Of a stretch of 34,170 nt of DNA, positions 1-34,170 are shown one piece after another. Numbering within the stretch: position 1 is the first letter of the stretch; each line of letters starts with the position of its first letter. The DNA is from Micropruina sp. (GTDB lineage: Bacteria > Actinomycetota > Actinomycetes > Propionibacteriales > Propionibacteriaceae), in assembly GCA_018055925.1 (NCBI GenBank), contig JAGPGQ010000010.1:1-34170 (forward strand), read 5' to 3'. A program made the translations under genes and the position numbers. Below the pieces are notes generated by a model. The model had not been told where the DNA came from. It searched no databases and saw only the letters and a list, made by a program, of their open reading frames with translations.

Positions 1-294
1 GTCGTCAAGCGCGGGCCTCGGGAGCGCCCCGGCCTGGAAGAACACCCTGATCGAGTCGCGGTAGACCGCGATTGTTGGTAGCGCGCGGATTCCGAGTGAC
101 TCAGACAACTGGTGCGCCGCCTCGGTGTCGACCTTGCCGAAGAGGATATCCGGGTGGTTCTCAGAGGCTGCCTCGTAGACTGGTGCAAACGCCTTGCACG
201 CACCGCACCAGGTGGCCCAGAAGTCGAGGATCGCGATCCCATCCCGCTCGGTCACTTCGCGGAAGTTCTTGTCTGTCACATCAACCGTTGCCAT
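1..294 (-). CDS. trxA: Thioredoxin, C-terminus cut by window edge
   Basis: Thioredoxins reduce protein disulfides in the cytosol and are the usual electron donors of methionine sulfoxide reductases. The frame reads from ATG at 294 to base 1 without a stop (98 residues; the family has about 105-110, so only the last helix is missing). The active site is W-C-G-A-C-K (Cys30, Cys33) after the typical strand AILDFWATW; Ala replaces the common Pro, an accepted variant. The cis-proline context ALPTI follows near residue 77. The gene lies downstream of and parallel to the TetR gene, but a 249-bp gap with a perfect palindrome 30 bp before the start suggests its own promoter. MsrA and MsrB nearby are likely clients. 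Family assignment is firm; which disulfides it serves is inference. Confidence 0.93.
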   Translation of the reverse strand, partial: MATVDVTDKNFREVTERDGIAILDFWATWCGACKAFAPVYEAASENHPDILFGKVDTEAAHQLSESLGIRALPTIAVYRDSIRVFFQAGALPRPALDD

Positions 295-323
295 CTTCCG
301 TCCAATCGCTCGGCGACTCCTAA

Positions 324-341
324 ATGGACCCAAGGGTCCAT
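324..341. promoter_or_regulatory. Perfect 18-bp palindrome, probable TetR operator before trxA
   Basis: ATGGACCC-AA-GGGTCCAT is a perfect inverted repeat 30 bp upstream of the thioredoxin start. Its core is GGACC-N4-GGTCC, the same half sites and spacing as at 2502-2515 before msrB. It would lie at or just after the transcription start of a weak minus-strand promoter, a repressor position. The TetR at 544-1185 is the nearest candidate binder; that link is inferred. Confidence 0.6.
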
Positions 342-543
342 CCATATGATGGTTGCTCGCTCCGAGCTGCGCAACCTGCATGACTCCCGCAGTAGCTATG
401 GCTGGCTTCATGGGGCAAGCGGAGACAATACAGTACGTCCCCGCGCGTAGGGTCGTGAACGATTCTAGGACCTGAGAGTCCAGAAAATCTACCGACCCCG
501 GACGAGGCTCAGGCTCACAGCAGCCGAGCGAGCCGCGGCACAG

Positions 544-1185
544 TCACACAGAGCCACTCTCCGTCGAGTACGCACGCACCTGTGCGATGGCCATGTCGAG
601 GACCACCCGCATGGGACGGACGTCTCGGGCCGTCTTGGCGAGTAGATACCCTCCCTGCAGAGCAGCCAGCAGCCCGGTAGCCAACGCGTGCGCATCGGCG
701 CTCGCGGTTAGCACGCCGCGCTTCTTCAACTCTTCAATCGCGTCGGTCAAGAGTTGGAGCCAGACGTCAAAATGAGCAGCAATGACCTTTCGTGTGTCTT
801 CGTCATGATCAGCGATCTCATTCGCCAGCGCTCCGAGTGGGCACCCAAAGGCGCCGTTCCGGAGACCATTGCGCTCAACTAGCTCATCGCGCCAGAGTTC
901 GAGTCCGCGCAGCGACTCGACCCTCGTAAGGCGACGACGTTGCTGCGACAGCAGAGCCTCCGCGCGTGCCTCAATGACTTCCTTCACCAGTGCGTCCTTC
1001 TCGGCGAAGTGCTGATAGAGCTGCGACTTCGACGTCCCACTCGACGCACGGACGTCCGCCAGAGTCGTCGAGGCAACGCCGCGCTCGTACATCAACTGAT
1101 CGGCCGCCTCGATAATCCGTGCCTTCGTTGCGGCGCCGCGAGCCGTCAAGCGGCGCGGACGGGGGCCGCTGGCGCTGTCGGTCAT
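544..1185 (-). CDS. TetR/AcrR family repressor (paralogue of 9871-10494)
   Basis: A 213-residue one-component repressor. The N-terminal TetR helix-turn-helix spans about residues 15-62 (TKARIIEAADQLMYERG, then SGTSKSQLYQHFAEKDALV). The C-terminal ligand domain has the motif G-C-P-L-G-A-L-A-N-E-I around Cys115, the only cysteine of the protein; the related motif in electrophile-sensing TetRs such as NemR also carries a reactive cysteine. The second TetR of the window (9871-10494) matches it along its whole length, including the GCPxGxLAxEI segment and the ending QGGYLL-K-T-RD. Both are probably duplicates controlling the redox island. The palindromes at 324-341 and 2502-2515 are candidate operators. 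The ligand is unknown; thiol oxidation as signal is inference. Confidence 0.92.
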   Translation of the reverse strand: MTDSASGPRPRRLTARGAATKARIIEAADQLMYERGVASTTLADVRASSGTSKSQLYQHFAEKDALVKEVIEARAEALLSQQRRRLTRVESLRGLELWRDELVERNGLRNGAFGCPLGALANEIADHDEDTRKVIAAHFDVWLQLLTDAIEELKKRGVLTASADAHALATGLLAALQGGYLLAKTARDVRPMRVVLDMAIAQVRAYSTESGSV

Positions 1186-1418
1186 GCCCCAAGGCTAATC
1201 GTCTCGGATTGGTCGGGCGCTCTCGCCGGCACTCAGATGCCAACGACCATCCATGTGGACCACCCTCGCGAGCAGTCGACGAGAGCCTCATGCCGTACGT
1301 CAAGGACCAGGGCTTCTCACGGTTGGGCCAGGCTGCCCAGGCGACTCCCGTCGCGGCCCGTCGGGAGTGGAGAGGTGGATCTCGACCCCAGATGCCCGGG
1401 CCCAACCGCAGAACCTTG

Positions 1419-1979
1419 CTACGTCGCCACGCTGGGCGAACGCCGCTCAGGCAGCACCCAGCCGTCGCGGGGGAAGTGGCAGGTGTAGCCGTTCGGATAC
1501 TTCTCCAGGTAGTCCTGGTGCTCGGGCTCCGCCTCCCAGAACGGACCGACAGGCTCGATACTGGTGGCTGCCTTGCCCGGCCACAGACCCGACGCGTTGA
1601 CATCCGCGATCGTGTCGTGGGCGATCCGCTCCTGCTCCGGCGTGACCGGGAAGATCGCGGACCGGTAACTCGTGCCCCGGTCGTTCCCCTGACGATTCAA
1701 CGTCGAGGGATCATGGATCTGGAAGAACAGCGCCAGGATGTCGCGATAGCTCGTCCTCGAAGGGTCGAAGACGACCTCGATCGCCTCCGCATGGCCTGGG
1801 TGGTCGCGGTAGGTCGGGTGTTCGTTCTGCCCGCCCGTGTACCCGACGCGGGTTTCGAGGACGCCGGGCCGGCGGCGGATCAGGTCCTGCATGCCCCAGA
1901 AGCACCCGCCCGCCAGAACGGCTGTCTCCGCTCCCGAGACTTGCGTGATCTCCCCGCTGTCGTTGGTCCCGCTGGTCAT
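1419..1979 (-). CDS. msrA: Peptide-methionine (S)-S-oxide reductase MsrA
   Basis: Reduces the S-epimer of methionine sulfoxide in proteins and as free amino acid. It has 186 residues with the diagnostic GGCFWG motif (catalytic Cys26), the GYTGG segment and the later GTSYRSAIF and [15 protein letters not shown] blocks; the Cys of YTCHF is the only other cysteine and is placed to act as resolving residue. The ATG at 1979 overlaps the TGA of msrB (ATGA), so the two are translationally coupled. A longer in-frame reading upstream is only the shadow of msrB. Thioredoxin in the same island could regenerate it. Family assignment is very secure. Confidence 0.97.
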
Positions 1980-2452
1980 GCGGTGGCTCCCTTCGTAGAG
2001 TCCTGGTCGGTGTCGAACAGTGCACTGAATTGGCCGTAGCCCTCCTCGACGAGCTTGGAGGCAGGAACGAAGCGCATCGCGGCCGAGTTCATGCAGTACC
2101 TCTGGCCCCCGGCGGCGGGTCCGTCGTGGAACAGGTGCCCGAGATGACTGTCGGCGCCCGCCGAGCGCACCTCTGTGCGGATCATGCCGTGCGTCCGATC
2201 CGCCTTGGTCGCGACAGCGTCGGCGGCGATGGGCGCCGTGAAACTCGGCCATCCCGTGCCGCTGTCGTACTTGTCGGTGGACGAGAACAGCGGCTGACCC
2301 GAGACGATGTCGACGTAGATGCCAGGCTCGTGGTTGTCCCAGTACTCGTTCCGATAGGCCGGCTCTGTGCCGTCCTGTTGCGTCACCCGATGCTGCTCGT
2401 CGCTCAGGCGGCTGAGCGACTCAGGGGTCTTGCGGTAGTCGTTGGTGGTCAC
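1976..2452 (-). CDS. msrB: Peptide-methionine (R)-S-oxide reductase MsrB, one-cysteine type
   Basis: Reduces the R-epimer of methionine sulfoxide. I chose the GTG at 2452 because AGGAGG lies seven bases upstream; this gives 158 residues. The catalytic block is [12 protein letters not shown] (Cys120), preceded by [11 protein letters not shown]. Cys120 is the only cysteine: the usual resolving position in the SGCGWPSF block is Thr (SGTGWPS), and both CxxC zinc pairs of the zinc-type enzymes are missing. The sulfenic acid must therefore be reduced directly, by thioredoxin or by mycothiol with mycoredoxin. First gene of an msrB-msrA operon, with a promoter and a palindromic operator just upstream, divergent from the plus-strand operon starting at 2687. 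Confidence 0.96.
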
Positions 2453-2501
2453 TTTGGCTCCTCCTAGCAGGTGACGCGGCCGCGCCATCACATGCTGTAA
2501 C

Positions 2502-2515
2502 GGACCCGGCGGTCC
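2502..2515. promoter_or_regulatory. GGACC-N4-GGTCC operator between msrBA and the 2687 operon
   Basis: GGACC-CGGC-GGTCC repeats the half sites and the four-base spacing of the palindrome at 324-341 (GGACC-CAAG-GGTCC). It lies in the divergent intergenic region, immediately downstream of the predicted msrB -10 box. A bound repressor could block msrBA and perhaps influence the plus-strand operon. The TetR at 544-1185 is the suggested binder. Confidence 0.55.
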
Positions 2516-2516
2516 A

Positions 2517-2546
2517 ACTATTCCACATGTCCTGCGGTAGAGTCGA
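2517..2546 (-). promoter_or_regulatory. Predicted msrBA promoter
   Basis: On the minus strand TCGACT (-35, plus positions 2541-2546) and AATAGT (-10, 2517-2522) are separated by 18 bp. The inferred transcription start falls into the GGACC-N4-GGTCC palindrome. Both boxes deviate from consensus, so this is a moderate prediction. Confidence 0.4.
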
Positions 2547-2686
2547 GGCCAGACGATGCGTCGCCCCCGAGGCGGGGCGGCTGGTCTCGCGACGACCGAC
2601 AAGACCGATGTAACCAGGCTATCAAGGGCTGAAACAAGACTCTTCGGCGATGCAGTTCCGGCGACAGAGGTCGGAGAGGAAGCGAC

Positions 2687-3139
2687 ATGAACGAACCCGA
2701 GGACCTGGGTCAGGTGACAGAAACTGTGGACTCACAGGACCAGAATCAGGCTGGTGGCGCCTTCACGGACGCAGGCGAACGGCATCACGAGCCCGGTGCC
2801 AGGTCGACGAACCTCGAGAACGGCTCGTCGTTCTCGATCGCGGTGGATGCTCAGGCCAGCACCTTCGTCGCAATCAAGGATGGTGTCGAGTTCGGAGCCG
2901 TCCCGTTCGCGGAGAAGAACGGCAGAGTGACGCTGCTGGCGACCTCGATCCTGCCGGACTACCGAGGACAGGGCTTGGCGACCGAACTCACCCGCAGGGT
3001 GCTGGACAGCATCCGCGCGGAGGGCAAGAGCGCGACCGTGAGGTGTCCCGTGTTCCGGTCCTTCATCGAGCGCAACCCCGAGTACGCCGCCATGGTGGAC
3101 ATTCCGGGCGTTGGACGGGACGGTCGGGGCGATGTCTGA
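2687..3139 (+). CDS. GNAT-type N-acetyltransferase, YjdJ-like (COG2388)
   Basis: Predicted acetyl-CoA-dependent acyltransferase of the small Gcn5-related group. The first 45 or so of the 150 residues are polar and not conserved. The domain follows: a strand pair around [15 protein letters not shown], then the acetyl-CoA loop [17 protein letters not shown] (residues about 94-110), and the C-terminal signature [22 protein letters not shown] typical of this subgroup. ATG with GGAGAGGAAG upstream. First gene of a plus-strand operon that overlaps the next gene by 8 bp. Members of this group are found in many stress contexts; the substrate is not known. Confidence 0.85.
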
Positions 3140-3644
3140 GCCCGGCACCGAAAACCCGAAGCCGGTACTCGGGAGTCTCCGGTTCGAGAACACTCGCTTC
3201 GACCCAGACCTCACGCCGTTCCACGAACTCGCCAAAGACATGGCCACGCAGTTCGGCTACGCCGCAGAGCTGTCGGGAGACCGTGTCCTGCTACAGCTCC
3301 TCCGTCTGCGCGTCGCACAGCTCAACCCCTGCTCGTACTGCCTGATTCTCCACGCCGAGGTGGCGGCCAGGATCGGGATCCGGCCCGAACAAGCCGCACA
3401 CCTGGCGTCGTGGCGTGAGAGCACCATGTACTCGCCCAGGCAGAGAGCCGCGCTCGCCTACTGCGAAGGTCTCACCTCGTTCCGTCACGAGGAGATTCCG
3501 GCCCTGCACGAAGAACTGCGGCTTCACTTCACGGAGCGCGAAGTCGCAGAGATCGCCGCGGTCGTCATCAACATGAACGTGTGGACCCGCCTGAAGCTGG
3601 CTCAGGGTGCCACTCCGAGCCTGGCGTCAAAGGAGTCGCCATGA
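3132..3644 (+). CDS. AhpD-like / carboxymuconolactone decarboxylase family protein
   Basis: Predicted alkylhydroperoxidase-fold protein of 170 residues. The AhpD redox motif is visible as N-P-C-S-Y-C-L-I-L-H (Cys67, Cys70, His74), preceded by ELSGDRVLLQLLRLRVAQL; the second half RQRAALAYCEGLTSF is also typical of the family. Such proteins use the CxxC pair for peroxide or disulfide reduction; true AhpD couples to lipoylated partners, others have no known substrate. The start at 3132 overlaps the GNAT gene by 8 bp; an in-frame ATG at 3111 would give a longer overlap and is less likely. The stop overlaps the next ATG (ATGA). Confidence 0.88.
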   Translation: MSEPGTENPKPVLGSLRFENTRFDPDLTPFHELAKDMATQFGYAAELSGDRVLLQLLRLRVAQLNPCSYCLILHAEVAARIGIRPEQAAHLASWRESTMYSPRQRAALAYCEGLTSFRHEEIPALHEELRLHFTEREVAEIAAVVINMNVWTRLKLAQGATPSLASKESP

Positions 3645-4492
3645 GCCACGCACCAGTCAACGCGACCGAGCTGTCATGCGCCGAGTACACCGAGGAACTC
3701 ACCCAGTTCCGAATGGGTCTTCTGGATGAAGCCGACGCCGAGGTAGCCCAGCAGCATCTCTACGCATGCCCGGACTGCCGGCTGTTCACGCACCAGGTCG
3801 AGACCGTCACTGATCTCGTGGCTGATGCCGAACCGCATGATCTGCCCCATCTGCCCGACAGTGTCTCGCTCCTACTTCACGACATCGTCGACGGCGAGAC
3901 CGAGAGGCCCAGCGATCCCAGTGAGATCACTCGCCTCCTCTTTGGACTCGCCCGGAGTCTCGCCCCACACGTTGCGGAAGACCTGGTCCAAGAGACTCTG
4001 CTCTCAGCATTCGAGGAAAGCCCAAGGGGGTTGGACCCTCTGGCGCTCGCCCGGGACCTAGCCGATCGAGCATTCGCTGAGCCTGAGCCAACGGTACGGA
4101 GCCTCGACGACTATCGAACAAGAGCCGAGAACCAGACCGCCGAGCTGGATCCCGACGCTGATACTGCGGAGTTCTTCTACCCCGACTTCTACGACATTGG
4201 ACCCGATGCTGGACGCCACATTGACGCACCGAACCGCTGGGGCCAGACCAATACCCTGAGCCCGGACGACGAGGTGTTCACCACCGATCTGTATCGAGTG
4301 GTGGACGGCGCCGTCGCACGTTTGGCCGATCCGCTCGGCCAGTTGGTACAACTCGTCGACATCGATGACGTATCACTGGCGGACGCGGCCTACGTGCTTC
4401 GCCTCGACAAGGTCGATGCCGTCGACGCTCTGCATCGCGCTCGGATACACCTCCGCGGCGTCGTCAACGAGTACATGGCTGTCAGAGCGTGA
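3641..4492 (+). CDS. Anti-sigma-type zinc finger fused to degenerate sigma-70-like regions
   Basis: Unusual 283-residue protein. Residues 13-47 look like a ZAS / zf-HC2 zinc finger: Cys13, then His39-x3-Cys43-x2-Cys46, the form found in anti-sigma factors. Residues about 96-125 (LLFGLARSLAPHVAEDLVQETLLSAFEE) resemble sigma-70 region 2, and the last 60 residues (AVARLADPLGQLVQLV ... DAVDALHRARIHLRGVV) resemble region 4 of ECF sigma factors. An acidic linker lies between them. Start ATG 3641 has AAGGAG nearby and overlaps the upstream stop (ATGA). It may be a redox-responsive regulator in which zinc-thiol oxidation controls the sigma part, or a regulatory remnant that no longer binds RNA polymerase. 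Domain calls come from motif reading only. Confidence 0.65.
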   Translation: MSHAPVNATELSCAEYTEELTQFRMGLLDEADAEVAQQHLYACPDCRLFTHQVETVTDLVADAEPHDLPHLPDSVSLLLHDIVDGETERPSDPSEITRLLFGLARSLAPHVAEDLVQETLLSAFEESPRGLDPLALARDLADRAFAEPEPTVRSLDDYRTRAENQTAELDPDADTAEFFYPDFYDIGPDAGRHIDAPNRWGQTNTLSPDDEVFTTDLYRVVDGAVARLADPLGQLVQLVDIDDVSLADAAYVLRLDKVDAVDALHRARIHLRGVVNEYMAVRA

Positions 4493-4671
4493 CTGCGTCC
4501 TGCCGATCCAGCCGCCGTATCGAGGGCACTGGCGTGGTGACTGGCACCTATGTCCAGCGGATCACGCGCCGGTGGCCACGCCGCTCGGTCGGCTCTCTGC
4601 CAGGACACTCCGGCGACGAACTGCCGGCAGTGGCTCAAGACCATCGACACCAAGAAACGGGAGGTTTCACA

Positions 4672-5073
4672 ATGACCCTCGCCGTCTTCCGGTGCTACGT
4701 CGCGCCCGAGCAGCGGGCCGAACACGACCGGCTCTACAACCAGATGCACATCCTCATCCAACAGAGTCCTAACCACATCGAGCACAAGATGTTCACCGCT
4801 GAGGACGGGGAGTCGGCACTGGTCGTCGAGTTCGACGACCTGCAGAGCCTTGAAGAATGGGGCGAAAACCCCGACCACAGGATCGCCAAGGCGTCGGGCA
4901 AGCGGTACGTGTTCACGAGTTACGACGTCGCAGTCCGCGAAGTCGTCGAACGCCATGTCAAGAGCGATGTTCGTCCGGAACACCTACCCAGCATCGCTCC
5001 CTCGTCAGCGACGCCGACCGTTCGCGCAGGCCACAGTAGCGAGTTCCCGCAGGAGGGGCAGTCATGGGAGTGA
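4672..5073 (+). CDS. Antibiotic biosynthesis monooxygenase (ABM)-like protein
   Basis: 133-residue protein starting with a ferredoxin-like strand (MTLAVFRCYVAPEQRAEH) followed by EHKMFTAEDGESALVVEFDDLQSLEEWGENPDHR, the order and spacing seen in ABM / DUF1330-like dimeric barrel proteins. These include heme-degrading and quinone monooxygenases and many members of unknown role. The ATG at 4672 has GGGAGG eight bases before it. The 179 bp upstream carry an open continuation from 4489 that looks non-coding. Overlaps the next gene by 10 bp, so it is co-translated with the molybdoenzyme. The C-terminal 40 residues are extra and of low complexity. Confidence 0.65.
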   Translation: MTLAVFRCYVAPEQRAEHDRLYNQMHILIQQSPNHIEHKMFTAEDGESALVVEFDDLQSLEEWGENPDHRIAKASGKRYVFTSYDVAVREVVERHVKSDVRPEHLPSIAPSSATPTVRAGHSSEFPQEGQSWE

Positions 5074-5657
5074 TCAACGGCGGGTTCGGAGGACGGCATG
5101 GCTCCAGCGACCCGCGACTGCCTCCTGGGCAGACCCACGTCTACGACTGGCCGGTGCTCTCGACGGGACCCACGCCCAATGTCGACGAGGGCCGATGGAG
5201 CTTCACGATCACGACCGAAGACGAGGTCACGCACCGGTGGAACTGGGGTGAGCTTCAGGAGGTAGGCGTCGAAGACGTCGTCACCGATATCCACTGCGTC
5301 ACCCACTGGTCGAAACTGGACATGGCTTGGCGTGGCGTGCCCATGGACCGGCTGTTCGAGGATGTCGAGACCAGTTACGACTACGTGATGGTCCGTAGCT
5401 ACGGCGGATACACCACCAACCTCCCACTCGAAGACCTCCTCGATGGGCAGGCATGGCTAGCCACCGAGGCGGAGGGCGAACCCCTTACTCCCGAGCACGG
5501 AGGTCCGGCCCGGCTCCTCGTGCCCCACCTCTACTTCTGGAAGAGCGCGAAGTGGGTTCGAGGAATGGAAATGATGCCCTCGGACGACCCGGGGTTCTGG
5601 GAACAGAACGGCTACCACCTCCGTGGCGACCCATGGCGAGAGGAACGCTACTGGTGA
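5064..5657 (+). CDS. Sulfite-oxidase-like molybdopterin oxidoreductase
   Basis: 197-residue protein of the sulfite oxidase fold, the small single-domain type (YuiH-like). The molybdenum-binding cysteine is in DIHCVTHWSKLDMAWRGV (Cys78), followed by the LPLEDLLDGQAWLA and LVPHLYFWKSAKWVRGMEM blocks typical of this group. MGVINGGFGGR at the start is a common beginning in actinobacterial members. No signal peptide, so probably cytosolic. AGGAGG precedes the ATG. It sits directly before a ferredoxin-reductase-like flavoprotein and DUF6510, an arrangement I know from other actinobacteria, which suggests that the flavoprotein passes electrons to or from it. The substrate is not known; a sulfoxide or sulfur oxyanion would fit the neighbours. 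Confidence 0.88.
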   Translation: MGVINGGFGGRHGSSDPRLPPGQTHVYDWPVLSTGPTPNVDEGRWSFTITTEDEVTHRWNWGELQEVGVEDVVTDIHCVTHWSKLDMAWRGVPMDRLFEDVETSYDYVMVRSYGGYTTNLPLEDLLDGQAWLATEAEGEPLTPEHGGPARLLVPHLYFWKSAKWVRGMEMMPSDDPGFWEQNGYHLRGDPWREERYW

Positions 5658-6388
5658 TGACTCCTAGCCGAGTCCGGTGGCACCTCGGGCGGGTGCTCAG
5701 TCGGCAGTTTGAGACCGAGGCGGCCATCCGCCTTGAGCTGGATGTTCCGACCTGGCCTGGAAACGTCGCCGGAGCTCATCTCGACATCCGGCTCACGGCA
5801 CCGGACGGGTACCAGGCGTCCCGGTCTTACTCGCTGGCGTCCTCGGGTGAGTCGACACGGGTTGTACTGGTGATCCAGGAGCTGCCCGGGGGCGAGGTGT
5901 CGCCCTTTCTCGTGCGCCAACTCGCAGAAGGTGAAGAAGTCGAAGTACAAGGACCGCTCGGACGCTTCTTCGTCTGGATCCCCGCTGAGCCCGAGCAGTC
6001 ACCGGTTCAGCTCATCGCAGGCGGATCGGGGGTTGTGCCGTTGTTCTCAATGGCCTCAGCACGTGAACGTGAGCCGAAAGGCGCTGACTTTCGGCTGCTG
6101 TACTCGGTCCGCAGTCCGCGCGATGAGTTCTTCGCTGACGAACTGGCAGAACTCTCACGAACCATCGTCGAGATTGTCCACACGCGCGAATCAGCGCCCG
6201 GAGCGGGCCGGCCACCTAGACGATTGACGCGCGAGGCGCTCGCCGCGTCGACCTTTCCCGCATCGTTGTCGCCACGCATCTTCGTCTGCGGACCAACGCC
6301 GTTCGTCGAGGCCGTCGCGGGTTGGCTTGTCGAACTCGGTCACGACCCCGCACAGATTCGTACGGAACGATTCGGAGGCAGTCCATGA
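5657..6388 (+). CDS. Ferredoxin-NADP reductase-like FAD/NAD-binding oxidoreductase
   Basis: 243-residue flavoprotein. The FAD-binding barrel contains the RSYSLASS motif (near residue 57), the NAD(P)-binding half starts with LIAGGSGVVPLFSM, and the ending has RIFVCGPTPFVEAVAGWL followed by RTERFGG. No iron-sulfur domain is attached, so electrons must go to a separate partner, most simply the molybdoenzyme encoded just upstream. ATG 5657 overlaps the upstream stop; a GTG one codon earlier is equally possible. The stop overlaps the ATG of the DUF6510 gene. Confidence 0.9.
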   Translation: MTPSRVRWHLGRVLSRQFETEAAIRLELDVPTWPGNVAGAHLDIRLTAPDGYQASRSYSLASSGESTRVVLVIQELPGGEVSPFLVRQLAEGEEVEVQGPLGRFFVWIPAEPEQSPVQLIAGGSGVVPLFSMASAREREPKGADFRLLYSVRSPRDEFFADELAELSRTIVEIVHTRESAPGAGRPPRRLTREALAASTFPASLSPRIFVCGPTPFVEAVAGWLVELGHDPAQIRTERFGGSP

Positions 6389-6642
6389 CGCACGTCGACG
6401 GAAACGCCCTCGCAGGTGCCTTCGCGACTACTCTCGGTATCGAGATCACTGTGACGGTCGGTAGGTGCCGGAGCTGCGGCAGCTCTTTCAACCTCGCTTG
6501 CGCGCATGTCTTCATCACAGCCATGGGTGCAGTCATGCGGTGCGGCCATTGTCAGGCGGTGCTGGGCGTCATCGTCCGCGGTTTCCGAGAGACGCTAGTG
6601 AACCTCTCGGGCCTGGACTACATCAGGGTGCCCCACCTATGA
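6385..6642 (+). CDS. DUF6510 zinc-ribbon protein
   Basis: 85-residue protein beginning MTHVDGNALAGAF, the characteristic DUF6510 start, with two CxxC pairs (RCRSCG and RCGHCQ) that form a probable zinc ribbon. Its genes regularly accompany the ferredoxin-reductase-like and sulfite-oxidase-like genes in actinobacteria, as here. It could be a small accessory or redox-sensing subunit; no function has been shown that I know of. Overlaps the flavoprotein gene by 4 bp and the following micro-ORF by ATGA. Confidence 0.87.
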   Translation: MTHVDGNALAGAFATTLGIEITVTVGRCRSCGSSFNLACAHVFITAMGAVMRCGHCQAVLGVIVRGFRETLVNLSGLDYIRVPHL

Positions 6643-6695
6643 CTGGTCCGCTCGCCGCGATCGCGGCTTCTACCAGGCAGGGGGCTGCGGACTGA
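6639..6695 (+). CDS. 18-codon coupling ORF before cysS
   Basis: ATG 6639 overlaps the TGA of the DUF6510 gene (ATGA), and its own TGA at 6693-6695 overlaps the cysS ATG (TGATG). It encodes MTGPLAAIAASTRQGAAD. Perfect overlap on both sides suggests that ribosomes pass through it to reach cysS, which has only a weak Shine-Dalgarno sequence (CAGGGGG, about ten bases away). It contains no cysteine codon, so cysteine-dependent attenuation is not apparent. The peptide may have no role of its own. Confidence 0.4.
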   Translation: MTGPLAAIAASTRQGAAD

Positions 6696-8092
6696 TGCTT
6701 CGCATCTACGACAGTGCTGTCCGGAAGCTACGCAACTTCGTCCCGCTGAACCCAGGACGAGTCTCAATCTATGTGTGCGGGCCAACCGTGCAGTCCGCGC
6801 CTCACATCGGGCACCTTCGTAGCGCCCTCGTCTACGATCTCTGGCGACGCTGGCTCACCCACCGCGGCTACGCGGTCACCCTCGTTCGCAACGTCACCGA
6901 CGTCGACGACAAGGTTCTGGACCTGGCAACCGAGACTGAACCATGGTGGGCACGCGCCTACCGTGTCGAGACGGAGTTCGCGCGCTCGTACGCCGCGCTG
7001 GGTGTTCTCCCGCCAACCCATGAGCCCCGAACTTCCGGTCACATCCCGCAGGCACTGACCCTGATCGAACGACTCCTTCGCCGCGGACACGCCTACGTCG
7101 CCAGCGACGGCTCCGGCGACGTCTACTTCGATGTCAGCAGCTGGCGGGCATACGGCAAGCTCACCAGGCAGACCCCCGGCGCCGTAGCGGACCCTGATAA
7201 AGGGCCTGGCGGGGCAAAGATCGATCCCCGCGACTTCGCGCTTTGGAAGGGAGCCAAGCCCAGCGACCCAGAATCCGCGCGTTGGCGCTCACCGTGGGGA
7301 ACCGGCAGGCCGGGATGGCACATACAGTGCTCAGCGATGTCCCAGCACTACCTCGGACGTGCGTTCGACATCCACGGAGGCGGCCTCGACCTGCGATTCC
7401 CGCACCATGAGAACGAGCTTGCCCAGTCCACCGCAGCAGGCGACGAGTTCGCCAAGTACTGGATACACAACGGCCTCGTCACGATCGACGGGCAGAAGAT
7501 GGCCAAGTCGCTGAACAACTCTCTGTATGCCGATGAACTCCTCCGCCGTGTCGGCCCGGCGACGCTGCGTTACTACCTGCTCAGCGCGCACTACCGCAGT
7601 GCCTTGGACTATCAGGAGAAGGATCTCACGCACACCGAGGCTGCAGTCACGAGAATCGCGACGTTCCAGCACCGAGCACGCACACGACTCGCGAACACAG
7701 CATCCGACGCCCCGACGCCGCCCATTGCCTTCGCGGCCGCGCTCGACGACGACCTGAATGTCCCAGCGGCGCTCGCAGTCCTGCACGACCACGTGCGCGC
7801 GGGCAACATCGCTCTGGATAACGGCGATCCAGCTGCCGCCATGTCTACGTACGAATCGGTGCTCGCGATGACCGAAGTGTTAGGGATCGAGCCCGGCGGC
7901 TTCACGACCGCCCCGCGAGCCGACGTTCATGGCAGCACGATCTCTACCCTCGTCGAGGTTCTACTCGCGAATCGCTCTCATGCGCGGGACGCAGGAGATT
8001 TCTCCACCGCCGACCGCATCCGGAACGAACTGGCTAGCGCTGGGATCGCCATCCAGGACCACACCTCAGGCACCACCTGGACGCAGGCGTAG
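6695..8092 (+). CDS. cysS: Cysteinyl-tRNA synthetase (probable second copy)
   Basis: Class Ia synthetase of 465 residues, full length for the family. The HIGH motif is HIGH (37-40) and the KMSKS motif is K-M-A-K-S (268-272). The zinc ligands expected for this family are all present: Cys28, Cys212, His237, Glu241. The anticodon-binding region follows from about residue 310, and a DALR-like end (ARDAGDFSTADRIRNELASAGI) closes it. A housekeeping cysS normally lies elsewhere in an actinobacterial chromosome, so a copy inside a stress operon is probably an extra one. It may raise capacity, tolerate oxidation or an inhibitor, or supply persulfides, an activity reported for this enzyme family. Convergent with mshC, 47 bp between stops. 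Confidence 0.95.
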   Translation: MLRIYDSAVRKLRNFVPLNPGRVSIYVCGPTVQSAPHIGHLRSALVYDLWRRWLTHRGYAVTLVRNVTDVDDKVLDLATETEPWWARAYRVETEFARSYAALGVLPPTHEPRTSGHIPQALTLIERLLRRGHAYVASDGSGDVYFDVSSWRAYGKLTRQTPGAVADPDKGPGGAKIDPRDFALWKGAKPSDPESARWRSPWGTGRPGWHIQCSAMSQHYLGRAFDIHGGGLDLRFPHHENELAQSTAAGDEFAKYWIHNGLVTIDGQKMAKSLNNSLYADELLRRVGPATLRYYLLSAHYRSALDYQEKDLTHTEAAVTRIATFQHRARTRLANTASDAPTPPIAFAAALDDDLNVPAALAVLHDHVRAGNIALDNGDPAAAMSTYESVLAMTEVLGIEPGGFTTAPRADVHGSTISTLVEVLLANRSHARDAGDFSTADRIRNELASAGIAIQDHTSGTTWTQA

Positions 8093-8139
8093 CCAACTCG
8101 TGCACGATGGTCGAATACTTCCGTTCCGGGGTGATCCGA

Positions 8140-9378
8140 TCAGAGCAAGAGACCGAGTGAGGCGTCCGCCAGACGTCGAACCGTCATAGGGGCAGAGCTG
8201 TCTCGCTTGTCTGCCACTGTGTCGGTACCAAGCGAGGCGTCAACCCACTCCTGCAAAATGGTGACTGCGGCCGGAGCGTCAAGGTCGGCGGCTAGTGCCG
8301 AGAGCACGGCCTGCTCGACCGGTGCTGCCGGCGCCCCGCTACCGAGAGCCAGGGCACGACGCCACTGCTTCAATGTGTCGAGTGCGGCCGAGATTTCGGC
8401 GTCTGTCCACTCCCAGCTTGATCGATAGTGGTGCCGCATGAGGGCGAGGCGGATGGCCGCAGGGTCCACTCCTTGCTTTCGCAGAGAGGAGACGAAGACC
8501 AGGTTTCCGCGCGACTTCGACATCTTCTCGCCGTCGTACGCAACCATCCCGGCATGGACGAAGGTCTGCGCGAACCGATGCTGTGGATGAATGACATGAC
8601 CGAGTCCTGCGGACATCTCGTGGTGCGGGAATGCCAGGTCTCGTCCTCCGCCCTGTACGTCGAAGGATGATCCCAGATGTTCCTGGGCGATTGTGGTGCA
8701 TCCGATGTGCCAACCGGGTCGTCCCGGCCCCCACGGACTGGGCCAGGACGGCTCCCCTTGCCGCTCGCCGCGCCAAACCAGGCAGTCGAGCGGGTCGCGC
8801 TTGCCTCTCCGATCGGGGTCACCGCCACGCTCGGCGAAGTCCTTCAACATCACATCGCGGTCGAGTGACGATACGCGGCCGAAGGATGGGTCGGCAGACA
8901 CCTCGAAGTAGAGGTCGGTTCCCACTCGGTAGATAGAGCCGCGCTCCTTCAACATCTCGATGCGAGAGATGATCTTGGTGACGGCCTCGGAGACTCCGAC
9001 GAAGTGTGCGGGTGGCAGGACGCGTAAGGCTGTCATGTCCTGTCGGAATCGCTCGGTCTCGCGTTGTGCGAGATCACTCCAGGGAATGCCTCGCGCGTGG
9101 GCGCGTTCCAGCAGCGGGTCATCGATGTCGGTGACGTTCTGAACATAGATGACATCGTGCCCGGCGTTTCGAAGGGCGCGGTTGAGTAGGTCAAAGCCGA
9201 CGTAGGTTGCCGCATGGCCGAGATGAGTGGAGTCGTAGGGTGTGATGCCGCAGACGTACATCCGCGCGGCGTCATTCGGCGGCAACGTCACCAAGGATCG
9301 GTTCTCAGTGTCATAGACCGAGACTGCGGGCCCGTGTACATCCAAGCGTGGAATCTCTAGACGGGGCCATGCCAACAT
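8140..9378 (-). CDS. mshC: Mycothiol ligase MshC (cysteine:GlcN-Ins ligase)
   Basis: Joins cysteine to 1D-myo-inosityl 2-amino-2-deoxy-glucopyranoside (GlcN-Ins), the third-step enzyme of mycothiol synthesis, with cysteinyl-AMP as intermediate. From the ATG at 9378 the protein has 412 residues, the normal MshC length; earlier in-frame starts add non-conserved residues. MshC rather than CysRS is indicated by MLAWP near the start, [34 protein letters not shown] and the early end without an anticodon domain. HLGH is at 52-55 and KMSKS at 285-289; Cys43, Cys227 and His252 fit the zinc site. As with cysS, this is probably a second copy outside the normal locus. Last gene of a five-gene minus-strand operon. 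Confidence 0.93.
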
Positions 9379-9460
9379 GTCGTGGTCCTCGTAGTCGATG
9401 AAGCCACACCAGAGGATTCGGCGTGGATTCCTGATCCTGCTGACAGAGTGTCGCGAGGGC

Positions 9461-9853
9461 TCATGCGGGCGTCCATCCGCGCAGGAATGCCAGCACCTTG
9501 GCTTCGGATACCTCACAGGGCCGTAGGTGCTCTGCTTTGCGAGTGCGGTACACGTTGGCGCTGATCAGGTCGTCCCCTCCTAGCTCCTCGGCCGAGATGC
9601 TGATGCTCTGGCCATGCACTCGCGTGGTACGGGTCAATCCGTATGAGCGACCTTCGTATGCGACGACGGTCCAGCCTTCAGGAACCCGATCGACCATTGC
9701 CTGCAAGCTGGCTGTGGCCTGACTCGCACCATCATGCTCGGGAGGCATCGAGTGGATAGAGCTCGAACTGTGAGAGTCGGGGGCACAACTCCTCACCATG
9801 GCATGGCTCGTGGAATCGCGCGCGAGCTCTGGAACTCGTGCTTCAGAAGGCAT
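9461..9853 (-). CDS. Small conserved protein, Msr-associated type
   Basis: About 130 residues if started at the ATG at 9853, which has GGGGAGGG just upstream. A GTG at 9874 overlaps the tetR stop and an ATG at 9748 would keep only the conserved part. The last 80 residues are compact: [23 protein letters not shown], then [16 protein letters not shown] and [19 protein letters not shown] associate this pattern with short actinobacterial proteins labelled peptide methionine sulfoxide reductase in databases, although none of the MsrA or MsrB motifs is present, so I do not assign that activity. The first 45 residues are rich in Ser and probably disordered. Placed between tetR and mshC. Confidence 0.65.
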
Positions 9854-9870
9854 GTGCCCTCCCCCGCAGT

Positions 9871-10494
9871 TCACTCTGCGGCGCTCAGCGCGACGCGGAT
9901 GGAATCGAGAGCCATGTCGAGCGCGATCGCCATGCTGCGCTCGTCCCGTGTGGTCTTGACGAGGAGGTACCCGCCTTGGACAGCGGCCATCAGACCGACG
10001 GCTAGCTCTTCAGGGTCTGCGTCCGGCCGTAGCTCGCCTGAGTCCTGCATGCGCTCCAGTCCGAGACGGAACCAGTGCTGCCAGACGCTGAATCCTCGTT
10101 GGAGATTCTCACGCGCAGTTTCACACCGGCCAGCGATCTCGCCCGCCAGCGACCCCATCGGACAGCCGTGAGCACCTCGCCAACCACGCACTCCTACCAC
10201 GATCGCATCCCGCCAACGCTCGAAGCCGCGCATCGTGCGCAGGTCGTCGAGGAATGGTGCCTGCTCGCCAAGCACCCGTTCAATCTGGGCCCTCACGACT
10301 GCCTCAACCAACTCGGTCTTGTCCGAGAAGTAGTGGTAAACCTGAGACTTGCCCGTTCCGCTGGCCTCTATGACATCGTCAACGCTGGTGGCCTCAACGC
10401 CCTGCGTGTACATGAGATCGGCGGCTGCCGCGACGATACGCAGACGGGTGGCCTCGCCCTTGGCGGTCAGCCGTCGCGGCTTCTTCTCACTCAC
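9871..10494 (-). CDS. TetR/AcrR family repressor (paralogue of 544-1185)
   Basis: 207-residue TetR repressor. The DNA-binding part (residues about 9-58: TAKGEATRLRIVAAAADLMY, then SGTGKSQVYHYFSDKTELVE) and the ligand domain both align well with the first TetR of the window. It shares the GCPMGSLAGEI motif (Cys111) and has an additional Cys124. It is the third gene of the operon starting at 11852 and would be autoregulated if it binds the GTACT-N4-AGTAC palindrome at the operon promoter. The start ATG lies 39 bp after the DUF1003 stop. The ligand is unknown; the conserved cysteine makes oxidants or electrophiles a reasonable guess. Confidence 0.92.
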   Translation of the reverse strand: MSEKKPRRLTAKGEATRLRIVAAAADLMYTQGVEATSVDDVIEASGTGKSQVYHYFSDKTELVEAVVRAQIERVLGEQAPFLDDLRTMRGFERWRDAIVVGVRGWRGAHGCPMGSLAGEIAGRCETARENLQRGFSVWQHWFRLGLERMQDSGELRPDADPEELAVGLMAAVQGGYLLVKTTRDERSMAIALDMALDSIRVALSAAE

Positions 10495-10533
10495 CGTGCC
10501 CCCAATCTGGACTGGAGCCGCCAGCCTCGGGGG

Positions 10534-11157
10534 TCACGATGAGTCCTGCGATCGAGTCGCTCCCGTCCGTGGTTTCTCAGGCGCACCGCTACCTCCCGGT
10601 GCGTCAACGGCACCTGACGACCGGTCGCGTTCCCACTGCTCAAGAACCGAGTTGATGGCATGACTGATCGAGTGCAGATCGGCTTCGGTGTTCTGAGAGA
10701 TGTGGAACGTCTCGATGTCTCGCGCACGGTCCCGGTCGGACTCCCGTCGCTGAGTGAGCAGAATCAGCGGTCCCTGCAGAGCAGCGACGATCGCCAGAGC
10801 CGTTCCTAGATAGTCCAGCATGGCCGTCGGGTGGGGATAGAAGAGCGGCAAGATGGTGTTCACGACAAACCACGCGAGAATCGCCACCACCAGGATCAGC
10901 AGGAACGGCCATGAGCCCGCGACGCTCGCCACCCAGGCAGCGGCCTTGTCTCCAGGGCTCGACCGCGCTTCTCTGAACATGCTGAGTTGGTGCCCGCAGT
11001 GCGGGCAAGCGAACATCTCGCGGCCTACGATGTCGCTGAAGTGGCCGTCCATCTCGGGCTCGGAATGGTGTCGAGAAGCGCGGTGCAAACCGGCGCCACT
11101 TCCCTTTCCAGACTCTGGTGACTGCTCTGTTTGCTCGTCGCGCTCCGGCTTGGTCAT
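10534..11157 (-). CDS. DUF1003 membrane protein with N-terminal zinc-ribbon motif
   Basis: 207-residue inner-membrane protein. A polar N-terminus carries FACPHCGHQ, half of a zinc ribbon, around residue 50. The DUF1003 core has two membrane segments (SWPFLLILVVAILAWFVVN and AMLDYLGTALAIVAALQGPL) followed by the signature ILLTQRRESDRDRARDIETF and a coiled helix. Members are related to the CorA-regulating CorC/DUF1003 literature only loosely; no activity is established. The start ATG overlaps the stop of the RraA-like gene (ATGA), so it is co-translated with it. Confidence 0.85.
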   Translation of the reverse strand: MTKPERDEQTEQSPESGKGSGAGLHRASRHHSEPEMDGHFSDIVGREMFACPHCGHQLSMFREARSSPGDKAAAWVASVAGSWPFLLILVVAILAWFVVNTILPLFYPHPTAMLDYLGTALAIVAALQGPLILLTQRRESDRDRARDIETFHISQNTEADLHSISHAINSVLEQWERDRSSGAVDAPGGSGAPEKPRTGATRSQDSS

Positions 11158-11852
11158 CGCTCTCGCTCTCCCCGGGTGCTCTCCCCGGCACTGGCGCGTT
11201 CCTGCGCGATCTGCTCGCGGAAGTGCGCGTCCTCCTGCTTGACCGCTATGGCACCGAGCAGGATCTCGTCGATCTCTGCAGCGGGGATGATGACCGCACC
11301 CGACCCGTCGGCGAAAACATAGTCGCCCGGCATGACGCCGACACCGCGCAGCACCACGGGAACATTCGCCCGGTGTGGAGTGATCAGCGCACCGCCAGCC
11401 TCCACCGCCTCACCAGCGCAGTACGAGGTGAACCCGTACGTTCGGAGCTCAGTGAAGTCCCGGAGTCGGCCATCTGTCAGCACTCCGTCGAGCCCGTAGT
11501 GGTGCACGCGACCCAGCTTCGTTCCACCGCCTACCGAGACGCCTGGATGGCCATTGGTCGCGAGCACAAGAACTTTTCCCTCAGAGTCGTCCCCAACTGC
11601 CTCACGGAACAGCGATCGGAAATCGTGCACTGCGGGGTCGACGCTTGCAGCGCAACTGGGGAAGAAGGCGATCGTCACGGCTGGTCCGAAGAGGACCCTG
11701 CCGGGGGTGGGGCTCTCCAGCCCCAGGATGTGCGCGCCGTGGCGGTGGCGACGACCCAACGCATCGACTATGTCGGCACAACCGATCTGCTCGGCCTGCG
11801 CCCGCCGGTCCTTGGCGCTTGCGCGGTTGGTCGCACGAGGTTCTCCACTCAC
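11154..11852 (-). CDS. RraA / HMG-CHA aldolase family protein
   Basis: 232-residue protein of the RraA fold, which includes 4-hydroxy-4-methyl-2-oxoglutarate (HMG) aldolases, oxaloacetate decarboxylases and the RNase E inhibitor RraA. Typical blocks are CADIVDALGRR, GPAVTIAFF, GGTKLGRVHHYGLDGVLTDGRLRDFTEL (with the catalytic DGxxRD) and GDYVFADGSGAVIIP. The intact DGRLRD motif points to a metal-dependent aldolase or decarboxylase rather than the E. coli RraA regulator. The GTG at 11852 lies only a few bases after the predicted transcription start, so the message may be nearly leaderless. First gene of the operon ending with mshC. The link to thiol metabolism is not obvious. Confidence 0.87.
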   Translation of the reverse strand: MSGEPRATNRASAKDRRAQAEQIGCADIVDALGRRHRHGAHILGLESPTPGRVLFGPAVTIAFFPSCAASVDPAVHDFRSLFREAVGDDSEGKVLVLATNGHPGVSVGGGTKLGRVHHYGLDGVLTDGRLRDFTELRTYGFTSYCAGEAVEAGGALITPHRANVPVVLRGVGVMPGDYVFADGSGAVIIPAAEIDEILLGAIAVKQEDAHFREQIAQERASAGESTRGERER

Positions 11853-11861
11853 AGGACATCA

Positions 11862-11894
11862 CGATGCCAGAGCCTTTTATGTACTGTCAAGTAC
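11862..11894 (-). promoter_or_regulatory. Predicted promoter with overlapping palindromic operator
   Basis: On the minus strand a consensus -35 TTGACA (plus 11885-11890) lies inside the perfect palindrome GTACT-N4-AGTAC (11881-11894). A poor -10 (GCATCG or CATCGT, plus 11861-11867) follows 17-18 bp later. The 5-4-5 layout equals that of the GGACC-N4-GGTCC sites but with other half sites, so the second TetR may bind here and repress the RraA-like-to-mshC operon. Confidence 0.5.
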
Positions 11895-12102
11895 GAAATA
11901 CTGGTGCGCTGATGCACCCAGGGACTCCGGGGTCTCGAAGCCTGCAATACCGCCGGACGTGTTCACGGCGGAGGTCAGGACACGTCCCAATACGCGTGAA
12001 CAGCACTCTTGACCACGGAGTGTCCACCTGCAGCGGTTCGGGACAGTCACGTTCCCTTCGCCCGAGGCTGACACCGACGCGGTCGACGCGGACCAATCCG
12101 TG

Positions 12103-12126
12103 GTAGTAGATTGTACTATCTGCTAC
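12103..12126. promoter_or_regulatory. 24-bp near-perfect palindrome
   Basis: GTAGTAGAT and ATCTGCTAC are inverted with one mismatch around the spacer TGTACT. The site lies in an AT-rich patch, 324 bp before araC and 251 bp before the RraA-like gene. It is a probable binding site for a dimeric regulator; which one cannot be read from the sequence. Confidence 0.4.
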
Positions 12127-12449
12127 ATTTTTACACGCGCCGCGAGTCAGCACCGCTGCGGCGGAAGCCAGATCAAGCCCTCGGGGCGGGGATGCGAGCG
12201 CCTTGCCGCCGTGCGAGAGGACCAAGAACGCCGACCATGACTGCCCGACCTCACCACTGTGCGACCTCTCGGCCAGAGGGCTGCGCGCCGCAACACGCTG
12301 GGGTAGGGCCTCGCGACTCACACCCGCCTAGAGGTCGGCCGGACGTCGATGTCCATAGACCTCGGGGCGCCCCACCAGCGTTCGCGATGAGAGGGGCGCA
12401 CGTCATGACCCAGTCCATACCTGGCGCGGGTCGGCAGTAGCGGGCGTGT

Positions 12450-13358
12450 ATGCCTTCAGTGCGCTTTCAACCGATCGTCGCTCGTACTCGCAGCATCCGT
12501 GTGCCTATCGCGCCCGTGGCGCATGACTGCGTCAAGCTGATCTTCGTCCGCGCAGGGTCCGCGATCGTACTCAGCGAGTTCGGCGAGAGGCCAGTATGCG
12601 CCGGTGACGTCGTGGCCCTGGGCGCCAACACCCTGTGCGGAAGCGAACCTGAGGATCTAGTCACCGTCACCACGCTCTGCCTGGACCAAGACTACGTCGT
12701 CGACCAGATCTTCTGGCAGCATGCCGAGCTGCTTGCAGACCGGTTCGAGGCGCATGACTTCACCGACGAGCTCTACTCCGAGTCGGCCCAGATACTCCGC
12801 CTTGGAGAGGACCGCGCTCGGATATTTACACCACTCCTGGACGAGTTGGTCGCGCTCAGTGTCGATGGGCCGTGCACCGAGAGTTTCTATCGGATGCAGG
12901 CGCTGCTCTTTGGCGTGCTCGATATCGTAAGCCCATACGTGAAGACGTCGCCGGTGCGACGGACTTCGAACCTGCGGAGGACGGGTCGCCCTGGTACGCC
13001 ACGCCACCGGCGGTTCACGCCTCTACGGGACGAGGCTCGCGAAGCGCTCCACCTGCTTCGCGACGCGCCGGCCGACGACTGGACACTTGGTCGACTCGCG
13101 GCCGCAATAAATCTATCGCCCTCGCAGCTCGGGCGGATCTTCGTGGACGCTTACGGCAAGACCCCCATGACGTACCTCACGACCGTACGAGCCGAGCATC
13201 TGGCTCGGCTGCTGCGCGAGACAGACCTGCCGATTGAGGCAGCGATGCGCGAAGTGGGGTGGTGCAGTCGCGGCCATGCTGCACGGATGTTTCGTCACGC
13301 CGTAGGTGTGACACCAACTCGCTATCGGATGATGATCCGGAAGAGAGCTGCCGCCTGA
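12450..13358 (+). CDS. AraC family transcriptional regulator
   Basis: 302-residue regulator. The N-terminal half resembles an AraC cupin sensor (LIFVRAGSAIVLSEFGERPVCAGDVVALGAN, about residues 30-60). The C-terminal AraC double helix-turn-helix covers about residues 195-298: EALHLLRDAPADDWTLGRLA, NLSPSQLGRIFVDAYGKTPMTYLTTVRAEHLARLL, then EVGWCSRGHAARMFRHAVGVTPTRYR. It lies between the redox island and the ICE backbone, in the direction of the ICE genes, and could regulate either. A basic, Arg-rich linker separates the domains. No effector can be deduced. Confidence 0.9.
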   Translation: MPSVRFQPIVARTRSIRVPIAPVAHDCVKLIFVRAGSAIVLSEFGERPVCAGDVVALGANTLCGSEPEDLVTVTTLCLDQDYVVDQIFWQHAELLADRFEAHDFTDELYSESAQILRLGEDRARIFTPLLDELVALSVDGPCTESFYRMQALLFGVLDIVSPYVKTSPVRRTSNLRRTGRPGTPRHRRFTPLRDEAREALHLLRDAPADDWTLGRLAAAINLSPSQLGRIFVDAYGKTPMTYLTTVRAEHLARLLRETDLPIEAAMREVGWCSRGHAARMFRHAVGVTPTRYRMMIRKRAAA

Positions 13359-13472
13359 TCCTGAAGGTACAGATCGCGGCATCGACGATACGGATCACCG
13401 CAGCCTTCCCGCCTCCCGGTACGGAAGGCGTCAAGTGCTGGTAGTCCGGTGGGGACTCGTCGGGTTGACCGC

Positions 13473-13547
13473 CGTACCTGACGGTCACATCGCCTGTTTC
13501 GTTGTCCGTCTGTCGTTGCTGGTTTTCGCGGCGTACCTAATGGTCAC
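13473..13547 (+). repeat. Two 16-bp direct repeats before ardC
   Basis: CGTACCTGACGGTCAC (13473-13488) and CGTACCTAATGGTCAC (13532-13547) differ at two positions and are 59 bp apart start to start. They lie in the 234-bp gap between araC and ardC, just before the ICE backbone, and are candidate regulator sites for the ardC operon. Apart from a weak inverted repeat at 13403-13429 after araC, I see nothing else in this gap. Confidence 0.5.
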
Positions 13548-13592
13548 CGGGCCTGGTCGGCCGGGTGCTCAGAGTATCGGGAGGACACGCCG

Positions 13593-14708
13593 ATGGCGAC
13601 GACACGAGAGCGAGCGCAGGCGGCGCGGGAGGCGAAGCTCGATGAGCTGCACAAGCGCCTGACCGGGGCGGTCGAACACCTCGTCTCCGGTGAGGACTGG
13701 TCGCGCGCGCTCGCATTCGCGGCACAGTTCAGGGCCAGATCGTTCTCAAACACCCTGCTGATCTGGGACCAACATCAGGGTGCCTACGAGCAGGGTCGGG
13801 TTCCGGGGCCGTTCCCGTCGTATGTGGCCGGCTACAAGCAGTGGCAGACACTCGGCCGGCAGGTGGAGAAGGGCCAGCCCGGCTATCAGATTCTCGCTCC
13901 CGTGACGGGCCGGTTTGCCTCGGCGAACCCTGCGGATGCGGAGTCTTGGCGGCGTCTTGGGAAGGGTGAGAAGCCGCGTGCCGGTGAGGTGGTGCGCTCC
14001 AAGATGGTGGGCGTCCGCCCGGCCTATGTGTGGGACGCCTCGCAGACCTCTGGTGACCCGATCCCCGAGCCCCCAGCACCAAACTTGCTGGAAGGCGAGG
14101 CGCCCGCGGGGTTGTGGGACGGCCTCTCTGAGCAGGTGGAGGCGGCCGGGTTCGCGGTGCTGCGGGTGCCGCATGCGGGGATGATCGACGGTGCGAACGG
14201 GATGACCGACTACTCCGCGAACACGGTCGCGGTGCGGGAGGACATGGACCCCGCCGCGCAGGTCAAGACCCTCGCTCATGAACTCGGCCATGTCCTGCTC
14301 CACGGTCCCGACCAGGAGGAGGCGCGGCAGCATCGCGGGATCGGTGAGGTCGAGGCCGAGTCCGTCGCTTTGATGGTCGGCGCCGCCCACGGGATGGACA
14401 CCTCCGGTTACACGATCCCGTACGTCTCCACCTGGGCCGCTCGGGTGGATGGCAAGGAGCCGGTGGAGGTGGTCAAGGCCACCGGGGAGCGGGTCCGCAA
14501 GACCGCCCTGGCGATCCTGGACCGACTCGACACCGCGCAGGTCGGTGACGGCACTCCACCTGGCTTGGAGCGGGACACGGCCCACCGCGAGGTAGCCGTA
14601 CATGCGCGACCGGCAGCCGAGCCGACTTCGCCGCGGCGGGTGGCGTCGTTGCCTGAACCAGGTGCACGCTCCGTACCGGTGCCGGCGTTCGAGGCGCGGG
14701 GGCTGTGA
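13593..14708 (+). CDS. ardC: ArdC-like antirestriction protein
   Basis: 371 residues. The N-terminal ssDNA-binding domain of ArdC is recognisable by FSNTLLIWDQHQGAYEQGRVP and VAGYKQWQTLGRQVEKGQPG (residues about 50-100). The C-terminal part is a zincin-like metallopeptidase with TLAHELGHVLLHG (HELGH at 229-233) and the downstream EVEAESVALMV that supplies the third metal ligand. ArdC proteins protect entering single-stranded DNA from host restriction during conjugation; proteolysis by the zincin domain is possible but unproven here. First gene of the ICE operon; GGGAGG precedes the ATG. The last 50 residues are Pro/Arg-rich. Confidence 0.93.
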   Translation: MATTRERAQAAREAKLDELHKRLTGAVEHLVSGEDWSRALAFAAQFRARSFSNTLLIWDQHQGAYEQGRVPGPFPSYVAGYKQWQTLGRQVEKGQPGYQILAPVTGRFASANPADAESWRRLGKGEKPRAGEVVRSKMVGVRPAYVWDASQTSGDPIPEPPAPNLLEGEAPAGLWDGLSEQVEAAGFAVLRVPHAGMIDGANGMTDYSANTVAVREDMDPAAQVKTLAHELGHVLLHGPDQEEARQHRGIGEVEAESVALMVGAAHGMDTSGYTIPYVSTWAARVDGKEPVEVVKATGERVRKTALAILDRLDTAQVGDGTPPGLERDTAHREVAVHARPAAEPTSPRRVASLPEPGARSVPVPAFEARGL

Positions 14709-15679
14709 TGGCCGAGCACGGCGCCGTCTCCTCGGTCCTGCTTCGGATGAACGGGTCATGGCCGCTGTCGGCAGCCGCGCGCGAGTTCGCGGCTGCGGGC
14801 GTGCCGGTCTTCCCATGCACCTCGTATGGGAAGCGGCCGGCGACCGAGCACGGCTTCCACGACGCCACCACCAACCTGGATCAGATTGAGGCGTGGTGGC
14901 GGCAGTCGCCGGGGGCGAACATCGGCGTCCCGACCGGCGCCGCCTCGGGCGCGGTCGTGGTGGATGTCGATGTGCACGGCCCGGTCGATGGTCGCGCCAG
15001 CTTCGACCGTGCCCACCGCGCCGGGCTGGTGCACGGGTGGGAGCTGCTGGTGCGCACGCCCACCGGCGGGATGCACGCCTACTACCCGGCCACGCCCGGC
15101 TCGGAGCAGCGGTCGTGGCAGGCGGCTCGCGCGGGGATCGACTTCCGCGGCGACGGCGGCTACATCATCGTCCCGCCCTCGACCTGCTCCATCGAGGGCA
15201 CCACAAGCGGGTACCAGGTCGAGCAGGTCAACACCGGCCCCGCCCGCGTCCTAGACGCGCAGCGGCTGCGGGACTTCCTCGACCCCCACCCCACACCGAG
15301 CCGTCCTGCGTCTGGCGGTGTGGATCGGGACGCCGATGTGGACGTGTCCCGGTTGGCGGCGTGGGTCGCCGCCCGTGGTGAAGGTGAGCGGAACCGTGGC
15401 CTGTTCTGGGCCGCGTGCCGCCTCGCGGAGAACGGGCTCCCCGCCTCGGATGCGCTGGATGTGCTGACCGCGGCCGCCAGTCACGCTGGGCTCGCCGAGC
15501 GCGAGATCGTCACCACGGTCCGTTCCGCCTACCGCACCGTCCACCCCGCACCTGCCCGGCGTGGCGCGCGCGATGGGTCGTCACCGGTGCGGGGTTCGTC
15601 GCCGCTGGCCGCGGACGGCTGGTTCAACCGTGATCCCGCTCGCCCGTCAACCGAGTCATCAAGGGTGTGGGGGTTGTGA
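14708..15679 (+). CDS. Bifunctional DNA primase/polymerase (prim-pol)
   Basis: 323 residues. The prim-pol domain (about residues 20-200) contains the fold start AAAREFAAAGVPVFPC, a lysine-containing GKRPATEHGFHDAT block, the catalytic VVVDVDVHG (Asp86, Asp88), the TPTGGMHAYYP strand and GIDFRGDGGYIIVPPS. These proteins synthesise primers or copy DNA on plasmids and ICEs; no helicase is fused to this one. A helical domain (GERNRGLFWAACRLAENGLP) follows. ATG 14708 overlaps the ardC stop; GTG 14705 is an alternative. The stop overlaps the next ATG. Confidence 0.9.
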   Translation: MAEHGAVSSVLLRMNGSWPLSAAAREFAAAGVPVFPCTSYGKRPATEHGFHDATTNLDQIEAWWRQSPGANIGVPTGAASGAVVVDVDVHGPVDGRASFDRAHRAGLVHGWELLVRTPTGGMHAYYPATPGSEQRSWQAARAGIDFRGDGGYIIVPPSTCSIEGTTSGYQVEQVNTGPARVLDAQRLRDFLDPHPTPSRPASGGVDRDADVDVSRLAAWVAARGEGERNRGLFWAACRLAENGLPASDALDVLTAAASHAGLAEREIVTTVRSAYRTVHPAPARRGARDGSSPVRGSSPLAADGWFNRDPARPSTESSRVWGL

Positions 15680-16440
15680 TGACCACCCCGATCGCGAGCA
15701 GGGCAGCGGGTCGCCGGTGGGCGGTGGTGACGGCGGTGTCCGGGACGGTGTTCATCGCCGCCGGCGCGTTCTGGCTCTCCTTCACCGCACTGGTGGACCT
15801 GGCCGCCAGGTCCGGGGTGGGTGCGGGGCAGGCGTGGGCGTGGCCGCTGATCGTGGACGGCATCATCGTCGTCGCCACCGTCGCCGTCGTTGCTCTCGCT
15901 GGGCAGAAGACGGCGTGGTATCCGTGGGCGCTGCTGATCGGCGGCGCCGCGGTCTCGGTGGCCGCCAACGCGATCCACGCTGTGGTCGCCGCCGATGCCG
16001 ACGTGCCCGGCGTGCTGGCCGCCAGCGTGGCGGCGGTGCCGCCGGTGGTGCTGCTGGCGATCACCCACCTGACCGTCATTCTCACCCGTCCCGCACCCGG
16101 CACCGCCGGTCCCGAGGCCGCGGTCTCCGACCCCACGGCCTCGTCCCCCGCGGTCCTCGACGCACCGTCAACGTCACAGCCGCGAGAGCTGACCACGCCG
16201 CGCACCGCGGGCGAGCCAGCCCATCGGGCGGGCAGGAACGTGCCCGACACGTCTACGTCCGCACCGGCACTGGAGCGCAGGGACCGGGCGGCGGACCTGC
16301 GGGGCGCGGGGTGGTCGAACAAGCGGATCGCCCGCGAACTCGGTGTGCATCCGTCCACGGTCGGCCGCTGGTTCGCCCGTGCGCACCTTCCTGACACGAG
16401 CACCCCTGAGATGACCGATGGTGAGGAGGCGACCCGATGA
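15679..16440 (+). CDS. DUF2637 membrane protein with C-terminal helix-turn-helix
   Basis: 253 residues. Four membrane segments fill the first 140 residues (VVTAVSGTVFIAAGAFWLSF; AWAWPLIVDGIIVVATVAVVAL; WALLIGGAAVSVAANAIHAV; VLAASVAAVPPVVLLAITHL), the DUF2637 pattern found on actinobacterial plasmids and ICEs. After a Pro/Thr-rich linker comes a helix-turn-helix (AADLRGAGWSNKRIARELGVHPSTVGRWFARA, about residues 205-235), which suggests a membrane-anchored DNA-binding protein, perhaps tethering element DNA near the transfer apparatus. Coupled on both sides by overlapping start and stop codons. Confidence 0.85.
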   Translation: MTTPIASRAAGRRWAVVTAVSGTVFIAAGAFWLSFTALVDLAARSGVGAGQAWAWPLIVDGIIVVATVAVVALAGQKTAWYPWALLIGGAAVSVAANAIHAVVAADADVPGVLAASVAAVPPVVLLAITHLTVILTRPAPGTAGPEAAVSDPTASSPAVLDAPSTSQPRELTTPRTAGEPAHRAGRNVPDTSTSAPALERRDRAADLRGAGWSNKRIARELGVHPSTVGRWFARAHLPDTSTPEMTDGEEATR

Positions 16441-16835
16441 ACGGGAACCCGCACGATCAGCACGAGAAGCAGCACGAGACACCCGACCGGCGGCATGAGC
16501 AGTCGGAGCCGGTCGAGAAGACCGGCACGCCGGATGCGGTGGAGGCCGCCCACGTCCGCCGCGACGGCGACCTGGGCACGCCCATCGCCAGAAGGCGGGC
16601 GCGGGGTGTGGAGTGGGTGCGACCCACCGATTTGATCGCTCGGCACTCCGCGTCGCTGTCGGGGCGGGGTATCGACTTCGAGGCAGAGCTGGCCCGCCGC
16701 GCCCGCGCCCCGATCGCGAACCGGATGCACGACCTCGCCGACCGGGCGCGCCGGTTGCCGCCGCTGTCCGCCTTCGGCCGCAGCGGTGCTACTCACGAGT
16801 CTCCGGTGCGCTCGGGTGTCGGGATGAACAGGTGA
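16437..16835 (+). CDS. Hypothetical ICE protein, charged
   Basis: 132 residues, overlapping the upstream stop (ATGA). The first 35 residues are rich in His, Glu and Gln and likely disordered. The middle (ARRRARGVEWVRPTDLIARHSASLSGRGIDFEAELARRARAPI) is basic and helical. No family is recognised. Its place between DUF2637 and the next ICE gene makes a DNA-processing or partition-related role possible, but nothing in the sequence shows it. Confidence 0.75.
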   Translation: MNGNPHDQHEKQHETPDRRHEQSEPVEKTGTPDAVEAAHVRRDGDLGTPIARRRARGVEWVRPTDLIARHSASLSGRGIDFEAELARRARAPIANRMHDLADRARRLPPLSAFGRSGATHESPVRSGVGMNR

Positions 16836-16841
16836 CCGACC

Positions 16842-17735
16842 ATGACCACCACAACCGACCACCACGACGAGGCAGACTTCACCACCGGTGAGGGCTTGCG
16901 CACCCTGCTGACTCGACTGCACGAGGCAGGCGAGGGAGCATGGACCTCCGACCCCGTGGCGCGGGAGCTGATGGCCTACGCCGCGCAGAAGTACACCCCA
17001 TTAGCGCGCAAGCACGGCCTGGACCCTTGGGAAGCCGCGTCGGCGGCGTTCGACGCGATGCAGTACGCCTCCACCCGGCGCGCGGACGATCCGTGGGCGA
17101 TGGTCACTCACGGGGTGCGGATCACCTGCATCTTCGAGGAACGCGCCCAAGGACTGCTCTGCTCGGTCCACCAGGCCCGCCGCCCCCACGTGTCCGCGTT
17201 CCATGACCCGGAGCGGTTCGGCGATCGCGACAACGCCTTGATGGACTATGACCCGGCCTTCCACGTCACCGACCCCAGTGCCGTAGACACCGAGACCGAC
17301 ACCAGCGCCGATGCGGGCGATAGTGGTTCCGGCGGTTCGGATCAGGCGTGCATGTCCGCTGCGTCGGCGAGCGAGGACGCGATCGGGTTGCTGTGCCTGC
17401 TGGGCTGGGCACCGGAGACCGCGCGGGCGTCGGTGGAGCATGTCTGTGGGGCGCTGATGCGGGCCGGTACCCGGCAGAGCGCTTACGAGGCGTTGCGGCG
17501 AGACCGGCACGCCCGCGCCCTACTCGACCTGCCCCGCGCCTCGTGGACCGTGCTGCTACGGGCACTGCTCGGCAACCCCCACCCCGCCTACGCCGCCACC
17601 AGTGCCGGCAAGGGGGTGCTGTTGCGGCTGCTGATCGGCGAGACGCTGCCGGTGCTGCTGCGCGACGACGACCTCGTGCTCTCCCTCTCCCTGGCCGCCC
17701 CACGGCGCCGTCCCGCCGGGGGTGAGGCGCAGTGA
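16842..17735 (+). CDS. Conserved ICE protein with weak sigma-region-2 resemblance
   Basis: 297 residues. Residues about 40-110 (VARELMAYAAQKYTPLARKHGLDPWEAASAAFDAMQYAST ... WAMVTHGVRITCIFEERAQGLLC) have the helix pattern of sigma-70 region 2, with DPWEAAS in the place of the usual D(P/E)(E/D)A(A/E)Q. An acidic Asp/Ser/Gly linker follows. The second half is helical (GLLCLLGWAPETARASVEHVCGALMRAG) with no known motif. I recognise this type from actinobacterial conjugative elements but know no function. Six bases after the preceding stop; the next gene starts within its stop (GTGA). Confidence 0.75.
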   Translation: MTTTTDHHDEADFTTGEGLRTLLTRLHEAGEGAWTSDPVARELMAYAAQKYTPLARKHGLDPWEAASAAFDAMQYASTRRADDPWAMVTHGVRITCIFEERAQGLLCSVHQARRPHVSAFHDPERFGDRDNALMDYDPAFHVTDPSAVDTETDTSADAGDSGSGGSDQACMSAASASEDAIGLLCLLGWAPETARASVEHVCGALMRAGTRQSAYEALRRDRHARALLDLPRASWTVLLRALLGNPHPAYAATSAGKGVLLRLLIGETLPVLLRDDDLVLSLSLAAPRRRPAGGEAQ

Positions 17736-18751
17736 GTTTCGATCCGGGACACATCGAGCTGGAGTGGACGGTCGAGTCCATCCGGGTCGGCCGGCGGCAC
17801 CGCACCGAGCTGGGCGACATCGACGAACTCGCCGCCTCCATCGAACGCGACGGACTGCTGCAACCCATCACCGTCACCCCGGACGGCGTGCTCGTCTGCG
17901 GAGCGCGTCGGCTCGCGGCGATCAAGCGGCTTGGGGAGAAGAAGGTCAACGTGTGGGTCCGTTCCGGACTCTCCGACCGACTCGGACAGCTCCTGGCCGA
18001 ACAGGACGACAACATGCTCCACAAACCGCTCACCCAGCGCGAGGCCGCCGCCCTGTACCGGGAGCTGAAGCAGGTCATGGCCGAAGACGCCGCCCGCCGC
18101 AAGGTCTCCACGCAGTTCAGCAGCGACTACCAGCCGGGGAGTGACGGTCCCGCAAATTTTGCGGGACCGTCAACCGCTTTGGGGGACTCGCGTGAACAGG
18201 CGGCGGCGATGGTCCCCGGCGGCGCCTCGCACACGACCCTAGAGAAGATCGGCTACCTCGAACATCTCGCCGCCGACCCCGCCCAACCCGAGAGCCTGCG
18301 CGCTGAGGCACAGGCGGGGCTGGAGCGGATCGAGGCCGGAGCCCCGGTGCATCCCATCTACCTGGCGGTTCGCGACGCGGCGATCGCTGCGCAGGGCGCG
18401 CGGGAGGCCGATCTACATCAGATGGCCGACGAGGCCGTCGCCCGCGCCACTGCCGCCAAGAAGCAGAAGGGCAAGCAGCCGGTGCCGCGCCCGGTGCCGC
18501 TGACCGGTGTCGATGGGGAGCCGGTGCGGTATCCGGTGCGGGCGTTCATCCACACCTGGGGCGAGCTGACCGAGTGGTGGACCCACTACGACCCCGACCA
18601 GCTCGCCGCCGAACTCACCGACGAGCAGATCGCGGGCTTCCTGGACACCGCCGAAGGCACCAGCCGGTTCGCCGAGGAGCTGCGCGCCGCCCGCGACCGC
18701 CGGGCAGCCGACGATGCCCCCGCGGCGCGGGGGCATCTGCGCGCCCTCTGA
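17732..18751 (+). CDS. ParB/RepB/Spo0J family partition-like protein
   Basis: 339 residues from GTG 17732, overlapping the upstream stop. The ParB N-terminal nuclease/CTPase-like domain covers residues 1-95: IRVGRRHRTELGDIDELAASIERDGLLQPITVTPDGVLVCGARRLAAIKRLGEKKV, the last part corresponding to the GxRR(L/W)xA box. TQREAAALYRELKQV follows. The centre (residues 130-150) is variable and contains the peptide DGPANFAGPS, encoded by a perfect 31-bp palindrome. No ParA lies beside it, so it may act as a replication or transfer regulator rather than a classic segregation protein. Confidence 0.88.
   Translation: MSFDPGHIELEWTVESIRVGRRHRTELGDIDELAASIERDGLLQPITVTPDGVLVCGARRLAAIKRLGEKKVNVWVRSGLSDRLGQLLAEQDDNMLHKPLTQREAAALYRELKQVMAEDAARRKVSTQFSSDYQPGSDGPANFAGPSTALGDSREQAAAMVPGGASHTTLEKIGYLEHLAADPAQPESLRAEAQAGLERIEAGAPVHPIYLAVRDAAIAAQGAREADLHQMADEAVARATAAKKQKGKQPVPRPVPLTGVDGEPVRYPVRAFIHTWGELTEWWTHYDPDQLAAELTDEQIAGFLDTAEGTSRFAEELRAARDRRAADDAPAARGHLRAL
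18142..18172. repeat. Perfect 31-bp palindrome inside the parB-like gene
   Basis: Two 15-bp arms, TGACGGTCCCGCAAA and its exact complement TTTGCGGGACCGTCA, flank a single T. The site lies within codons of residues 137-147. I see no other copy in the window. It does not resemble the known Spo0J parS site. It may be the binding site of this ParB-like protein, a replication or transfer signal, or an inserted short palindromic element kept in frame. Confidence 0.85.
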
Positions 18752-18798
18752 CCGGGCCGTGCGCCATCGCCGTCCTCGGGTTCCTCCGTCTGGTCAGG

Positions 18799-18811
18799 GT
18801 GGGCGCACCTG
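18799..18811 (+). promoter_or_regulatory. GTGGG-GCACCTG motif, copy 1
   Basis: GTGGGCGCACCTG lies 7 bp before the VirB8-like start. Related motifs occur at 21593, 25447 and 30599, all in short gaps before ICE genes, so a common regulator or structural signal is likely. Confidence 0.35.
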
Positions 18812-18817
18812 CCGGGT

Positions 18818-19525
18818 ATGAAGACCCCATTCGCCTCGTCTGATCCTCGTTCCCGTCACCGACTCATCGCACTCATCGCCGCGCTCGTGGCGATCGTGGT
18901 GCTCGCCGGGATCGGGGTCTACGGCCTGCTGGCCGGGCGACCGAAGCCCGATACACCCGGCGGGGACAGCGGGACGCGGCCGGGGCCGGTGGTCACCTCA
19001 CCTGGCGAACCCGGCCCGACCGGAACACCGACTCTGCCTGCGCTGCCGGAGGTCGAGGCGTCCGATGACCCGGAGACCTTCGCCGGCAACGTCGCCGAGG
19101 CGTTGTTCGCCTGGGACACCGGCAGCGGGTTGATGCCGCTGGACTACAGCTCGGTGATCCTCGCCGTGGGCGACCCCTCGGGTGCGGAGCAGGCCGGGCT
19201 CGCCTCCGACGTCGCCGCATACCTCCCGTCGCGGGAAGCCTGGCTGGAGCTTCGTCAGTACACCACCGCCCAGCACCTGACCATCGAGGACGCCTATGTG
19301 CCGGAGGCGTGGGGTGAGGCGGTCGAGCAGGCCCAGCCGGGCCAGCTCGCGCCCGGCACCATCGCGTACACGATCGAGGGCACCCGCCACCGCACCGGGG
19401 TCTGGAACGACGAGCAAGTCGCCTCGGAGCATGCGGTGGCGTTCACGGTGTTCATCGTCTGCGCACCGACCTACGACACCTGCCACCTGCTGCGGCTGTC
19501 CCAGCTCGACAACCCCCTCCAGTAG
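18818..19525 (+). CDS. Membrane-anchored VirB8/TcpC-like conjugation protein
   Basis: 235 residues. One membrane segment near the N-terminus (LIALIAALVAIVVLAGIGVYGLLAG, residues about 16-40), then a Pro/Gly/Thr-rich stalk and an outer domain of about 150 residues beginning DDPETFAGNVAEALFAWDTG. This layout, and the place just before the VirB1-like hydrolase, match the VirB8/TcpC proteins that scaffold Gram-positive type IV secretion systems. The match is by architecture and neighbourhood rather than by a clear motif. Two cysteines close to the C-terminus (VCAPTYDTC) may form a disulfide outside the membrane. Confidence 0.7.
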   Translation: MKTPFASSDPRSRHRLIALIAALVAIVVLAGIGVYGLLAGRPKPDTPGGDSGTRPGPVVTSPGEPGPTGTPTLPALPEVEASDDPETFAGNVAEALFAWDTGSGLMPLDYSSVILAVGDPSGAEQAGLASDVAAYLPSREAWLELRQYTTAQHLTIEDAYVPEAWGEAVEQAQPGQLAPGTIAYTIEGTRHRTGVWNDEQVASEHAVAFTVFIVCAPTYDTCHLLRLSQLDNPLQ

Positions 19526-19543
19526 CCAGGGGGTTGATCGGTC

Positions 19544-21202
19544 GTGTTGAAGAAGCTCGCCATCGCCACCCTCGCGGTGCTCTTCCTCGCCCCCTCCCTG
19601 ATCCTGGTCGGGATCGGCGTGGTGATGAACCCCGCCCTCACCGCCACCGGCGCCTGCGTCGTCCCCGGCGGGACGAACCTCACCGTTGGCGACGTCCCCG
19701 ACGAGCTGGAGGTCACCACCGCGAACGGTGAGACCTTCACCCTGAACCGGACCCAGCTCACCCACGCCGCGACGATCATCGAGACCGGCTCCGGGATCGA
19801 CGGCGTGAGTCGCGACGGGCTGGTCATCGCGTTGATGGCCGCACTCACCGAATCCACCCTGCGGATGCTCTCCAACACCAGCGCCTACCCCGAGAGCGCG
19901 AACTACCCCAACGACGGCGACGGCGGAGACCACGACTCGTTGGGCCTGTTCCAGATGCGGCCACAGTCCGGGTGGGGAACCGTCGCCGAGCTGATGGACC
20001 CCGTCTATCAGGCGGAGGCGTTCTTCGGCGGACCCACCGGTCCGAACCACCCCTCGCCGCGGGGCCTGTTGGACATTCCCGGCTGGGAGGACATGGACAA
20101 GGGCGAGGCCGCCCAAGCCGTCGAAGTCTCCGCCTACCCCGACCGGTACCGCAACTACGAGCCGGTCGCGGAGGCCATCCTGTCCACCCTCACCACCACG
20201 ACGGCCGCGGGTGGCGACGCGGTTCCGGTCGTACAGGCTGCCCGGCCGGAGTCCTCGCGGGTGGTGTTCCCGGTCCCGGAGGGCACCTGGGTCCTCACCT
20301 CCGAGTACGGGCCGCGGGTGCACCCGATCACCGGCGAGGACTCCTTCCACACCGGGACCGACTTCGCCGCCCCGGACGGCACCCCGCTGCTCGCGGCAGC
20401 CGATGGCGCCGTCACGGTGGCGGAGTTCTCCGGCGGCTACGGCGGGCTCATCGTCATCGAGCACACCATCGGCGGTCAGACGGTCGCGACCGCGTATGCG
20501 CACATGTGGGAGCACGGCATCCACGTCGCGCCCGGAGACCAGGTGGTCGCCGGGCAGCACATCGGCGACATCGGCAGTTCCGGCAACTCCACGGGTCCGC
20601 ACTTGCATTTCGAGGTCCGCATCGGCGGCACGAACGGTGAGCACACCGACCCCGCCGCCTGGCTCAACTCCCATGACGCGGCCGACCTGCCCGAACCTGA
20701 GACCGGCCCCGGCACCCCCGGCGAGGACTGCGACCCTGAGAATGGCAGCGCTCCCGGTGGGTCGCCGGAGCCGTTCGAGGGCGACCCGAACCGCATGGTC
20801 GACGACCCCACGTCGGATGGGCAGATCACCGCGCGGATGCTGCACCTGTATCAGCAGACGATCGTCGCGTTCCCCGACACGAGCTGGGCCTGCTACTCAC
20901 CCCGCCCCGGCTCCGTCTCCGAACACCCCCTCGGCCGCGCCTGTGACGGCACGTTCGGCAACGCCATCGGCCAGCGCCCGACCCCGGCGCAGCGCGAGCT
21001 CGGCTGGGACGTGACGAACTGGATGAAGACCCATGCCGAAGCCCTGGGCGTGGAGTACCTGATCTGGGACGGAAAAATCTGGTCTCTCGCCCGCGACGCC
21101 GAGGGCTGGCGTCCCTACGACGGCGGCGGCATGCACGACCCCGACAGCATCACCGGATCGCACGCCGACCACGTCCATGTCTCCGTACGAGCCGGGAGCT
21201 GA
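19544..21202 (+). CDS. VirB1-like cell-wall hydrolase with LytM (M23) endopeptidase domain
   Basis: 552 residues with an N-terminal signal or anchor segment (LAIATLAVLFLAPSLILVGIGVV). Residues about 85-150 look like a lysozyme-type transglycosylase (ALMAALTESTLRML, then HDSLGLFQMRPQSGWG). The M23 domain spans about 240-385 with its metal and catalytic residues: HTGTDFAAPDGTP (near 270) and HLHFEV (near 354). A third region (about 430-552; MLHLYQQTIVAFPDTSWACYS ... HADHVHVSV) resembles the C-terminal domain found on actinobacterial resuscitation-type hydrolases. The protein would open the peptidoglycan for the transfer channel. GTG start with a weak ribosome site. Confidence 0.9.
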   Translation: MLKKLAIATLAVLFLAPSLILVGIGVVMNPALTATGACVVPGGTNLTVGDVPDELEVTTANGETFTLNRTQLTHAATIIETGSGIDGVSRDGLVIALMAALTESTLRMLSNTSAYPESANYPNDGDGGDHDSLGLFQMRPQSGWGTVAELMDPVYQAEAFFGGPTGPNHPSPRGLLDIPGWEDMDKGEAAQAVEVSAYPDRYRNYEPVAEAILSTLTTTTAAGGDAVPVVQAARPESSRVVFPVPEGTWVLTSEYGPRVHPITGEDSFHTGTDFAAPDGTPLLAAADGAVTVAEFSGGYGGLIVIEHTIGGQTVATAYAHMWEHGIHVAPGDQVVAGQHIGDIGSSGNSTGPHLHFEVRIGGTNGEHTDPAAWLNSHDAADLPEPETGPGTPGEDCDPENGSAPGGSPEPFEGDPNRMVDDPTSDGQITARMLHLYQQTIVAFPDTSWACYSPRPGSVSEHPLGRACDGTFGNAIGQRPTPAQRELGWDVTNWMKTHAEALGVEYLIWDGKIWSLARDAEGWRPYDGGGMHDPDSITGSHADHVHVSVRAGS

Positions 21203-21208
21203 GCGGTC

Positions 21209-21475
21209 ATGGACGTGTTCCCGGACTTCGACGGGCTCGGCGGCATCGGTGACCTCCGTGCGGTGATCGGTGCGCTGTTGACGTTCGTGCTGATCGTCGC
21301 GGTGCTCATGCTGATCGTGTCCGCGATCGTGTGGGCGATCGCCGCCGCAAACGGCAACCACGCCATCGCGAGCAAGGGCCGCACCGGTGTCCTCGTCGCC
21401 CTGGGCGCCGCGGTACTGGCCGGCGGCGGGGTCGCGTGGATGAACTGGCTCATCGCCCTCGGCGACCAGCTCTGA
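21209..21475 (+). CDS. DUF6112 small membrane protein, first copy
   Basis: 88 residues: MDVFPDFDGLGGIGDLRAVIGALL, two membrane helices (about 18-46 and 60-82) and the ending WMNWLIALGDQL, the DUF6112 pattern. These small proteins stand at the same place in many actinobacterial conjugation regions, before trbL. Size and topology recall VirB2/TrbC pilins, but no cleavable signal is obvious, so a pilin role is only a suggestion. Six bases after the hydrolase stop. Confidence 0.88.
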   Translation: MDVFPDFDGLGGIGDLRAVIGALLTFVLIVAVLMLIVSAIVWAIAAANGNHAIASKGRTGVLVALGAAVLAGGGVAWMNWLIALGDQL

Positions 21476-21512
21476 CACCCCGCACGCCGCCGCCGTCATC
21501 CATCGTCGCGCC

Positions 21513-21553
21513 ACGGATGCCGTCTCGCCCTGCCGGGGTGGGGCGGCATCCGT
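21513..21553 (+). terminator. Hairpin between the two DUF6112 genes
   Basis: ACGGATGCCG (21513-21522) and CGGCATCCGT (21544-21553) are perfect 10-bp arms around a GC-rich loop that can pair further. It lies 37 bp after the first DUF6112 stop in a 194-bp gap. No T-run follows, so it may attenuate transcription or protect the message rather than terminate. Confidence 0.45.
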
Positions 21554-21592
21554 CTGTTGCGCCTCTCGGTGGTCGGACTCGGACACGTGGAG

Positions 21593-21606
21593 GTGGGGCG
21601 CACCTG
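21593..21606 (+). promoter_or_regulatory. GTGGGG-GCACCTG motif, copy 2
   Basis: GTGGGGCGCACCTG lies 64 bp before the GTG of the second DUF6112 gene, downstream of the hairpin at 21513-21553. It is the closest match to copy 1 at 18799. Confidence 0.35.
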
Positions 21607-21669
21607 ATGCGTGAACCCCGTCCGTGTTCCCCGCCGTCTCTGGCGGGCTGTTCCTGTCAGGAGCCCATC

Positions 21670-21990
21670 GTGTTCGACCTCGCCACCACCGTCCTCGCCG
21701 CACCGCTCGTGGTGCCGATGGACATCAACATCGACCCCAACAGCGACGGCCTGCCCGGCATCGCGCAGCTGCGCACCATCGTCGGCGCCGTCATGACCGT
21801 CGGCCTGATCCTCTCCGTCCTGGCACTCATCATCAGCGCGATCGTGTGGGGCTTCGGCGCCAACTCCTCCAACCCCCACCTCGCGGGCAGGGGCAAGATC
21901 GGCGTCCTCGTCTCCTGCGGCGCCGCGGTGATCTGCGGGGCGTCGGTCACGCTCATCAACTTCTTCTGGAACGTCGGCCAGCAGGTCTGA
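21670..21990 (+). CDS. DUF6112-like small membrane protein, second copy
   Basis: 106 residues from GTG 21670, chosen because AGGAG lies six bases before it; an ATG at 21607 has no such site. After a hydrophobic start (FDLATTVLAAPLVV) comes the same core as in the first copy: DPNSDGLPGIAQLRTIVGAVMTVGLILSVLALIISAIVWGFGANSSN, then GKIGVLVSCGAAVICGASVTLINFFWNVGQQV. The two copies are divergent duplicates and could form a mixed membrane assembly. The hydrophobic start could be a cleaved leader as in pilins. Confidence 0.83.
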   Translation: MFDLATTVLAAPLVVPMDINIDPNSDGLPGIAQLRTIVGAVMTVGLILSVLALIISAIVWGFGANSSNPHLAGRGKIGVLVSCGAAVICGASVTLINFFWNVGQQV

Positions 21991-22028
21991 CCGCCCTACT
22001 CGACCCTGGCGTGAAGGAGTGATCTGCG

Positions 22029-23441
22029 GTGGGTGTGTGCGATATCCCCCTCGTCTCGACCGTCTGCGACACCGCCGGTGAGGCCGCTGCCAGTCTGGTG
22101 TCGGCGCCGTTCGACTGGCTCGCCGGTGCGATGGGCGCCGCCGCCGGGTGGCTGTTCGAGGCCGTCTGGGCGGTGTTCGACACCACCACGCTCGTGGACG
22201 TCACCAGCCCGGAGTACGTGAGCGTCTACAACATCCTGTTCGGCATCGCGGTGTTCGTGATGCTGATCTTCTTCTGCCTCCAGCTCATCACCGGCCTCAT
22301 CCGACGCGACCCCACCGCCTTGTCCCGTGCCGCACTCGGGCTCGCCAAGAGCGTGCTCGGCAGCTTCGTCGTCATCACCCTGACCGCATTGCTGCTGGAG
22401 ATCGTCGACCAGCTCTGCATCGGGATCATCCAGGCCGCCGGGGAGACCACCGAGAGCATGGGCGACAAGATCGCCCTGCTCGCCGCCGGCCTGGTCGGCA
22501 TCAACATCGCCGCCCCCGGCGTGGGCGCGATCATCACCATCTTCCTCGCCGGCCTCGCGATCGCCGCCGCCGCCATCGTCTGGCTCTCCCTGCTGGTCAG
22601 GAAGGCGCTGCTGCTGGTGGCCATCGTGTTCGCACCCCTCGCCTTCTCCGGGGCGTCGTGGGATGCCAGTCGGGGATGGATCAGCAAGTGGGCGATGTTC
22701 GTCATCGCACTGATCTGCTCCAAGCTCGTCCTGGTCGTGATGTTCCTCGTCGCCATCACCCAAGTCAGCGCACCCATCGACGGCGACCTGGCCTCGGTGG
22801 CCGATCCGATCGCCGGGATCGTGCTGATGGCGATGGCCGCGTTCGCCCCGTATCTGACCTACAAGTTCATCGCGTTCGTCGGGTTCGACATGTACCACGC
22901 CATCGGCTCCGAACAGGACGCAAAGAACGCCCTCAACAGTCCCGTCCCGGTCCCCTCCAAGCCCGGCGGCAACGGCGGCGGTGAGCCGAAGAAGGTCCTC
23001 GACGACAACGACGGTGGCGGTGGTGGCGGTGGGAAGAAGCCGCCGGAGCCGAAGAACCCCACACCAGCCTCTTCCAGCGGCACCGCTGGCGCGGGCAGCA
23101 AGGCGGCCGCCAGCAGCTCCGCAGGAGCAGGTGCGGGCGGTGGGGCTGGCGCGGGTGCGGCGGCTGGTCCGGCCGCAGCCGCTGTCGTGGCGGCGAAGGT
23201 CGCCAAGGACGCCGCCACCGCCGGACCCAAGGCGGGCGAGGCCATCGGCAACCAAGCCGACTCCACCGCCGACTCCGCGGGCCAGACGGGCACCACCCCG
23301 CCGCCCGCGCAGGCGCCCCCGCCGTCGACCCCGGCACCCAAGACGCCCGGCGCGGGACCCACGGCGGGGCCGTCCCAGCCGGAGGCACGTCCGCCGAAGC
23401 AGCCCCCGCCGCCGGCGCCGAAGCCGACCGGGAAGGAGTGA
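22029..23441 (+). CDS. TrbL/VirB6-like conjugation membrane protein
   Basis: 470 residues from GTG 22029 with AAGGAG upstream. About six membrane segments lie between residues 30 and 290 (for example ILFGIAVFVMLIFFCLQLITGLI; VLGSFVVITLTALLLEIV; GAIITIFLAGLAIAAAAIVWLSLLVRKALLLVAIVFAPLAFSG), the VirB6/TrbL pattern, including the RKALLLVAIVFAPLA block common in actinobacterial members. The last 170 residues form a Gly/Ala/Pro-rich, presumably cytoplasmic tail. It is the channel component of the type IV secretion machine. Confidence 0.9.
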   Translation: MGVCDIPLVSTVCDTAGEAAASLVSAPFDWLAGAMGAAAGWLFEAVWAVFDTTTLVDVTSPEYVSVYNILFGIAVFVMLIFFCLQLITGLIRRDPTALSRAALGLAKSVLGSFVVITLTALLLEIVDQLCIGIIQAAGETTESMGDKIALLAAGLVGINIAAPGVGAIITIFLAGLAIAAAAIVWLSLLVRKALLLVAIVFAPLAFSGASWDASRGWISKWAMFVIALICSKLVLVVMFLVAITQVSAPIDGDLASVADPIAGIVLMAMAAFAPYLTYKFIAFVGFDMYHAIGSEQDAKNALNSPVPVPSKPGGNGGGEPKKVLDDNDGGGGGGGKKPPEPKNPTPASSSGTAGAGSKAAASSSAGAGAGGGAGAGAAAGPAAAAVVAAKVAKDAATAGPKAGEAIGNQADSTADSAGQTGTTPPPAQAPPPSTPAPKTPGAGPTAGPSQPEARPPKQPPPPAPKPTGKE

Positions 23442-23447
23442 GCCGCC

Positions 23448-24920
23448 ATGTCCGCGAAGCAGACCGAGCCCGCTGGGTCGTCGGGTGAGCTGGTGCCGGT
23501 GAAGTTCTCCCGCCTCACCCGCCGCGGCGTGTTGTTGGGACTGTCGTTGGCGCAGCTCATCACCCTCGCCACCGGCGTCCTCTCGGTCGTCGGTGCCCTC
23601 TACGCCGGGGGTGGCATCCTGCTCGCCTACACCGCCCCCATCTGGGTCATCGCCGCCGCCCTGACCTGGATACCGGTCGCCGGACGGCCGGCGGTGGAAT
23701 GGCTGCCGGTCGCGTGCTGGTGGCTCTGGCGCACCACCGGCGGCCAACTCCTCTACCGCCGCCACGTCGTCAAGCCCCGACCAGTGGGAACACTCGCGTT
23801 GCCCGGCGACATGGCGCGACTCCGCGAGTACACCGACCCCGAAACGAACGCGGGGATGATCCACGACCCCACCGCCGCCACGCTGACGGTGGTCTGCGAG
23901 GTCACGCATCCGGCGTTCGTGCTCCTCGATCCGGGCGAGCAGGAACGGCGCGTCACCTCCTGGGGCCGTGTCCTGGCGACCGTGTGCCGCTCCGGCCGCA
24001 TCGCCACCCTGCAAGTCCTGGAACGCACCCTGCCGGACTCCGGTACCGGCCTCGCGGAATGGTGGGAAGCGCACGGCACCGCCGACGACACCTGGGCCGC
24101 ACAGACGTACGCCGAGCTGATCGACCGCGCAGGTCCCGCAGGCGAGAGGCACGCGACGACGCTGTCGCTGGCGTTGGACATGAACACGGCCGCGCGGCAG
24201 ATCAGGACCGCCGGCGGCGGCCTGCGCGGCGCGGCCGCGGTCCTGCGCCAAGAGATGAACACCCTCGTCGCGGCGCTGCGCTCGGCCGACCTGGCACCCT
24301 CGGGATGGCTCACCCCAGGACAGATCGCAGTGATCCTCCGCTCGGCCTATGACCCGGCGATCGCCGCCACCCTCGAACGCCACGGACAGCTCGGCCAGTC
24401 CCTCGCCACCGCCGGGCCGGTCGCGGTCAACGAGTCCTGGTCGCGGCTGCGCACCGACTCGGCGCACCACGCGGTGCTGTGGGTCTCGGAGTGGCCCCGC
24501 TCGCTGGTCTATCCCGGCTTCCTGTCCCCGGTGCTGCTCTCGACCGGGATTCAGCGGAGCTTCTCGTTGCTGTGCACGCCGCTGCGCTCCGATGCCGCGG
24601 CCCGCGACATCCGGAAGAAGAAGGTCGAGCACATCTCCGACCAGGCTCAACGGGCGAAGATCGGGCAGATCGAGGACGCGGCGCAGACCGCGGAGTACCA
24701 CGACGTGCTCCAACAGGAAGCCGACCTCACCGCCGGCCACGGCATCCTCCGCTACACCGGCCTCATCGCCGTCTCCGCACCCACCGTCGAGGAGCTGGAC
24801 GCCGGGGTGGCGGCGATCGAGCAGGCCGCGATCCAAGCCTCCTGCGAGACCCGCCTCCTGGTCGGGCAGCAGGCCGCCGCGTTCACCGCCGCCGCCCTTC
24901 CACTCTGCCGCCGCGTATGA
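23448..24920 (+). CDS. SCO6880 family conjugation protein
   Basis: 490 residues. Two close membrane segments at the start (LAQLITLATGVLSVVGALYAGGGILLAYTAPIWVIAAALTW, about residues 33-72) are followed by a large soluble part (LYRRHVVKPRPVGTLALPGDMARLREY ... SLLCTPLRSDAAARDIRKKKVEHISDQ) and the usual ending AAALPLCRRV. This type corresponds to PrgI-like and VirB4 N-terminal portions; the ATPase half is encoded separately at 26722-28209. Such splitting is normal in these elements. An antisense cargo gene and one further gene have come between the two halves here. Confidence 0.88.
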   Translation: MSAKQTEPAGSSGELVPVKFSRLTRRGVLLGLSLAQLITLATGVLSVVGALYAGGGILLAYTAPIWVIAAALTWIPVAGRPAVEWLPVACWWLWRTTGGQLLYRRHVVKPRPVGTLALPGDMARLREYTDPETNAGMIHDPTAATLTVVCEVTHPAFVLLDPGEQERRVTSWGRVLATVCRSGRIATLQVLERTLPDSGTGLAEWWEAHGTADDTWAAQTYAELIDRAGPAGERHATTLSLALDMNTAARQIRTAGGGLRGAAAVLRQEMNTLVAALRSADLAPSGWLTPGQIAVILRSAYDPAIAATLERHGQLGQSLATAGPVAVNESWSRLRTDSAHHAVLWVSEWPRSLVYPGFLSPVLLSTGIQRSFSLLCTPLRSDAAARDIRKKKVEHISDQAQRAKIGQIEDAAQTAEYHDVLQQEADLTAGHGILRYTGLIAVSAPTVEELDAGVAAIEQAAIQASCETRLLVGQQAAAFTAAALPLCRRV

Positions 24921-24932
24921 GCACGCCCGCAG

Positions 24933-25397
24933 TCAGGTCCGCTGGTCTGGGAGGGTGCCGTAGCTGTTGGCGTAGGTCTTGCCGGGCTTGGGGTGGGTGA
25001 ACTTCAGTCCCGACCAGACCTCGTCGATACGCAGGCAGGTGCTCTCGACCATGTTCAGTTCGTAACCGATCGCGATCACCGACTTGATGGTCAGGTCGGT
25101 GCCGAGCTTGCCGCCCTTGGGCCACGAAACCCACAGCATCCCGCCCGGACGGAGTCGGTCACGCAGCTCGCCGAACTGCTCACGCAGCCGGTCCTGGGTA
25201 ACGACGAACAGATGCAGGTAGTCCAACTCGCCCGTCAACGTCTCAGGAACGTCGAGGTCAGGAAGGCCCATCGCCGTGACAGCCGTCGCCGGCGCGTCGC
25301 GCAGATACGCACGCAGGCCGGGCTTGACGCCCATCTTCTGCGCGACAGTCCGCGTCTGCTGAATGCTCGTCATGTCATCGACCGTAGACGCCACCAC
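24933..25397 (-). CDS. DUF3052-like protein, antisense cargo gene
   Basis: 154 residues from GTG 25397, which has AGGAGG five bases before it (an ATG at 25373 has none). Features: MGVKPGLRAYLRDAPATAVTAM, LTGELDYLHLFVVTQDRLREQFGELRDRLRPGGMLWVSWPKGGKLGTDLT and the late WSGLKFTHPKPG. They fit DUF3052-like proteins, a methyltransferase-like fold without an evident cofactor site. It is the only minus-strand gene among the transfer genes, and its stop lies 12 bp from the upstream gene stop. It is probably a late insertion with its own promoter. Function unknown; bacteriophage- or plasmid-defence cargo is possible but not shown. Confidence 0.82.
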   Translation of the reverse strand: MVASTVDDMTSIQQTRTVAQKMGVKPGLRAYLRDAPATAVTAMGLPDLDVPETLTGELDYLHLFVVTQDRLREQFGELRDRLRPGGMLWVSWPKGGKLGTDLTIKSVIAIGYELNMVESTCLRIDEVWSGLKFTHPKPGKTYANSYGTLPDQRT

Positions 25398-25446
25398 GGA
25401 CACCTCCTGTCCGCTATCAGTGGCTTCCGTCGATAAGGGACACCCC

Positions 25447-25456
25447 GCGCACCTGA
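25447..25456 (+). promoter_or_regulatory. GCGCACCTGA motif, partial copy 3
   Basis: Shares GCGCACCTGA with copy 2 at 21593 but lacks the GTGGG part. It lies 37 bp before the gene at 25493. This is the weakest of the four. Confidence 0.25.
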
Positions 25457-25492
25457 GAGCACACGCCCTCAATCAGTCTGGGAGACCCCATC

Positions 25493-26725
25493 ATGCCGAC
25501 GTTCCGCGACCCGCTCACCGATGCCGCCGAGGCGTCCGAAGCGATGCGGGGTCTCGCCCACGCCTCCCGTGTGTTCGATGACCCGGCCGACACCTACACC
25601 GTGTTCGGTGACCTCACCGCGACCATGCGATCGCTGCGGCAGGTGCTAGACCAGCTCGCCAATACTCACCTCGCCCACCGGGACCGGGCACAGCACGATG
25701 ACGGCGACCACCTCGCCGGGGACCGCTCCGCGCTCGCTGCCGCCGACGAGCTGCACCGAGCCGGGACCCTGCTCGACCAGGCCCACGACCACCTCAACAC
25801 CGCGTTCTCCCACTCCGGGCGAATCGCGTGGCACCCCGAGCCAGTCGTGGATCGAGACGCTGCCCGTGAACGACTGGCCGCGCGCCTCGATGGCGACCCC
25901 GCGACCACGACCGTGCAGGCCGGGACACTCACGTTGACGGTGTGGCCCGATACGCCGGCGGGTGAGCATCAGCGCTATGCCTACCGGATCATCGACACCA
26001 CTACGGGGCGGGAGCTGGAGGGTCGGGACCTGTTCACCGGCGCCGGCCAGCCCGTCGACCCCGACCATGCGATCCGCGACCTCGCCACGTTCCTTGGCGC
26101 CGCCGGCGAGGCCCGCCAGTACGCCCTCGACCATCCCGACAGCACGCCCGAGCACACAGGGTTGTTCCCGGAATGGGTGGCCGAGGCAGCCCGCACCAAC
26201 GCCGACGCGCTCACCGAGCTGACCGAGCCCGCCGAGCCGGCCCCGGCAAGCGAAGCGTCCGGGACGGGCCGGCAGTGGATCAGCGTGGTGTTCCTCCAAG
26301 GCGAGGAAGCCGACCAGGTACTCGACGTGATCGACCGGGACGGCACCGCCGCGGCGCTCGAACACCTCGCTGGCTATGACTACGGGGACGAGACCACCCA
26401 GGCCGCACTGGAGAACGGCTACGTCTACGACAAGCCCCCGACCGGGCCGCTGGACCGGGTGATCACTGGCGAGGACGGCTACACCCTCACCTACAACCCG
26501 TTCGCCGGCCACGTCAGCCTTCTCCGCGAACACCACACCCCGCCCGCCGACGTCCTCGAAGACTCTGGTGTGGTGCCGGCGCGGGAGGCAATCGCCGGGA
26601 TCGGCGCCCCCGAGCCGGAAGCGAGACAGGCGGCGTCCGTGCCGTCGCGGAGGGCGCCCGATCCGTCGTGGTTCGAGCATCCCGGTGTGGCTGCGGTGAA
26701 GCAGTCCCGAGGACTCTCGCTGTGA
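25493..26725 (+). CDS. Hypothetical conjugation-region protein
   Basis: 410 residues; no family recognised. The first 120 residues are helical (SEAMRGLAHASRVFDDPADTYTVFGDLTATMRSLRQVLDQLANTHLAH) and recall proteins always found next to VirB4 in actinobacterial elements. The middle (TVQAGTLTLTVWPDTPAGEHQRYAYRIIDTTTGRELEGRDLF) looks like a beta-rich domain, and WISVVFLQGEEADQVLDVIDRDG ... GYDYGDETTQAALENG a third. No membrane segment. Its stop overlaps the VirB4 start (GTGA), so it is made together with the ATPase. Confidence 0.78.
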   Translation: MPTFRDPLTDAAEASEAMRGLAHASRVFDDPADTYTVFGDLTATMRSLRQVLDQLANTHLAHRDRAQHDDGDHLAGDRSALAAADELHRAGTLLDQAHDHLNTAFSHSGRIAWHPEPVVDRDAARERLAARLDGDPATTTVQAGTLTLTVWPDTPAGEHQRYAYRIIDTTTGRELEGRDLFTGAGQPVDPDHAIRDLATFLGAAGEARQYALDHPDSTPEHTGLFPEWVAEAARTNADALTELTEPAEPAPASEASGTGRQWISVVFLQGEEADQVLDVIDRDGTAAALEHLAGYDYGDETTQAALENGYVYDKPPTGPLDRVITGEDGYTLTYNPFAGHVSLLREHHTPPADVLEDSGVVPAREAIAGIGAPEPEARQAASVPSRRAPDPSWFEHPGVAAVKQSRGLSL

Positions 26726-28209
26726 GCGCGAGTGAGCCCGAGCGGCTGCACACCTCGGTCTTGGTCGCTCCTGCCGCCGAGCGACGCCGGCTGCGCAAGC
26801 AACGCCGCCAGGCCGCCGCCCGCCTCCAGGCCGAGCAACGTCGGGCCGAGAAGCAGGCGGCGCGGGCGAAGGCCGAAGCTGAGAAGGCCGAGCGCCGGGC
26901 GACGACCTACCTGCCTGCCGTCGGCGAACCCGGACCCGCTGCGCTGAGGTCGCCGGGCCGGTTCCGGCTGCCCCGCCATCAGGACACGTCCGCGACGTTG
27001 GCGGGGGCGTATCCGTTCGTCGCCGAAGGCGGCCTCGGCTCCGATGGCGTGTTCGTCGGGCAAGACCTCTACTCCGGCGGGTCATTCGTGTACGACCCCT
27101 GGGTGTTGTATGCCCGCGGCATCATCACCGCGCCCAACATCGTCCTGGCCGGGATCGTCGGCTCCGGCAAGTCATCCCTCGCCAAGAGCCTCTACACCCG
27201 GTCCCTGCCGTTCGGCCGCCGCGTCTACGTGCCTGGCGACCCCAAGGGCGAGCACACCGCGGTCGCCGAAGCGGTCGGCGGCAGGGCGATCGTCCTCGGT
27301 CACGGGCTGCACACGAGACTGAACCCGCTCGATGAAGGCCACCGGCCCTCCGGCCTGTCGGATGAGCAGTGGGCCTCCACGGTCGCCTCCCGGCGTCGCG
27401 ATCTGATCGGCGCCCTCGCCGAAACCGTGCTGGCGCGCGGGCTGACGCCGCTGGAGCACACCGCCATCGACCTCGCCTTGACCGCGACGGTGCGGGAGAA
27501 CACGGTGCCGATCCTGCCGATGGTCGTGGACCGCATCCTGTCCCCATCCCAAGACAACGATGGGCGCCTCGGGGAGGATGGCCGGCTCGTCGGGCATGCC
27601 CTGCGTCGCCTGGTTGCCGGGGACCTCGGCGGGCTCTTCGACGGCCCCTCCACTGTGGCGTTCGATCCGTCGCTGCCGATGATCAGCCTCGACCTGTCGC
27701 GGGTGACGGAGAACTCCACCCTCATCTCGGTGCTGATGACGTGCTCCAGCGCATGGATGGAGTCCGCGCTCCTGGACCCGGCCGGCGGGCAACGGTGGGT
27801 GATCTACGACGAGGCCTGGCGGCTCATGTCCCACCCCGCGCTGCTGCGGCGGATGGACGCGCACTGGCGGCTGGCGCGCCATTACGGGATCGCGAACATG
27901 CTGATCTTCCACAAGCTCACCGACCTCGACAACGTCGGCGACCAAGGTTCCGCGATGCGGTCCCTCGCCAACTCCTTGTTGGCGAACGCCGAGACCCGGA
28001 TCGTCTACCGGCAGGAGTCCGACCAGCTCGGCCCGACCGCCGCCGCGCTCGGGCTGACCGGGACCGAGCAGAAGCTCCTCCCCACCCTCGGCGTCGGACA
28101 GGGGCTGTGGAAGATCAAGTCCAGAAGCTTCATCTCGCAGCACCAGCTCCATCCCGTCGAGCTGGAACTGTTCCGGACCGATGCCCGCTACCTGGGCGGT
28201 CAGTCATGA
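26722..28209 (+). CDS. VirB4-like conjugation ATPase
   Basis: 495 residues from GTG 26722, which overlaps the previous stop. A highly charged coiled coil (residues 20-62, rich in Arg, Ala, Glu) precedes the ATPase. Walker A is GIVGSGKSSLAKS (about 144-156), Walker B is WVIYDEAWRLM (about 357-367), and DPKGEHTAVAEAVGG, RHYGIANMLIFHKLTDL and ETRIVYRQE are typical of the TraC/VirB4 group. It is the C-terminal half of a split VirB4; the SCO6880-type protein is its likely partner. It would energise assembly of the transfer channel. Confidence 0.92.
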   Translation: MSASEPERLHTSVLVAPAAERRRLRKQRRQAAARLQAEQRRAEKQAARAKAEAEKAERRATTYLPAVGEPGPAALRSPGRFRLPRHQDTSATLAGAYPFVAEGGLGSDGVFVGQDLYSGGSFVYDPWVLYARGIITAPNIVLAGIVGSGKSSLAKSLYTRSLPFGRRVYVPGDPKGEHTAVAEAVGGRAIVLGHGLHTRLNPLDEGHRPSGLSDEQWASTVASRRRDLIGALAETVLARGLTPLEHTAIDLALTATVRENTVPILPMVVDRILSPSQDNDGRLGEDGRLVGHALRRLVAGDLGGLFDGPSTVAFDPSLPMISLDLSRVTENSTLISVLMTCSSAWMESALLDPAGGQRWVIYDEAWRLMSHPALLRRMDAHWRLARHYGIANMLIFHKLTDLDNVGDQGSAMRSLANSLLANAETRIVYRQESDQLGPTAAALGLTGTEQKLLPTLGVGQGLWKIKSRSFISQHQLHPVELELFRTDARYLGGQS

Positions 28210-28790
28210 AGGGCCGCAACCCGCTGCACCACACCCCGTCCCAGCAGCCCGACGAGACACCGGTGGCGCTGCCACACGTCGTCATCACTGTCACTGAGAA
28301 CGGCGCCCTGAACGTCACCGTCGACGGCACGCCGTTCCCGTCACCTTCCGCGGGTTCGGAGTGGACACGGGGCACCTTCGGGCCGCTGCTGGACGCGGTA
28401 ACCCACGATCGCACCGTAGCGGTGCGGATCGAGGTCCGCGAGGTCGACGGGACCGTGTTCACCGACCTCATCCGCGCCCGCAAACCCACCCCACCACCAC
28501 CCGACGACGAACCGGCCGGGCCGGGGACGCAGCGTTCACGCCGCGCCAAGCACACCACGCAGCACGAGCCTCCGGTGCTGATTGAGGTCACCGGGGACGG
28601 GTTCGTGCCCGGTGAGGACATCGCCGTCGCCGTGATCGTCGCCCACACCGACGCCACCGGCACCGGGGCCGCCCGAGCCCTGCTCGACCAGCAACAGCTC
28701 GACGCCGCGCTGCCTGAGGGCGACGACGCGGGCGAGGCGGTGCTCTACGGGCGTATCTCCGGCACGATCGTGGTCAGGCGGGTGCCGTGA
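28206..28790 (+). CDS. Hypothetical protein between VirB4 and VirD4
   Basis: 194 residues, overlapping both neighbours (ATGA and GTGA). The two beta-rich stretches (LPHVVITVTENGALNVTVDGTPFPSP and PPVLIEVTGDGFVPGEDIAVAVIVAHTDATGTG) are joined by a Pro/Arg-rich linker. No membrane helix and no known motif. Strict coupling to the two ATPases suggests a transfer accessory protein. Confidence 0.78.
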   Translation: MKGRNPLHHTPSQQPDETPVALPHVVITVTENGALNVTVDGTPFPSPSAGSEWTRGTFGPLLDAVTHDRTVAVRIEVREVDGTVFTDLIRARKPTPPPPDDEPAGPGTQRSRRAKHTTQHEPPVLIEVTGDGFVPGEDIAVAVIVAHTDATGTGAARALLDQQQLDAALPEGDDAGEAVLYGRISGTIVVRRVP

Positions 28791-30574
28791 GCAGCCCGCA
28801 GGGCCGGCAGGCCGGGTCGTTCGGGGACGAGCTGACCAACGCCGCCCTGATCGGGCTGGTCGGCATGTTCGGCGTCGCGCTCATCCTGCGCGCATCAGGC
28901 AGCGTGGCCGCGTTCCTCACCGGCACCAACCAGCCCGCCGCGGGACCGGCGTCGGGGCTCGGGGTGCTGTTCAACCCCGCCGACCCCGCCGCCGCGCTCG
29001 ACGCCGCAGGGTTGAACCCGGTCGTCTACTGGATCGTCACCGGCCTCCTGCTCGCGGGCCTGTGCGTCGGTGGCGGGTGGGTGTGGGTGTGGCTGCGCCG
29101 TCACACCCGCAAGACCGAGACCGACCCCCGCCGCCTGGCCGGCACCGCCACCGGCCACGAAGTCAGTCAAACCGCCTCCGGCAAGGCACTGCTGCGCCGC
29201 GCCGGCACACTGCGCCCCTCCGTGGAGCAACCCTCACCAGGCGATGTCGGGTACCTGCTCGGCACCAGCCACGGCAAACAGGTGTGGGCATCGGTGGAGG
29301 ACTCGATCCTGCTGCTCGGCCCACCCCGGTCAGGCAAGGGCCTGCACGTGGTCATCAATGCCATCTTGGATGCGCCGGGAGCGGTCGTGACCACGTCAAC
29401 GCGGCCGGACAACCTCACCGCCACCCTGAAAGCCCGAGCGCGGGACGGGCGGCCGGTGGGAGTGTTCGACCCCCAGCACCTCGCCGAAGGCGTCCCCGCC
29501 GGCCTGCGGTGGTCCCCGGTGCGGGGGTGTGAGGACCCGTTGACGGCGATGATCCGCGCCACCGGCCTCGCCGCCTCCACCGGCCTGTCTTACGGCGGTG
29601 TCGAGTCGGGCGGGTTCTGGGAAGGCAAGACCCGCACCGCTCTCCAAGCCCTGCTGCACGCCGCCGCTCTGGACGGCCGGCCGCCGGCCGAGCTGTTCCG
29701 GTGGACCCTGGACCCCTCCATCGCGGCCGAAGCCGTCGCCGTCCTCACGAACCACCCCGGCGCAGCCACCGGATGGGCCGACTCCCTCGGCGCGATGATC
29801 GACTCCGACCCCAAGACGCGCGACTCCATCTGGCAAGGCGTCTCCCTCGCCCTCTCAGCATTGGCCGACCCGCGCGTCCTCGACGCGGTGACTGCTCGCG
29901 AGGGCGAGGACTTCGACCCCGAAGCCTTCCTCCAACAGCGCGGGACCCTGTTTCTCTTGGCGACGGGTGCGGGTGCCGGGGCGTCCGCGTCCCTCGTGGC
30001 CGCGTTCGTGGAAGACCTCGTGGAAGCCGCCCGCCGCCTCGCCGCCCGCTCACCGGGTGCCCGGCTCGACCCGCCCCTGCTGCTCGCCCTGGACGAGATC
30101 GCCAACCTCTCACCGTTGCCGTCGCTGCCGACGCTGATGGCCGAGGGCGGCGGCACCGGCATCACCTGCCTCCCCGTCTTGCAGTCCCTCGCACAAGCGC
30201 GGGAGAAGTGGGGCGACAACGCCGCCGGCGCGATCTGGGATGCCTCCATCGTCAAGATCATCCTCGGCGGCGCCTCCAACTCCCGCGACCTCCAAGACCT
30301 CTCCTCGCTGATCGGCGAACGGGACGAGTACACCGATTCGGTGACCCTCGGCGACCACGGCACCAGATCGAACCAACGCTCCATCAGAAGGGTGCCGATC
30401 CTCCCGCCCGACCGCATCCGCACCCTGCCCTTTGGCACCGGCGTCACCCTGCTGCGGTCCGCCCCGCCGATCGTGACCGGCCTGCGGCCCTGGCCGACAC
30501 GCCCCAACTCCGCCCAGCTCGGCACGGACGGCGCGGCCATCGAGGCGCTGCTGCGTCGCCCCGCCGACACCTGA
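28787..30574 (+). CDS. VirD4/TraG-type coupling ATPase
   Basis: 595 residues from GTG 28787. Two membrane segments (about 20-45 and 82-107) anchor it. Walker A is GPPRSGKGLHVVIN (about 178-191), followed by APGAVVTTSTRPDNL as in TraG/VirD4 proteins; Walker B is LLLALDEIANLSPLPSLP (about 428-445), and GGTGITCLPVLQSLAQAREKWG and KIILGGASNSRDLQDLSSLIGE are further family blocks. It would bring the relaxase-DNA complex to the channel, although no relaxase is encoded in the window. Confidence 0.95.
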   Translation: MSSPQGRQAGSFGDELTNAALIGLVGMFGVALILRASGSVAAFLTGTNQPAAGPASGLGVLFNPADPAAALDAAGLNPVVYWIVTGLLLAGLCVGGGWVWVWLRRHTRKTETDPRRLAGTATGHEVSQTASGKALLRRAGTLRPSVEQPSPGDVGYLLGTSHGKQVWASVEDSILLLGPPRSGKGLHVVINAILDAPGAVVTTSTRPDNLTATLKARARDGRPVGVFDPQHLAEGVPAGLRWSPVRGCEDPLTAMIRATGLAASTGLSYGGVESGGFWEGKTRTALQALLHAAALDGRPPAELFRWTLDPSIAAEAVAVLTNHPGAATGWADSLGAMIDSDPKTRDSIWQGVSLALSALADPRVLDAVTAREGEDFDPEAFLQQRGTLFLLATGAGAGASASLVAAFVEDLVEAARRLAARSPGARLDPPLLLALDEIANLSPLPSLPTLMAEGGGTGITCLPVLQSLAQAREKWGDNAAGAIWDASIVKIILGGASNSRDLQDLSSLIGERDEYTDSVTLGDHGTRSNQRSIRRVPILPPDRIRTLPFGTGVTLLRSAPPIVTGLRPWPTRPNSAQLGTDGAAIEALLRRPADT

Positions 30575-30598
30575 CCTCCCTTGTCATCTGTGGGGCGC

Positions 30599-30611
30599 GT
30601 GGGTGCACCTG
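30599..30611 (+). promoter_or_regulatory. GTGGG-GCACCTG motif, copy 4
   Basis: GTGGGTGCACCTG lies 55 bp before ssb and directly in front of the inverted repeat at 30612-30654. It contains the small palindrome GGTGCACC. Confidence 0.35.
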
Positions 30612-30654
30612 CCTGACACGAGCGGTTCCTAACGGGGGTCGCGTGAGTGTCAGG
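30612..30654 (+). promoter_or_regulatory. Inverted repeat overlapping the ssb ribosome site
   Basis: CCTGACAC (30612-30619) and GTGTCAGG (30647-30654) are perfect arms, 27 bp apart. The right arm runs into the Shine-Dalgarno sequence AGGAGGAG, so an RNA hairpin would partly hide it, and a DNA-binding dimer could also use it. Confidence 0.45.
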
Positions 30655-30665
30655 AGGAGAGTCCG

Positions 30666-31112
30666 ATGGCTATCCAGACTCAGCAGTCGTTCTCGGGGTT
30701 TGTCGCGTCCGACCCGCAGCTCAGTCGCACGGAGAACGGTGATGCCCGGCTGTATATGAAGGTCGGCAAGGAGCACTACCGGCAAGAGCAGGACGGGTCG
30801 TTCACGCAGTTGGAGACCACCTTCCACAACCTGGTCGCGTTCAAGGCCGCCGCTGAGCAGGGCCACGAACGACTGGCCAAGGGCGACAAGGTCATTGCCG
30901 ACGGCTATGTCCGCGAGTACAGCTATCAGCGCGACGGGCAGAACGTCGAAGGTGAGGAGTTCGTCGCCCGCCGCCTCGGCCACGACATGGCCCGCACCCG
31001 TTACGACGTCGACCGCACACCCCGCCGCAGCCCGCCCGAGCGCGACGCGACCGCGTTCACCGCACCTGAGCACCGCCCGGCCACCGCATCGCCCGCGGCC
31101 GTGAGCCTGTGA
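30666..31112 (+). CDS. ssb: Single-stranded DNA-binding protein
   Basis: 148 residues. OB-fold pattern: FSGFVASDPQLSRTENGDARLYMKVGKEH, then TTFHNLVAFKAAAEQGHERLAKGDKVIADGYVREYSYQRDGQNVEGEEFVARRLGHD, as in element-borne SSB proteins. The tail is Arg/Pro-rich and ends AAVSL, without the acidic DDIPF-like tip of chromosomal SSB, so it may not recruit the same partners. It probably coats the transferred strand. AGGAGGAG ribosome site. Confidence 0.88.
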   Translation: MAIQTQQSFSGFVASDPQLSRTENGDARLYMKVGKEHYRQEQDGSFTQLETTFHNLVAFKAAAEQGHERLAKGDKVIADGYVREYSYQRDGQNVEGEEFVARRLGHDMARTRYDVDRTPRRSPPERDATAFTAPEHRPATASPAAVSL

Positions 31113-31131
31113 CCGGAAGGGGCTGACGACG

Positions 31132-31704
31132 ATGGATGAGTACACCCCTGAGCCTGACGAGCCCGACCACTTCGACCCGGACGACGGGCCCGACGCCGGA
31201 GCGGACGATGTGGCCGAGCCGCCGCACCCGGTGAACTGGAACCTGCTGTCCGCCGACGATCTGGAAGTCGAGTGGCTCGCGCTCAACGACTGGGTGGCGT
31301 GGCTGCGCCGCACCTACGGACTACCCGCCAGCGTGGTGCCTCCGTTCTGGCACCGCCACCCCGAGCTGGTGTGGGAGCTGTCGGCTCTGCATCTGCATTG
31401 GCTGGGCGCCTATGACCCCGAGCAGGCCGGGTCCGCGCCGTTCGGCTGGCATCGTGACTTCGCCGACGCCCGGAACCGGCTCCGCGAATGGGTCGCCGCC
31501 TCCGGCACCCGCCTGGACCGCGACCGACCCACCCGCCAGACCACCTGGCCCGGCGAAGACCCCGCACCGCCTGTGGAGGACGTGATCATCGCCGACCGCG
31601 GGGAGGACTTCGTACAGTTCGTCTTCGATCAGGTCGAAGCCCGCCGCGAGGCCGAGGAGGCGTTCTTCCGCAGCCTCGATGAGCGCACCGGAGAAGTCCC
31701 GTGA
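31132..31704 (+). CDS. DUF4913-like protein
   Basis: 190 residues. An acidic N-terminus of about 35 residues precedes the domain LEVEWLALNDWVAWLRRTYGLPASVVPPFWHRHPELVWELSALHLHWLGAYDP, the typical DUF4913 stretch with its WxxRHxxLVxELSAL core. Such proteins accompany recombinases and SSB genes on actinobacterial elements and have no assigned role. The C-terminus is a charged helix (FDQVEARREAEEAFFRSLDE). The next gene starts inside the stop (GTGA). Confidence 0.82.
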   Translation: MDEYTPEPDEPDHFDPDDGPDAGADDVAEPPHPVNWNLLSADDLEVEWLALNDWVAWLRRTYGLPASVVPPFWHRHPELVWELSALHLHWLGAYDPEQAGSAPFGWHRDFADARNRLREWVAASGTRLDRDRPTRQTTWPGEDPAPPVEDVIIADRGEDFVQFVFDQVEARREAEEAFFRSLDERTGEVP

Positions 31705-31949
31705 CCGGCCGGGCTTCCCGCGACAGGGATGAGCGGCTGCCGGAGAGGATGCGGGATTACCGGATCGAGGCCGAGCCGCGGCAGAGCCCAGACCTGCACA
31801 AGCTCGTCCAACTGTTCATCGGCATGGCCCGCTCCCGCGCCGAGCAGGACCGCACCACGCCCGCGACGGACGCCGACACCGTCCTGCCGGCCTCAGAGCA
31901 ATGTCGGGACGGCGAGGTAGAATCAGAAGCGCAAGAAGCCAACGGCTGA
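31701..31949 (+). CDS. Small hypothetical protein before the recombinase
   Basis: 82 residues from GTG 31701, translationally coupled to the DUF4913 gene. Very charged (ASRDRDERLPERMRDYRIEAEPRQSPDLHKLVQLFIGMARSRAEQ); one amphipathic helix around residues 32-48. No family recognised. Position and charge would suit a recombination directionality factor or small DNA-binding protein, but no helix-turn-helix is visible. Confidence 0.65.
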   Translation: MTGRASRDRDERLPERMRDYRIEAEPRQSPDLHKLVQLFIGMARSRAEQDRTTPATDADTVLPASEQCRDGEVESEAQEANG

Positions 31950-31998
31950 GCTTTCGGGCTTGGTCGTGGTGCGCAGTCCTGTTTGGCCTTCGTGGCTT

Positions 31999-32028
31999 AC
32001 CCGGCCGGCTCCTTCGGAGCTGCCGGGT
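31999..32028 (+). terminator. Strong hairpin in the recombinase leader
   Basis: A 13-bp stem with one bulge and a TTC loop: ACCCGGC pairs with GCCGGGT and GGCTCC with GGAGCT. It lies in the 164-bp gap before the recombinase and is followed by TCGTGTTTCCCC, a poor T-run. It may end the long transfer transcript or attenuate recombinase expression. Confidence 0.5.
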
Positions 32029-32113
32029 CGTGTTTCCCCATTACGAGTCGCACCGCACCAGCGGTAGCCGCCGCTCGTGCTGGCCCCGACCACCGGGGAA
32101 GGGAACACGACCC

Positions 32114-34090
32114 ATGACCGCCACGACCACTGCACAGCAGCCACCCGCCGCCACCGCGCTCGATCGCATCGGCGAGACCACCACACTCGCCGTCTCCTAC
32201 CTGCGCGTGTCAACCAAAGAGCAGGCCTCCAAGGGCGGACGGGACGAGGGCTTCTCGATCCCCGCTCAGCGCGAGGCGAACCTGCGCAAGGCCCGCGAGC
32301 TGAACGCGATCATCACCGAGGAGTTCGTCGACGCCGGCGAGTCCGCCCGCAAGGCCGACCGGCCCGAGCTGATGCGGATGATCGAGTACGTCAAGACCCA
32401 CCAGGTCGCCTACTGCATTGTTCACAAGGTCGACCGGCTCGCCCGCAACCGCGCCGACGACGTGACCATCCACCTCGCCCTCAAAGAGGCCGGGGTCATG
32501 CTCGTCTCCGCGACCGAGAACATCGACGAGACCCCGTCCGGGATGCTGCTGCACGGCATCATGTCCACCATCGCGGAGTTCTACTCCCGGAACCTCGCCG
32601 GCGAGGTCTCCAAGGGCATGAACCAGAAAGCCCAGGGTGGCGGGACCAACGGCAAGGCCCCGATGGGCTACCTCAACGTCACCAAGCGTGACGAACTCGG
32701 CCGCGAGGTCCGCACCGTCGAAGTCGACCCCGACCGGGCACCACTGATCACGTGGGCCTTCGAGGCCTACGCCACCGGGAACTACTCCACGATCAGCCTG
32801 CGCGAGGAACTCATCGACCGGGGCCTGACCACCGTGCCGACCCCGAAGCGGCCCTCCAAGCCGCCGGTGCTGTCCACGATCCACAAGATGCTCACCAACC
32901 CCTACTACAAGGGCAGCGTCCGCTTCCGCGGTGCCAGCTACGACGGCCTGCACGAACCGCTGGTCGCGCCCGAGGTCTGGTACCGCGTCCAGGCGGTGCT
33001 CACCGCGCACCAGACCTCCGGGGAGAAGACCCAGTCCCATGACCACTACCTGAAAGGCAGCCTGTACTGCGGGCAGTGCGGGTCCCGGCTGACGCTGACC
33101 AACGCCAAGAGCCGCCGCGGCGTCATCTACCCGTACTTCATGTGCACCGGCCGGCACGCCCGCCGCACCAACTGCGAACGCAAGTCCATGTTCGTGCCCG
33201 ACATCGAAGCCGCCGTCGAGGACTACTACCGCCACGTCCAGATACCCGAACACGTCGTCACCGCGCTGCGCGAGCTGGTCACCAGTGAGTTCGACCGACT
33301 GCACCAGGTCGCCAAGCACGAGGCCCAGGGGTACAAGGCAGAACGCGACGCGCTCCGTGACGAGCGCACCAAGCTCATGCAGGCTCATTACGCCGGAGCC
33401 GTGCCCCTCGACCTGCTCGGCACCGAGCAGGACCGCATCGCGCGGCGGCTCGCGTTCCTCGACGCGCAGATCAACGCCGGCGACATCGAGTACGACCAAG
33501 CCAAAGCCCACCTGGACGACTGCCTCGCCCTCGCCGGGGACATGCACGCCATCTACATGAGCATCGACGATTCGCTCCGCAGGATCGCCAACCAAGCCTT
33601 CTTCGACAAGCTCATCGTCACTGATGACGACGCCATCCACGGCGAACCCGGCGTCCCGTTCAACGTGTTCCTCGACCGCGACGTCCAGACCCTCGCCGTC
33701 CGCCAACAGGGACGGACGGCGGAATCTGGAACTCAAACCGGTGATGTCGTTGGTTTGAACAACGACCTTCTGGTGGAGCTAAGGGGATTCGAACCCCTGA
33801 CCTTCTCATTGCGAACGAGACGCGCTACCAACTGCGCCATAGCCCCATGCCCGAAAGCGAAGATGAGCATACCACCGCCCCGGCAGCCCCAAGAAATCGA
33901 GAAATCACGACAGGGAGGATGTATCACCCCCTCCCCCTGTTGGCTCCTGTCGCCGTGGTGTTGGATCAGATCATGCACGGGCAGCCCCCCGCCGAAGCGT
34001 CGGCGACCCTGTGGAACCGCGCGGCCGAGGCGCACTCCCGCTGGCGCGGGGGTGACCGTTCCGCGCTCGACGACCTCGTCCGCACGCTGA
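32114..34090 (+). CDS. Large serine recombinase, frame runs through tRNA-Ala
   Basis: Site-specific recombinase for integration and excision. The start ATG 32114 gives 658 residues. The resolvase-type catalytic domain begins TLAVSYLRVSTKEQ (catalytic Ser33) and includes VHKVDRLARNRADD and IMSTIAEFYSRNLAGEV; the recombinase domain (GKAPMGYLNVTKRD ... LSTIHKMLTNPYYKG) and a zinc ribbon (LYCGQCGSRLTLTN ... FMCTGRHARRTNCERK) follow, then a coiled coil. From residue about 554 the frame reads the antisense strand of tRNA-Ala (LVELRGFEPLTFSLRTRRATNCAIAP) and then chromosomal DNA to 34090. The natural end in the excised circle must differ. The last 80 residues are almost certainly a junction product. 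Confidence 0.9.
   Translation: MTATTTAQQPPAATALDRIGETTTLAVSYLRVSTKEQASKGGRDEGFSIPAQREANLRKARELNAIITEEFVDAGESARKADRPELMRMIEYVKTHQVAYCIVHKVDRLARNRADDVTIHLALKEAGVMLVSATENIDETPSGMLLHGIMSTIAEFYSRNLAGEVSKGMNQKAQGGGTNGKAPMGYLNVTKRDELGREVRTVEVDPDRAPLITWAFEAYATGNYSTISLREELIDRGLTTVPTPKRPSKPPVLSTIHKMLTNPYYKGSVRFRGASYDGLHEPLVAPEVWYRVQAVLTAHQTSGEKTQSHDHYLKGSLYCGQCGSRLTLTNAKSRRGVIYPYFMCTGRHARRTNCERKSMFVPDIEAAVEDYYRHVQIPEHVVTALRELVTSEFDRLHQVAKHEAQGYKAERDALRDERTKLMQAHYAGAVPLDLLGTEQDRIARRLAFLDAQINAGDIEYDQAKAHLDDCLALAGDMHAIYMSIDDSLRRIANQAFFDKLIVTDDDAIHGEPGVPFNVFLDRDVQTLAVRQQGRTAESGTQTGDVVGLNNDLLVELRGFEPLTFSLRTRRATNCAIAPCPKAKMSIPPPRQPQEIEKSRQGGCITPSPCWLLSPWCWIRSCTGSPPPKRRRPCGTARPRRTPAGAGVTVPRSTTSSAR
33733..33766. 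other. Nested inverted repeats, candidate right attachment site
   Basis: TCAAACC (33733-33739) / GGTTTGA (33752-33758) and GTCGTTG (33746-33752) / CAACGAC (33760-33766) overlap each other just before the tRNA 3' end. Serine integrases use sites of roughly 40-50 bp with imperfect symmetry, so crossover in or near this stretch is plausible. No matching left site was found. Confidence 0.4.
33774..33846 (-). tRNA. tRNA-Ala(CGC)
   Basis: 73 nt on the minus strand without encoded CCA. Acceptor GGGGCTA pairs with TAGCTCC, the discriminator is A. D arm GCGC/GCGC with AGTTGGTA loop, anticodon stem TCTCG/TGAGA with loop TTCGCAA (anticodon CGC, reading GCG), T arm AGGGG-TTCGAAT-CCCCT. All stems are intact, so the gene is functional after integration. 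Its 3' end faces the recombinase. Confidence 0.96.
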
Positions 34091-34170
34091 CGCCGGCCCT
34101 GTGGCACACGGCGCGCAGCTACGGCCTCAGCGAGGACGCCGCGAAGGACGTCCTCCAGAACGCCTGGGTG
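33919..34170 (+). CDS. ECF sigma-70 family factor, cut by right edge
   Basis: Open from ATG 33919 to the last base, 84 residues, with GGGAGG immediately before the ATG; GTG 33955 or ATG 33973 could be the true start, since conservation seems to begin around MHGQPPAEASATLWNRAAEA. The piece AHSRWRGGDRSALDDLVRTLTPALWHTARSYGLSEDAAKDVLQNAWV is sigma region 2, with the core-binding helix ending in the usual (D/E)DVLQ(N/E)(A/T)W. It represents chromosomal DNA beyond the ICE. Regions 3 and 4 lie outside the window. Confidence 0.85.
   Translation, partial: MYHPLPLLAPVAVVLDQIMHGQPPAEASATLWNRAAEAHSRWRGGDRSALDDLVRTLTPALWHTARSYGLSEDAAKDVLQNAWV

Follow-up and report, generated by a model that had tools for sequence, protein, structure and literature searches.

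The 31-bp perfect palindrome that lies in frame within a parB-like gene of a Micropruina sp. conjugative element is very probably a parS-like site that the product of this same gene recognises, to judge from the way in which site and protein vary together. The palindrome, TGACGGTCCCGCAAA-T-TTTGCGGGACCGTCA, has two perfect 15-bp arms around a single central base and was found in the window, by which we mean the whole 34,170-nucleotide stretch of DNA analysed here (Table 1). Its position, symmetry and reading frame are exactly those given in the initial annotation, which had also considered it extremely unlikely to arise by chance. We agree: at the base composition of the window, 1.8e-4 (about 0.0002) perfect 15-1-15 dyads are expected per 34 kb, and the runner-up among its perfect palindromes has 12-bp arms. 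The two strands encode nearly the same peptide, as had been pointed out (DGPANFAGPS in the gene and DGPAKFAGPS opposite), because the dyad axis falls on a third codon base and third bases oppose third bases. Searches with the half-site and the 23-bp core, allowing up to 3 mismatches, hit a single location in the assembly (3.95 Mb, ~89% complete).

Table 1. Coordinates, in the window, of the palindrome, of the gene that holds it and of selected genes of the element.
Feature	Position	Strand	Remarks
31-bp perfect palindrome	18142..18172	.	one-base centre 18157
Core half-site, p12 to p1, CGGTCCCGCAAA	18145..18156		mirror half 18158..18169
ParB-like gene, 339 aa	17732..18751	+	GTG start; 4-bp overlap with upstream gene
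ParB N-terminal (CTPase-fold) domain, residues 22-78	17795..17965	+	Pfam; motif residues Q44, G57, R59, R60
Codon of K124	18101..18103	+	covaries with p9 (and p8)
Linker, residues 128-152, encoding the palindrome	18113..18187	+	predicted disordered
Codons of D152, S153 and R154, start of HTH	18185..18193	+	D152 covaries with p6 and p7; R154 with p6
First HTH helix, residues 153-159	18188..18208	+	predicted
Recognition helix, residues 167-181	18230..18274	+	H167 and T168 covary with p4; T169 and K172 with p2
Prim-Pol/PriCT primase-polymerase gene	14705..15679	+	replication context of the element
TraG/TraD-type conjugation coupling protein	28787..30574	+
Large serine recombinase (integrase)	31901..34090	+

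Homologues of the ParB-like gene came from 207 loci, representing 171 distinct genes. Relatives occur in Knoellia, Brevibacterium, Microbacterium, Arthrobacter, Rhodococcus, Gordonia, Dietzia, Nesterenkonia, Actinomyces and others, and an identical protein is encoded on a contig of a Humibacillus metagenome assembly. A dyad of 25–35 bp lies at the same place in 163/171 distinct genes, with identical phase in 163/163. The other 8 have a dyad score <8; some of these genes are broken, some dyads are imperfect, and one gene (L128) has two palindromes elsewhere along its length. The site itself is diverse, with 63 distinct 12-base half-sites and 108 distinct 29-mers. The initial annotation had named close homologues with the same amino acids and no palindrome as the observation that would count against it; we saw the opposite, namely homologues that retain the palindrome though both sequence and peptide change. 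It had also called this part of the protein poorly conserved. The linker is indeed length-variable and predicted to be disordered, but judged by these alignments it is strongly constrained as DNA.

For each position of the half-site, we ranked ~300 protein columns by their normalised mutual information with it (sequence-weighted, effective number 67), leaving out the codons that encode the palindrome. The top columns were 172 and then 169 for p2, 168 and then 167 for p4, 163 for p5, 152 for both p6 and p7, and 124 for both p8 and p9; at p6, column 152 scored 0.67 and the best column outside 151–155 scored 0.24. On a tree built without the covarying columns, changes in site and residue fell on the same branches in 23/28 cases for p4 and 168 (p 5e-19), 27/38 for p6 and 152 (p 1e-16), 21/32 for p7 and 152 (p 1e-11), 12/15 for p9 and 124 (p 2e-11) and 7/9 for p2 and 172 (p 6e-9). 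These p-values assume exchangeable branches and serve only to rank a column relative to the others.

The site bases and residues 124, 152, 168, 169 and 172 thus appear to follow an almost deterministic amino-acid-to-base code. C at p6 occurs with Asp/Glu152 (73/73), G at p6 with Arg/Lys152 (18/18) and GT at p7p6 with Lys/Arg152 (62/62). At p4, G is accompanied by Lys, His, Gln or Arg168 in 64 of 66 cases, and C mostly by Thr, Asn, Ala or Ser. An A at p2 comes with Thr/Ser169 and with Lys/Arg172 (95/95 each), and a G mostly with Arg169 and Gln172. Position p9 coincides with the silent base of a Gly codon; where that codon is GGT, residue 124 is Lys, Gln or Arg (130/130), with GGG it is mostly Asp or Glu (15/18), and with GGC mostly Met (13/15). 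Since this silent base predicts residue 124, the coupling would be to DNA and not to peptide; a peptide-level explanation was ruled out on this ground, and the prediction of a residue 14–15 codons away appears best explained at the level of DNA.

The covarying residues lie in and around the predicted HTH of a divergent ParB-like protein. Pfam recognises the ParB N-terminal domain (PF02195) with 27.0 bits, where the cut-off is 26.3, and profile matches include Spo0J (1vz0, E 1e-8), Noc and ParB. In comparison with chromosomal ParBs, HHalign gave 97.6% and aligned residues 5–114 alone, leaving the HTH unaligned. The CTP-site motifs (GLLQP, GxRR, (E/D)N) are kept among the 171 distinct genes: Q44 in 168, G57, R59 and R60 in all 171, D/E93 in 171 and N94 in 166, D93 and N94 sitting just beyond the Pfam match. 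The score for TIGR00180, the ParB/RepB/Spo0J partition protein model, is 38.5 bits, below the 58.45 cut-off; the ParA-binding motif (L/F/I)G(K/R)G(L/F/I) is missing from the protein sequence; and the palindrome is unrelated to the universal parS (GTTTCACGTGAAAC), an exact copy of which lies near the chromosomal parB of the host on contig C66. Because of the sub-threshold TIGR00180 score, the different site and the missing ParA (see below), the protein is, by these profiles, of the ParB-CTPase fold and not a canonical partition ParB.

An AlphaFold2 model (mean pLDDT 61) places a long helix at 102–127, a disordered loop at 128–152 and helices at 153–159 and 167–181. Model quality was moderate (mean pLDDT 61 and 72), and residue-base contacts are therefore drawn from covariation and not from structure. 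The top Foldseek match of the model was Noc bound to its site, with low TM-scores; a domain-only model gave no useful fold match, and alignment to the DNA-binding domains of KorB and Spo0J/ParB with VIA-align was weak (Z about 4). In Caulobacter ParB, residues Q162, S172 and R173 contact parS (PMC7383237). By eye, Q156, S166 and H167 would correspond to these, a match that we infer by inspection because the profile comparison aligned the N-terminal domain only.

The gene belongs to an actinobacterial integrative conjugative element (ICE): to the right of ~13.5 kb in the window, G+C content climbs and the genes are of this kind. The element encodes an ArdC-like protein, the Prim-Pol primase, a DUF2637/HTH protein, the ParB-like protein, an M23 peptidase, a DUF6112 protein, SCO6880/6881-type proteins, the TraG/TraD coupling protein, an SSB-like protein and the large serine recombinase. 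The ~20 ORFs of the element that were scanned yielded no ParA homologue, which leaves a classic partition role unsupported. Of the earlier suggestion that the palindrome is the centromere of the ParB-like protein and sits in the gene for that protein, the cognate site is thus strongly supported by covariation in two independent data sets (the second being described below), and the centromere role is not, as no ParA was found.

What we consider the best explanation as a whole, and hold with good confidence, is that the palindrome would be a parS-like site read by its own ParB-like protein, with clamp loading and with maintenance or regulation of the element as the outcome. A dimer would read the palindrome through the HTH encoded ~25 codons downstream, with residue 152 reading p6 and p7, recognition-helix residues 168, 169 and 172 reading p4 to p2, and residue 124 reading p9. 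By analogy with the ParB family, the most likely consequence of binding would be the loading, at this one site, of a CTP-dependent clamp that then spreads along the element. Least certain are the steps that follow, in which the loaded clamp may maintain or regulate the element without a ParA of its own, and joint change of site and reader may make new compatibility groups. As the site lies inside the reader gene, beside the specificity codons, lock and key would travel as one cassette.

Several near-identical pairs of elements differ in the site-reader cassette (L006/L035, L042/L045 and L196/L210). Elements that reside in the same genome shared a site in 2/89 pairs, where 6.3 ± 2.0 were expected by identity bin; these pairs are not independent, so the rarity of shared sites is weak evidence and suggestive only of compatibility groups. 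The sole site-sharing co-resident pairs are L027 with L044 (genome G001) and L093 with L098 (genome G390); in the former, the linker and HTH peptides are identical and other parts differ. We propose, tentatively, that orphan ParB-like genes of ICEs and phages in several phyla may be self-contained, co-diversifying cassettes with a nearly one-to-one code, creating incompatibility or self-recognition groups so that near-identical elements can share a cell.

The same reader and site could also serve autoregulation, the bound palindrome acting as a roadblock operator that stops elongation of the gene's transcript, or in co-repression of nearby promoters, with no clamp and no maintenance. The single site lies in the reader's own gene, 0.4 kb downstream of its start codon, and the scanned ORFs hold no ParA; moreover, KorB, VirB and BisD are transcription regulators of the ParB family (for BisD and VirB, see the passages on them in PMC12704722). 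Against this, a roadblock would not need the CTPase motifs that are kept, and both the rapid diversification of the site and the near-identical co-residents with different sites fit identity or compatibility better. Autoregulation as the whole account is therefore possible but rather unlikely; it is compatible with clamp loading at a cognate site, and the two are not exclusive.

Palindromes in the linkers of ParB-like genes extend beyond conjugative elements. A Streptomyces phage-like plasmid (with terminase and head genes) encodes a 35%-identical protein with a 14-1-14 palindrome in the same linker, and linker palindromes also occur in phages of Staphylococcus, Vibrio and Pseudomonas. A viral search with the single ParB-like protein gave no matches, and the phage set of 94 distinct viral loci was found using phage alignments. 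About half of these loci (41/94) have a strong palindrome 300–600 nt into the gene; 42 palindromes fall in 27.9 kb of linker region versus 32 in 452 kb elsewhere, a 21-fold enrichment.

We applied to the phage genes the rules from the conjugative elements (C with Asp/Glu, T with Lys/Arg/Thr/Ser, G with Arg/Lys), to which A with Gln/Asn was added from chemistry. The base tested was p6 for odd centres and p7 for even centres, a shift fixed before the tally but after examples had been seen, so that the test is not fully blind. The code fitted 25/29 distinct phage genes, compared with a permutation mean of 9.8 and a maximum of 19 in 50,000 (p<=2e-5), and 21/25 when A was left out; GT occurred with Lys in 9/9 and A with Gln in 4/4. 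One of the misses, L250, is a motif mispick. In Staphylococcus phages L251, L252, L259 and L260, the palindrome-bearing ParB-like gene comes after a repressor-type gene, and a second ParB-like gene lies downstream in some annotations; in phage 85, the palindrome of the ParB-like gene is imperfect.

The identity of this code in phages with unrelated neighbours also bears on whether another protein binds the dyad, such as the serine recombinase, a relaxase or a host factor. The element does encode further DNA-binding proteins, but the covarying residues are in the HTH of the gene itself and form chemically sensible pairs (Asp/Glu-C, Arg-G, Gln-A, Lys-GT), and we consider a different binder very improbable.

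The pairing of the two arms bears on the remaining readings. Each of p1 to p12 is Watson-Crick paired in 97–108 of the 108 distinct 29-mers, including the innermost pair, p1 (A-T in 86, C-G in 17, G-C in 1). When the peptide was kept and synonymous codons were resampled, arm matches fell from the 11.7/12 observed to 8.8/12. One full site per element was counted in 52 sequences, made up of the window and 51 named loci; the exception is L151, with a weak, 4-mismatch additional site. The arms change jointly down to the innermost pair, which rules out an RNA stem as well as a mobile repeat. The predicted RNA fold is strong (−32.2 kcal/mol, z −5.7), as a hairpin acting in attenuation, pausing or stability of the mRNA would require, but no loop could form the innermost pair, which is kept by compensatory change at a one-base centre; moreover, G:T pairs are not enriched (7/43 mismatches, equal to their chance share), and a stem would leave the covariation of site bases with HTH residues unexplained. 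A hairpin was accordingly rejected on the first two grounds and is very improbable. Least credible is the mobile palindromic unit of the initial annotation, or an artefact of mutation in which template switching makes quasi-palindromes perfect: the arms are perfect and two linker palindromes occur in some genes (L072, L128), but there is one copy per element, its place and phase are fixed in 163/163 homologues, it is coupled to distant codons, and perfect palindromes with arms of at least 12 number 34 at this site and 0 elsewhere in 0.92 Mb of flanks of the named loci. L072 and L128 have two dyads each, and in L124 and L126 the palindrome-type peptide is duplicated in tandem in the linker.

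A probable cognate site within the reader gene invites comparison with ParB/Spo0J–parS and Noc–NBS, which have in common with the present system a palindromic site and a ParB N-terminal fold that bears CTP-site motifs and is followed by an HTH (here a predicted one). Their sites are 16 bp and almost invariant, whereas here the site is 25–35 bp, single, placed in the reader-gene linker and diversifying with the reader; the protein also has an additional, site-holding linker ahead of the HTH, and neither a ParA-binding motif nor a ParA was found. In B. subtilis, one parS lies within spo0J, which is a precedent for the place and not for the co-diversification. KorB (RK2), VirB and BisD (ICEclc) are likewise orphan ParB-like proteins on mobile elements with a site read by an HTH, and the protein described here may act as a clamp-regulator as they do. 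To our knowledge, no fixed intragenic site of their own with a co-diversifying code has been described for KorB and VirB, and BisD is not known to have one. A few residue changes are enough to re-target the site specificity of ParB and Noc (Jalal et al. 2020, PMC7383237). Mobile elements and phages are known to encode orphan ParB-CTPase proteins, a class set out in passages of PMC12704722, and the present protein belongs to it, being divergent, on mobile DNA and without ParA. Those passages are silent on the cognate sites to which orphan ParBs bind, on palindromes within genes and on any recognition code; in the literature searched, mostly outside subscription journals, we came across no account of an orphan ParB whose cognate site lies in its own gene and diversifies with it.

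Orphan ParB-like proteins form a large class that has hardly been studied, and these comparisons yield evidence at the level of function from the sequence by itself, each gene displaying its own target. With a readable code (Asp/Glu-C, Lys-GT, Arg-G, Gln-A), the targets of many such proteins could be predicted, and many orthogonal ParB/parS pairs would become available for DNA labelling. Such a code also makes it testable why a ParB is retained by mobile elements that lack ParA, and by what means related ICEs and phages discriminate self from non-self.

Other palindromes were also seen. Close to the 3' end of the ParB-like gene lies a 12-1-12 perfect palindrome, GATGCCCCCGCGGCGCGGGGGCATC (18713–18737), absent at that length from the named relatives. 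The L254:5394 region of a viral contig has AGAGCCTAGGCTCTTGCA-T-TGCTAGAGCCTAGGCTCT, with arms of up to 18 bp and one mismatch, outside the ParB-like gene. Finally, viral contigs L216 and L217 encode ParB-like proteins with another linker (ALDxxxITLxxAxxLHKLV) and a short palindrome near it, which may represent another family of the same arrangement, or chance.
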